Assembly (NCBI GenBank): GCA_024641545.1
Contig: JAHECW010000019.1
Location: forward strand, 1-46,901
Length of the DNA stretch: 46,901 nucleotides
Source of the DNA: Acidobacteriota bacterium
Lineage (GTDB): Bacteria > Acidobacteriota > Thermoanaerobaculia > Thermoanaerobaculales > Sulfomarinibacteraceae
Direction: 5' to 3'
The position numbers and the translations under genes are program-made. Shown here in pieces: positions 1-46,901 of the stretch (position 1 is its first letter; every line of letters starts with the position of its first letter). The notes below the pieces were generated by a model that was not told the origin of the DNA, made no database searches, and saw only the letters and a program-made list of their open reading frames with translations.

Positions 1-1699
1 ACCCGATGGCGATCGCCTTCTCGCTCATCCACTCGGGCGCCACCCCGACCGCCGGCAGGTCGGACAGATCGTCGCCGAGCCCGCCCTCGAGCACCATCTC
101 GGTGGCCGCCTCGAGGATCCGCGAGTTGTCGACGCAGCTGCCCATGTGCAGCACCGGCGGCATGCCCACCGCCTCGCAGACCTCGCGCAACCCCTGGCCG
201 GCATCGGACAGCGCCGCCTCCGGCCGCAGCAGACCCGCCTTGCCCGAGGCGATCGCCGCGCAACCGGTCTTGAGCACCAGGACGTTGTTCTTGAGCAGCT
301 CGCGGGTCAGCGTCGTGGTGTAGGCGTCCATCCGGGTCTTGGGGTTGCTGCAACCGACGATGCCGCACACGCCCCTGATCCGGCCCTGGATGACGGCGTC
401 GTTGAGCGGCCGGAACGAGGCCCGGAACGAGCCGCCGAGCATGTACTTGATGGCGTCAACCGAGAAACCGCCGACCACCGGCCGCCGGTGTTCGGGAATC
501 GCCATCTTGCCGCGGTCGCGGTTGGGAAAGTTGGCGATGGCCCGCAGCACCAGAGCTTTGGCGTCCTCGTAGGCGCGGTCCTGGTCGAAGGGCAGGTGGG
601 TGGCGCCGACGGTCCGGGCGATCTCCGACGTGGAGACGACCTCGGTGTGGTACGCCGCCGCCACCTCGGGCAGGCTCGGCATGCAGCACTGGACGTCGAC
701 CACCATCATCTCGACCGCACCGGTGATGATCGCCAACTCCTGCTGCAGGAAGTTGCCGGCGACCGCGATCCCGTGCCGCATGAGAATCTCGTTGGCGGTG
801 CAGCAGACCCCGGCGAGGGTCACGCCGTCGGCGCCGGCCTGCACCGCCGCGGTCTCGATCTCCGGGTCGCGGACCGCGACGACGAGCATCTCCGAGAGGA
901 CCGGTTCGTGTCCGTGGACCACGATGTTGACCGTGTTCTCGCCGAGCACCCCGAGGTTGACGTTGCCGCGAACCGGATGCGGAGTGCCGAAGAGGATGTC
1001 GGAGATGATGCCCGCAATCCGCGATCCGCCCCAGCCGTCGGCGAGGGCCGTCCGCATGGCCTGCTGCAGCAGGCTGCGGTGATCGTGGTCGACGCCCATG
1101 GTCGACCGGTGCATGGACTCGACGAGCATGCGGTCGACACCGAGGGGTTCGGCGCCGTGCCTGCGCCACACGCCCTGCCTCTTGAGGGGTGCGAACTCGA
1201 GCCCCTTGAGCGGGTCTTCCTGGCTGGTGAACTCCTCGAGCATGCGGTCGGCGAGGTCCGCGGCGATCTCCTCCTTGCTGCGGTCGAGGTCCTCGACCCC
1301 GTACCTGGCGGCGTTGCGGCGCAGCGATCGCTCGTCGCGGATGGCGTAGCCGCCCTCGAGCCCCCGGGCCACCTTCTTGAGCAGCAGCACCAGGCCCCGC
1401 GCGTGGTCGGAGTGGGCCGCCGCCCCACCGACGACTTCGCGCAGGTAGTTGCGGGCGACGACGGCGTGGGCGTCGGCGCCGCACACGCCGACCGGCGACT
1501 TCGCGGTGATCCGGCACGGACCCATGTGGCAGACCCGGCAGCACAGACCCTGGTTGCCGAACTTGCACTGCACGTCCTGGGTGTCCATGCGGGAAAAGGC
1601 GGTGGCGAGGCCTTCGGCCTGGGCTTTGGTCAGAATCTCGATCGAGGCCGGGTCGAGCGCCCGCATCTCGGGGGTTCGCGGTTCTTTGCGCTTGGCCAT
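1..1699 (-). CDS. cooS: Ni-Fe-S carbon monoxide dehydrogenase catalytic subunit CooS (3' end cut by window edge)
   Basis: Reversible oxidation of CO to CO2 at the Ni-4Fe-5S C-cluster. The reading frame starts at an ATG at 1699 and is open to base 1, giving about 566 codons; family members are about 630 residues, so roughly 60-70 C-terminal residues lie outside. The N-terminal cluster cysteines are all visible (C45, C53, C54, C57, C62, C73), supplying the D- and B-clusters. The C-cluster ligand motifs are present in order: VHGHEP (His), GVCCTANE, VQCCMPS, GIVGCSNPKT, LKTGCAAI and HMGSCVDNS. The gene is last in the visible operon, 17 bp after the CooC/AcsF gene. No acsB or corrinoid Fe-S protein genes are seen; they could lie beyond the edge. 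Whether this is a monofunctional CODH or the CODH of an acetyl-CoA synthase complex cannot be decided here. Family assignment is very secure. Confidence 0.96.
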   Translation of the reverse strand, partial: MAKRKEPRTPEMRALDPASIEILTKAQAEGLATAFSRMDTQDVQCKFGNQGLCCRVCHMGPCRITAKSPVGVCGADAHAVVARNYLREVVGGAAAHSDHARGLVLLLKKVARGLEGGYAIRDERSLRRNAARYGVEDLDRSKEEIAADLADRMLEEFTSQEDPLKGLEFAPLKRQGVWRRHGAEPLGVDRMLVESMHRSTMGVDHDHRSLLQQAMRTALADGWGGSRIAGIISDILFGTPHPVRGNVNLGVLGENTVNIVVHGHEPVLSEMLVVAVRDPEIETAAVQAGADGVTLAGVCCTANEILMRHGIAVAGNFLQQELAIITGAVEMMVVDVQCCMPSLPEVAAAYHTEVVSTSEIARTVGATHLPFDQDRAYEDAKALVLRAIANFPNRDRGKMAIPEHRRPVVGGFSVDAIKYMLGGSFRASFRPLNDAVIQGRIRGVCGIVGCSNPKTRMDAYTTTLTRELLKNNVLVLKTGCAAIASGKAGLLRPEAALSDAGQGLREVCEAVGMPPVLHMGSCVDNSRILEAATEMVLEGGLGDDLSDLPAVGVAPEWMSEKAIAIG

Positions 1700-1716
1700 G
1701 ACTCGTCACTCCATTC

Positions 1717-2481
1717 TCATCGCGGACCGACGTCCGCGAGAAGGCGGTCGATCTCCGCGACCGTCGGGTTGTCGGGCCCGAAACCGATCAGGCTCGAGCC
1801 GAGCTCGCCGAGTTCGGCGAGAGCGTCGTCGAGCGGCAATCCTATCAATAGATCCGCTTTGGTCTTTTCTCGAACCGCCGCCGCGCCGTTAGGGATCCGG
1901 CCGTCGCGCAGCCGGTTGACGATGATCGCCAGCGCGCCGACCTCGAGACCCATTTCGCGCGCCAGTTCGTGGAGCCGCTCCACCGTCGTGAGCCCGGCCT
2001 GCGACGGGTCGGAGACCATCACCAGCAGATCGACCCGGCGGACGATCCGGCGGGAGAGGTTCTCGAGGCCGGCCTCGTTGTCGATCACCAGCACCGGGTA
2101 GTCGTCGGCCAACCGTTCGATGACTCTCTTGAGGACGTTGTTGGCATAGCAGTAGCAGCCCGGACCCTCGCAACGACCCATGGCGATGAGGTCGAAGTCG
2201 TCGGCTTCCACCAGGCTCTCGGCGATCTTGAGCTCGAGCATCTGCTGTTTGGAGACGCCCGACCCGAGACCCTTGCCGGCGAGCTCACGCGCCTGCTCGC
2301 GCACCGCGCCCACGGTCTGGGCGACCTCGACCCCGAGGGCGGCGTCGAGACAGCAGTTGGGGTCGGCGTCGACTGCGAGCACCGGCTTGGAACCGCGCGC
2401 GATCAGGCGCGACACGGTCAGCGCCGCCACCGTCGTCTTGCCGGTGCCGCCCTTGCCCGCGATGGCGATCGTAAAGGACAT
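1717..2481 (-). CDS. cooC: CooC/AcsF-type nickel-insertion ATPase (MinD/SIMIBI fold)
   Basis: ATP-dependent maturation factor that delivers nickel to CO dehydrogenase or acetyl-CoA synthase. The 254-residue product has the deviant Walker A motif GKGGTGKT at residues 9-16, a VDADPN segment at about 38-42, and a GPGCYC motif whose CXC (C109, C111) is the conserved metal-binding pair at the CooC dimer interface. The VIDNEAG segment is the Walker B-like region and 'MVSDPS' follows it, as usual in this family. The gene lies directly upstream of cooS, as in known coo/acs operons, so CooS is its expected client. A second, divergent CooC-type gene sits further up the same operon. Length and motifs agree fully with the family. 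Confidence 0.93.
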   Translation of the reverse strand: MSFTIAIAGKGGTGKTTVAALTVSRLIARGSKPVLAVDADPNCCLDAALGVEVAQTVGAVREQARELAGKGLGSGVSKQQMLELKIAESLVEADDFDLIAMGRCEGPGCYCYANNVLKRVIERLADDYPVLVIDNEAGLENLSRRIVRRVDLLVMVSDPSQAGLTTVERLHELAREMGLEVGALAIIVNRLRDGRIPNGAAAVREKTKADLLIGLPLDDALAELGELGSSLIGFGPDNPTVAEIDRLLADVGPR

Positions 2482-2487
2482 GATCGG

Positions 2488-3564
2488 TCAGGCCCCGTGT
2501 TTCTCGCGCAGCGCGAGCGACAGCTCCCGGGTCATCCGGAACACCCGTTCCGCGTCCGTCACCTCCATCGACCCGGTGCCGCACGAACCGGTGAGCATCG
2601 TCTGCTGGTAGACCAGCCCGCGGTCGACGCCGCTCTTCGCGACGAGGTTGTCGACCATCTTCTCGTAGTGGGCGACCAAGGTCTCGGCGGTGTTGTTCCT
2701 TACCGCGGTCGATGTCGGCACCACGCCCCAGGCCAACGCGTTGCCGTTCTCGAGGTGTTTCCTGACCTGGGCCGGGTACATGGCGATGGTCTCGCCGTAC
2801 TGGTAGGCGTCGAAGTTGACGATCTCGGCGCCGGCGTCGATCGGGATCGACCACTCGGTGTTGCCGCAGCAGTGGATGCCGGCGAGGGCGCCGTCGGCGT
2901 GGATGGCGTCCACCAGCTCTCCGAGCGCGGCCACCACCTCGTCCCGCGTGACCGAAACATAGGTCGAGCTGCCGAAGCCGGAGAGGATCGGTTCGTCGAT
3001 CGCGCAGATCACCCGGTCGGCGTACGGCTTGAACCGCTGGATCTGCCACCGGCATTTCATGGCCAGCGCCTTGATGATGACGTCGCGGAACTCCTCGTTG
3101 TACCACAGGGCGCGCTTGTTCTCGTCGACGATGGTGAGGGCGAAGGAGCACGGCCCGGTGGTCTGGCACTTGACGAACGGTCGCCTGCCCTCTTGGGCGC
3201 CGAGCCGTTTCTCGAGCTCGTAGATCCCGGCCCCGAACTCGGGTGAGACCGCCATCGAAGCGACATCGCCGGTGCCGTCATCGGGATCCATGGCGGCCAT
3301 GTAGCCCTCGTAGAACTCGGTGAACGCATCGATGTAGTCGCCCGAGGTTTCGAAGAACATCCGGCCCTTGGCGCGGTCGATGACCCGGCAGGGCATGCCC
3401 TCGGAGTACTGGATCTCCATCTGCTCGTTGAGACCGCGGCCCGACAGCTGGGGCCACATCGGCGCCTCGGGGAGGGTTGCGAGAACCACATCCACCGCCG
3501 CCGCGGCATCACCGTGGGGCATGCTGCCCACCGCACAGGCCAGGAAATCGGGTTTGAACACCAT
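2488..3564 (-). CDS. UroD/MetE-like zinc methyltransferase (methylcobamide:thiol methyltransferase family)
   Basis: A 358-residue protein of the uroporphyrinogen decarboxylase / cobalamin-independent methionine synthase superfamily, which includes MtaA/MtbA coenzyme M methyltransferases. The ATG at 3564 follows a strong AGGAG site; the frame stays open upstream but lacks family similarity there. Candidate zinc ligands are H231 and C232/C233 in IHCCGNTEW, with C328 in GSCGTGS near the C-terminus, matching the H-x-C...C pattern of the methyltransferase branch rather than a decarboxylase. In this operon it is a candidate second acceptor enzyme, moving methyl groups between the corrinoid protein and an unknown thiol. 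The thiol is not identifiable from sequence, and a role in porphyrin metabolism is unlikely. Stop codon is 6 bp before the following cooC. Confidence 0.8.
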   Translation of the reverse strand: MVFKPDFLACAVGSMPHGDAAAAVDVVLATLPEAPMWPQLSGRGLNEQMEIQYSEGMPCRVIDRAKGRMFFETSGDYIDAFTEFYEGYMAAMDPDDGTGDVASMAVSPEFGAGIYELEKRLGAQEGRRPFVKCQTTGPCSFALTIVDENKRALWYNEEFRDVIIKALAMKCRWQIQRFKPYADRVICAIDEPILSGFGSSTYVSVTRDEVVAALGELVDAIHADGALAGIHCCGNTEWSIPIDAGAEIVNFDAYQYGETIAMYPAQVRKHLENGNALAWGVVPTSTAVRNNTAETLVAHYEKMVDNLVAKSGVDRGLVYQQTMLTGSCGTGSMEVTDAERVFRMTRELSLALREKHGA

Positions 3565-3593
3565 GGTCCCTCTCCTTTCTCTTCCGGCTGCGA

Positions 3594-3806
3594 CTACTTC
3601 CGCACGTGGATCTTCTTGCACGCGTCGGAGATTCGCGCCAACTCCCACATCCGCTCCGCGAGCCGTTCGCGGAGCTCGCCGAGGTCCTCCCGCAGCTCGG
3701 TCCCGCCCCCGGCGGCGATCGCATCCTCGAGCTTCTCGACCCGGACCTCGAGCTCGTCGATCTCGGTCATGATGCGGACGTACTTCTCGCGCGCCACATC
3801 GGTCAT
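3594..3806 (-). CDS. Small coiled-coil protein of unknown function
   Basis: A 70-residue product starting at the ATG at 3806, which overlaps the stop of the preceding CooC-type gene as ATGA, so translation is coupled. Residues from about 8 to 60 are dominated by Glu, Arg, Leu and Ile in heptad-like spacing (IDELEVRVEKLEDAI, then LREDLGELRERLAERM), predicting a helical hairpin or coiled coil broken by a GGG turn near residue 39. The C-terminus is basic with one Cys (DACKKIHVRK). I recognise no family. Its position between a CooC-type ATPase and the UroD-like methyltransferase, with very short spacings, argues that it is a real gene of the operon, perhaps an adaptor or small subunit. Confidence 0.7.
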   Translation of the reverse strand: MTDVAREKYVRIMTEIDELEVRVEKLEDAIAAGGGTELREDLGELRERLAERMWELARISDACKKIHVRK

Positions 3807-4597
3807 CGGTCCGCCTCCCCCTGCACGACCCGCAACAGACCCTCGAAGGCCTCGAGGGTCCTCCCATCCAAGCCGTCCACGACCGACCGGCGGTCGCGAT
3901 CCGCCGCGCGGATTCCCTCCGACAGGGGAATCGCGGCGACGATCTCGCGATCGGCGAGCGCGTCGCGGAGCCATTGTTCATCATCGGGCGTCGCGATCTT
4001 GTTGGCCACCACGCGGACGTCGCGGAGACCGATTTCGGCCGCCATGCGGAAGACCCGGTCGGCGCACTCGACCGAGGTCCGGCTCGGCTCGACAACCACG
4101 AGCAGCACATCGACGCCGCGCGCGGTTCCTCGACCGAGATGCTCGATCCCAGCCTCCATGTCCATCACCAGGGCCTCGTTCTTGTGCAGCACGAGATCGG
4201 CCACCAGGGCTTTGATCAAGACGCTCTCAGGGCATGCGCAGCCCGAGCCCCCGGCCTCGATTGCGCCGAGCACCAACAGCGCCACCCCTTCGTGAACCAG
4301 CGCGTATCGGTCGGCGATATCCGCGACCTCGGGGTTGAGCTTGAAGATCTGACCGTACTGCCGGACCTTGGCGCCGGTCCGCTCCTCGATGAGCGCCCGG
4401 TGCTCCGAGATCGGGACGATCTCTCGTTGCCGTGCCTCAGGCACGCCGAGAACGGTGGCGAGATTCGCGTCGGGATCGGCATCCACCGCCAGCACCCGCC
4501 GGCCGGCCCGGGCCTGAAGCAGCGCGAGGGCCCCCGCGATGGTGGACTTGCCCGATCCCCCCTTGCCGGCAACCGCGAGTTTCAATGATGAACTCAA
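3803..4597 (-). CDS. Second CooC-type nickel-insertion ATPase, divergent paralogue
   Basis: A 264-residue MinD-like ATPase. I chose the TTG at 4597 because GGAGG lies 7 bases upstream and the protein then begins right before the P-loop; a longer open frame to 4690 has no family similarity. Visible motifs are the deviant Walker A GKGGSGKST (11-19), VDADPDANL (38-45), a GSGCACPE motif whose C120-X-C122 is the CooC metal site, and VMDMEAGIEHLGRGT. It is clearly CooC family but far from the other copy at 1717-2481, so the two ATPases may load different clients, for example CODH versus an acetyl-CoA synthase or another metalloprotein. The stop overlaps the next start (ATGA). Confidence 0.9.
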   Translation of the reverse strand: MSSSLKLAVAGKGGSGKSTIAGALALLQARAGRRVLAVDADPDANLATVLGVPEARQREIVPISEHRALIEERTGAKVRQYGQIFKLNPEVADIADRYALVHEGVALLVLGAIEAGGSGCACPESVLIKALVADLVLHKNEALVMDMEAGIEHLGRGTARGVDVLLVVVEPSRTSVECADRVFRMAAEIGLRDVRVVANKIATPDDEQWLRDALADREIVAAIPLSEGIRAADRDRRSVVDGLDGRTLEAFEGLLRVVQGEADR

Positions 4598-4726
4598 CGA
4601 AGAACCTCCGAAAAAGCTCCCGGGGCGGGTGGATCGAAAGCCGACGGAGAGCCGGTCTCGAGGATTCGAGATGCCGTCACCGACCCCCACCCGGCGGTGA
4701 ATCCGCAGTGGTTCGCCGGATTGATC

Positions 4727-5632
4727 TCAGCCCCCAATCGACCCGCCTCGGTGGGCGTCGATCAGCCCGCGCAGGGCTCGGATGTGATCGGGGCCGGTGC
4801 CGCAGCAGCCGCCGATGACGGCAACCCCGAGATCGATCAGTTGGCCGGCGGCTTCGGCCATGAACGCCGGCGTTTCCGGGTACACGACCTCCCCGGCCCG
4901 GTTTTCGGGAAGCCCGGCGTTGCTCTGGATGGCGATCGGCAGCCGAGAACATCTCCTGAACTCGCGGGCGATCTCGACCATCTTCTTGATGCCGTTGCCG
5001 CAATTGGACCCGACGATATCCGCCCCCGCTTCCTCGAGGCCGGCAGCCGCCTTTTCGATCGACGTTCCCATGATGGTGAAGAATCCGTTCGGGGTGGCGT
5101 CGAAGGTCATGGTGGCCAAGATCGGGATCTCGGTCGAGAAAGATCGTGCCGCTTTGATCGCGAGCTGCGCTTCACTCAGGTCGATCATGGTTTCGACGCA
5201 GATCATGTCGGCGCCGGCCCCGATCAGAGCTCCGATCTGACGGACAAAGGAGTCGGAAATCGCTTCCGGCGCCGTGTCCCCATAGGGCAGGAGCAACTTG
5301 CCGCACGGCCCGACCGAGCCCGAGATCAATGCGCGGTCGCCGATCACCGGGCGGAGAACCTCGACGGCGCGGCTGTTGATCTCCTCGGTCCGGTCGCCGA
5401 GCGAATAGTCTGCAAGCTTGAGCGATGAACCCCCGAAGGTGTTGGTGGTGATGATCTCGGCCCCCGCCTCGAGGTAGAGCGCGGCGATCTCCCGCAATGC
5501 CTCGGGCCGGGTGAGATTGAGGTTCTCCGGACACGCCCCCGGCTTGAGCCCGCGCGCCATGAGCATGGTGCCCCACGCCCCGTCGCCGAGGAGAAGCTCG
5601 CCCGCGCGCAACTTCGTGAGCAGATCCGTCAT
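4727..5632 (-). CDS. Stand-alone homocysteine S-methyltransferase domain protein (MetH N-terminal module-like)
   Basis: A 301-residue TIM-barrel homocysteine S-methyltransferase matching the first module of MetH and the BHMT/MmuM family: methyl transfer to homocysteine to form methionine. Key features are the GDGAWGTML start motif, CPENLNLTRPE, the TNTFGGSS segment, and the three zinc-binding cysteines C211 (SNCGNG) and C276/C277 (GGCCGTGPDHI). The ATG at 5632 is preferred; a GTG at 5659 is possible. No pterin, cobalamin or activation domain is attached; the latter two are encoded as separate genes just upstream in the operon. It probably takes methyl groups from the neighbouring corrinoid protein. 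A 129-bp gap separates it from the downstream CooC gene, the largest gap inside this operon. Confidence 0.88.
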   Translation of the reverse strand: MTDLLTKLRAGELLLGDGAWGTMLMARGLKPGACPENLNLTRPEALREIAALYLEAGAEIITTNTFGGSSLKLADYSLGDRTEEINSRAVEVLRPVIGDRALISGSVGPCGKLLLPYGDTAPEAISDSFVRQIGALIGAGADMICVETMIDLSEAQLAIKAARSFSTEIPILATMTFDATPNGFFTIMGTSIEKAAAGLEEAGADIVGSNCGNGIKKMVEIAREFRRCSRLPIAIQSNAGLPENRAGEVVYPETPAFMAEAAGQLIDLGVAVIGGCCGTGPDHIRALRGLIDAHRGGSIGG

Positions 5633-5693
5633 TGAAGCACCCCCGCCCGAGTCGTCCACCCTGCTGCGGCCACGCCTGCCGAACTCGACATCG

Positions 5694-6335
5694 TCAAGCG
5701 ACTCCCAGCAGAGCCTTCACCTGATCGACCGCATTCGCCGCGTCGTAGCCGTACGCGTCGGCGCCGATCTCGTCGGCGAAGTCCTTCGAAACCGGGGCGC
5801 CGCCGATGATGGTCCGGATCTTCCCGTTCAAACCGCGTTCTCGGAGCAGATCCACGACTCCCTTCATCGACGACATGGTGGTCGTGAGCAGCGCCGAAAT
5901 GCCGATCACCGGCGCACCCGCCTCCACCGCGGTGTCGACGAAACGCTCGGCGGAGACGTCGTTGCCGAGATCGATGACCTCGATTCCCGCCCCCTTCAGC
6001 ATGATCCCCACCAGGTTCTTGCCGATATCGTGGAGATCGCCCTGGGCGGTGCCGATCACCACCTTCCCGACGGCCGGGATTCCCTCCTCGATCATCAACG
6101 GCTTGAGCAGATCGATTCCTTTCTGCATGGCGCGGGCGGCGAGGAGCACCTCGGGAAGAAAGATCTCGTGACGGCGGAACAGATCGCCCACCACGTTCAT
6201 CCCCCCGATGAGTCCGTCGTCGAGGATTGCTCCCACCCCCATGCCCGCATCGATGGCCTGGCGCGTCAACTCGGCGACGCGGTTGTCGTCCCCTTTTCTG
6301 AGGCTGGCACCGATCTCCTGAAGAATATCCATCAT
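5694..6335 (-). CDS. Corrinoid (cobalamin-binding) methyl carrier protein, MtaC/MtbC/MttC family
   Basis: Carries a methyl group on cobalamin between methyltransferases. The 213-residue product has the helical cap domain (about 1-85) and the Rossmann-like B12 domain with the base-off signature DLHDIGKNL, where H102 is the lower cobalt ligand. The S-x-L segment (ISALLTTTM) and the IIGGAPVS loop that holds the nucleotide tail are also present. Tandem ATG codons occur at 6335 and 6332; the second has better spacing from GGAGG, the first overlaps the upstream stop. It sits downstream of MttB and the reactivation protein, the expected partner arrangement. The substrate is set by the MttB homologue rather than by this protein. 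Confidence 0.95.
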   Translation of the reverse strand: MMDILQEIGASLRKGDDNRVAELTRQAIDAGMGVGAILDDGLIGGMNVVGDLFRRHEIFLPEVLLAARAMQKGIDLLKPLMIEEGIPAVGKVVIGTAQGDLHDIGKNLVGIMLKGAGIEVIDLGNDVSAERFVDTAVEAGAPVIGISALLTTTMSSMKGVVDLLRERGLNGKIRTIIGGAPVSKDFADEIGADAYGYDAANAVDQVKALLGVA

Positions 6336-7060
6336 TGACCTCCAATTGTGTCGTCAAGAACCGACTGGATCCGTTCTCGGCAGCCCTGGTCCGCACAGTC
6401 GGCGCAAAAATCAAAATCGATGTCGAACTGGTGAACCTCTCGGTCGGCCGCCACCAGGACGCCCGAGACCGACTTCAGCGGTTGCATGAGGCAGCTCTCG
6501 TTGAGCGAGATGCCGATCTCTTCCGGCCGAAGAACCTCGAAGAGCTTTCCCTGGCCGCTGACGTGCCAGCCGCAGTAGCCCGGACTGTACGGCAGCACCC
6601 GCATCCCGGAAGCCATCGTACCCGACCGCGCAAGGCATTCCTGGTGATCGCGAGCCATTGCCCCGGCCAGACCCTCGGCGCCGGCGGACGCGATGGTGTC
6701 GAGCGCGTAGCCGAGCGCCGGATCCCCATCGCTGAACCGGCGGAGGATCTCGCCGCACACGGCCTCACCGACGGTGACCGCGAACAACGTCAGGCGGCGA
6801 GCATCGGGAAAGATCGCCTCGAGCGGCGTCCGGGGGGCGTTCCGGCCCTCGCCCCGGTAGATCACGGCGAAGTCCGCGATCGAGACATCGGCTCGAATGC
6901 CCGCGGGATCGACGAGGTCAGCGTAGATCTCAAACGCCTCGTCGACCAGCTCAGCAACTCGTAGCGGCACCGCGGCGTCGCCCGGAATCCCCTGCGCGCT
7001 CAACACCGTCCGACGACTCGGGATCGCCGCGGAGGAGGGAAAATGCACGGCCCCGGACAT
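6332..7060 (-). CDS. MetH-type cobalamin reactivation domain protein with C-terminal Cys cluster
   Basis: A 242-residue protein resembling the C-terminal activation domain of cobalamin-dependent methionine synthase, which binds S-adenosylmethionine and reductively remethylates cob(II)alamin. The diagnostic stretch is R154-x-LPYSPGY (to 162), followed by GQGKLFEVL and EIGISLNES, equivalent to the R-x-x-x-GY SAM-binding motif. It starts with an ATG at 7060 that overlaps the upstream mttB stop (TGATG), and its own stop overlaps the corrinoid gene start. A stand-alone activation domain is known from Thermotoga maritima. Unusual here is the end of the protein, F-C219-A-D-C222-x4-C227, a CxxCxxxxC cluster that could bind a metal or Fe-S centre. 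It likely replaces the Fe-S RamA/RACE reactivase usual in MttB systems. Confidence 0.85.
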   Translation of the reverse strand: MSGAVHFPSSAAIPSRRTVLSAQGIPGDAAVPLRVAELVDEAFEIYADLVDPAGIRADVSIADFAVIYRGEGRNAPRTPLEAIFPDARRLTLFAVTVGEAVCGEILRRFSDGDPALGYALDTIASAGAEGLAGAMARDHQECLARSGTMASGMRVLPYSPGYCGWHVSGQGKLFEVLRPEEIGISLNESCLMQPLKSVSGVLVAADREVHQFDIDFDFCADCADQGCRERIQSVLDDTIGGQ

Positions 7061-8511
7061 CAACCCCGACCCGGCAGGCTCTGCATGCCGAAACGACGCG
7101 CTTCGGCTGTCATCAGCCGGTCCAGCTCGGTCGTGACGTCGTCGGAGAGAGCCGAGGGGGCACAGGCAGCGACGAGTCTCTCCACCTCTTTGGCGGCCCG
7201 CTCGTGCAGGGTGATGCCGCCCTCCTCGTGCCAGCGTGAGCTGTTGGCCCGATCGACGACCGGGCCCGGGAAGAAGATCTCTTCCTTGAGGTGGCGGCGG
7301 GTGTGGTCGGCGATGAGCAGGTGCTTGTCGCGGAGCAGCTCCTCGAAGATCGGGGTCGACGGGAAGTCCTCGCGCGGCTCGATGCCCCGCACCAGACGCT
7401 GCGTCAATCCGCAGATCTCGTTGTCGACCACCAGCTTCTCGAGGCTCTGGCAGCTCTCGAAGTCGAGCATGCCGGGGCCGGAGATGCTGTTGATGCCGGA
7501 AAGCGCGGCCAGGGTGGCGCCCATGGAGGTTTCAAAACCCGCCTGAGCATCGAGCTGTTTGGCGTCGCTCATCCCGATGTATGCCTGGGTCGGCATGCCG
7601 AGGTGCTTGCCGATCTCGCTGTAGGCGCAATCGATCATCTGGGTTTCAACCGCGCCCATCGGCGTGGTCTCGTAGCGAATGTCGAAGATCGCGGGCGATC
7701 CGCCGTAGAGAACCGGCGCTCCCGGGCTGGCAGCCTGGCTGATGACGACGCCGCTGAGGGTCTCGGCGGTGTGTTGGATCAGCGATCCGACCAGCGTGAC
7801 CGGCGCCATGAAGCCCGACAGCGGCATCGAGATGAACTCCACCGGGATGCCCTGGCGAGCGCAGTCGACGACGTTCTGCGAGGTCACGTCGCTCCACTTG
7901 ATAGGGGAGGTCGGACAGCACGAGAAGATCGTCAGCGGCTTTGCCTTGAGCTCCTCCGCCGAGCCGCGGACCGCGAGTTGGAGATCACGCATGATGTCGA
8001 AGGCGGCGATGGTGAAGGCGCCGGTGACCACCGGCTTTTCACAGTACATCAAACTGAGAAAGAGACGGTAGCTGTCCGAGATCTCCTCCGGCACGTCGGT
8101 GGTAATGAATGCCGTGCTCTGCGCCTGGATGTGCTCCAAACCGCTCATCAGCTTGGCGTATCTGATGTAGTCGCCGGTGACTGGTTTTCTCATCCGGCCG
8201 TTGTCGAGGATCTTGATCGCGGCCGATCCCGGCGTGAAGTGCACGTTGTCGCCGGAGAAATCGTGCGTCTGCCGGCCGATCGCATCGTAAAGCTTGAACC
8301 CGCTCGGAACGGTGGCGAGCGCCTGGTCGATGAGGCCGTCGGTCAGCCGCACGTGCTGCTTGGAGAGATCCACGTCTGCGCCGTGATCGCCGAGCAGGGC
8401 GAGAACCCGCGGGTTGTGAATCTCCACGCCGAGCGTGCACAGCAGATGGCGGGCCTCGTCGATGATCTTGGTTTTCAGTTCGTCGCCGAGGAACGTGAGA
8501 GCGGGACGCAT
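7060..8511 (-). CDS. MttB-family methylamine:corrinoid methyltransferase, non-pyrrolysine type (copy 1)
   Basis: A 483-residue member of the trimethylamine methyltransferase (MttB) superfamily, first gene of the operon. The ATG at 8511 follows GGAGG at 6 bases. Family hallmarks include the N-terminal helical segment LLCTLGVEIHNP, the SGLEHIQAQST region, SCCPTSPIKWS, the SMPLSGFMAPVTLVGS segment, and the late GINSISGPGMLDFESCQS. No internal TAG is present, so it belongs with MtgB/MtpB/MtcB-like enzymes that demethylate betaines rather than with pyrrolysine-containing MttB. The expected reaction is transfer of a methyl group from a quaternary amine to the corrinoid protein encoded two genes downstream. 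The substrate cannot be read from sequence. Confidence 0.92.
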   Translation of the reverse strand: MRPALTFLGDELKTKIIDEARHLLCTLGVEIHNPRVLALLGDHGADVDLSKQHVRLTDGLIDQALATVPSGFKLYDAIGRQTHDFSGDNVHFTPGSAAIKILDNGRMRKPVTGDYIRYAKLMSGLEHIQAQSTAFITTDVPEEISDSYRLFLSLMYCEKPVVTGAFTIAAFDIMRDLQLAVRGSAEELKAKPLTIFSCCPTSPIKWSDVTSQNVVDCARQGIPVEFISMPLSGFMAPVTLVGSLIQHTAETLSGVVISQAASPGAPVLYGGSPAIFDIRYETTPMGAVETQMIDCAYSEIGKHLGMPTQAYIGMSDAKQLDAQAGFETSMGATLAALSGINSISGPGMLDFESCQSLEKLVVDNEICGLTQRLVRGIEPREDFPSTPIFEELLRDKHLLIADHTRRHLKEEIFFPGPVVDRANSSRWHEEGGITLHERAAKEVERLVAACAPSALSDDVTTELDRLMTAEARRFGMQSLPGRG

Positions 8512-8731
8512 GATGATCCTCCCTGCGATGGTTGGGGTTCTCACACAAACACAACGGTACCGTACCACAATTTGGCGTACAATCTCATCATATGGAACGT
8601 GATAGATTCCAGGTCAATTCAGGCGGACGGGTTGACCGCCGGCGCGGCCTCGTGTCGACCACTCGTCGGTCCGGATTCGCGGCGGGGATGACCACCCCGT
8701 TCTTGGATTCACGGTGCCAAAGGAGACCGAC
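8512..8731. promoter_or_regulatory. Divergent intergenic region with an 11-bp palindrome upstream of the MttB/CODH operon
   Basis: The 220 bp between the minus-strand operon and the plus-strand BNR gene should hold both promoters. On the minus strand, a weak promoter-like pair (TTGTAC and TACCGT, 17 bp apart) overlaps the palindrome GGTAC-C-GTACC at 8556-8566, about 45 bp before the mttB start. This palindrome could be an operator. No B12 riboswitch-like element or intrinsic terminator is visible. Confidence 0.35.
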
Positions 8732-11700
8732 ATGAACACGATCCGGAGAATTCTGATCTCGTTGCTGGTGCTGTCGACCGCGAGCCTGGCTCTTGCCGCG
8801 GGCGGGGAAGGCGTGAACCGGGATTCGTTTGACGGCCTCGAGTACCGGCTCATCGGTCCCGCGACGGGCGGGCGGGTGGCGCGGGTTGCGGGGGTCGCCG
8901 GCGACCCGCTGGTCTACTACGCCGCGACCGCGGCGGGCGGTGTCTGGAAGTCGGTCAACGGCGGCACGAAGTGGGAGTCGGTCTTCGACGATCAGCCGGT
9001 CTCGTCCATCGGGTCGATCGCGGTGGCGCCGTCGGACCCGAACGTGATCTGGGTCGGCTCCGGTGAGGCCAACATCCGCGGCAACGTCGGCGAGGGCAAC
9101 GGGATCTATCGCTCGACCGACGCCGGCGAAACCTGGTCTCACGTGTGGACTGCCGAGGGTCAGATCGGGACCATGGCGGTCCATCCGGACGACCCGGAGA
9201 CGGCGTTTGCGGCGGTTCTCGGCAGCCCCTTCGGGCCCGGGCCCGACCGCGGCGTCTTCCGCACCACCGATGGCGGCACCACCTGGCAGAAGGTCCTGTA
9301 CAAAGACCTCGACACCGGCGCCTCCGACGTCTGCTTCGACCCGTCGAACCCGCGCATCCTCTATGCCGGGCTGTGGCAGACCCGGCGGCAACCCTGGGGG
9401 ATGACCTCGGGCGGCACGGGGAGCGGTCTGTATGTCTCGCGCGACGGCGGCGACAGTTGGAAGCAGATCGAGGACGAGGGCCTCCCCAAGGGCATCTGGG
9501 GAAAGGTCGGGGTTCGCGTCGCCGTCGGCGAGCCCAACCGGGTCTACGCCCTCATCGAGGCCGACGAGGGCGGGCTCTTCCGCTCCGACGACGGCGGAAA
9601 ATCGTGGACCCGGATCAATCCGTCGCGGGGACTGCGCCAGCGGGCCTGGTACTACTCGACGCTGACCATCGATCCCGCCAACCCCGACATCGTCTGGTTT
9701 CCCCAGGTGGCCATGCTCAAGACCATCGACGGCGGCGGCAGCGTGCGTGCGGTCAAGGGCGGGGGCTGGGACTACCACGATGTGTGGATCGATCCGACCG
9801 ATTCGAACCGGATGATCATCGCCAGCGACGCCGGCGTCTCGCTCTCCGCGGACCGCGGCGAGACCTGGGTTCGACCGGCCATCCCGATCGCCCAGTTCTA
9901 CCACCTCACCGTCGACAGCCGCACGCCGTACCGGGTGCTCGGCAGTCTGCAGGACTTCGGGACGGCGTCGGGTCCGAGCAACAGCCTGCACGGCGGAGGG
10001 ATCTACGTATCGGACTGGTATTCGGTCGGAGGCGGTGAGGCCGGTCACGTCGCCGCCGACCCATCCGACCCGGAAACCGTCTGGGCCGGCGAGTACCTCG
10101 GCTACATTTCCCGCTTCGACGGTCGCACCGGCCAGGCGCCGCACGTCGGGATCTACCTCGACAACGGATCCGGCCACGGTGCGGCGGACCAACGTTTCCG
10201 CTTTCAGTGGACCGCTCCGATCGCGATCTCTCCGCACGACCCCAAGGTTGTCTACCACGCCGCCAACGTCCTGTTCCGGACCTCAGACGGCGGTCAGAGT
10301 TGGCGGGCGATCAGCCCCGACCTGACCCGCGATGACCCGGCGAAACAGGCCTGGGCTGGAGGGCCCATCACCGGCGACAACACCGGAGTCGAGTTCTACT
10401 GCACGATCTTCTCGGTCGCCGAGTCGCCGGTCGAACCGGGCGTGATCTGGGCCGGCAGCGACGACGGTCTGGTGCACGTGACCAGGGACAACGGCGCCAC
10501 CTGGGTCAACGTCACCCCGCCCGGAACCCCCGAGTGGGGCACCGTCGCCACCATCGAGGCGTCGCGCTGGAATGCCGGGACCGCCTACGTGGTGGTGGAC
10601 GCCCACCGACTCGACGACGAAACCCCGTACCTCTTCAAGACCGAGAACTTCGGCCGCACCTGGACGAGCCCGACAACCGGCCTCGACCGCGAGACCTATC
10701 TCCACGTGGTGCGTGAGGACAGGCTGCGCCCGGACATGCTCTTCCTGGGAACCGAGCGCGGAGTCATGATCTCGCGCAACGGCGGCGCCGGATGGGAGTC
10801 TCTTCGCCTCAACATGCCGACCGTCGCGGTGGTCGACCTGGCGCTGGCCGGCGACGATTTGGTGGTCGGGACCCTCGGGCGCTCGGCCTGGATCCTCGAC
10901 GATCTGACCCCGGTGCGCGAGATGTCGCCGGAGATCGCGGCGGCACCGGAGCACCTCTTCGCTCCGCGTCCGGCGGTGCGCTGGCGGTACGCCGACGCAC
11001 CCTACGGAAGCAGCGCCGGCGCCGGCGACAATCCACCCCGAGGGGCGATCATCAGCTTCGTTCTCCTGGAGGATCCAAAGGGGGAGGTCACCATCGATGT
11101 GCTCGATTCGGACGGAAGGCTGGTGCGCCGGCTGAGCAGCGCGATCGAGGCGCCGTACACGCCGCCGGAGCACCCCGACTGGAACCCCGCCACCGAGGCC
11201 GAACCCGAGTTCGAGGCCGCGGCCGGAACCAACCGGGCATCGTGGGACCTCGAGTGGGACGAGGCAAAGTGGCCCTCCGACGCCCGCTTCGATACCGGAA
11301 CGCCGAGACCGGGCCCGCTGGCGGCGCCCGGGGAGTACACGCTGCGGCTGACGGTGGACGGCCGTTCCACAACCCGGCCCCTGCGGGTCGATGCCGACCC
11401 GCGTTCGTCAGCCTCGGTCGCCGACATCGAGGCGCAGGTGGCTTTCGCCCTCGAAATCCGAGCGCAGCTGGAGCGGATCACCGCCATGGTCGAGACCATC
11501 CGCGGGCTTCGCTCGCAGCTCGAGGACCGCAACAAACGTCTCGCCGACGACCCCCGGGCCGGTGAGCTGGTGAAATCGGGCGAGGCGCTCATCGCCGGCC
11601 TCTCGGCGCTTGAGGAAGCCATCCACAACCCCAACGCGGAAGTCGACTACGACGTCCTGGGCGGCCGCCACGGCGGGGCCAAACTCTGGTCCCGGCTGAG

Positions 11701-11902
11701 CTGGCTGTTCAACAGCGCGCGCGAGCACGACGGGCCGCCGACCCAGGGAATGACGGAGGCCGGCGCCGAGCTCGCGACCGAGTTGGCGCAACAGGCATCC
11801 GCGCTCGATGCGCTCCTCGCCGAAGATCTGGCACGAATCAACGATCTGGCGAGCGAACTCTCCATCGAGTATGTGTTGACGCCGGAAACCGGTCCCCGGT
11901 GA
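8732..11902 (+). CDS. Secreted BNR/Asp-box beta-propeller protein (VPS10/sortilin-like propeller)
   Basis: A 1056-residue exported protein. The ATG at 8732 has an AAGGAG site and begins a Sec signal peptide (hydrophobic core LISLLVLSTASLALA, likely cleaved after residue 23 or so). About ten Asp-box motifs of the form S/T-x-D-x-G-x-T/S-W run through residues 60-680, for example STDAGETW, TTDGGTTW, SDDGGKSW and TSDGGQSW, building one or two propellers. After about residue 690 comes a beta-rich region with a FlgD-like segment (EVTIDVLDSDG), then a charged helical C-terminal segment of about 170 residues. Proteins of this architecture are often labelled glycosyl hydrolase, but I see no catalytic sialidase-type arginine triad that would support it. 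The function is unknown; binding or degradation of extracellular polymers is possible. Confidence 0.85.
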   Translation: MNTIRRILISLLVLSTASLALAAGGEGVNRDSFDGLEYRLIGPATGGRVARVAGVAGDPLVYYAATAAGGVWKSVNGGTKWESVFDDQPVSSIGSIAVAPSDPNVIWVGSGEANIRGNVGEGNGIYRSTDAGETWSHVWTAEGQIGTMAVHPDDPETAFAAVLGSPFGPGPDRGVFRTTDGGTTWQKVLYKDLDTGASDVCFDPSNPRILYAGLWQTRRQPWGMTSGGTGSGLYVSRDGGDSWKQIEDEGLPKGIWGKVGVRVAVGEPNRVYALIEADEGGLFRSDDGGKSWTRINPSRGLRQRAWYYSTLTIDPANPDIVWFPQVAMLKTIDGGGSVRAVKGGGWDYHDVWIDPTDSNRMIIASDAGVSLSADRGETWVRPAIPIAQFYHLTVDSRTPYRVLGSLQDFGTASGPSNSLHGGGIYVSDWYSVGGGEAGHVAADPSDPETVWAGEYLGYISRFDGRTGQAPHVGIYLDNGSGHGAADQRFRFQWTAPIAISPHDPKVVYHAANVLFRTSDGGQSWRAISPDLTRDDPAKQAWAGGPITGDNTGVEFYCTIFSVAESPVEPGVIWAGSDDGLVHVTRDNGATWVNVTPPGTPEWGTVATIEASRWNAGTAYVVVDAHRLDDETPYLFKTENFGRTWTSPTTGLDRETYLHVVREDRLRPDMLFLGTERGVMISRNGGAGWESLRLNMPTVAVVDLALAGDDLVVGTLGRSAWILDDLTPVREMSPEIAAAPEHLFAPRPAVRWRYADAPYGSSAGAGDNPPRGAIISFVLLEDPKGEVTIDVLDSDGRLVRRLSSAIEAPYTPPEHPDWNPATEAEPEFEAAAGTNRASWDLEWDEAKWPSDARFDTGTPRPGPLAAPGEYTLRLTVDGRSTTRPLRVDADPRSSASVADIEAQVAFALEIRAQLERITAMVETIRGLRSQLEDRNKRLADDPRAGELVKSGEALIAGLSALEEAIHNPNAEVDYDVLGGRHGGAKLWSRLSWLFNSAREHDGPPTQGMTEAGAELATELAQQASALDALLAEDLARINDLASELSIEYVLTPETGPR

Positions 11903-11904
11903 GT

Positions 11905-11929
11905 CGCGACGAAGCCGCACCTCGTCGCG
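11905..11929 (+). other. Stem-loop just after the BNR protein gene
   Basis: A perfect 8-bp stem CGCGACGA/TCGTCGCG with a 9-base loop starts two bases after the TGA. There is no following T tract, so it is not a classic intrinsic terminator. It may protect the 3' end or assist termination before the next mttB homologue. Confidence 0.35.
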
Positions 11930-12014
11930 CGCGAGAACCCCTCGACGCGGTGTCCGTGGCGACCTGCAACCGGCGTCTCGTCAACCTCTCGGGGTAGAAA
12001 GGTATTGAGAAACC

Positions 12015-13475
12015 ATGGCGCACATCCAAGACGTCAGCTCGCTCTCCTTCGGATTTCGGATTCTCAGCGACTCCCAGCTCACCCAGATCCATCACGCGTC
12101 GCTGGAAATCCTGCGCCGCACCGGGGTGCGCGTCCGCCATGGCGAAGCGCTCGATCTCCTCCGCGATGCCGGGTGTCCGATCAGCGACGGCGATCTGGTG
12201 AAGTTCCCGGCGGCGGTGGTCGAGGAAGCGGTGCGCTCCGCTCCCTCGAGGATCGTGCTCTGCGACCGCACCTCCGAGCCGCGGGTCTTTCTCGAGCGCC
12301 AGAGGTCCTACTTCGGGACCGGGTCGGACCTGCCCCACACCCTCGACCTCGAGACCGGTCAGAGGCGACTGTCCCTCCTGTCCGACGTGGCGGACACCGC
12401 CCGTCTGGCGGACGCGCTGCCCAACCTCGATTTCGTGATGTCGATGGCCCTGCCGTCGGACGTGGCCCCGGCGACCTCGGACCGGCACTCCTTCCTGACG
12501 ATGATCTCGAACACCTCGAAACCGGTGGTGTTCACCGCTTGGGATGAGACCGGGCTGGCCGACATCATCGCCATGGCGGAGATCGTCGCCGGCTCAGCCG
12601 AACGCTTGAGCCTGAACCCGTTTCTCCTCGCCTACCTCGAACCGTCGTCGCCGCTGCAGCACTCCGAAACCGTGCTGCGCAAGATGATGATCATGGCCGA
12701 CAAACGGCTGCCCTTCGTCTACGCGCCGGGTCCGGTCGAAGGCGCATCGGCGCCGGTGACGTCGGCCGGCAGCCTGGCCATGGCCAACGCCGAGGTCCTG
12801 AGCGGCATCACCATCGCCCAGTTGCGGCAGCGCGGCGCGCCGGTGGTCTACGGGTCGGGCAGCGGCCCCCTCGACATGCTCACCACCGTCGCGACCTACG
12901 GCAGCCCGGAGTTCATGCTCCACTGCAAGGCGATGGCCGAGCTCGGACACCACTTCTACAAGCTGCCGGTGTGGGGGTTCGCGGGCTGCTCCGACTCCAA
13001 ACAACCGGATCTCCAGGCCGGCGCCGAGAGCTCTCTGTGGATCCTCTGGACCGCGCTGACCGGGGCCAATCTGGTCCACGACATCGGGTACGTGGAGTCG
13101 GGGATGACCTGTTCTTCCGAAATGATCGTCGCCTGCGACGAGATCATCGGTCTGGTGCGCCGGCTGCTCGGTGGTATCGAGCTGACGCCGGAGACCCTGG
13201 CGCTCGAGGTGATCGACGAGGTCGGACCGGGCGGCGACCACCTCTCCACCGATCACACCTATCGTCACTTCAGGAAGTGCTGGTACCCCCGCGTCTTCGA
13301 CCGCAGCAGCCACCAGTCCTGGGTCGAGGCGGACCGGCCGACCGCTGTCGCGACCGCGCGCGAGATCGCCCGTCGGGCGATCGCCGAACATGAGCCCGAC
13401 CGGCTGCCTGCAGCGACCCTCGAGACCCTCCGCGATCTGGTCACGGCGGCCGACGAGCGCGCCGGGATCAAGTAG
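12015..13475 (+). CDS. MttB-family methyltransferase (copy 2)
   Basis: A 486-residue MttB-superfamily protein without an internal amber codon. Matching segments are LEILRRTGVRVRHGEALDLL, the LPNLDFVMSMALPSD region, NTSKPVVFTAWDE, APGPVEGASAPVTSAGSLAMANAEVL and DIGYVESGMTCSSEM. It is clearly diverged from copies 1 and 3 in this window, so a different methylated substrate is likely. It has no corrinoid protein or reactivase next to it and may rely on the carrier of the 1-8511 operon or on one encoded elsewhere. Ten bases downstream starts an MFS symporter, which could import the substrate. The Shine-Dalgarno site is weak (AAGGT), and the ATG at 12015 is chosen by alignment of the N-terminus with the family. 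Confidence 0.9.
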   Translation: MAHIQDVSSLSFGFRILSDSQLTQIHHASLEILRRTGVRVRHGEALDLLRDAGCPISDGDLVKFPAAVVEEAVRSAPSRIVLCDRTSEPRVFLERQRSYFGTGSDLPHTLDLETGQRRLSLLSDVADTARLADALPNLDFVMSMALPSDVAPATSDRHSFLTMISNTSKPVVFTAWDETGLADIIAMAEIVAGSAERLSLNPFLLAYLEPSSPLQHSETVLRKMMIMADKRLPFVYAPGPVEGASAPVTSAGSLAMANAEVLSGITIAQLRQRGAPVVYGSGSGPLDMLTTVATYGSPEFMLHCKAMAELGHHFYKLPVWGFAGCSDSKQPDLQAGAESSLWILWTALTGANLVHDIGYVESGMTCSSEMIVACDEIIGLVRRLLGGIELTPETLALEVIDEVGPGGDHLSTDHTYRHFRKCWYPRVFDRSSHQSWVEADRPTAVATAREIARRAIAEHEPDRLPAATLETLRDLVTAADERAGIK

Positions 13476-13484
13476 TCTTTGCCA

Positions 13485-14801
13485 ATGCCGAGCGCCGGCA
13501 AAGCGGGTTCTGATCGTCAACGATCACATGTTCGCTGGGTGATCCTCGCCCTTCTTTTCATGGCGAGCTTCGTGGCCTATGTCCTCCGTACAAACATGTC
13601 CATTGCCGGCGAGAACATGTCTGCCGATCTCAATCTGTCCAGGATTCAGTTGGGTATGGTGCTTTCGGCTTTTGCCTGGGGATACGCCATTTTCCAGTTT
13701 CCGGGCGGGGTTTTCGGTGACCTCTTGGGGTGCCGTCGGACACTGACCGTGATCGCCATATTGTGGGGAATCCTGACATTGGCCACCGGGCTGGTACCGG
13801 GGACAACCCTCGCATCCACAACGCTCATTCTCACCACGCTCATCGGTCTGCGATTTCTGATCGGCATCGCGCAGGCACCGCTGTTCCCAGTGGCCTGTGG
13901 TGGAACGATCGGAAACTGGTTTCCTGTGTCGGGGTGGGCGTTCCCAAACGGACTGACGAGCACCGGGCTGACTCTTGGCGCCGCCGCCACGGCACCGCTG
14001 ATCGCTTGGCTGATGGAAAAATTGGGGTGGCGTGAGTCCTTTATCCTGACCGCGCCTTTGGCATTTCTGGTTGCAGGTGCCTGGTGGTGGTACGGGAGAG
14101 ACGACCCGGCTGATCACCCGCGGGTCAGCAAGAAAGAGCTGGACCTGATCAATGCCAACCGACCGTCACCGAACCCGGTCATCGAAGACAATCAAGCGTG
14201 GAGACGCGTCCTCAGAAATCGAGACATCCTGCTGCTGACCGCGAGTTATTTCTGCATGAACTACGTCTTCTACATTTTTTTCAACTGGTTCTTCATCTAC
14301 CTCGTCGAGGTTCGTGGGTTCGAGATCCTGGAAGGGGGCACCCTCGCCGCGGCTCCATGGATCGTCGGTGCCGTCGCCGCAAGCGTCGGCGGGTTTTGGT
14401 GCGATCGCCTCGGCAAACGACTCAATTCCCGCTGGGGATGCAGAATCCCCGGCATCGCCGGCCTCAGTCTCGCTGCCGGTCTTCTATTTCTCGGTGCCAC
14501 CGCCGAGAGTCCTTATCTGGCGGTCGCGTTGCTTTCGTTGTGCTTCGGGTGCACCCAGCTCACCGAGGGAGCCTACTGGGCGACGGCGATCTCCATTTCC
14601 GGCAAACACGCATCAGCCGCCACAGGAGTCATGAACACCGGTGGAAATGTCGCGGGAGGCATCGGGGCTCTTCTCGTTCCGATCACGGCCGAAACCTTCG
14701 GCTGGGTGCCGGCGCTTGCAACCGGATCGGTATTCGCGATGATCGGTGTTGGGTTGTGGTTGTTCGTGCGCGCCGACAAACCCATGGCTTTGGGCTCTTG
14801 A
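13485..14801 (+). CDS. MFS transporter, anion:cation symporter (ACS)-like
   Basis: A 438-residue membrane protein with about 12 hydrophobic segments. The N-terminal segment RTNMSIAGENMSADLNLSRIQLGMVLSAFAWGYAIFQFPGG is typical of the ACS family (hexuronate, glucarate and other organic-anion symporters); it contains the AWGYA...PGG pattern before the first cytoplasmic loop (GDLLGCRR). The ATG at 13485 is preferred over an in-frame TTG at 13479. The gene follows mttB copy 2 by 10 bases and is likely cotranscribed. Its base composition is noticeably less GC-rich than both neighbours, with many TTT, ATT, AAA and GGA codons, which suggests separate acquisition. Substrate is unknown; a carboxylated betaine or other organic anion is a reasonable guess. 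Confidence 0.88.
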   Translation: MPSAGKAGSDRQRSHVRWVILALLFMASFVAYVLRTNMSIAGENMSADLNLSRIQLGMVLSAFAWGYAIFQFPGGVFGDLLGCRRTLTVIAILWGILTLATGLVPGTTLASTTLILTTLIGLRFLIGIAQAPLFPVACGGTIGNWFPVSGWAFPNGLTSTGLTLGAAATAPLIAWLMEKLGWRESFILTAPLAFLVAGAWWWYGRDDPADHPRVSKKELDLINANRPSPNPVIEDNQAWRRVLRNRDILLLTASYFCMNYVFYIFFNWFFIYLVEVRGFEILEGGTLAAAPWIVGAVAASVGGFWCDRLGKRLNSRWGCRIPGIAGLSLAAGLLFLGATAESPYLAVALLSLCFGCTQLTEGAYWATAISISGKHASAATGVMNTGGNVAGGIGALLVPITAETFGWVPALATGSVFAMIGVGLWLFVRADKPMALGS

Positions 14802-14932
14802 GAAGCCTGGTCACCGGCATTTCTGGGCCGCGTCGTCGGTGACTGACCTGTTCTCGTTTGGAGACGACGCTCTTACCATGCCGGAGTATTTTCTCTCGTG
14901 GTAAGGTGCCACCAGACCCTCAGGGAGGCCGC

Positions 14933-16138
14933 GTGAACAACGATCATGACATCTTCGAGGCCATCGACCGGACCGCGCCGATCGACCTCCTCGCCGCTCT
15001 GGTTCAGAGTCCCAGTCACCCCGGTGTCGCCGATCAGGAGACCGGGGTCGCCGAGGCGCTGGCGGGCTTCCTCGAGCAAGGGGGGCTCCGACCGGAGCTC
15101 GTGGAGGTCGCCCCCGGCCGGCCCAACCTCATGTGCACCCTCGAGGGCGGCACACCGGGCCCGCACCTCGTCCTCTGCGGCCACACCGACACCGTACCTC
15201 TCAACCAGGGAGATCCCGGTCACGGGTTTTCCGGTGCGGTCCGCGACGGTCGGCTCTTCGGCCGCGGCGCCGTCGACATGAAGGGGGCGGTGGCGGCCAT
15301 GGCCGCCGCGCTGGTGGGACTGCGGCGAACCGGGGCTCTCGCCGCGGGCAGGGTGACGCTCGCCGCGGTCATCGACGAGGAGATCGAAAGCCTCGGCGCC
15401 GAGCACCTCATCAACTCCGGTTTCACCGCCGACGGCGCCATCGTCGGCGAGCCCACCTTGAACCGGATCTGCATCGGGCACAAGGGTCTGGAGTGGCTCG
15501 AGATCGTCTTTACCGGCAAGGCGGCGCACGGCGGCACCCCGACCGCGGGGATCAACGCCATCGACGCGGCGGCGAGCTTTGTCCAACGGGTCCGGACCGT
15601 CCTGCTGCCCGAGTTCGCCGCCCGCACCGACGTCCTCCTCGGCCCGCCGACCCTCAACTTCGGCACCGTGCGCGGCGGCGATCAGCCGTCCACGGTGGCC
15701 GCGTCGTGCGTGCTGACGGCGGACCGGCGCTCGCTCCCGGGCGAGACCTACGAGTCCATGCGTGCGGAGCTCGAGAGCGTCCTCGCCGCGGTCGAGGCTG
15801 AGATGCCCGGCTTGCGCACTGAACTCCGCCGGCTGCCCGGCGGTATGGCGACCCTCGAGCACCTGGCGCTGAAGACCGCGCCGTCCGAAGCGGTCGTGGA
15901 GGCGGTCGCCGCCGCCCGCCGCCGGGTCTGCGGCCTGGCCGGAGAGCTCGGCGCTTTCCCGGCCTGGACCGACGGTGCGCTGCTTTCGGCGTTCGCCGGG
16001 ATTCCGACGCTGATCCTGGGCCCGGGCGATCTCGCGGTCGCCCACTCGCCGGAGGAGTCGGTCGAGATCGCGCAGGTGATCGAGGCCGCGCGGATCTACG
16101 CCCTCACCGCCACAGAATTCTGCGGCCGGGCGACATGA
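14933..16138 (+). CDS. M20-family metallopeptidase / ArgE-DapE-like deacylase
   Basis: A 401-residue cytoplasmic zinc amidohydrolase that removes acyl groups from N-acyl amino acids or cleaves small peptides. I chose the GTG at 14933 because GGGAGG precedes it by 4 bases and the longer frame has no family similarity. Metal and catalytic motifs are GHTDTVPLN, GRGAVDMKG (bridging Asp), IDEEIESLGAEHL (catalytic Glu pair), GEPT and the lid-domain AHGGTPTAG; a late AHSPEE supplies the last His. Its stop codon overlaps the start of a YfcC-type carrier (ATGA), so uptake and hydrolysis of one substrate are probably linked. The exact substrate (acetylornithine, succinyl-diaminopimelate, acyl amino acid, dipeptide) cannot be set. 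Confidence 0.9.
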   Translation: MNNDHDIFEAIDRTAPIDLLAALVQSPSHPGVADQETGVAEALAGFLEQGGLRPELVEVAPGRPNLMCTLEGGTPGPHLVLCGHTDTVPLNQGDPGHGFSGAVRDGRLFGRGAVDMKGAVAAMAAALVGLRRTGALAAGRVTLAAVIDEEIESLGAEHLINSGFTADGAIVGEPTLNRICIGHKGLEWLEIVFTGKAAHGGTPTAGINAIDAAASFVQRVRTVLLPEFAARTDVLLGPPTLNFGTVRGGDQPSTVAASCVLTADRRSLPGETYESMRAELESVLAAVEAEMPGLRTELRRLPGGMATLEHLALKTAPSEAVVEAVAAARRRVCGLAGELGAFPAWTDGALLSAFAGIPTLILGPGDLAVAHSPEESVEIAQVIEAARIYALTATEFCGRAT

Positions 16139-17493
16139 AAGCTCGGGTCCCGCACACCTTCGCCCTCCTCTTCGGTCTGATCGTCCTCGCCGCGGTCGCC
16201 ACTCATTTCGTCCCGGCCGGGACCTTCGACCGCGTCGAGCTCCAGGGTCGCGAGGTCGTCGAACCGAACTCCTTCCACCACGTCGAGGCCAACCCGGCTG
16301 GGGTCACGGAGGTCTTTCTGGCCTTCCCGAAGGGTCTGCTGGAAACCGCCCACATCGTCTTCTACATCTTCCTCATCGGCGGTGCCTTCAGCGTCGTCAA
16401 CGCCACCGGCGCCATCGAGGCCATGATCCACGGCGTCGTCCGCGCCTGCCGGGGCAACGGCGAAGTGGTGATCGCGGTCCTCGTCGTACTTTTCTCGCTC
16501 GGCGGCGCCACCATCGGCATGGCCGAGGAGACCCTCGTCTTCCTGCCCGCGCTGGTGGTGCTGGCCAGGCGGTTGGGCTACAACGAGATCACCGCCGGCG
16601 CCATCGGGTTGGTCGGCGCCGGGGCCGGTTTCGCCGGCGCGTTCCTCAACCCGTTCACGGTCGGCGTAGCGCAGGACATCGCCGGTCTGCCGGTGTTCTC
16701 GGGGATCGGTTTCAGACTCGTGGTGTGGGCGGTCCTGACGACCATCACCGTGGTCTACATCGTTCTCTGGTCGCGCCGCCGGCGAACCGAGCCGACGACC
16801 GACGATCACCCGTCAGCGCAGAATCCGGCGGGTTCGTCGTCGTTGGGCCCGAGGAAGTGGTCGGTGCTGCTGGTGCTGCTCGCCGCGTTGGCCGCCGTCG
16901 TGGTCGGCGCCATGAGCTGGGGGTGGGGGATCTTCGAACTCTCGGGGCTCTTCGTCGGCGTCGCCATCCTCGCCGGCCTGCTCGGCGGTCTCGGCGCCAA
17001 CGGCACCGCCGAGCGCTTTGTCGAAGGCGCCGCCGCCATCGCCGGCGGGGCCCTGGTCGTCGGTCTCGCCCGCGGCGTGCTCGTCATCTTCGAAGCCTCG
17101 AGCGTCACCGACACGATCCTATACGCCATGGCGTCGGCGGTGCAGAACCTGCCGGCCGACATCAGCATCGCCGGGATCTACGGCATCCAGGTGCTGCTCA
17201 ACTTCCTGGTCCCGTCCGGCAGCGGCCAGGCGGCGCTGTCGATCCCGATTCTGGCGCCGCTCGCCGATCTCGTCGGTGTGACCCGGCAGACCACCGTCCT
17301 GGCGTACCAGTTCGGCGACGGCTTCACCAACGTCTTCACCCCCACCCAGGGCTACTTCATGGCCGGTCTCGCCCTCATCAAGGTCTCCTGGGAGGACTGG
17401 GTGAAGTTCATCTGGCCGTTGCAGTGCATGTGGATCGGGACCGGCCTGGTCCTGCTGCTGATCTCGCACTGGATGAACTGGGGCCCGTTCTGA
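16135..17493 (+). CDS. YfcC/DcuC-family membrane carrier
   Basis: A 452-residue integral membrane protein with about 12 hydrophobic segments, of the C4-dicarboxylate anaerobic carrier superfamily, YfcC branch. Visible family features are the start PHTFALLFGLIVLAAVATHFVPAG, the SLGGATIGMAEETLVFLPAL segment with its buried acidic residue, NPFTVGVAQDIAGLP, VPSGSGQAALSIPILAPLADL and QFGDGFTNVFTPTQGYFMAG. Members are proposed to move peptides, amino acids such as arginine, or dicarboxylates, and few are characterised. It overlaps the preceding M20 deacylase by four bases, which ties it to import of a substrate deacylated inside the cell. A soluble loop of about 30 residues near position 215-245 separates the two halves. 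Confidence 0.9.
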   Translation: MKARVPHTFALLFGLIVLAAVATHFVPAGTFDRVELQGREVVEPNSFHHVEANPAGVTEVFLAFPKGLLETAHIVFYIFLIGGAFSVVNATGAIEAMIHGVVRACRGNGEVVIAVLVVLFSLGGATIGMAEETLVFLPALVVLARRLGYNEITAGAIGLVGAGAGFAGAFLNPFTVGVAQDIAGLPVFSGIGFRLVVWAVLTTITVVYIVLWSRRRRTEPTTDDHPSAQNPAGSSSLGPRKWSVLLVLLAALAAVVVGAMSWGWGIFELSGLFVGVAILAGLLGGLGANGTAERFVEGAAAIAGGALVVGLARGVLVIFEASSVTDTILYAMASAVQNLPADISIAGIYGIQVLLNFLVPSGSGQAALSIPILAPLADLVGVTRQTTVLAYQFGDGFTNVFTPTQGYFMAGLALIKVSWEDWVKFIWPLQCMWIGTGLVLLLISHWMNWGPF

Positions 17494-17518
17494 ACCGACG
17501 CCCTCGGGCGACGATCGG

Positions 17519-19348
17519 TCAGCGGGGAATCACCGGCAGGACCAGCCGCGACGGGTGGTCCGTATCGTGGTGAATCCGGATTTCCGCCGTCGCCATCTCG
17601 GACGAGAACGCCTCGGACCCCCCGGTGTGGAGATTCCGCGAAAAGTGCGGGAAGAAGGATCCGGTCACGAGGATCCGTAGCCGGTGCCCGGCAAGGAACA
17701 CCTGACTCGTGAGCAGACGGTCGAACTTCAGCTCGTAGATCTCGCCGAGTTCGAGTAGCTCGCGTCCACGGCTCGGGTCCCGCAGACTGGCGCGCTGGAC
17801 ATCCGCACCCGGGCTCATGAGGTTGAAGGCCGCCCCGTCGGGACCGACGTCGAGGATCTTGACCCAGAGATCGGCGTCCGGCCGGTCGCAGGAGAAGAAG
17901 ATCTCGGCATTGATGGCGCCGGTGATCTCGGTGTCCGCGGCGAAGGGCTCGGTCTCGAACACGAGGACGTCCGCGGCGGCGCCGAGACCGCTGTAGTCGT
18001 GCGGCCCGAAAACCTCGTAGGGGTCCCGGGTCGGCGTCGCCGGATCGGAGCGGAAGGCGCTCGGCGCCGTAGCCGCCGGCGGCGGCGCGGGCGAAAGCCC
18101 CCCGTTCGTCCCGGACCCGACGCTCGGGGTCAGGTATCGGGTTTCCGCGACGCTCGTGGGCGGCGGCCAGGCCGGCTCGTCGCGCCAGCGGTTCTCGCCC
18201 ATGACGAAGATCCGAACCGGCGCCTCGCGGTCGTCGTCGCTGTCGATGCCGCGGAGGTGGCGGTCCATCCAGCGCAGGATCAGATCGTCGTAGTCGATCG
18301 CCGCCTCGGGTCCGAAGTCCCGGTCGCCGGTCCGGCGACGTCCGACCGAGGCCACGCCGTGGACCCACGGGCCGATGACCAGCGCGGTCCTCGGATCGGC
18401 CTCGCCGACCCGGCTCGCGAGCAGACCGGAGAAGTTCGTCGTCGCCCCTTCCGGGCCGTAGAACTCGTCGTACCAACCCGACAGGTTGAGCACCGCGGCG
18501 TGAACGCGGTCGTAGCGGCCGGGCAGCTCGGCCCAGTCCCACCAAGGGTCCTCGGGCGGGTGGCGGAGCCACTCGGTGTAGAACGGCGCGGTCTGCTCGA
18601 AGTCGGGCAGCGACGCCAACGGCAGGAAGTTCCGCAGCTTCTCGGCGACCAGCGGCCACTCGGCGCCGGCCTCGTTCTCGGTCACCGGCCCGGCCAGCCC
18701 GAGCCGGCGGCGGGTGTCCGGCACGATGGAGTTGGAAACCCAGGACAGCCAGGAGAGGTCCCAGACCCCGTTGCTGTAGAAGAACCTCCGCGGCGAGGAA
18801 AAGGTCATGGCGGGAACCATCGCCTCGAGGTGTGGCGGGCCCTCGAGGGCGGCCAACCACTGGACGGCGCCGGGGTAGGACAGCCCGAAGGTCCCGACCG
18901 ACCCGTTCGACCACGGTTGCCCGGCCGCCCACTCGATGGTGTCGAAGCCGTCGCGGCCCTCGTTGAAATAAGGGAAGAACTCACCGTCGGAGGCATAACG
19001 GCCCCGGACATCCTGGATCACCACCGCGTAGCCGCGCTCGACCGCGCGCAGGTGGGTCTCATACCAGATCTCGGTGTCGTCCTTGCCGTAGGGCGTCCGA
19101 TAGACCAGAGTCGGGAACGGTCCGTCCGTCGCCGGACGCCAGACGTTGGCCCGCAGGACGACCCCGTCCCGCATCGGCACGGCGACGTTGTGCTCCACCA
19201 CCGGCGGATCGGGACCGGCCACGGCGCACGCCGCGGCGAGACCGGTCAACACGATCGCGAGCAACGCCACCCACCCCCGCGCGACGAGCCTGGGGTCCCG
19301 CGATCCCCGGCCAACATCAGCGAGGCGGGAAACGACATCAATACCCAT
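17519..19348 (-). CDS. Exported CocE/NonD-family (S15) alpha/beta-hydrolase
   Basis: A 609-residue hydrolase of the X-Pro dipeptidyl-peptidase/cocaine-esterase family, acting on esters or amides. The ATG at 19348 has GGAGG six bases upstream. A hydrophobic segment at about 26-42 ending in AAAC41 is a signal peptide, possibly lipoprotein type though the lipobox is imperfect. The catalytic triad is visible: S157 in GLSYPG, D294 in GWYDEF and H330 in GPWVHG. The oxyanion tyrosine is probably in VYRTPYGK, and a C-terminal jelly-roll (about 400-600) follows. A Pro/Ala-rich linker near 405-425 may be flexible. It converges on the YfcC gene. Another family member lies at 34130-36127 with low similarity, so the two differ in substrate. 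Confidence 0.88.
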   Translation of the reverse strand: MGIDVVSRLADVGRGSRDPRLVARGWVALLAIVLTGLAAACAVAGPDPPVVEHNVAVPMRDGVVLRANVWRPATDGPFPTLVYRTPYGKDDTEIWYETHLRAVERGYAVVIQDVRGRYASDGEFFPYFNEGRDGFDTIEWAAGQPWSNGSVGTFGLSYPGAVQWLAALEGPPHLEAMVPAMTFSSPRRFFYSNGVWDLSWLSWVSNSIVPDTRRRLGLAGPVTENEAGAEWPLVAEKLRNFLPLASLPDFEQTAPFYTEWLRHPPEDPWWDWAELPGRYDRVHAAVLNLSGWYDEFYGPEGATTNFSGLLASRVGEADPRTALVIGPWVHGVASVGRRRTGDRDFGPEAAIDYDDLILRWMDRHLRGIDSDDDREAPVRIFVMGENRWRDEPAWPPPTSVAETRYLTPSVGSGTNGGLSPAPPPAATAPSAFRSDPATPTRDPYEVFGPHDYSGLGAAADVLVFETEPFAADTEITGAINAEIFFSCDRPDADLWVKILDVGPDGAAFNLMSPGADVQRASLRDPSRGRELLELGEIYELKFDRLLTSQVFLAGHRLRILVTGSFFPHFSRNLHTGGSEAFSSEMATAEIRIHHDTDHPSRLVLPVIPR

Positions 19349-19427
19349 CAGCTGCCTCCGTGAACCGCGATTATAGCCCGCCGGACGCACCGCGGCGTGC
19401 CCCGCGGTGTGACCGACGCGGTGCGCG

Positions 19428-19436
19428 TGCTAGCCT
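19428..19436 (+). promoter_or_regulatory. Candidate extended -10 element (TGCTAGCCT) before the AbgB-like gene
   Basis: TGC-TAGCCT followed by CG lies 80 bp before the ATG at 19516. Near-identical TGCTA elements precede the genes at 26665, 36418 and 46805. A GTGACC hexamer 16 bp upstream is a weak -35 candidate. Support comes from recurrence only. Confidence 0.35.
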
Positions 19437-19515
19437 CGATTGGATGACCGACACGCTCTCCCCACCGCCGATCCGGCGCCCAAACCGCAACCGACCCGCC
19501 AGGAGAATTTCCACC

Positions 19516-20955
19516 ATGATGAAAGCTCTGCGTCTCGCATGCCTCGCGTCCGCGCTCTTCGCCGCCGTACCGAGCGTCGCCGGCGATCTCCAGTCGACCA
19601 GGCAGGCGGCCGTCGCCGCCATCGACGCTCACCGAGGGGAGCTCGTCGGGCTCGCCGACCGGATCTGGGCCTTCGCCGAGCCCGCGCTGAAGGAGACCCG
19701 CTCGGCAGCGGTTCTCGCGGACTACGCGGAAGCCCAGGGTTTCGTCGTCGAACGGGGCGTCGCCGGGATGCCGACCGCCTTTGTCGCGAGTTTCGGCGAA
19801 GGCCGCCCGATCATCGGGGTCCTGGGTGAGTACGACGCGCTGCCCGGGATCTCGCAGCGGGCGCAGCCGACCATGGAACCCCTGGTGGCGGGAGCGGCCG
19901 GCCACGGCTGCGGTCACAATCTCCTGGGCACCGCCAGCCTCGGCGCCGCCCTGGCGATCAAGGAGCTCATCGCCGCCGGAACGCTCACAGGCACCGTGCG
20001 CTATTACGGCACACCCGCCGAGGAGACGGTCGGCGGCAAGCTCTTCATGGTGCGCGCCGGTCTCTTCGACGACCTCGACGCCGTCCTCGCCTGGCACCCC
20101 GACGTCGAGGTCGTGGCCGACACCCAGCCCAACCAGGCGGTTGTCGATTTCATCGTCGAGTTCGAGGGCCGCACGGCCCACGCCGCCTACGATCCGTGGA
20201 ACGGGCGCAGCGCCGCCGACGGGGCCGAGGTCTTCACCTTCGCGCTCAATCTGTTGCGCGAACACGTCAAACCGACGGTCCGCATGCACTACGTGGTCAC
20301 CGACGCGGGGGACGTCCCCAACGTGGTGCCCGCCTACGCCCGGGTCTGGTGCTGGCTGCGCGACGTCAACGCCACCGGCGTCAACCAGTTGCTCGAGCGG
20401 GCGCGGCACATCGCCGAGGGCGCGGCGCTCGCCACCGGCACCACTTCCCGCCTCACCGTGCAGTCAGGCAGCTGGGAGCTCCTGCTCAACATGGCCGGCG
20501 CCGAGCTCATCCACGACAACATGACCTGGTTGGGACCGATCGAGTTCACCGACGAGGAGCAGGAGTTCGCGCGTCAGATCCAGCGCGCGACCGACGCCGA
20601 GCCGGTCGGACTCAAGGGAGCGCCGAAGCCGTTGGACCTCGATCCCGAGGGCGTCGCCGGCGGCTCGACCGATGTCGGCGATGTCAGCTGGCGGGTGCCG
20701 ACCCTTCACTTTTCGGTGACCACGGCGCCCATCGGCGCGCCCTGGCACGCCTGGCCGGTGGTGGCCGCCGGCGGCATGTCCATCGGCCACAAGGGGATGA
20801 CCTACGCCGCCAAGACCATGGCCGCAACCATGGTCGACCTCTACACCGATCCGGCGAAGCTGGCCGCGGTCCGCCGGGAGTTCGAGGAGAAGACCAGCGG
20901 TGTCGAGTACGTGAGCTACCTGCCCGACGGCCCGCCGCCGGTCCCTGCGGACTGA
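19516..20955 (+). CDS. Exported AbgB-like M20 amidohydrolase
   Basis: A 479-residue metallo-amidohydrolase of the aminobenzoyl-glutamate utilisation B (AbgB) type, which splits amide bonds of folate-like or acyl amino acid compounds. The ATG at 19516 follows AGGAG; the protein starts with a Sec signal peptide (MMKALRLACLASALFAAVPSVAG), so unlike E. coli AbgB it is probably secreted to the periplasm. Family motifs are GVLGEYDALPGISQ, the metal-binding GHGCGHNLLG, GTPAEETVGGK with the catalytic Glu, AWHPD, and the lid sequence TAHAAYDPWNGRSAADG, all typical of AbgB rather than general M20. An AHAW...GHKGMTYAAKTM region closes the protein. It is transcribed alone and converges on another M20D gene. 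Confidence 0.88.
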   Translation: MMKALRLACLASALFAAVPSVAGDLQSTRQAAVAAIDAHRGELVGLADRIWAFAEPALKETRSAAVLADYAEAQGFVVERGVAGMPTAFVASFGEGRPIIGVLGEYDALPGISQRAQPTMEPLVAGAAGHGCGHNLLGTASLGAALAIKELIAAGTLTGTVRYYGTPAEETVGGKLFMVRAGLFDDLDAVLAWHPDVEVVADTQPNQAVVDFIVEFEGRTAHAAYDPWNGRSAADGAEVFTFALNLLREHVKPTVRMHYVVTDAGDVPNVVPAYARVWCWLRDVNATGVNQLLERARHIAEGAALATGTTSRLTVQSGSWELLLNMAGAELIHDNMTWLGPIEFTDEEQEFARQIQRATDAEPVGLKGAPKPLDLDPEGVAGGSTDVGDVSWRVPTLHFSVTTAPIGAPWHAWPVVAAGGMSIGHKGMTYAAKTMAATMVDLYTDPAKLAAVRREFEEKTSGVEYVSYLPDGPPPVPAD

Positions 20956-20962
20956 AATCCGC

Positions 20963-20993
20963 AGACCATCGTTCCGGCAAGGCCGGGTGGTCT
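20963..20993. other. Imperfect hairpin between convergent M20 genes
   Basis: AGACCA...CCGGC, loop AAG, GCCGG...TGGTCT forms a stem interrupted by an internal loop, between two convergent genes. Without a T run on either strand it is at best a weak bidirectional terminator. Confidence 0.3.
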
Positions 20994-21063
20994 GGAACTC
21001 TCGGCGTTCAGGTCCCGACCAACGTCGACATCGACGGCGAAGGCGGGGCGTCCAAGTTCAGGT

Positions 21064-22188
21064 TCAGCCCAGGCAGTCTTGGATCATCCTCGTGAACACC
21101 GCGGCGCCCAGCGGGATGAGCTCGTCCGGGAAATCGTAGGCCGGGTTGTGCAGCGCGGGCGTTTCCACTCCGGCTCCGATCCCAAAAAGAGCCCCCTCGG
21201 CGAGCGCGGTCAATCGTCCGAAGTCCTCGGACCACCGAAACGGCCCTTCCATGACCCGAAGAGATGCTCTGCCGGCGGCGCGGCAGACCACGGCCACCGC
21301 CCTGGGCGCGTTGACCGTGGCGCTGAACTCATCGCGGTAGGCAAGGTCGTGACGCAGACCGTGCCGGGCCGCGATCCTTCGCACCGAGGCTTCCAGGTGC
21401 TCGACCATCCGATCCAGGGTGTCGTCGGTCTCGCTGCGAAGGGTCGCCATCACCCGGGCGTCGCCCGGCGCCGTGCCGAATGCGTCGTCGGCGCCGAGGC
21501 GCGCGCCGACGACGGTGGCGAACGCGACCTCGTCGCCCGCTCGAACTCGTGCGGCCAGATCGTCGATCAGCTTCATGATCCGGCACATCGCCCGCGCCGG
21601 GCTGGTGCCGGCCTCCGGTTGCGCGGCATGGGATGGGGTTCCTTCGAGCGAAACGACCACCCCGCGGGACGCACAGCAGAAGGTGCCGGACCGAACCACG
21701 ATCGTGCCGAGCGGAAACCCGGGCAGGTTGTGGAGGGCGAAAACGAGGTCGGGTCTGATCTCGGGGTACCGGTTGTCCCGGATGACGGCTCCGGCGCCGC
21801 CGCCGTTTTCTTCAGCGGGTTGGTAGAGCAGCACCACTCGGCCCGTTGGCGGTCGCACCGCGGAGAGGCTCTCGCCGACGCGGGCGAGGATCGCCATGTG
21901 GCCGTCGTGACCGCACGCGTGCGACCTGCCGTCGAGGGTGGAGCGGTGCGCGGCCCGGCTCTGCTCCGCGATCGGCAACGCATCGAGCTCGCAGCGCAGC
22001 ATCACGGTCGGTCCCGCCTCTGCGCCAGAAAACACGACCGCCACGCCGTGCCCTCCCAGCCCGCGGATCACTTCGTCGGGCCGGAGGGGCTCGAAGAACC
22101 GGCAGATCCTGGCGGCGGTCTCGGACTCGGACCCGGAGAGCTCCGGGTGCCGGTGGAGCTCGCGACGGAGCTCGCCCGCCCCACTCAT
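21064..22188 (-). CDS. M20D-family amidohydrolase (HipO/AbgA-like)
   Basis: A 374-residue cytoplasmic enzyme of the hippurate hydrolase/IAA-amino acid hydrolase family, which cleaves N-acyl amino acids. The start is uncertain: an ATG at 22188 is used, while a GTG at 22200 is in frame and neither has a clear ribosome site. Motifs are LHRHPELSGSE at the N-terminus, the metal site SHACGHDGHMA, YQPAEENGGGA with the catalytic Glu, FALHNLPGFPLG (His), the lid PSHAAQPEAG, and the late ALHNPAYDFPDELIPLGA. No signal peptide is seen, so it would act on products taken into the cell. It is the only member of its small transcription unit facing the AbgB-like gene. Family assignment is secure, substrate unknown. 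Confidence 0.88.
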   Translation of the reverse strand: MSGAGELRRELHRHPELSGSESETAARICRFFEPLRPDEVIRGLGGHGVAVVFSGAEAGPTVMLRCELDALPIAEQSRAAHRSTLDGRSHACGHDGHMAILARVGESLSAVRPPTGRVVLLYQPAEENGGGAGAVIRDNRYPEIRPDLVFALHNLPGFPLGTIVVRSGTFCCASRGVVVSLEGTPSHAAQPEAGTSPARAMCRIMKLIDDLAARVRAGDEVAFATVVGARLGADDAFGTAPGDARVMATLRSETDDTLDRMVEHLEASVRRIAARHGLRHDLAYRDEFSATVNAPRAVAVVCRAAGRASLRVMEGPFRWSEDFGRLTALAEGALFGIGAGVETPALHNPAYDFPDELIPLGAAVFTRMIQDCLG

Positions 22189-22229
22189 CGGGGACCGCAC
22201 CCATGGGCGTCAGGCGCCGAGTTCATGAT

Positions 22230-24041
22230 CTACCCTTCGGAGGGCCCGCCGCCGCTGCCCGCGGACCGGGCGTCGAAGACCACCGCGCCGTCGAGGTGAG
22301 TCGCCTCGACCTGGATGCCGAGGATGGCCGACGCCTCGACCGCGAGCGGATCGCCGGTGAGAACCACCAGATCGGCCCGGCCGCCGACCGCCAGCGCGCC
22401 GCGTTGGGGCCCGCCCCCCCCCGCCGGCCAGAGCCGGGTCTGGATCCTCAGGCTGTCGATCCGGGAGAGCCGTTCGCCCGGCTGCCAGCCGTCCGCCGGC
22501 AGCCCGTTGCCGTTCTGCCGCGTGGTCGCGGCATAGAAGCCGAGCAGCGGCTGAGCCGGGGCGGTGAAGTAGTCGGAGCCGAACGCGAGATCCGCGCCGG
22601 CCGCCGCCATCCGGCCCAGGGCGTAAACCCGGTCGCTGTTGTCGACGCCGACCCGTGCGTCCTCCATGGCCAGCCCGTGATCATCCGGCGCCACGAAGTC
22701 GGGGTTGACCGCGAGCACGATCCCGAGCTCGGCGGCGCGGTCGAAGTCGTCCGGTTCCGCGTAGGAGAAATGCTCGATGCGCAGCCGTCCCGGCGCCAGC
22801 TGCGGCCGCTCGGCGAGGATCTCCGCATAGACGTCGAGGGCGAGCTCGACGGCGGCGTCGCCGATGGCGTGGGTCGCGACGTCGAAGCCCGCGTCGAGCG
22901 CCGCCTCGGCCTCCCGCCTGATCTCCTCCCGGCTCATCCTCTCGATCCCGTGGGTGGTGGGATCGTCGGCGTAGGGGTGCGACAGCCACGCGCCCCGGCT
23001 CCCGAGGGCGCCGTCGGCGAAGAGCTTGACGTGGGTGACGCCGATGCGCGGCGTCAGCTGCCGGTAGCGCGCCGGGTCGGCGGCGATCTGCGCCATCATC
23101 GGACTCGGCGCCGGGACCATCAGGTGAACGCGCAGCGGCAGCGGCGAGGCGAGGTCCGCCTCCACCAACAGCTCGAGGTAGCGCTCGAAATCGAGGCTCA
23201 GATCGACGATCCCCGGCAACCCGAGGAAGCCGGCGTCGAAGACCTCGGTGACGCCCTGGGCCGAGAGCGCCTCGGCCGCCAGGCGGAAGGCGCGCCGGAT
23301 CTCGGCCGGCGACGGCTCGGGCAGCACCGGCCGCAGCAGCTCGTTGGCACGCTCGAGGAGCACGCCGTCGGGGCTGCGGTCGCGGCTCCTCGCGATGACG
23401 CCGCCGGGAGGATCCGGGGTCCGGGCGTCGATGCCCGCCGCCCGCAGGGCCTCGCTGTTGGCCCAGCCGGCGTGGCCGTCGACCCGGGTGAAGAAGACCG
23501 GGTGCTCGGGCGCGGCGGCGGACAGCGCCTCGTGGCTCGGCAGCTCGCTCGCGCCCCAGGCGCCCTGGCTCCAGCTCTGACCGAGAATCCAGGTCCCGGC
23601 GGGAAGCTCCGACGCCCGCGACCGAACCTCGTCGCCGATCGCTCCCAGCGAGCCCAGACCCGCGAGGTCGACGAAGGTCGGCGACGGCTCGGCCCGGTAG
23701 AGCAGCGAAAAACCGAGGTTGAGCAGGTGGACGTGGTGATCGACGAATGCCGGGACCAGGACCCGACCGGCGAGATCGACATCGACGGTTTCGCGGCCGC
23801 GCAGCCGCTCGACCGACCCCCGGTCCCCCAGGGCGAGGATGACCCCGTTGCCGACGGCGATCGCCTCGACGCTCTCGGGCTCGCCCAGGGTCAGGATCGG
23901 ACCGCCGCTGATGATGAGGCCGGCGGCCGCCTGCTCGGGAGCTCCGACATCGCCGGTTCGCGCACACCCGCCGAGCAGCGGCAGGCAGGCCACGAGGACC
24001 GACACGAGCGAGATCTTCTTGAAACGACTGAGGTGCATCAT
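22230..24041 (-). CDS. YtcJ-like amidohydrolase-3 family lipoprotein
   Basis: A 603-residue metal-dependent hydrolase of the amidohydrolase 3 family. It starts with a lipoprotein signal (LVACLPLLGGC, acylated C26), so it is anchored to a membrane outside the cytoplasm. Metal ligands are expected in FVDHHVHL near residue 104 (H-x-H) and in HAIGDAAVE and IEHFSYAEPDD further on; HVKLFADGALGSRGAWL is a family hallmark including the bridging residue region. Its start overlaps the stop of the M16 protease gene, so both are cotranslated. Near the C-terminus the coding strand has nine consecutive G bases (22414-22422, glycine codons), a tract prone to slippage. Related enzymes hydrolyse cyclic amides or N-acyl compounds, but few are characterised. 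Confidence 0.87.
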   Translation of the reverse strand: MMHLSRFKKISLVSVLVACLPLLGGCARTGDVGAPEQAAAGLIISGGPILTLGEPESVEAIAVGNGVILALGDRGSVERLRGRETVDVDLAGRVLVPAFVDHHVHLLNLGFSLLYRAEPSPTFVDLAGLGSLGAIGDEVRSRASELPAGTWILGQSWSQGAWGASELPSHEALSAAAPEHPVFFTRVDGHAGWANSEALRAAGIDARTPDPPGGVIARSRDRSPDGVLLERANELLRPVLPEPSPAEIRRAFRLAAEALSAQGVTEVFDAGFLGLPGIVDLSLDFERYLELLVEADLASPLPLRVHLMVPAPSPMMAQIAADPARYRQLTPRIGVTHVKLFADGALGSRGAWLSHPYADDPTTHGIERMSREEIRREAEAALDAGFDVATHAIGDAAVELALDVYAEILAERPQLAPGRLRIEHFSYAEPDDFDRAAELGIVLAVNPDFVAPDDHGLAMEDARVGVDNSDRVYALGRMAAAGADLAFGSDYFTAPAQPLLGFYAATTRQNGNGLPADGWQPGERLSRIDSLRIQTRLWPAGGGGPQRGALAVGGRADLVVLTGDPLAVEASAILGIQVEATHLDGAVVFDARSAGSGGGPSEG

Positions 24042-26512
24042 TGGGGTCCCCTGACGATGATGGTCGTCCCCGCCAGGAAGGCGGGGGTGACCCGTTCAAG
24101 ATCGTGCGGCGAGACCGCGACCACGGCCGCTGCGAACGCCTCGTCCGACAGCAGGCGGCCCCGTCCGACCCATTCTTCGATCAGCTCCGCGGAGATCTCC
24201 TCGTTGCTCTGCGCGGCGCTGATCCGGCGGCCGGCGAGAGCGGCTTTCGCTTCGGCCACCTCGGTCGCGGTCGGCGGCGCCTCGGCGAGACGGCGCAGCT
24301 CGCCGGCCAGCAGATCGCGCATCGTACCGAGCTTCGCCGGGTCGACCCCGATCGCCAGCGAGGCCCGGCCGCTCGAGCCGTCGTTGAGGTACTCGGCGTC
24401 GATGTAGTAGACCAGGCCTCGCCGGCTGATGGCCTCGACTCCCAACCGCCCCTCGTAGCCGTGGCTCAGGACCCAGAGCAGCATCCGCCAGGCGTACCAG
24501 TCCGGGTCGCTCGGCGGCGGCGCGGCGACGACGTAGCCGAGCTGGTCCTGGGCCTTGGCCGCGGCGAGGTCGATGATGATCTCGCGCGGGCCCGCTCGCG
24601 GAACCGGGAGGTCGGCCGCAACCGGTGCCAGATCGCCGAAGGCGGTTTCAAGCATCGGCAGCACCTCGTCGAGCTCGAGATCTCCAACCAGCGCGACTGC
24701 CGTCGCGCCGCCGTTCGCCGGCGAAGGACCGACCGCAAGGGCTTCGTCGAAGGCCAGTGCGAGACGCGCCGCCGGGTCGCCGACATCGGCGGGTGAGAGC
24801 GGCGCCGCCGGCGTCGCCGAAAGCAGGACCTCGCGCGCGCGCCGGAGGGTTTCCTCCAAGGCCTGCGGGCGGAACCTGAAATTCACCGAGGCGTGGCGCC
24901 AGACCGGGCTCGACGCCGTCGACTCGGCGTCGAGCTCGAGCCCGGTGGTCGGCACCAGGATCCGGAGGTAGGCCGCCGGTGACAGCGGTTGGCGTTGGAA
25001 GATCACCGGCAACCCGCCGCTGAGTCGGACGACCCGAGGTGGCGCAACCGCGTCGAGCGGCGGCGGGGCAGCGTCCGGCTCTCGCGCCGCCAGGGTTTCA
25101 CCGGCGTCCGCGGCGACGACCGCCGTTGGAGCCGGTACCGGCGCCGGCCCGGCGAGAACCCAGCCGATGGTGCGCTGGTGGGGTCGGAGGTACTCGCCGG
25201 CCACCCGCGAGATCTCGGCCGGCGTGACCGCCGCCAGGCGATTCGGCAACTCGAGCAGGACATCGAGAGCATCGAGCCCGGCAAAGAACGCGAGCTGGTG
25301 CGCCGCGTCCTCGGTGGTCTCGATGTCGAAGACGAGCTCATCGAGGAGCCGTCGCCGGGCCGCCGCCAGCTCGTCGATCGGCGGCGGCGCCGTCACCAGC
25401 AGGTCGATGGTCTCTTGGAGACGCCCCTCGAGCTCGGCGGTCGAGGCCGCCGGATCGACGCTCCCGGCGATGGTGAAGACATAGGGCGCGGCCTGCGGCG
25501 GGTACCAGGTCCGCAGGTCGGCGGCGATCCCGGCGAGTCGGGTTCCGGGCACGACCGCATCGCCGAACTCGTTCTGACCGAAGTTGATCCCGCGGCCGCC
25601 GGCGAGCACCTGCTGGACGAGCAGGAAGGCGGGGTAGTCGGGATCGCCGACCGCCGGCGCGCGATAGGCCACCTCGAAGAGGTTGCGGTCGGCCGGTTCC
25701 CGGAGCTCGATCCGCCGGACCCCGGTCTGCGGCGGTTCGACGGTCGGCGGCGGCGCGGTCCTCTCGCCGCCCGGCAGCCCGCCGAAGAGCTCGCGCACGC
25801 GCTCGAGGACGACGTCGGCGTCGACCCGGCCGACGACCGCGAGGACCGCGTTGGCCGGGCCGAAACAGCGCCGGTAGAACTCGACCAGATCGTCGTGGCT
25901 GATGGCCTCGACATCGCTCTCCCAACCGATGGTGTTGTTGCGGTACGGGTGCTGGAGAAAGGACACCGCCAGGACCGCGTCGTTGAGCACGATCGCCGGG
26001 TCGTTCTCATAACCGTGCATCTCGGTCAGCACCGCGCCGCGCTCGGCCTCGACCTCCGCCGCCGGGATCACCAACCGCGCCATGCGGTCGGCCTCGATGC
26101 GCAAGGCGAGATCGAGGTGCCCGGCCGGCAGGGTTTCGAAGAAGGTGATCTGGTCGAGCCACGTATACCCGTGCCACTCGCCGCCGACGGCATAGATCGA
26201 GCTCACGACCTCGGTGTCCGGGAAGTTCTCGCTCGCCCGAAACGCCATGTGCTCGAGGAAGTGGGTCAGGCCGGTACGGCCGACATCCTCGTTGCGGGCG
26301 CCGACCCTGTAGAGCGCCTGGACGCTGACCACCGGCAGCTCGGGCGCCTCGAGGACGATCAGCGTGAGCCCGTTGTCGAGCCTGAACTGCCGCGCCTCGG
26401 CGAGGTCGAAGGCAGTGACGGGCCAGCTGACCGCGGAGAGCAGCAGCGTCAGCCCGACCACGCTCCGCCGACGTCGGGCCGTCATGCCTGTTTCGTTGAC
26501 GCGGTCGATCAT
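24038..26512 (-). CDS. Exported M16-family zinc protease (double-domain insulinase-like)
   Basis: An 824-residue protease with both M16 halves fused. ATG at 26512 has GGAGG eight bases upstream. A signal peptide follows a basic start (RRRRSVVGLTLLLSAVSWPVTA). The inverted zinc motif H84-F-L-E87-H88 and the distal ligand E164 in the AEVEAERGAVLTE segment show the N-terminal half is catalytic; the C-terminal half (about 470-824) lacks HxxEH and is the usual inactive partner. An Ala/Pro-rich linker near 455-485 joins the halves. It probably degrades peptides or signal fragments in the periplasm. The next gene, a lipoprotein amidohydrolase, starts within its stop codon, which supports a shared role in peptide or modified amino-acid breakdown. 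Confidence 0.93.
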   Translation of the reverse strand: MIDRVNETGMTARRRRSVVGLTLLLSAVSWPVTAFDLAEARQFRLDNGLTLIVLEAPELPVVSVQALYRVGARNEDVGRTGLTHFLEHMAFRASENFPDTEVVSSIYAVGGEWHGYTWLDQITFFETLPAGHLDLALRIEADRMARLVIPAAEVEAERGAVLTEMHGYENDPAIVLNDAVLAVSFLQHPYRNNTIGWESDVEAISHDDLVEFYRRCFGPANAVLAVVGRVDADVVLERVRELFGGLPGGERTAPPPTVEPPQTGVRRIELREPADRNLFEVAYRAPAVGDPDYPAFLLVQQVLAGGRGINFGQNEFGDAVVPGTRLAGIAADLRTWYPPQAAPYVFTIAGSVDPAASTAELEGRLQETIDLLVTAPPPIDELAAARRRLLDELVFDIETTEDAAHQLAFFAGLDALDVLLELPNRLAAVTPAEISRVAGEYLRPHQRTIGWVLAGPAPVPAPTAVVAADAGETLAAREPDAAPPPLDAVAPPRVVRLSGGLPVIFQRQPLSPAAYLRILVPTTGLELDAESTASSPVWRHASVNFRFRPQALEETLRRAREVLLSATPAAPLSPADVGDPAARLALAFDEALAVGPSPANGGATAVALVGDLELDEVLPMLETAFGDLAPVAADLPVPRAGPREIIIDLAAAKAQDQLGYVVAAPPPSDPDWYAWRMLLWVLSHGYEGRLGVEAISRRGLVYYIDAEYLNDGSSGRASLAIGVDPAKLGTMRDLLAGELRRLAEAPPTATEVAEAKAALAGRRISAAQSNEEISAELIEEWVGRGRLLSDEAFAAAVVAVSPHDLERVTPAFLAGTTIIVRGPQ

Positions 26513-26607
26513 GGCGGTTGCCTCCGTGAGGTCGCCGCCGGCGCCCGATCGACGCGGGCGAGATCCTCGAGGGTGGTGTCGTCGCAGGTTAGCACGCGAT
26601 CCTTCTC

Positions 26608-26616
26608 TGCTAACCT
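26608..26616 (+). promoter_or_regulatory. Candidate extended -10 element (TGCTAACCT) before the fusion gene
   Basis: TGC-TAACCT followed by CGG, 49 bp upstream of the ATG at 26665 in the 152-bp divergent gap. It matches the elements at 19428 and 46728 in 9 of 11 positions or better. No convincing -35 is present. Confidence 0.38.
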
Positions 26617-26664
26617 CGGACCGCTAACACGTCGAAGATCGCTCGCCCGGACCGGGAGGATTTC

Positions 26665-29232
26665 ATGCGGCATCGAGGAACGTGGCGCTTCGCCCTCAGT
26701 CTTTCAATCGTCGCCTGCTTCGCGTCGGCCGGCTGCGGCGGCGCCGCCCCGACGGGCCCGCGTCCCGACCCTGCAGCCCAAATCGACGCGCTCTTCGCCC
26801 CGTTTGCGACCGGCGCGTCGCCCGGCGCGGCGGTCGTCGTCCTTCGCGACGGCGAGGTGCTCCACGAGGCCGGCTACGGCTACGCCGATCTCGAGCGCCT
26901 CCTCCCGATCACGCCGCAGACCGCCTTCCGGCTGGCCTCGGTGTCGAAGCAGTTCACCGCCATGGCGGTCATGATCCTGGCCGACCGCGGTCAGCTTGCC
27001 TACGACGACCCGGTGGTGAAATTCCTGCCGGAACTCACCCGATTCGGCGACCGGATCACGCTGCGCCACCTCCTCACCCACACCGGCGGACTGCCCGACT
27101 ACTACGACGTCCTCGAGGAGGCGGCGACGGACCACATGCCCGACACCGAGGAGGCCATGGAGTTCCTGGCCGGCTGGGGCGAGCCTCTCTTCCCCGCCGG
27201 CGCGCGCTACGAGTACTCGAACCCCGGCTACGAGATGCTGGCGCTGGTGGTGGAACGTGCGTCGGGGCAGCGCTTCGGTCAATTTGTCGAAGACAACATC
27301 TTCGTCCCGCTCGGAATGAGCGACAGCGTGATCCGCGACAGCTCGGAACCCGAAATCCCCAACCGCGCCCTCGGCTACACCCGTGCCGACGGCGGTTTCA
27401 CCCTCGACGACGACCACAACCTCAACCACATCATCGGTTCGGGCGGCATGTACTCGTCGGTCGAGGATCTCGCCCGCTGGGACGAGGCCCTGTACACCGA
27501 CACGCTGGTGCGCCGCGGCACCCTGGAGGAGGCGTGGTCACCGGTCCGGCTGGCGGACGGCGACGAGTTCCCCTACGGCTTCGGGTGGCGTCTCGGCGAC
27601 TACGGCGGTCTCGGCCGGCGGGTCTGCCACAGCGGCCACTGGTTGGGATTCTCGAACTTCATCGTCCGTTACCCGGAACGCCGGTTGACCGTCATCGTCC
27701 TGTCCAACATCGAGGACTTCGAGAGCGAGGAATATGCCGGCCGGATCGTCGACCTCATCTACCCGTCGACGCTCATCGCAGGCGCCACCGTCGTCGACGG
27801 GACCGGGAGGCCCGGGTTCACCGCCGATGTCCGCATCGAAGACGACCGGATCGCCGCCGTCGGCGATCTCGAGCCGGGGCCCGACGAACCCGTCGTCGAC
27901 GGCCGCGGTCTGGTGCTGGCGCCCGGCTTCATCGACACCCACAGCCACGCCGATACCGACCCCTTCGCTCACCGCGATGCCGTGGCCGCCGTCAGCCAGG
28001 GCATCACGACGACGGTGGTCGGCCAGGACGGCGAGTCGCGGCTGCCCCTCGGCGAGTTCTACGCACGGCTCGAGACCGAACCGACGGCGATCAACATGGC
28101 CTCGTACACCGGCCATGGATCCCTTCGGATGCAGGTGATGGGCGACGATTTCGCCCGCGCCGCCAGCCCCACCGAGATCGCGGGCATGGAGGCGCTGCTC
28201 GCCGACGACATGGAGGCCGGGTCGCTCGGTCTGAGCACCGGGCTCGAGTACGACCCCGGGATCTACTCGACCACCGAGGAGGTGGTGGCGCTGGCGCGGG
28301 TGGCGGCGGTGGACGGCGGCCGCTACATGAGCCACATCCGCAGCGAGGACCGCAGGTTCTGGGAGGCGATCCAGGAGATCCTCACGATCGGCCGCGAGGC
28401 CGCCCTGCCGGTCCAGATCTCGCACATCAAGCTCGCGCTGCGAAGCCTGCACGGCCAGGCCGACAGGCTGCTCTCCACCCTCGACGAGGCGCGAGCCGCC
28501 GGCATCGACGTCACCGCCGACATCTACCCCTACACCTACTGGCAGTCGACGTTGACCGTGATGTTCCCGGACCGCGACTTCGAGGACCGGCGGGCCGCGC
28601 TCTTCGCCGTCGAGGAGCTCGCGGCGCCCGAGGACATGCTGATCCCGGTTTTCGCGCCCGACCCGTCGCTCGCCGGCAAGACCCTGGCCGAGATCGCGGC
28701 GCTGCGCGGCACCGATCCGGCCGCGACCCTGATGGACCTGATCCGGGAGGCGGAGGCTCTGCGGAAATCACTCGGGCCCGATGGAGGGGAGGTCGAGATC
28801 GAGAGCGTCATCGCGACCAGCATGCAGGAGGCCGACATCGAACGGTTGATGACGTGGCCCTTCATGAGCTTCTGCACCGACGGCGAGCTCGACGGCACCC
28901 ACCCGCGCGGTTTCGGTTCCTTCCCGCGCGTCCTCGGCCGCGATGTCCGCGAGCTGAAGGTCCTGACGCTCGAGGACGCAATCCGCAAGATGACCTCCCA
29001 GGCGGCAGCCAACGTCGGCCTGCGGGAACGCGGTCGGCTCGAGCCGGGATCGTTCGCCGACCTGGTGCTCTTCGACCCCGAGACCGTGCTCGACCGGGCG
29101 ACGGCCGAGGCGCCGCAGGCGACCTCGGTGGGGATCGAGACGGTGTGGGTCAACGGCGCCATCGTCTACGAGGACGGCCGCCCGAGCGGACGCACACCGG
29201 GCCGCGTGCTCCGCCGGCCGCCGAGCTCGTGA
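26665..29232 (+). CDS. Lipoprotein fusion: class-C beta-lactamase-like serine hydrolase + D-aminoacylase
   Basis: An 855-residue two-enzyme protein. Residues 1-24 are a lipoprotein signal (ASAGC24). Residues 35-360 form a serine beta-lactamase/D,D-peptidase fold with S92-V-S-K95, Y184-S-N186 and H322-S-G324 (the KTG-equivalent). From about residue 368 an amidohydrolase begins with the usual opening LIAGATVVDGTG, followed by the metal site THSHAD (H426, H428), GHGSLRMQVMG, GLSTGLEYDPGIYS, and the late HPRGFGSFPRVLG, which are D-aminoacylase/N-acyl-D-amino acid deacylase signatures. Both catalytic sets look intact. The natural inference is a coupled activity on D-amino-acid-containing peptides or peptidoglycan fragments at the cell envelope. 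The next gene, an ornithine cyclodeaminase homologue, follows in 10 bases. No frameshift or internal start marks the junction. Confidence 0.9.
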   Translation: MRHRGTWRFALSLSIVACFASAGCGGAAPTGPRPDPAAQIDALFAPFATGASPGAAVVVLRDGEVLHEAGYGYADLERLLPITPQTAFRLASVSKQFTAMAVMILADRGQLAYDDPVVKFLPELTRFGDRITLRHLLTHTGGLPDYYDVLEEAATDHMPDTEEAMEFLAGWGEPLFPAGARYEYSNPGYEMLALVVERASGQRFGQFVEDNIFVPLGMSDSVIRDSSEPEIPNRALGYTRADGGFTLDDDHNLNHIIGSGGMYSSVEDLARWDEALYTDTLVRRGTLEEAWSPVRLADGDEFPYGFGWRLGDYGGLGRRVCHSGHWLGFSNFIVRYPERRLTVIVLSNIEDFESEEYAGRIVDLIYPSTLIAGATVVDGTGRPGFTADVRIEDDRIAAVGDLEPGPDEPVVDGRGLVLAPGFIDTHSHADTDPFAHRDAVAAVSQGITTTVVGQDGESRLPLGEFYARLETEPTAINMASYTGHGSLRMQVMGDDFARAASPTEIAGMEALLADDMEAGSLGLSTGLEYDPGIYSTTEEVVALARVAAVDGGRYMSHIRSEDRRFWEAIQEILTIGREAALPVQISHIKLALRSLHGQADRLLSTLDEARAAGIDVTADIYPYTYWQSTLTVMFPDRDFEDRRAALFAVEELAAPEDMLIPVFAPDPSLAGKTLAEIAALRGTDPAATLMDLIREAEALRKSLGPDGGEVEIESVIATSMQEADIERLMTWPFMSFCTDGELDGTHPRGFGSFPRVLGRDVRELKVLTLEDAIRKMTSQAAANVGLRERGRLEPGSFADLVLFDPETVLDRATAEAPQATSVGIETVWVNGAIVYEDGRPSGRTPGRVLRRPPSS

Positions 29233-29242
29233 GGGCCGAGCC

Positions 29243-30199
29243 ATGCCGCTGATCTTCAACCGCCGGCAGATCGAAGAGGCGCTCGAGGGCGTCGACGTGA
29301 CGACGGCGATCGAGCACGGGTTCATCGCCTATTCCCGCGGCGAGGTCGTGGTGCCGCCGGTCGGGGAGCTGGTCTTCGACGACCCCCCCGGCGACGTCCA
29401 CATCAAGTACGGCTACATCCGAAACGACGACTTCTTCGTCATCAAGGTCGCCTCCGGGTTCTACGACAACGTCAAGCTCGGGCTGCCCGCGGCCGACGGT
29501 CTGATGCTGGTCTTCAGCCAGAAGACCGCGCAGCTCGAGTGCATCCTCCTCGACGAGTGCCACCTCACCAACGTCCGCACCGCCGCCGCCGGCGCCGTGG
29601 TCGCGAAATACCTGGCGCCGACCAGGGTCGAGCGGATCGGCGTGTTCGGCGCCGGTGTTCAGGGCAGGATGCAGGTCGAGGCCCTGCTGCCGATCGTCGA
29701 TTGCCGGGCGGTCGTCGTCTGGGGGACCGGCGAGGCCGAGCTCGAGGCCTACCGCGAGGCCATGAGCGGGCACGGTCTCGAGATCGAGACGACCCGCGAT
29801 TCCGACGAGGTCGCGGCCACCTGCAACCTCATCGTCACCGCCACCCCGTCGCACACCCCGCTGCTGCGCACCGGGCAGATCAGGAAGGGCACCCACATCA
29901 CCGCGATGGGCTCGGACACCCGGGACAAGAACGAGCTCGAGCCCGGGATCCTGCGCCTGGCGGACCTGGTGGTCGCCGACAGCATCGCGCAGTGCCGGGA
30001 ACGGGGCGAGATCTTCCACGCCCTCGAGGCGGGGGCGATCCGGGACGGCGACATCCTCGAGCTCGGCAACGTCATCGCCGACCCGGCGCTGCGGCGGACG
30101 GACGACTCGCAGATCACCGTCGCCGATCTGACCGGGGTCGCGGTCCAGGACATCCAGATCTCGAAGGCGGTCTACGAGGTGCTGCGCCGCCCCGCGTAG
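29243..30199 (+). CDS. Ornithine cyclodeaminase / mu-crystallin family protein
   Basis: A 318-residue NAD(P)-dependent enzyme of the ornithine cyclodeaminase/alanine dehydrogenase (Archaeal type)/mu-crystallin family. The catalytic-domain features are HIKYGYIRNDDFFVIKVASGFYDN with the substrate lysine, and DECHLTNVRTAAAGAVVAKYLA. The Rossmann dinucleotide motif is GVFGAGVQGRMQ at about 133-144. VTATPSHTPLL and HITAMGSDTRDKNEL are typical of the second half. Members deaminate ornithine or reduce cyclic ketimines or imines, so activity is unclear. Its place directly behind a D-aminoacylase fusion suggests it handles the released amino acid. The stop is one base from the convergent TPR gene. Confidence 0.9.
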   Translation: MPLIFNRRQIEEALEGVDVTTAIEHGFIAYSRGEVVVPPVGELVFDDPPGDVHIKYGYIRNDDFFVIKVASGFYDNVKLGLPAADGLMLVFSQKTAQLECILLDECHLTNVRTAAAGAVVAKYLAPTRVERIGVFGAGVQGRMQVEALLPIVDCRAVVVWGTGEAELEAYREAMSGHGLEIETTRDSDEVAATCNLIVTATPSHTPLLRTGQIRKGTHITAMGSDTRDKNELEPGILRLADLVVADSIAQCRERGEIFHALEAGAIRDGDILELGNVIADPALRRTDDSQITVADLTGVAVQDIQISKAVYEVLRRPA

Positions 30200-30200
30200 G

Positions 30201-32177
30201 TCATGGTGCGCAGCAGGTCAGCCCGGCCCGGTAGCGGGCGAGGTTGGCCTCGAGCCTGGGGAGCTCATCGAGCCGGCCCTCCCAGGTCAGTCCCTGGATC
30301 AGATCCTGCTGCAACCGGACGGCCTCGTCGAACGAGCCCGCCTCTGCGGAGGCCATCGCCAGGGTCTCGAGACGGCCCGGGCTCGACCCGGCGCGGAGGG
30401 TGAGCCGGGCGAGCTCGAGCGCGCGTTCGCCGTCCCGCGCCTCGGGGTCGTCGGCCGACGCGAGCAGCCGGGCCAGGGCTTCCAGCAGCTCGACGCTGTC
30501 GGGGATCGCCTGCCGACCCTCCTCCAGCCGCTGACGCGCCTCCATCGACCGACCCAGGGAGGCGAGGGCCTCGGCCTCGCCCAGCCGCGCCCGGATGTTG
30601 TCAGGATCGGCCTCGACGACGAGTCGCAGGGCCTCGGCGGCCTCCAGGTCCCGACCGAGCCGGCCCAGCGCCGCACCGAGGTCGAGGCGGGCCGCAACCA
30701 GACCGGGGTCGAGGGCGAGGGCGGTGCGGTACTCCTCGACCGCGCCCTCGACCGACCCGGATCGGAGCTCGATGACGCCCAGGTGGTGGTGGACCTGGGC
30801 CGCATCCGAGGGATCGAGGCTCAGCTCGAGCGCCGCCCGGTAGCCCTCGCGGGCGGCGTCGAGCTCGCCGAGACGGAGGTGGGCGACCGCGAGACGGATC
30901 CGCGCCCCGTCGCCTTCGAGCCCGAGTCCGCACAGGCGTTCGAGGTCGGCGATCGCCTCCCGGTCGCGGCGCAGCACGAACCTCGCATTCGCCCGCGACC
31001 GGAGGGCGTCGGTGTTGCCGGGATCGAGCTCGAGCACGGCCGAGTAGCACTCGACCGCCGCCGCGAGGTCGCCCGTCTTGTCGAGCACGTACCCGAGCAT
31101 CAGCATCGCCTCGGTCATCCCGCGAGCGAGGGCGAGCGCCGACTCGACGTGGTTTCTCGCCCCGCCGAAATCGTTCTGTTCGAGGCGGATGGAGGCGAGG
31201 GCGAGGTGGAGGCGGGCGCGGATCAGCCGATTGCGGGCGGTTGCTTCCGGTGCAACCTCCGGGGCGCCCGCCGCCGGCGTCCGGTCCACGATCGCCTGGT
31301 GGATCCGGTCGACCGCCTGCGGCATCCCCTTGAGGTGGGTCGCCGCGAACAGCACGACGCTGCGGTCGTCGTGGTCCTCCGGCTCGGCCGCCATCTCGAG
31401 CACCACCTCGACCACGTTTTCCCGCTTCAGCGGTTCGATCGCGGCGAGCAGCGGATCGGCGAATCCCGGGTCTCTGGTGCCGCGCTGCTCCATGTGGCGC
31501 CTGGCCGCCTCGGTGTCGCCGAGCGCGCGATAGGCGAGCGCCAGCTGGTAGTGGATGATCGTGGCCTGCGGCTGGAGCTCGAGCGCTCTCGTGAAGTGCT
31601 CGACCGCCTCGTCGGGCCGGCCGAGGGCGCCGGCCGCTCGTCCGAGGCCGGCGTGCGCGGCGGCCTCCCCCGCGCCGAGTTCGAGGGCGCGTTGAAACTC
31701 CCGGTAGGCCCTCTCGTTGTCGCCGAGGGTGAGGTGGAGCTCCGCCAGATGGAGGAGGGTCGGGAGGTCGCCGGGCCGAAGCTCGAGGGCGCGAGCGTAC
31801 GCCGCCCCCTCGGCATCGAGGTCCCCGACCATCTGTGAGACGAACCCGAGGTAGTACGGCCACCGGAAGTCGTTCGGGGACAGCAGGGCGGCGCTGCGCA
31901 ACGCGGCCTCGGCCGCGTCGTTGAAATGATGGGCGATGTAGTACATGCCGAGGGTTCCATAGGCCTCGGCGAGCTCACCGTCGGATCCCGACCGGCCGAG
32001 CGCGGAGACCCGGCCCTGGAGCAGCTCCAGCCGCTGCCGCGTCGCGTCCTCCATGGTCGAAAGGTTGGGCAGCGGCAGCGGGACGAGCTCCCCGCGATCG
32101 ACGGCGCCGGCGTGCGACGCCAGCGCGAGCGCCAACGGCACGACCATCGCCCACCGCAAAGACGCCCCGACGGTCAC
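30201..32177 (-). CDS. Exported TPR-repeat protein
   Basis: A 658-residue protein that starts at a GTG at 32177 overlapping the stop of the CRTAC1 gene (GTGA). It has a signal peptide (LRWAMVVPLALALASHAGA). From about residue 70 to the end it is a run of roughly 12-14 TPR-type helical repeats with the W/Y-x2-LG, A-x3-Y/F and P motifs, such as YYLGFVSQMVGDLDAEGAAYARALEL and AEYRTALALDPG patterns. A pair of Cys residues ends the protein (TCCAP). It is likely a periplasmic scaffold working with the FG-GAP protein encoded just before it, as such pairs recur in this type of genome. There is no enzymatic motif. Confidence 0.88.
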   Translation of the reverse strand: MTVGASLRWAMVVPLALALASHAGAVDRGELVPLPLPNLSTMEDATRQRLELLQGRVSALGRSGSDGELAEAYGTLGMYYIAHHFNDAAEAALRSAALLSPNDFRWPYYLGFVSQMVGDLDAEGAAYARALELRPGDLPTLLHLAELHLTLGDNERAYREFQRALELGAGEAAAHAGLGRAAGALGRPDEAVEHFTRALELQPQATIIHYQLALAYRALGDTEAARRHMEQRGTRDPGFADPLLAAIEPLKRENVVEVVLEMAAEPEDHDDRSVVLFAATHLKGMPQAVDRIHQAIVDRTPAAGAPEVAPEATARNRLIRARLHLALASIRLEQNDFGGARNHVESALALARGMTEAMLMLGYVLDKTGDLAAAVECYSAVLELDPGNTDALRSRANARFVLRRDREAIADLERLCGLGLEGDGARIRLAVAHLRLGELDAAREGYRAALELSLDPSDAAQVHHHLGVIELRSGSVEGAVEEYRTALALDPGLVAARLDLGAALGRLGRDLEAAEALRLVVEADPDNIRARLGEAEALASLGRSMEARQRLEEGRQAIPDSVELLEALARLLASADDPEARDGERALELARLTLRAGSSPGRLETLAMASAEAGSFDEAVRLQQDLIQGLTWEGRLDELPRLEANLARYRAGLTCCAP

Positions 32178-33928
32178 TCGCCGCGCTTCACCCGCGAACC
32201 GGTGCCCCGGGCCAGGGTGGTGTAGCGATCGACGGCGACGCCGGTCCACGCCTCCACCGTCCCGTCAGGCCAGTGCGCCTCGACCCGGTCGACCGCCGCG
32301 CCGTCCGCCAGCCCCACGAGCAGCCGGGGATCGTTGGCGGAGGCGTAGCCGCCGTCGGTGCGGACCCGTCGCCAGAGGACGGGACTGCCCTTGCGGTGGA
32401 TGCCGACCCAGGCGCCGATCTGGTCCCTCGGGGGCGCGCCGGCGACCAACCGGAGCCCGATCCAGTGGTTGGCGCTGCCGAGGTTGTTGATGAGCAGACG
32501 CGCCCGTCCGTTGCAGTTCTCGAGCAGCACATCGGTGTCGCCGTCGTTGTCGACGTCACCGAAGGCGAGGCCTCGGGTGACCTCGGACAGCTCGAAGACC
32601 GAGCCCGCAGTGTCGCTCACGTCGCGGAAGCGGTTGGAACCGACGTTGCGAAACAGCTGGTTGGGCTGCCGCATCGGGAACGGGTCGTTCTGCCGGGCCA
32701 GGGCTTCGATGACGAAGACGTCGCCGCTCGCCGTCATGAGATCGAGCAGACCGTCGTTGTCGTAGTCGAAGAAACGAACTCCCCAGCTCGTCCGGCCGAC
32801 GCTCGGGGGGCCGAGCCCGCTGGCGGTGGTCCGGTCGTCGAAGACGCCGGTTCCGTCGTTGATGTAGAGGGTGTTGGTCTGGTAGCCGAGGTGGGTCATG
32901 AAGAGGTCTTCGTCGCCGTCGCGGTCGTAGTCGGCGGCGTCCACCCCCATGCTCGACTCGGAACGCCCGTCCGCATTGACCGCCGTGCCCCCGAACAGCC
33001 CGTCATTGGCAAAGGTGCCGTCGCCCTGGTTGATCCACATGTGGTTCGGCAGCATGTCGTTCGCGACATACACATCCATCCAACCGTCGAGGTTGAAATC
33101 GGCGGCCATGACACCGAGGGCCTTGCCGGCTTCGTGCCGGACCCCGGCCTTGAGCGACCGGTCCTCGAAGGTGCCGTCGCCCCGGTTGCGGTAGAGCCGG
33201 TTGGTGACGGCGCCGTAGGCCTCGGGTGCGCAGTAACCGGGGATTCCGGAGGGCAGCCGGCAGATGCCGTGCTTCTCGAAGGTGAAGTCGAGATAGCAGC
33301 CGACAAAGAGGTCGAGAAGACCGTCGCGGTCGAAGTCGAGGAACGTGGCGCCCGAGTTCCAACGGGGATCGTCGATGCCGGCGGCCGCGATCACCTCCTC
33401 GAAGGTGCCGTCGCCCCGGTTCCGCCAGAGCTGGTTGGGGCCGAAGTTGGTGAGGAAGATGTCGACCCAACCGTCGTTGTCGTAGTCCGCGACCGCGACA
33501 CCGACGCCGTAGCCGTCGGCCCGGATCCCGGAGGCTTCGGTGACATCGGTGAAGGTGAGAACCCGGGTGCCGTCCTGCGCGATCTTCAGATCGTTGCGGT
33601 AGAGACGATCGCGCAGCGGATGGCCCGCCTGCGGCGGGGAGATCGCGTCGCCGACGCTCTTCCCGGGGCCGAGCATCGTGCCCTGAATCAGGTAGAGGTC
33701 GAGATCGCCGTCGTTGTCGTAGTCCAGCATGCCGCAGCCGGGTCCGCTGATCTCGACGATGTAGAACTCGCCGGAAACACCGGCGAAATGCACGAAGTCG
33801 ACCCCGAGCTCCTCGGCGCGATCCTCGAAGATGTCACGCGCGGCGGCCGGCGCTTCGGCCGGCGCGGCGCAGGGTGCGACCACCAGGATCAGGAGCAGCA
33901 GCCAGACGGCTTCACACCGGCTCGCCAT
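32174..33928 (-). CDS. CRTAC1-family FG-GAP/VCBS protein with ASPIC/UnbV domain
   Basis: A 584-residue exported protein. I chose the ATG at 33928, which starts a good signal peptide (MASRCEAVWLLLLILVVAPCAAPA); an ATG at 33979 is also possible. Many FG-GAP/VCBS repeats with calcium-binding D-x-D/N-x-D-G loops are visible, for example DYDNDGDLDLYL, DYDNDGWVDIFL, DFDRDGLLDLFV, DYDRDGDEDLFM and DVDNDGDTDVLL, separated by N-x-LYRNRGDGTFED strands, forming a seven-bladed propeller. The final 100 residues (from ANHWIGLRLV) are the ASPIC/UnbV domain of unknown function. It is translationally coupled to the TPR gene. Role is probably calcium-dependent surface adhesion or ligand binding, not experimentally defined for this family. 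Confidence 0.9.
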   Translation of the reverse strand: MASRCEAVWLLLLILVVAPCAAPAEAPAAARDIFEDRAEELGVDFVHFAGVSGEFYIVEISGPGCGMLDYDNDGDLDLYLIQGTMLGPGKSVGDAISPPQAGHPLRDRLYRNDLKIAQDGTRVLTFTDVTEASGIRADGYGVGVAVADYDNDGWVDIFLTNFGPNQLWRNRGDGTFEEVIAAAGIDDPRWNSGATFLDFDRDGLLDLFVGCYLDFTFEKHGICRLPSGIPGYCAPEAYGAVTNRLYRNRGDGTFEDRSLKAGVRHEAGKALGVMAADFNLDGWMDVYVANDMLPNHMWINQGDGTFANDGLFGGTAVNADGRSESSMGVDAADYDRDGDEDLFMTHLGYQTNTLYINDGTGVFDDRTTASGLGPPSVGRTSWGVRFFDYDNDGLLDLMTASGDVFVIEALARQNDPFPMRQPNQLFRNVGSNRFRDVSDTAGSVFELSEVTRGLAFGDVDNDGDTDVLLENCNGRARLLINNLGSANHWIGLRLVAGAPPRDQIGAWVGIHRKGSPVLWRRVRTDGGYASANDPRLLVGLADGAAVDRVEAHWPDGTVEAWTGVAVDRYTTLARGTGSRVKRGE

Positions 33929-34129
33929 TCCGGCCCCCCGTCCCGCCGTGGTGTCGCTGTTCGCGAGATCAAACCTCATATCTGCCGCCGGATCCTGGAG
34001 TTTCCCGTCGATGCTAGCACACGGATCGACCGTGTGCGGCGGTATCCTGACGGGTGCCGGAAGTGGCTCGAACGAATCGCCGGCGCAGGACTCGAGAATT
34101 TCAGGAACCTTTGACCGAGAGGAGAACCG

Positions 34130-36127
34130 ATGACCCGCACCGACGTTGTCCGCACGTTGAAAGTTCCCGCCCTGCTTCTGACCCTGCTCGCGCTCGCCGC
34201 CCCGGGTGCGGCTCAGAACCAGGATGCGCCGACGGCCGTTTCGCCGACGACGACGTACCCGGATCTGCCGAGCGAGACACCCGCCGTCTTCACGCCCACC
34301 TTCGACGGCTTCGACCACGTCCGGCGCGAGGTGATGATTCCGATGCGCGACGGGGTCAGGCTGCACACGGTGATCCTGGTGCCGAAGGGCGCCGCCGGCG
34401 CGCCGATGCTGCTCACCCGCACGCCCTACGACGCCACTGCACTGACCTCGCACACAAAGAGCTCGCACCTCGGCTCGGCCCTCGCCGGGTACGACAACGC
34501 CGTTGACGTCATCGTCGACGGCGGCTACATCCGGGTCGTCCAGGACATCCGCGGCAAGTACGGCTCCGAGGGCGACTACGTGATGAACCGGCCGCTGCGC
34601 GGACCCCAGAACCCGACCCCGGTCGACCACGCCACCGACACCTGGGACACCATCGAGTGGCTGGTGACAAACGTTCCGGAGAGCAACGGCAGGGTCGGCA
34701 TCCTCGGCATTTCCTACGACGGCTTTCTGACCCTGATGGCGCTCGTCGACCCGCACCCGGCGCTCAAGGTGGCGGTGCCCATGAACCCCATGGTCGACGG
34801 CTGGATCGGCGACGACTGGTTCCACTACGGCGCCTTCCGGCAACAGGGCATGGACTATTTCTACGAGCAGGAGGCGACCCGGAAGAACGAGGTGGAGTGG
34901 TGGACGAGCCACTTCGACGACTACGACATGTTCATGGCGGCGGGCTCCGCCGGCGAGCTCGGCCGCCGCCGCGGCCTCGAGCAGGTCGGATTCTGGCGCA
35001 AGATCCTCGAGCACCCGGCGTACGACGCGTTCTGGCGCGACCAGGCGGTCGACCGGGCGCTGGCGGCCGAGCCGCTGAAGGTGCCGGTGATGCTGGTGCA
35101 CGGCCTGTGGGACCAGGAGGACATCTACGGCGACATCGCGGTCTACAAGGCGATCGAGCCCAAGGACACCGACAACGACATGGTGTATCTGGTCATGGGC
35201 CCGTGGAACCACGGCCAGCAGATCAAGGACGGCAGCAGCCTCGGCGCGCTCGACTTCGGCAGCGACACCGCGCTCAGCTACCGGCGCGAGATCCTCGGCC
35301 CGTTCCTCGCCCGCTACCTCAAGGACGGCGCGCCCGCCGCCGATGTGCCGCCGGTGCTGGCCTTCGAGACCGGCACCAACCTCTGGCGGCGGCTCCCCGC
35401 CTGGCCGGCCGGGTGCGCCGAGGGCTGCCGGGTCCGTCCGACGCCGCTCTACCTCGGCGCCGGCCTCGGGCTCGGGTTCGCGGCACCGACCGCCGACGAC
35501 GAGACCTTCGACGAGTACATCTCGGACCCCGCCAAACCGGTGCCCTTTCGGGCCCGGCCCATCCAGCCCACCGGATATGAGGACGAAGGCCTGACCTGGC
35601 CCGAGTGGCTGGTCGACGATCAACGCGAGGCCTCCGGGCGGACCGACGTGCTGGTCTTCACCTCCGATTACCTGACCGAGCCGTTGAAGATCAGCGGCGA
35701 ACCCATCGCCAACCTCGTCGCCGCCACCAGCGGCACCGACTCCGACTGGGTGGTCAAGCTCATCGACGTCTACCCCGACCAGGTGGCGGGCCGGCCGGCC
35801 ATGGGCGGGTACCAGCTGATGGTCTCGGCCGACATCTTCCGCGGCCGCTACCGCGAGAGCCTGGAGCGGGCGGCGCCGGTCGCGGCCGGCGAGCCGCTGC
35901 TCTACCGCTTCGCCCTGCCGACCGCCAACCACGTCTTCCTGCCCGGCCACCGCATCATGGTGCAGGTCCAGTCGAGCTGGTTCCCGCTCTACGACCGCAA
36001 CCCCCAGACCTTCGTGCCCAGCATCTTCTGGGCCGAGCCGGGGGACTACAAGAAAGCCACGCAGCGCGTTTACCACTCACCCGGCCGGGAGAGCTTCATC
36101 GAGCTGCCGCTGGTGGTGGCCGACTGA
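34130..36127 (+). CDS. Exported alpha-amino acid ester hydrolase/glutaryl-7-ACA acylase-like S15 hydrolase
   Basis: A 665-residue CocE/NonD hydrolase closest in length and motifs to alpha-amino acid ester hydrolases. ATG at 34130 has GAGGAG upstream; the signal peptide is VPALLLTLLALAAPGAAQ. The triad is visible as S195 in GISYDGF, D328 in HGLWDQED and H361 in GPWNHG, and Y100 of RTPYD is the likely oxyanion tyrosine. The positions and local motifs agree with the Acetobacter enzyme family. The C-terminal 200 residues form the jelly-roll with DWVVKLIDVYPD and FLPGHRIMVQVQSSWFPLYDRN. It probably hydrolyses amino acid esters, amides or peptides outside the cytoplasm. It is divergent from the CRTAC1 gene and transcribed alone. 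Confidence 0.92.
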   Translation: MTRTDVVRTLKVPALLLTLLALAAPGAAQNQDAPTAVSPTTTYPDLPSETPAVFTPTFDGFDHVRREVMIPMRDGVRLHTVILVPKGAAGAPMLLTRTPYDATALTSHTKSSHLGSALAGYDNAVDVIVDGGYIRVVQDIRGKYGSEGDYVMNRPLRGPQNPTPVDHATDTWDTIEWLVTNVPESNGRVGILGISYDGFLTLMALVDPHPALKVAVPMNPMVDGWIGDDWFHYGAFRQQGMDYFYEQEATRKNEVEWWTSHFDDYDMFMAAGSAGELGRRRGLEQVGFWRKILEHPAYDAFWRDQAVDRALAAEPLKVPVMLVHGLWDQEDIYGDIAVYKAIEPKDTDNDMVYLVMGPWNHGQQIKDGSSLGALDFGSDTALSYRREILGPFLARYLKDGAPAADVPPVLAFETGTNLWRRLPAWPAGCAEGCRVRPTPLYLGAGLGLGFAAPTADDETFDEYISDPAKPVPFRARPIQPTGYEDEGLTWPEWLVDDQREASGRTDVLVFTSDYLTEPLKISGEPIANLVAATSGTDSDWVVKLIDVYPDQVAGRPAMGGYQLMVSADIFRGRYRESLERAAPVAAGEPLLYRFALPTANHVFLPGHRIMVQVQSSWFPLYDRNPQTFVPSIFWAEPGDYKKATQRVYHSPGRESFIELPLVVAD

Positions 36128-36417
36128 TCGGGCAGGCTCCGATCAGGAGCGGCGAGTCACCCGGGTGACGGTCGTGTGGCGGTCAGACGGGCTCCTCAGC
36201 CCGAGGTCGCATTTTCCGTCAGCAAAAAACAAACCGCCTTCGGCCAGAATCCACGGCGCTCTCGGCATGCAGTGAACCTTCGAGAACCACGACACCACAG
36301 GATCGTCTGAGTCGTCTGTCCTGAGGAACCTTCTCCCGGAACCTTTTTCCTTGCTAATCGCAGAAGACGCGCTCACACTCTGCTCCACTTGCGACGACGT
36401 TATCGAAGGAGGTGCGT
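36128..36417. other. Intergenic region with palindrome, hairpin and promoter candidate
   Basis: 290 bp without a supported gene. It contains a perfect 14-bp palindrome GTCACCCGGGTGAC (36156-36169), a hairpin CGGGCT-CCTC-AGCCCG (36188-36203) followed a few bases later by TTTT, which may end transcription of the S15 hydrolase, and a TGCTAATCG promoter-like element at 36352. It is less GC-rich than its flanks. Confidence 0.4.
36352..36360 (+). promoter_or_regulatory. Candidate extended -10 element (TGCTAATCG) before the modular surface protein gene
   Basis: TGC-TAATCG lies 66 bp before the ATG at 36418, preceded by a CTTTTTCC tract. It is the least exact of the four TGCTA elements in the window but closest to the TATAAT consensus core. 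Confidence 0.35.
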
Positions 36418-39400
36418 ATGCGTTTGCGTAACTCGTGTCCGATAGCCGTGGTAGTCGTCATGCTCCTGGTCGCGACCGTGGCGACGTCAGAGGAGCCAAA
36501 TAAAAAACCGTGGCGGGCTGCGTTCGATCCGGAGGGAGTGAGCACCGAGGGTACGCCACTCCCGGATTCGATCGATGCCACATATTTTCAGGAGAGCTTC
36601 GACGGTGCCCTGTTTCCACCTGCCGGCTGGACCGAGGTAATCGTCAACGACCCGGGCACCGATCCCGACTGGTCCCAGGTCGCGAGCGGAACCTACCCGA
36701 CGATTGCGCCGTACTCCGGGCCCGCGATGGCCAAGTTCAACTCGTACAACTGCCCCAACCTGGCCTCGGCGCGCCTGTCGACACCAGTGCTCGACATGAC
36801 CAGTGTGGTCGGTCCGAGCCTCCACTTCTGGATGTCGCACGACACCGGATACACCACCAATGCCGACCGCATCACCGTCCAGATCTCCACTGACGGCGGA
36901 ACCACCTGGCCGGTGGACGCCGGCACGTTCAACCGCTACGACGCGACGTGCACCACGCCCTGCTGGCGGGAGCACATCGTGGACCTGACGCCCTTCGTGG
37001 GGTTGTCCACCGTGAGCGTCGGGTTCCTTGGCGTCTCGACCTACGGCAACAATTTCTACCTGGACCTCGTCAGTGTGCGGGTCTCGGGCCCAGACCTCAC
37101 CACGTCGACCAAGACGGCGCCAAGCACGGTAGCGGTCGGGGATGAGATGACCTACACCGTGCAGGTCGTGAACTCCGGTGACATGGCTGCCACAGGAGCG
37201 ACCATGGTTGATGTTCTCCCCGGCGGGACGACCTATGTGCCGTCGTCGGTGGGTTGCGACCTCGGGATGTGTTCGTACAATGTCGGGCTCAACCAGGTGG
37301 AATGGGCCTACGACCTGCCCGCCGGCACGACCGCGACGATCACCTTTGACGTCGACACGGACGCGGTGGCCTGCGGCACCATCACGAACACCGCTACCAT
37401 AGACAGCGTCGGCCTGATCGGCGGCGCCGTGAACCGGGCGGTCGAGACCACCGCCGTCGCCACCCTGCCGGTCCTCACCGAAGGCTTCGAGGACGTCACC
37501 TTCCCGCCCGTCGGCTGGGGCCAGGAGGCGCTCCCGCCGAACACGACCAACCTCTGGAATCGGGTGACGGCGGGCACCAACCCCACCATCGCGCCCCACG
37601 GCGGCGGCGCCATGGCGCAGTGGAACAGCTACAACTTCTCCACCGCTGGCAACGCGACCCGGCTCTACACGCCGGACGTCGACCTCTACGGGCTGACCTC
37701 GCCCTATCTCCGCTTCTGGATGTCGCACGACTCGGCCTATCCGGAGTACGACGACCGGGTCCAGGTGCAGGCGTCGACCGACGGCGGAATGTCCTGGGAT
37801 GACCTCGGTGGCCCGATCTCCCGCTACGACGCGGGATGCGGGGCCGGTTGCTGGCAACGCCACGCCGTCGATCTCAGCGCCTACATCGGAATGTCGGGCG
37901 TCAGGCTCGGCCTGGTGGCCATCACCGAGTTCGGCAACAACATCTTCGTCGACGACGTGTCGGTGGGCGATCCCTGGTACCCCTGCCCGCACGTGCTCCT
38001 CGACCCCGACTATGCCGTCGCGGGGTGCAACGGAGACATCTTCAACTACCCGCTGACGGTCGAGAACAACTTCACCGCCACCGACACCCTCGACATCACC
38101 GGCACCGCGACCTGGCCGACGACGGTCGATCCGGCCAGCTTCACGCTGTCGCCGGGGCAGGCGGACGACGCCATCGCCTCGGTCTACATCAACTGGGCCG
38201 TGCCCAGGGGCGAGTCCGACGTCGCGTCGCTTCTCGTCACCGGCCAGACCAGCGGGCTGACCGACCCGGCCGCCATCAGCACCTTCAACTACCTGGCGGC
38301 GACCTACACCGACTACGCCGACGTGCCGACAGCTCCGACAGGACTGCGTACCCGCGACCACTCGGTGGTCTACTACAACGGCAGGCTCTACAAGTTCGGC
38401 GGCACCGACGGCACGGTACGAAACCTGACCGGGGTGTACGACATCGCCACCAACACCTGGTCCACCGCCGACAACATGCCCGCGGCGCGCCAGATGCTCG
38501 ACTGCGTCGAGATCGGCGGCAAGATCTACTGTGCGGGCGGCTACACCACGTCGTCGCAGAACACCCTGTACATCTTCGACCCGGCGGCGGCGGCCGGCAG
38601 CCAGTGGACCACCGGCGCCACCCTGCCGGCTTCCAGATCCGGATACGCGGGCGTTGCCCTGGGCGGGAAGTACTACGTCCTCGGCGGCTATACCACCGCC
38701 ATCACCGCCACCTGCATCGTCTACGACCCGGTGGCGAACTCCTGGAGCAACCTCCCGAACATGGAGGTCCCCCGGCGGTACCCGCTGGCGGGAGTGATCG
38801 GAGGCAAGATCGTCGTCGCCGGCGGCCTGGCGACCACGATCTCCACCCCGTCGACCCAGGCTTACGATCCGATGACCAACACCTGGTCGCCGCGGGCCCC
38901 GATCCCGTTCGGCGGCTGGCTGCGCTCCGCCGACGGCGTGCTCGACGACCGCTTCCTGCTCATCGTCGGCGGCTACACCGCCGACTCGACGGCTTCAACC
39001 TATGTGATCGCCTACGACGGACTCCTGGACGTGTGGATGCCGCCGCAGGTCTTCTCGCCCCACTCCATCTACTCGACGGAGGGGGACACGGACGGCGCCG
39101 GCAACTTCTGGGTCGTCTCCGGACGGCTGTACGAGGGCGCGGCCTTCAGCTACGGCCGGTACACCTATACGGCAACTGGTTGCCCGTCGTGCGCTCCCGC
39201 GTTCAACCCCGACTTCACCGCCGACCCGCCGGTGGCTGCGCCCGGACAGGAGATCACCTTCACCGCCTCCTCGGAGGGGTCAGCGCCCTTCGAGTTCAGC
39301 TGGGACTTCGGTGACATGAGCAGCGCGACCGGCCAGGTCGTCTCCCACTCCTACCCCCTGGACGGCACCTTCACGGTGACCCTGACCGTCACCAACTGCG

Positions 39401-40689
39401 ACGGCGCGAGCACCGCCGGAATCACCCACGACATCGAGGTCACCCCGGTGGCCGACCTGTCCGTGTTCAAGACCGACGGCGTGACCCAGGTGGCCCCGGG
39501 CGACCCGGTCACATACGACATCACCGTGTCCAACGCAGGCCCATCCGACGTCACCGGCGCCCGGGTGATCGACTTCTTCCCGGCTGACCTGCTCGGCGTG
39601 ACCTGGACCTGCGCCCCGTCCGGAACCGGAACCTGCACCCCGTCCGGCGCCGGAAACATCGACGACATGGCGGGTATCCCGTCCGGAGAGTCGGTGGTCT
39701 ACACCGCCACCGCGACCGTCGACACCGACGCCGAAGGGGTGCTGATCGATGGACGCTCGTCCCTGGTCAACACCGCCAACGTGTACCCGGCCGCCGGAGT
39801 AGGTGACCCCGACCTGACCAACAACAGCTCCACCGACATCGACGACATCGGCCTGGTGGCCGACATCGGCATCGTCAAGGACGACGGGGTAACCGAGGTC
39901 ACGGCGGGATCGCCGGTGACCTACGCCATCACGGTGCTCAATGCCGGTCCCAACGACGTCGCTGCCGCCATCGTCACCGACGCCTTCCCGGCCTCCATCA
40001 CCGGTGTGACCTGGACCTGCGTCGGTTCCGGCGGCGGTGTGTGCGCCCCGGCCGGCGCCGGCAACCTGGTCGACATCGCCAACCTGCCCTTCGGCGGCGC
40101 GGTGGTCTACACCGCGACCGGCACGGTCAGCCCGGCGGCCACCGGCACCATCGACAACACCGCAACCGTCACGGTCACCGGCGCCACCGACCCGAACCTG
40201 GCCAACAACAGCTCCACCGACAGCGACACGGTGATCGCGGAGGTCGACCTCGCCATCAGCAAGACCGACCACGCGTGCTACGTGCTGCCGGGTGGGAGCA
40301 CCACCTACACCATCACCGCGACCAACTCCGGTCCGGCGTCGGCGGTCGGAGCGACGGTGATCGACACCTTCCCGGCTGACGTCACCACCGTGAGCTGGAC
40401 CTGCGCCGCCTCGGGTGGGGCCGTCTGCACCGCCAGCGGCAGCGGCAACATCAACGACACCGTGACCGTGCCCGCGGGCGGCATGCTGGTCTACACCGCC
40501 ACCGCAACCGTGGACGCCATGGCCACCGGCTACCTGGTCAACACGGCGACGGTGGACCCGGCCATGGGCGTCTTCGACACCGATCTGACCAACAACGAAT
40601 CGACCGACACCAACGCCCTCGAGCTGCCGGTGTTCTGCGACGGCTTCGAGAGCGGCACCACCGGCGCCTGGTCGTCGGTTCTGCCGTGA
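36418..40689 (+). CDS. Large modular secreted surface protein (choice-of-anchor J, DUF11, Kelch, PKD)
   Basis: A 1423-residue protein. ATG at 36418 is 5 bases after AAGGAGG and opens a signal peptide (CPIAVVVVMLLVATVATS). Approximate layout: choice-of-anchor J-like domain 55-225 (HFWMSHDTGY, YGNNFYLD), DUF11 repeat 228-345, second anchor J domain 350-520 (RFWMSHDSAY, FGNNIFVD), an Ig-like linker, a Kelch propeller 640-920 (YKFGGTDGTV, VLGGYTTAI, VAGGLATTI), a PKD domain 930-1010 (FSWDFGDMSSATGQVVSHSYP), and three DUF11 repeats 1011-1140, 1146-1270 and 1275-1397. The tail FCDGFESGTTGAWSSV resembles a recurring C-terminal tail of secreted proteins in related genomes. It is likely displayed at or released from the surface; ligand unknown. 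The DUF11 repeats are similar enough at the DNA level to recombine. Confidence 0.92.
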   Translation: MRLRNSCPIAVVVVMLLVATVATSEEPNKKPWRAAFDPEGVSTEGTPLPDSIDATYFQESFDGALFPPAGWTEVIVNDPGTDPDWSQVASGTYPTIAPYSGPAMAKFNSYNCPNLASARLSTPVLDMTSVVGPSLHFWMSHDTGYTTNADRITVQISTDGGTTWPVDAGTFNRYDATCTTPCWREHIVDLTPFVGLSTVSVGFLGVSTYGNNFYLDLVSVRVSGPDLTTSTKTAPSTVAVGDEMTYTVQVVNSGDMAATGATMVDVLPGGTTYVPSSVGCDLGMCSYNVGLNQVEWAYDLPAGTTATITFDVDTDAVACGTITNTATIDSVGLIGGAVNRAVETTAVATLPVLTEGFEDVTFPPVGWGQEALPPNTTNLWNRVTAGTNPTIAPHGGGAMAQWNSYNFSTAGNATRLYTPDVDLYGLTSPYLRFWMSHDSAYPEYDDRVQVQASTDGGMSWDDLGGPISRYDAGCGAGCWQRHAVDLSAYIGMSGVRLGLVAITEFGNNIFVDDVSVGDPWYPCPHVLLDPDYAVAGCNGDIFNYPLTVENNFTATDTLDITGTATWPTTVDPASFTLSPGQADDAIASVYINWAVPRGESDVASLLVTGQTSGLTDPAAISTFNYLAATYTDYADVPTAPTGLRTRDHSVVYYNGRLYKFGGTDGTVRNLTGVYDIATNTWSTADNMPAARQMLDCVEIGGKIYCAGGYTTSSQNTLYIFDPAAAAGSQWTTGATLPASRSGYAGVALGGKYYVLGGYTTAITATCIVYDPVANSWSNLPNMEVPRRYPLAGVIGGKIVVAGGLATTISTPSTQAYDPMTNTWSPRAPIPFGGWLRSADGVLDDRFLLIVGGYTADSTASTYVIAYDGLLDVWMPPQVFSPHSIYSTEGDTDGAGNFWVVSGRLYEGAAFSYGRYTYTATGCPSCAPAFNPDFTADPPVAAPGQEITFTASSEGSAPFEFSWDFGDMSSATGQVVSHSYPLDGTFTVTLTVTNCDGASTAGITHDIEVTPVADLSVFKTDGVTQVAPGDPVTYDITVSNAGPSDVTGARVIDFFPADLLGVTWTCAPSGTGTCTPSGAGNIDDMAGIPSGESVVYTATATVDTDAEGVLIDGRSSLVNTANVYPAAGVGDPDLTNNSSTDIDDIGLVADIGIVKDDGVTEVTAGSPVTYAITVLNAGPNDVAAAIVTDAFPASITGVTWTCVGSGGGVCAPAGAGNLVDIANLPFGGAVVYTATGTVSPAATGTIDNTATVTVTGATDPNLANNSSTDSDTVIAEVDLAISKTDHACYVLPGGSTTYTITATNSGPASAVGATVIDTFPADVTTVSWTCAASGGAVCTASGSGNINDTVTVPAGGMLVYTATATVDAMATGYLVNTATVDPAMGVFDTDLTNNESTDTNALELPVFCDGFESGTTGAWSSVLP

Positions 40690-40738
40690 GGCATGACCCG
40701 CCGGCGACAGCGCCGGTGATCCACAACCCGTGAACGAC

Positions 40739-40769
40739 CCTCGCCCCGGCCCGGCCGGGGCGAGGTTTT
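40739..40769 (+). terminator. Intrinsic terminator of the modular surface protein gene
   Basis: A perfect 12-bp GC-rich stem CCTCGCCCCGGC/GCCGGGGCGAGG with a 3-base loop is followed directly by TTTTC, 50 bp after the stop at 40689. This is the clearest rho-independent terminator in the window. Confidence 0.85.
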
Positions 40770-40808
40770 CCCGAAACCCGATAGGTACCACTGATAGGTA
40801 CGATGATT

Positions 40809-41077
40809 GGTACCACGTATCACGATAGGTACCACGTGAGCCTCTTGCAAAAACCGTCGTTTATTGATGGTTTGTGGTCTCTGTGCCGGCGAGACGCCAG
40901 CACTACAAAGAGCTGAGATCCCTTGTAGGGCCGGCGTCTCGCCGGCCTGATGGTGGCAAGGGTCGGGAAACCTCAATGGTCATTCTTTTGAATTTTGCAA
41001 GAGGCTCACAGGTTCCTGTCCGGAAGGCAAGATCGTCGAGCGGGCGGTTCAAAACGTCACAATGTAATACGTGGTAC
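40809..41077. repeat. 269-bp nested inverted-repeat element (REP/MITE-like)
   Basis: Three inverted repeats are nested. The outer arms are GGTACCACGTATCAC (40809-40823) and its complement at 41063-41077, 14 of 15 matching. The middle arms GTGAGCCTCTTGCAAAA (40836-40852 and 40993-41009) match 17 of 17. The inner arms around GCCGGCGAGACGCC (40885-40906 and 40925-40946) match 20 of 22. Extra GGTACC copies occur at 40784 and, as GGTACG, at 40797. A 13-bp direct repeat GGTWCCTGTCCGG lies at 41011 and 41072. No transposase is encoded, so a non-autonomous element is likely. The right end carries the last codons of the dehydrogenase gene. Confidence 0.8.
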
Positions 41078-42256
41078 CTGTCCGGTCACCTTTTCGGTCA
41101 GTGAGAACCCGCGCTTCTTCATTTCTTCGACGAAGAGCGCCGCCGGAACGCCGGTTTCCACCGGATGGACGCCGCGCGGGGTCTGGCCGCGGGCGTTCAT
41201 GATGGCGACGATGGCGCCGTCCCAACCGGTGGTCCGCTCCATGGCGGTGAACCCGGTCTCGTCGTCGTAGTAGTCGATCACCTCGATCAGCGATTCGGCC
41301 GGTTCCCCGTCCTTCTCACCGATGGCCTTGATCCTCAGGATGACGAAGTCCCTGTCGCCCTCCCCGGCCCTGATCTTGGGCTCCACGCACGCGTGGAGGA
41401 CATCTCTCGGCACCACTTCTCGACCGTTGATCGTGACCGGCTCGAGATCCAGCAGACCCATGTCGATCACGGCCTTCCACTGCTCGAAATGGCCCTTCCA
41501 GCGCAGGGTCTTGTTCTGAAAGGTCTGGACCTTGCCCGCGAAGGTCCAGGGCGCCGTCGAGGTCCCGCCGCCGGCCACGAACGCCTCCATCGTGCCGATG
41601 GGCGGCGGAAACTCGACCGCGTCCTCGTAGTCCTCCCGCTGGAAGGTCGGCACCATGGTGACCTTGCCGTTCCTGAGGAACACCGCCTCGCCGTAGTACT
41701 CGTTGGTGAGCCCGGCGATGTTGAAGGTGCAGCGGTAGTTGAAGGGCGGTTCCGGGTGCTGCATGTTGCCGCCGTCCCACATGTAGACGTGGTCCGCCCG
41801 GTCGAGCAGCGACATCGCGCGAACCATGAGCGAGGTGCCCATCCCGGGCACCTGGCCGCAGTCGGGGATGATCGCGATGCCGGCCTGCCGCGCCGCCTCG
41901 TCGAGCTTGAGCTGCTCGAGCACGAGATCGGTCTTGCCTCCGAGATCGCACATGCAGGCGCGCGACCGGATCGCCACTTTGGTGATGGCGGGGTTGAACC
42001 AGTACGGCACGGCGGAGAGAAACGAGTCGACATCAGCGAGGAACGATTCCAGCTTCGCCTCGTCGGTGACATCCAACTCGACGGCGGAGGCGATGGAGGT
42101 ATTCAGGAGGGCGTTGACCCGCCGGGCCGAGGCCTCGGCCGCGCGAAGATCGACATCCGCGATCAGCACCTTCCTCGCATCACCGAATCTGGCCATGTCG
42201 TAGGCCGCCGCGGTTCCCTGCCGACCGCCTCCGAGCACTGCGTATGTGAAGTTCAT
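41057..42256 (-). CDS. Saccharopine dehydrogenase-family oxidoreductase (lysine 6-dehydrogenase-like)
   Basis: A 399-residue NAD(P)-dependent protein starting at an ATG at 42256. The dinucleotide-binding start is YAVLGGGRQGTAAAYDMARFG, followed by ADVDLRAAEA, and FLSAVPYWFNPAITKVAI, GGKTDLVLEQ and IIPDCGQVPGMGTSLMVRAM, a pattern typical of the saccharopine dehydrogenase/lysine 6-dehydrogenase group. Expected chemistry is oxidative deamination or imine reduction of an amino acid. It follows the thiolase gene by 30 bp and is last in the MttB-CoA-transferase cluster. Its last seven codons (QVPRITL then stop) lie inside the right arm region of the 269-bp repeat element, so its original C-terminus was probably replaced by element insertion. 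Confidence 0.87.
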   Translation of the reverse strand: MNFTYAVLGGGRQGTAAAYDMARFGDARKVLIADVDLRAAEASARRVNALLNTSIASAVELDVTDEAKLESFLADVDSFLSAVPYWFNPAITKVAIRSRACMCDLGGKTDLVLEQLKLDEAARQAGIAIIPDCGQVPGMGTSLMVRAMSLLDRADHVYMWDGGNMQHPEPPFNYRCTFNIAGLTNEYYGEAVFLRNGKVTMVPTFQREDYEDAVEFPPPIGTMEAFVAGGGTSTAPWTFAGKVQTFQNKTLRWKGHFEQWKAVIDMGLLDLEPVTINGREVVPRDVLHACVEPKIRAGEGDRDFVILRIKAIGEKDGEPAESLIEVIDYYDDETGFTAMERTTGWDGAIVAIMNARGQTPRGVHPVETGVPAALFVEEMKKRGFSLTEKVTGQVPRITL

Positions 42257-42286
42257 GTTCCCCCTCGGCGAAGTCTGTTTCGCTCC

Positions 42287-43492
42287 CTAGACCCGTTCGA
42301 TGATCATGGCGATTCCCTGTCCGACGCCGATGCACATGGCGCACAGGGCGAAGCGCCCGCCGCTTCGTCGCAGCTCGTGGGCGGCGGTCGTCACCAACCG
42401 TGCACCGCTCATCCCGAGCGGATGGCCGATGGCGATGGCGCCGCCGTTGGGGTTGACCCGCGGGTCGTCGTCGGCGAGGCCGAGGTCCCGGGTGACCGCG
42501 AGCGCCTGCGAGGCGAAGGCCTCGTTGAGCTCGATGACATCCATCCGGTCGAGGCCCATCCCGGTCCGGGCGAGGATCTTCCTGGTCGCCGGCGCCGGGG
42601 CGAAACCCATGATCCGGGGCTCGACTCCGGCGGTGGCCATCGCCACGACGCGCGCCATGGGCGTCAGCCCGTGCCTGCCGGCGGCGGCGTCGGACGCCAG
42701 CACGAGGGCGCAGGCGCCGTCGTTGACTCCCGAGGCGTTGCCCGCCGTCACGGTCCCGTTGTCCCTGAACAACGCCTTGAGCCTCCCCAGTTGCTCGAGG
42801 GTCGTGCCCGGGCGCGGGTGCTCGTCGGTCGAAACGACCAGGGGGTCCTGTTTCCGGCGCGGCACGGTCACCGCAACGATCTCGTCGGCGAGCGCGCCGT
42901 TCGCCATTGCCGCCGCGGTCTTGGCCTGGCTCCAGGCGGCGAATCGATCCTGATCCTCGCGCGAAATCCCGAACTCTTCAGCGACGTTCTCGGCGGTGTC
43001 CGGCATCGAGTCGACGCCGTACCGACGCTCGAGGGCGGGGTTGACGAAGCGCCAGCCGATGGTGGTGTCGAAGACCTCGGCCCGGCGGCTGAACGCCTCG
43101 GTGGCCTTGGCCATCACGAAGGGCGCGCGGGACATCGACTCCACCCCGCCGGCGATGATCAGATCCTGCTCGCCCGTCTTGATGGCGCGAGCCGCGATGC
43201 CGACGGCGTCCATCCCGGAGCCGCACAGCCGGTTCACCGTGGTGCCGGTGACCTCGGCCGGCAGACCGGCGAGGAGGAGCGCCATCCGCGCGACGTTGCG
43301 GTTGTCCTCACCGGCCTGGTTGGCGCAGCCGAGGATCACGTCGTCGACCGCGGCGGGGTCGAGCCCCGGATTCCGCTGCTGCAGGGCGCGCAGGGGAATC
43401 GCGGCGAGGTCGTCCGTCCGGACGGCGGCGAGGGCGCCGCCGTAGCGCCCCACCGGGGTTCGAATCGCGTCGCAGATGAAGGCTTCGGTCAT
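42287..43492 (-). CDS. pcaF: Thiolase, 3-oxoadipyl-CoA/acetyl-CoA acetyltransferase type
   Basis: A 401-residue thiolase that cleaves a 3-oxoacyl-CoA with CoA to release acetyl-CoA. The second of two ATG codons (43492) has better spacing from GGAG. Active-site residues are C90 in NRLCGSGMDA, the His of GGAIAIGHPLGMSGAR and the Cys of CAMCIGVGQG. The N-terminus EAFICDAIRTPVGRYGGAL, the phrase GCANQAGEDNRNVARM and DTTIGWRFVNPALERRYGVDSMPDTAENVAEE are very close to the 3-oxoadipyl-CoA thiolase group, so I use pcaF. With the CoA-transferase genes upstream it forms the two last steps of a beta-ketoadipate-like route giving succinyl-CoA and acetyl-CoA, although a related 3-oxoacid is possible in this context. 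Confidence 0.9.
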   Translation of the reverse strand: MTEAFICDAIRTPVGRYGGALAAVRTDDLAAIPLRALQQRNPGLDPAAVDDVILGCANQAGEDNRNVARMALLLAGLPAEVTGTTVNRLCGSGMDAVGIAARAIKTGEQDLIIAGGVESMSRAPFVMAKATEAFSRRAEVFDTTIGWRFVNPALERRYGVDSMPDTAENVAEEFGISREDQDRFAAWSQAKTAAAMANGALADEIVAVTVPRRKQDPLVVSTDEHPRPGTTLEQLGRLKALFRDNGTVTAGNASGVNDGACALVLASDAAAGRHGLTPMARVVAMATAGVEPRIMGFAPAPATRKILARTGMGLDRMDVIELNEAFASQALAVTRDLGLADDDPRVNPNGGAIAIGHPLGMSGARLVTTAAHELRRSGGRFALCAMCIGVGQGIAMIIERV

Positions 43493-43517
43493 CATGAACT
43501 CCGTTGTCCCCGGCCGG

Positions 43518-44333
43518 TCACCGCGGTGATTCGCCCGGGCCGCGCCCTTTGGCCGGGATCAGCTCCGCGAAATTCGACGCCCCGGACGGAACCAGGGCGC
43601 GGAGGATTTCGAGCTCCTTCGCGGTCGGTGCCTGGGTGGTGTCGAGGGACTCCGCGACCAGGAGCGGCCACCCGGTGGCCGCGATCGCGGTCTCGGCCGA
43701 CACTCCCGGGTGGAGGTGGGTCAGGACCAACTCGCCGGTTTCGGCGTCGGGCTCGAGGATCCCGAGATCGGTGATCACCGCTTCCGGGCCGCGGCCGGGA
43801 AGATCGAGCTCGCGCCGCGACCCGCCGCCGCGGACCATCCCCACGGTCGTCACGAAATCGAGGGTGTCGACAAAGGTCTTCGGGTTCTGGCGCAGCAGGA
43901 CCAGGGTGCGGTGGCAGAAACCCGCGATCTCCGGCGCTCCGCCGGCACCCGGGAGCCGCACCTTGGGCCTGCGATAGTCGCCGATGACCGTCGAGTTGAG
44001 GTTGGCGAAGCGGTCGATCTGGGCGGCGCCGAGAAAACCGGTCCTGATCCAGCCGCCCTGGAGCCAGTAGTTGAACATCTCCGGCACCGAAACCACCGCA
44101 AGCGCGGTCCGGCTCAACTCGGGATCGCCGATGGAGAGCGGCAGCACGGTGGGCTTGGTGTCGAGGGTCCCGCTCTCATAAATCATCGAGATATCGGGGG
44201 CATGGCTCTGCCGGGCGAGGTTCGCGGCCTTGGACGGCAGCCCGATCCCGATAAACACCACGTCGTCGGGATCGAGCAGCCTTGATGCCGCGACGACCAT
44301 CATCTCTTCCGGGCTGTAGGCGGGCTCAGACAT
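43518..44333 (-). CDS. CoA-transferase subunit B (3-oxoadipate/glutaconate CoA-transferase type)
   Basis: A 271-residue beta subunit of a family I CoA transferase, of the glutaconate CoA-transferase/CatJ type. The catalytic glutamate is E53 in MIYESGTLD, equivalent to Glu54 of the glutaconate enzyme. Further family segments are GIGLPSKAANLAR, the QGGWIRTGFLGAAQIDRFANLNSTVIGDY stretch, RLPGAGGAPEIA, and VITDLGILEPD. It moves CoA from a donor such as succinyl-CoA to a dicarboxylic or oxo acid. The gene overlaps subunit A by 8 bp and lies 25 bp before the thiolase gene, so the three are one unit. The acid activated may be 3-oxoadipate or an intermediate from a demethylated betaine. Confidence 0.9.
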   Translation of the reverse strand: MSEPAYSPEEMMVVAASRLLDPDDVVFIGIGLPSKAANLARQSHAPDISMIYESGTLDTKPTVLPLSIGDPELSRTALAVVSVPEMFNYWLQGGWIRTGFLGAAQIDRFANLNSTVIGDYRRPKVRLPGAGGAPEIAGFCHRTLVLLRQNPKTFVDTLDFVTTVGMVRGGGSRRELDLPGRGPEAVITDLGILEPDAETGELVLTHLHPGVSAETAIAATGWPLLVAESLDTTQAPTAKELEILRALVPSGASNFAELIPAKGRGPGESPR

Positions 44334-45180
44334 AGCCGTCCTCCTTCAACCTGGCGAGATACTGGCCGAAATCGTCGGTCGACACCACGTAGCGCTCCAT
44401 CCACTCACGGAAGCCGTCGAAGTCCTTGCTGATCTCTCCCCAGCGCTGATAGAACTCGTTGCTCCGGTCGTAATAGCCTTCGGCGTACGACGGGAATGCT
44501 CCCAACCGGGCCTCGCACACCACATCCACCGCCCAGCGCGGGATGACGGTGCCGCCGGACCTCTCGTCGACGGACTCGACGACCTCCTCGACGGTGACGA
44601 TGCTGCACTCCGAGGCCAGGATCGCCTCCTTCTGGACCCCGAGGATCCCGGTCATCCAGACGTTGCCGCGGCGGTCCGCCCGTTGGGCGTGGACGATCGC
44701 CACATCCGGCCGGTGCGACGGGATGGCGGTGAGCACCTCGCCGGTGAAGGGACACTCGATGAACCTGATCTTCGGGTTGACCTCCGGGTACTGGGTCCCG
44801 CGATAACCCTTGAAGACCGCGCACGGCAGCCCGGCCGCGCCGGCGGCGAAGGCATTCGCCATGGCGGCGTGGGCGTGTTCCTCGAACTCGATCTCATGCG
44901 GAACCCCGTGCTCGTATGCATCGCGGAGTCGGAACAGCGACCCGACCCCCGGGTTGCCGCCCCACGAGAAGACCACCTTGTCCGCACAGCCCATGCCGAT
45001 CATCTGGTCGAAGATGATGTCCGGCGTCATCCGGATCAGCTCGAGGTGGCGGATCCCCTGGCGGATGATCTCGGCCCCCGCGGCGTGAGGAATGAGGTGG
45101 GTGAAACCCTCCGCCGCCACCGAGCAGCCGGGTTTGACGTATCTCTTGACGGCTGTCGCGAGTTCAAGAAACTCTGTCAT
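44326..45180 (-). CDS. CoA-transferase subunit A (3-oxoadipate/glutaconate CoA-transferase type)
   Basis: A 284-residue alpha subunit, partner of the gene that overlaps it by 8 bp. The ATG at 45180 follows GGGGAGGAG; a longer frame to 45210 lacks family similarity. Visible features are KPGCSVAAEGFTHLIPHAAGAEIIRQG, MTPDIIFDQMIGMGCADKVVFSWGGNPGVGSL, the EFEEHAHAAMANAFAAGAAGLP segment and VHAQRADRRGNVWMTGILGVQKEA, typical of GctA/CatI. Forms the heteromeric enzyme with subunit B, which supplies the catalytic glutamate. It is 58 bp downstream of the third mttB homologue, and both probably belong to one transcript starting before 46663. Confidence 0.9.
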   Translation of the reverse strand: MTEFLELATAVKRYVKPGCSVAAEGFTHLIPHAAGAEIIRQGIRHLELIRMTPDIIFDQMIGMGCADKVVFSWGGNPGVGSLFRLRDAYEHGVPHEIEFEEHAHAAMANAFAAGAAGLPCAVFKGYRGTQYPEVNPKIRFIECPFTGEVLTAIPSHRPDVAIVHAQRADRRGNVWMTGILGVQKEAILASECSIVTVEEVVESVDERSGGTVIPRWAVDVVCEARLGAFPSYAEGYYDRSNEFYQRWGEISKDFDGFREWMERYVVSTDDFGQYLARLKEDGYV

Positions 45181-45238
45181 CCCGGCTCCTCCCCGACCCC
45201 GATTGTCCACGAGTGATTCTACGCTCCCGTTGCACGGC

Positions 45239-46663
45239 TCAGCGCACCACCGATCGAATCAGAGCCTCGCCGCGCGCAATGAGGTCGTCGTGGTCCTCCG
45301 GGGCCGTGCCGGCGTCCAGCAACTCCCTGGTGCGGCTGCGCAGCCGATCGTCGGCGCGGGGATACCCCTGCTGCCGCCAGTCGTCCACCGTCAGGTTGGG
45401 AAAGACCTTGCTTTCGAAGTACGCGCTGCGGAAGTGCTCGAGGGTGCCCGGGGCCATGAGGAAGTTGCCGCCCGGCCCGATTTCGGCGATGTCGCCGAGG
45501 GCGGCCGCGGTCTCGTCCAGCGCGAACCCGGCGGCGGTCCGGCGGGCCTGCGCGATGACCTCGTCGGCGTAGACGATGATCGCCGGCGACATGGTCGTCG
45601 AACCCAGGGTATCGCCGACAAAGGGCGCCAGCCCGACCTGACCGAGACAGCTGGCCAGGTGGTTGACCCACTGGTGGCCGGCGGCGATGACGTCGGCGCC
45701 CCAACCCATGCCGCTGCCCGACGTGCCGCAGTGCGGCAAGCGGTAGAACGCCGTCATCTCGGCGCAGGCCAGATCGAGCACGTAGCTCATCGGGTCGTAG
45801 AAATTGGCCATCCCCCGCATGTCGAAAAACGCCGGCAGCATACCGATGATGATCGGCGCCCCGGGCCGGATCGACTGGCTCAGAACGAGCCCCGCCAGGA
45901 GCTCGGCATTGAGCAGCGCGAGGATGCCGGCCGGGGTGATCGGCATGGTCGCCCCCGCCATCCCGTAGTTCGAGTAGATGAAGGGCAGCCCGCGCTCGAT
46001 GGTCGCCGTCATCTTGTCGGCGGTTCCCCGGTTGACGACCAGCGGCGTGACCGGGTTGAAGTAGGGAATCACGAAAGGTTTCTCGGCGGCATCGGGATGC
46101 AGGTGCTCGACGAGATCGAGCACCGCCGGATAGCGGTCGTCGTCGGACACCAGCACGACCAGCGGCTTGGTGCTGTTCGCCATCATCTCCAGGATGGCGA
46201 AAAGATCCGACAGGTCCGCGGGGGTGTCCTGAATGACCCCGATCGTCGAGATCACATCGAACGACGGCAGCGCCTGCCCGAGCCGAACCACCGCTTCCAT
46301 GTGGCGGCGGGCGAAGGGCTCGATCTCGTCGGTCATCGGGTCCTGGTAATTGAGCGCGGTCACGCCGATGCCGAAACGGGTCTCGGCGCCGTCGCCGAGG
46401 CGAAAGGCCGGGTTGCCGCGCCGGTCGAAGATCTCCAGGCTCGACGGCGCCGAGCGTAACGATCGTTCAACCAGGGAACCGGGGATGAGAACCCGGTCGC
46501 CCTCCTCCTTCGCCCCGGCTCGAACCAGAACGCGCCGGGCCGGTTGGGAATCGACGCGCACCCCGGTGGCCGCCAGGATGCGCAGCGAGTAGTCGTGAAC
46601 CTGGTCGACCTGCCGCTCGTCGAGCACGCTGAGTCGGGGACGAATCTGAGTTGCGTTCGTCAT
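45239..46663 (-). CDS. MttB-family methyltransferase (copy 3)
   Basis: A 474-residue MttB-superfamily protein, no internal TAG codon. Matching segments include SLRILAATGVRVDSQPARRVLV, LPSFDVISTIGVIQDTPADLSD, NSTKPLVVLVSDDDRYP, YSNYGMAGATMPITPAGILALLNAELLAGLVLSQ, GMLPAFFDMRGM and EIGPGGNFLMAPGTLEHFRSAYFESKVFP. It differs strongly from copies 1 and 2. It leads a cluster with CoA-transferase, thiolase and a saccharopine dehydrogenase-like enzyme, so the demethylated product is probably a carboxylic or amino acid that is further oxidised. No corrinoid protein gene is adjacent. The substrate may be a trimethylated amino acid, but this is inference. Confidence 0.9.
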   Translation of the reverse strand: MTNATQIRPRLSVLDERQVDQVHDYSLRILAATGVRVDSQPARRVLVRAGAKEEGDRVLIPGSLVERSLRSAPSSLEIFDRRGNPAFRLGDGAETRFGIGVTALNYQDPMTDEIEPFARRHMEAVVRLGQALPSFDVISTIGVIQDTPADLSDLFAILEMMANSTKPLVVLVSDDDRYPAVLDLVEHLHPDAAEKPFVIPYFNPVTPLVVNRGTADKMTATIERGLPFIYSNYGMAGATMPITPAGILALLNAELLAGLVLSQSIRPGAPIIIGMLPAFFDMRGMANFYDPMSYVLDLACAEMTAFYRLPHCGTSGSGMGWGADVIAAGHQWVNHLASCLGQVGLAPFVGDTLGSTTMSPAIIVYADEVIAQARRTAAGFALDETAAALGDIAEIGPGGNFLMAPGTLEHFRSAYFESKVFPNLTVDDWRQQGYPRADDRLRSRTRELLDAGTAPEDHDDLIARGEALIRSVVR

Positions 46664-46727
46664 CTTTTCACCCTCCCGCGGATCATACGACAGATGACCC
46701 TCCGGAGCGGGCGCCCGTTGCGACCTT

Positions 46728-46736
46728 TGCTAGACT
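46728..46736 (+). promoter_or_regulatory. Candidate extended -10 element (TGCTAGACT) before the right-edge gene
   Basis: TGC-TAGACT followed by CGA, 69 bp before the ATG at 46805. It has the same TGCTA-R-M-CTCG pattern as the sites at 19428 and 26608. Confidence 0.38.
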
Positions 46737-46753
46737 CGACCGGGCTGCCACAC

Positions 46754-46775
46754 AGCTTGTTCAAAGCTTGTTGAA
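46754..46775 (+). promoter_or_regulatory. Tandem 11-bp direct repeat, possible operator
   Basis: AGCTTGTTCAA is followed directly by AGCTTGTTGAA, with one mismatch. The 11-bp period is about one helical turn, and the site sits 18-39 bp downstream of the -10 candidate and 30 bp before the start of the next gene, a plausible repressor site. Confidence 0.4.
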
Positions 46776-46804
46776 ACCCAGGACCGATACGAAGGAGAGT
46801 GACC

Positions 46805-46901
46805 ATGCCGACGTCTTTCCGCGACAGGAACGACCGCGCGAAGGGCCGCGAGATGACGGCCGTGCTGATCCTCCTGGCGCTTCATCTCCTGGTGATCCCC
46901 T
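46805..46901 (+). CDS. Partial gene for a probable membrane protein (cut by right edge)
   Basis: Only 32 codons are visible from the ATG at 46805, which follows AAGGAGAG at a good distance. The start is hydrophilic (MPTSFRDRNDRAKGREM) and then enters a hydrophobic stretch (TAVLILLALHLLVIP), as expected for a first transmembrane helix. It is divergent from the third mttB homologue; a transporter for its substrate is a guess. The family cannot be named. Confidence 0.6.
   Translation, partial: MPTSFRDRNDRAKGREMTAVLILLALHLLVIP

Follow-up and report, generated by a model that had tools for sequence, protein, structure and literature searches.

Corrinoid proteins of methylotrophic systems need re-reduction to work, and in MttB-linked systems this is usually assigned to RamA. 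A contig of an Acidobacteriota bacterium (Sulfomarinibacteraceae; JAHECW010000019.1), analysed here as a window of 46,901 nucleotides, raises the question of whether a different protein could do this work: flanked by an MttB-type methyltransferase gene and a corrinoid-protein gene is one for a short relative of the activation domain of methionine synthase (MetH), here called ACT, which ends in a cluster of cysteines. The original prediction regarded it as a SAM-type activator with an added metal or Fe-S centre.

An activation-domain protein in an MttB operon

The reading frame of ACT (Table 1) extends to 7063 if a TTG is taken as start, and the opposite strand over the gene contains just an unrelated shadow frame broken by stops. 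The sole Pfam match is PF02965 (Met_synt_B12; 37.4 bits, cut-off 25), which is also matched by 28 of 28 proteins in the ACT alignment; no NCBIfam model represents the subfamily. An AlphaFold2 model (mean pLDDT 92.6, lowest in the C-terminal tail at about 66-79) finds as its top solved structure TM0269 (1j6r; Z 19.0, rmsd 2.4, 192 residues), in which the activation domain of Thermotoga methionine synthase stands alone, followed by the MetH activation domains of T. thermophilus (8ssc), E. coli (1msk/6bm5), and human (2o2k) at Z 14-16 over about 205-215 residues, with the nearest unrelated fold at Z 6.0. ACT is thus a stand-alone relative of the MetH activation domain, as originally proposed. Nitroreductase folds show a weak likeness to the model (Z 4-6), possibly only a common arrangement.

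With the MetH domain ACT shares the PGY motif, an acidic residue at the position of Glu1097, and a corrinoid partner; it differs in standing alone, in having P157 at the position of Arg1134, C163 after PGY (MetH has PAC), and a lysine in P-x-K-S, and in its cysteine tail. TM0269 has a K-S near the C-terminus, like ACT.

The genes of the operon are tightly packed: the MttB stop overlaps the ACT start (TGATG), and the ACT stop overlaps the start of the corrinoid-protein gene (ATGA). The probable ATG of the MttB gene lies about 57 bases inside its reading frame, and the corrinoid protein scores 200 bits against TIGR02370, below that model's cut-off. The adjacent MttB-type and corrinoid proteins identify an MttB-superfamily module, and the order MttB, ACT, corrinoid protein, homocysteine S-methyltransferase-type protein (SMT) is kept in most loci with enough flank, in many phyla. 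Beyond these four genes, a search of the flanks showed nothing conserved, neither ferredoxin nor flavodoxin; the most frequent other flanking family, present at 13 of 96 loci, seems unrelated. The nearest published system, the glycine betaine system MtgBCD/MtgE of Ruegeria pomeroyi, likewise brings an MttB-type protein, a corrinoid protein, and a homocysteine methyltransferase together, but its reactivation is predicted to depend on RamA and a DUF1638 protein (PMC12478193), whereas the ACT operon contains a PF02965 protein with a cysteine tail. A search of the open-licence literature found neither the tail nor the four-gene module described; an earlier account may exist elsewhere.

Table 1. 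Features of the window discussed in the text
Feature	Position	Strand	Remarks
ACT, stand-alone MetH-activation-like protein	6332..7060	minus	ATG 7060-7058, stop TGA 6334-6332; 242 aa
C-terminal tail of ACT, C219-x2-C222-x4-C227-x2-R230	6368..6406 (codons 219-230 about 6371-6406)	minus	Recognised by conservation
Motif P157-Y-S-P-G-Y-C163-G-W165 of ACT	6566..6592	minus	PGY kept; R1134 position is P157; invariant C163 follows
MttB-superfamily methyltransferase without pyrrolysine	7060..8568	minus	PF06253, 240.5 bits
Corrinoid (B12-binding) protein, DLHDIG motif	5694..6335	minus	PF02310, 91.8 bits; PF02607, 77.8 bits
SMT, Zn-ligand motifs NC and GGCCGT	4727..5659	minus	PF02574, 222.4 bits
Genes downstream of the module	1717..4690	minus	Include CooC-like ATPases at 1717-2481 and 3803-4591
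1062-aa protein	8714..11902	plus	Repeats resembling BNR/VPS10-type propeller repeats (by eye)
Second MttB-superfamily gene	12015..13475	plus	
Likely MFS transporter	13479..14801		
Likely M20-type peptidase	14858..16138		

The window holds further genes. Downstream of the module lie two CooC/MinD-type ATPases, a small coiled-coil-like reading frame, and a UroD/MetE-like protein with a weak match to B12-independent methionine synthase. The ATPases and the UroD/MetE-like gene are missing from the surroundings of all other copies of the module examined, so they are not general partners of it; these downstream genes may serve the CODH/ACS pathway of the host (contig C258), possibly with a core-MetE-type enzyme. 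On the other side of the module, the second MttB-superfamily gene and its two neighbours could together serve to take up and demethylate another N-methyl compound.

Distribution of the cysteine tail

A search of 396 Acidobacteriota genomes recovered about 33 close relatives of ACT, and a scan of genome contigs matched at least 593 stretches, of which at least 550 encode relatives. The 80 best of these (at least 550) relatives belong to Acidobacteriota, Zixiibacteriota, Planctomycetota, Gemmatimonadota, Cloacimonadota, Fermentibacterota, WOR-3, Neomarinimicrobiota, Bacteroidota, Spirochaetota, Chloroflexota, and others; the viral contigs searched contained none. In 30 of 30 aligned Acidobacteriota relatives, at 37-49% identity, C219, C222, C227, and R230 are invariant. 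The three tail cysteines had been predicted at exactly this spacing; the arginine at 230 is additional, and so is a fourth cysteine, C163, equally invariant in the 30 proteins and overlooked at that time.

To avoid bias, the search for stand-alone activators of other phyla used an alignment (A2) that ended before the tail; the survey of tails covered phyla other than Bacillota and Desulfobacterota, and all groups were counted in one common alignment. In the clade that contains ACT (group C), which spans many phyla, all 112 untruncated members have the tail intact, and C163 directly follows PGY in 114 of 114. The MttB-linked members retain the three cysteines, the point that the original prediction had itself proposed to check by alignment. 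Fused MetH proteins, for which the absence of such a cluster had been correctly stated, have no tail in any of 61 cases, with a cysteine two residues beyond the C163 position in 44. The remaining stand-alone proteins fall into TM0269-like activators that, unlike ACT, have PGYGD and no tail, some of them adjoining split MetH (group A; tail 0/26), other tailed proteins, most of them next to genes for MttB and corrinoid proteins (group B; tail 27/27, C163 9/27), and proteins with a tail of the form CxLCPRExCxxR and MttB not nearby (group D; tail 20/20, C163 0/20); because the tail itself served in part to separate groups A and B, the tail counts of these two depend on how they were grouped. In a tree from which the columns of the tail, C163, and R1134 had been left out, group A, group D, and fused MetH each form one side of a branch, as does group C together with the proteins of L343 and L344 (support 99); these two loci, first assigned to group B, carry both C163 and the tail. 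Among the sequences compared, then, the tail is common to three stand-alone groups (B, C, and D) and is not unique to the ACT clade.

Group D activators, for example those of L297 (7077-7802) and L311 (7005-7703), have the tail C-x-L-C-P-R-x-x-C-x-x-R and PGS for PGY; in L297 the activator comes after two folD-like genes. In a PGHCGW subclade (L041, L042, L045, L053, L060, and L061), the activator lies by an S-methyltransferase with no MttB or corrinoid gene there, and most of the genomes concerned have RamA.

The tail is also associated with genomic context. Among 192 non-redundant stand-alone activators, an MttB or a lone corrinoid protein is encoded near 124 of those with the tail and absent near 36, some of which lie at contig ends or belong to group D; for tail-less activators the corresponding counts are 3 and 29 (Fisher p 3e-13, which overstates the evidence, the rows being related). 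The TM0269-like activators lie beside a split MetH in 6 of 20 loci and beside MttB in none.

A candidate metal site and the SAM arginine

The invariance of the tail residues, within the Acidobacteriota and across the clade, argues that the cysteine pattern is not due to chance. The number and spacing of the conserved cysteines are those of Fe-S ligands, which in itself shows just a plausible site. That the tail binds a metal is a good inference; that the metal is an Fe-S cluster serving electron transfer can be proposed with moderate confidence. The three cysteines and the arginine could instead hold zinc or be structural. The case for C163 as a fourth ligand beside them is weak, since most other tailed groups are without it and the cysteine of MetH lies two residues further on. 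Its incidence in groups B and D excludes it as an obligatory ligand in every tailed protein, and a search of these two groups for a substitute conserved cysteine or histidine yielded only a cysteine in 10 of 18 group B proteins; within the ACT clade a role as fourth ligand is possible.

That ACT reactivates the adjacent corrinoid protein is a strong inference. Our preferred reading, to which we assign a probability of roughly 0.55, is that ACT is devoted to corrinoid reactivation, with a metal centre, most likely Fe-S, bound by its tail and acting as an electron relay. The module would then be a methyltransferase in pieces, like a MetH with the folate domain swapped for MttB: MttB would take a methyl group from an N-methyl compound, the corrinoid protein would carry it, and homocysteine or a related thiol would receive it through SMT. 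After an accidental oxidation of cob(I) to cob(II), ACT would dock onto the cobalamin in the manner of the MetH activation domain and admit an electron; the centre held by C219, C222, and C227, perhaps with C163, and most likely [4Fe-4S], would relay this electron at low potential, with ferredoxin, for example, replacing flavodoxin as the source. In members that have the SAM arginine, SAM would supply the trapping methyl group; in members without it, including ACT, the group may derive from the MttB substrate, or the binding of SAM may differ.

This arginine bears on the reading that competes most seriously, namely that ACT is an ordinary SAM-plus-flavodoxin domain standing alone, its tail a structural zinc knuckle or an element for docking to the corrinoid protein, with no part in electron transfer. 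We consider this improbable overall, yet much the best of the alternatives. Fold and PGY motif agree with it, C-x2-C-x4-C-x2-R suits zinc as well as Fe-S, and the position of Glu1097 is still acidic, being E129 in ACT by alignment and Asp or Glu in 108 of 114 members of the clade. In the E. coli MetH motif R1134-P-A-P-G-Y, R1134 is the arginine that holds the SAM carboxylate. The MetH activation motif had been identified in ACT as R154 with PYSPGY; the latter is present (residues 157-162), but R154 is out of register, and in the alignment with E. coli MetH (GIRPAPGY), T. thermophilus MetH (GARYSFGY), and TM0269 (FRISPGY) the Arg1134 position falls on P157, which excludes R154 as the SAM arginine. 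An arginine at this position is present in 38 of 114 members of the ACT clade, which gives the SAM reading some support, and is gone from the other 76, ACT among them, as against its presence in 61 of 61 fused MetH proteins and 26 of 26 tail-less activators; tailed groups B and D have it in 22 of 27 and 4 of 20, respectively. The labels "SAM-type" and "SAM-dependent" are for this reason unproven for ACT.

A quite unlikely alternative makes ACT a thiol redox switch or sensor whose disulfides would turn corrinoid reactivation on or off. The position of the conserved cysteines close to the C-terminus would suit this, but their strict spacing and the invariant arginine over three groups are more like a metal-ligand motif, and most carriers belong to groups known mainly by metagenomes. 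Slightly less likely still is a SAM-independent, ATP-driven activator whose tail is fed electrons in NifH style by the two CooC-like ATPases, for these, which have CxC motifs and lie downstream on the same strand, occur beside the module in none of about 120 other loci nor in the one congeneric genome examined, and the host has CODH/ACS, the usual client of CooC.

Other reactivators and the place of the ACT family

Judged by the single Pfam domain PF14574, RamA/RACo is absent from 21 of 30 and from 33 of 42 module-bearing genomes, including all eight single-chromosome MAG assemblies tested (G469, G470, G473, G485, G486, G489, G506, and G510). Two of these chromosomes (G485 and G489) and two near-complete genomes (G101 and G161) have neither PF14574 nor a second PF02965 protein, which leaves the ACT homologue as their sole recognisable candidate reactivator. 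The genome of the window has a single RACo gene, 1-2 genes from those for CFeSP and ACS, so that this RACo has a client of its own; the same genome also encodes a full-length MetH, activation domain included, which counts against a dedicated role for ACT. In locus L358 (1-2784), a reading frame matching peptide-N-glycosidase F adjoins the RACo gene, which is unusual for such a bacterium.

RamA/RACo and ACT are alike in the proposed reduction of cob(II) on a stand-alone corrinoid protein and in a proposed metal centre, but ACT has no ASKHA ATPase domain and no ferredoxin domain and is much shorter (500-870 aa in RamA/RACo). A bolder extension, which we advance tentatively and regard as rather improbable as a whole, is a third route from cob(II), in which the MetH-activation fold would work without SAM or flavodoxin, using its own Fe-S cluster (C163 and the tail), with electrons from ferredoxin without ATP or with the MttB substrate trapping cob(I), in many anaerobic phyla without RamA.

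For the many genomes that encode an MttB module without RamA, the ACT family provides a concrete candidate for the reactivator, with testable chemistry. It also divides, by ligands and partners, the stand-alone "methionine synthase activation" proteins now gathered under one Pfam name. If the tail is an Fe-S relay, the design of the family would be intermediate between the SAM/flavodoxin and ATP/Fe-S routes of corrinoid reactivation.
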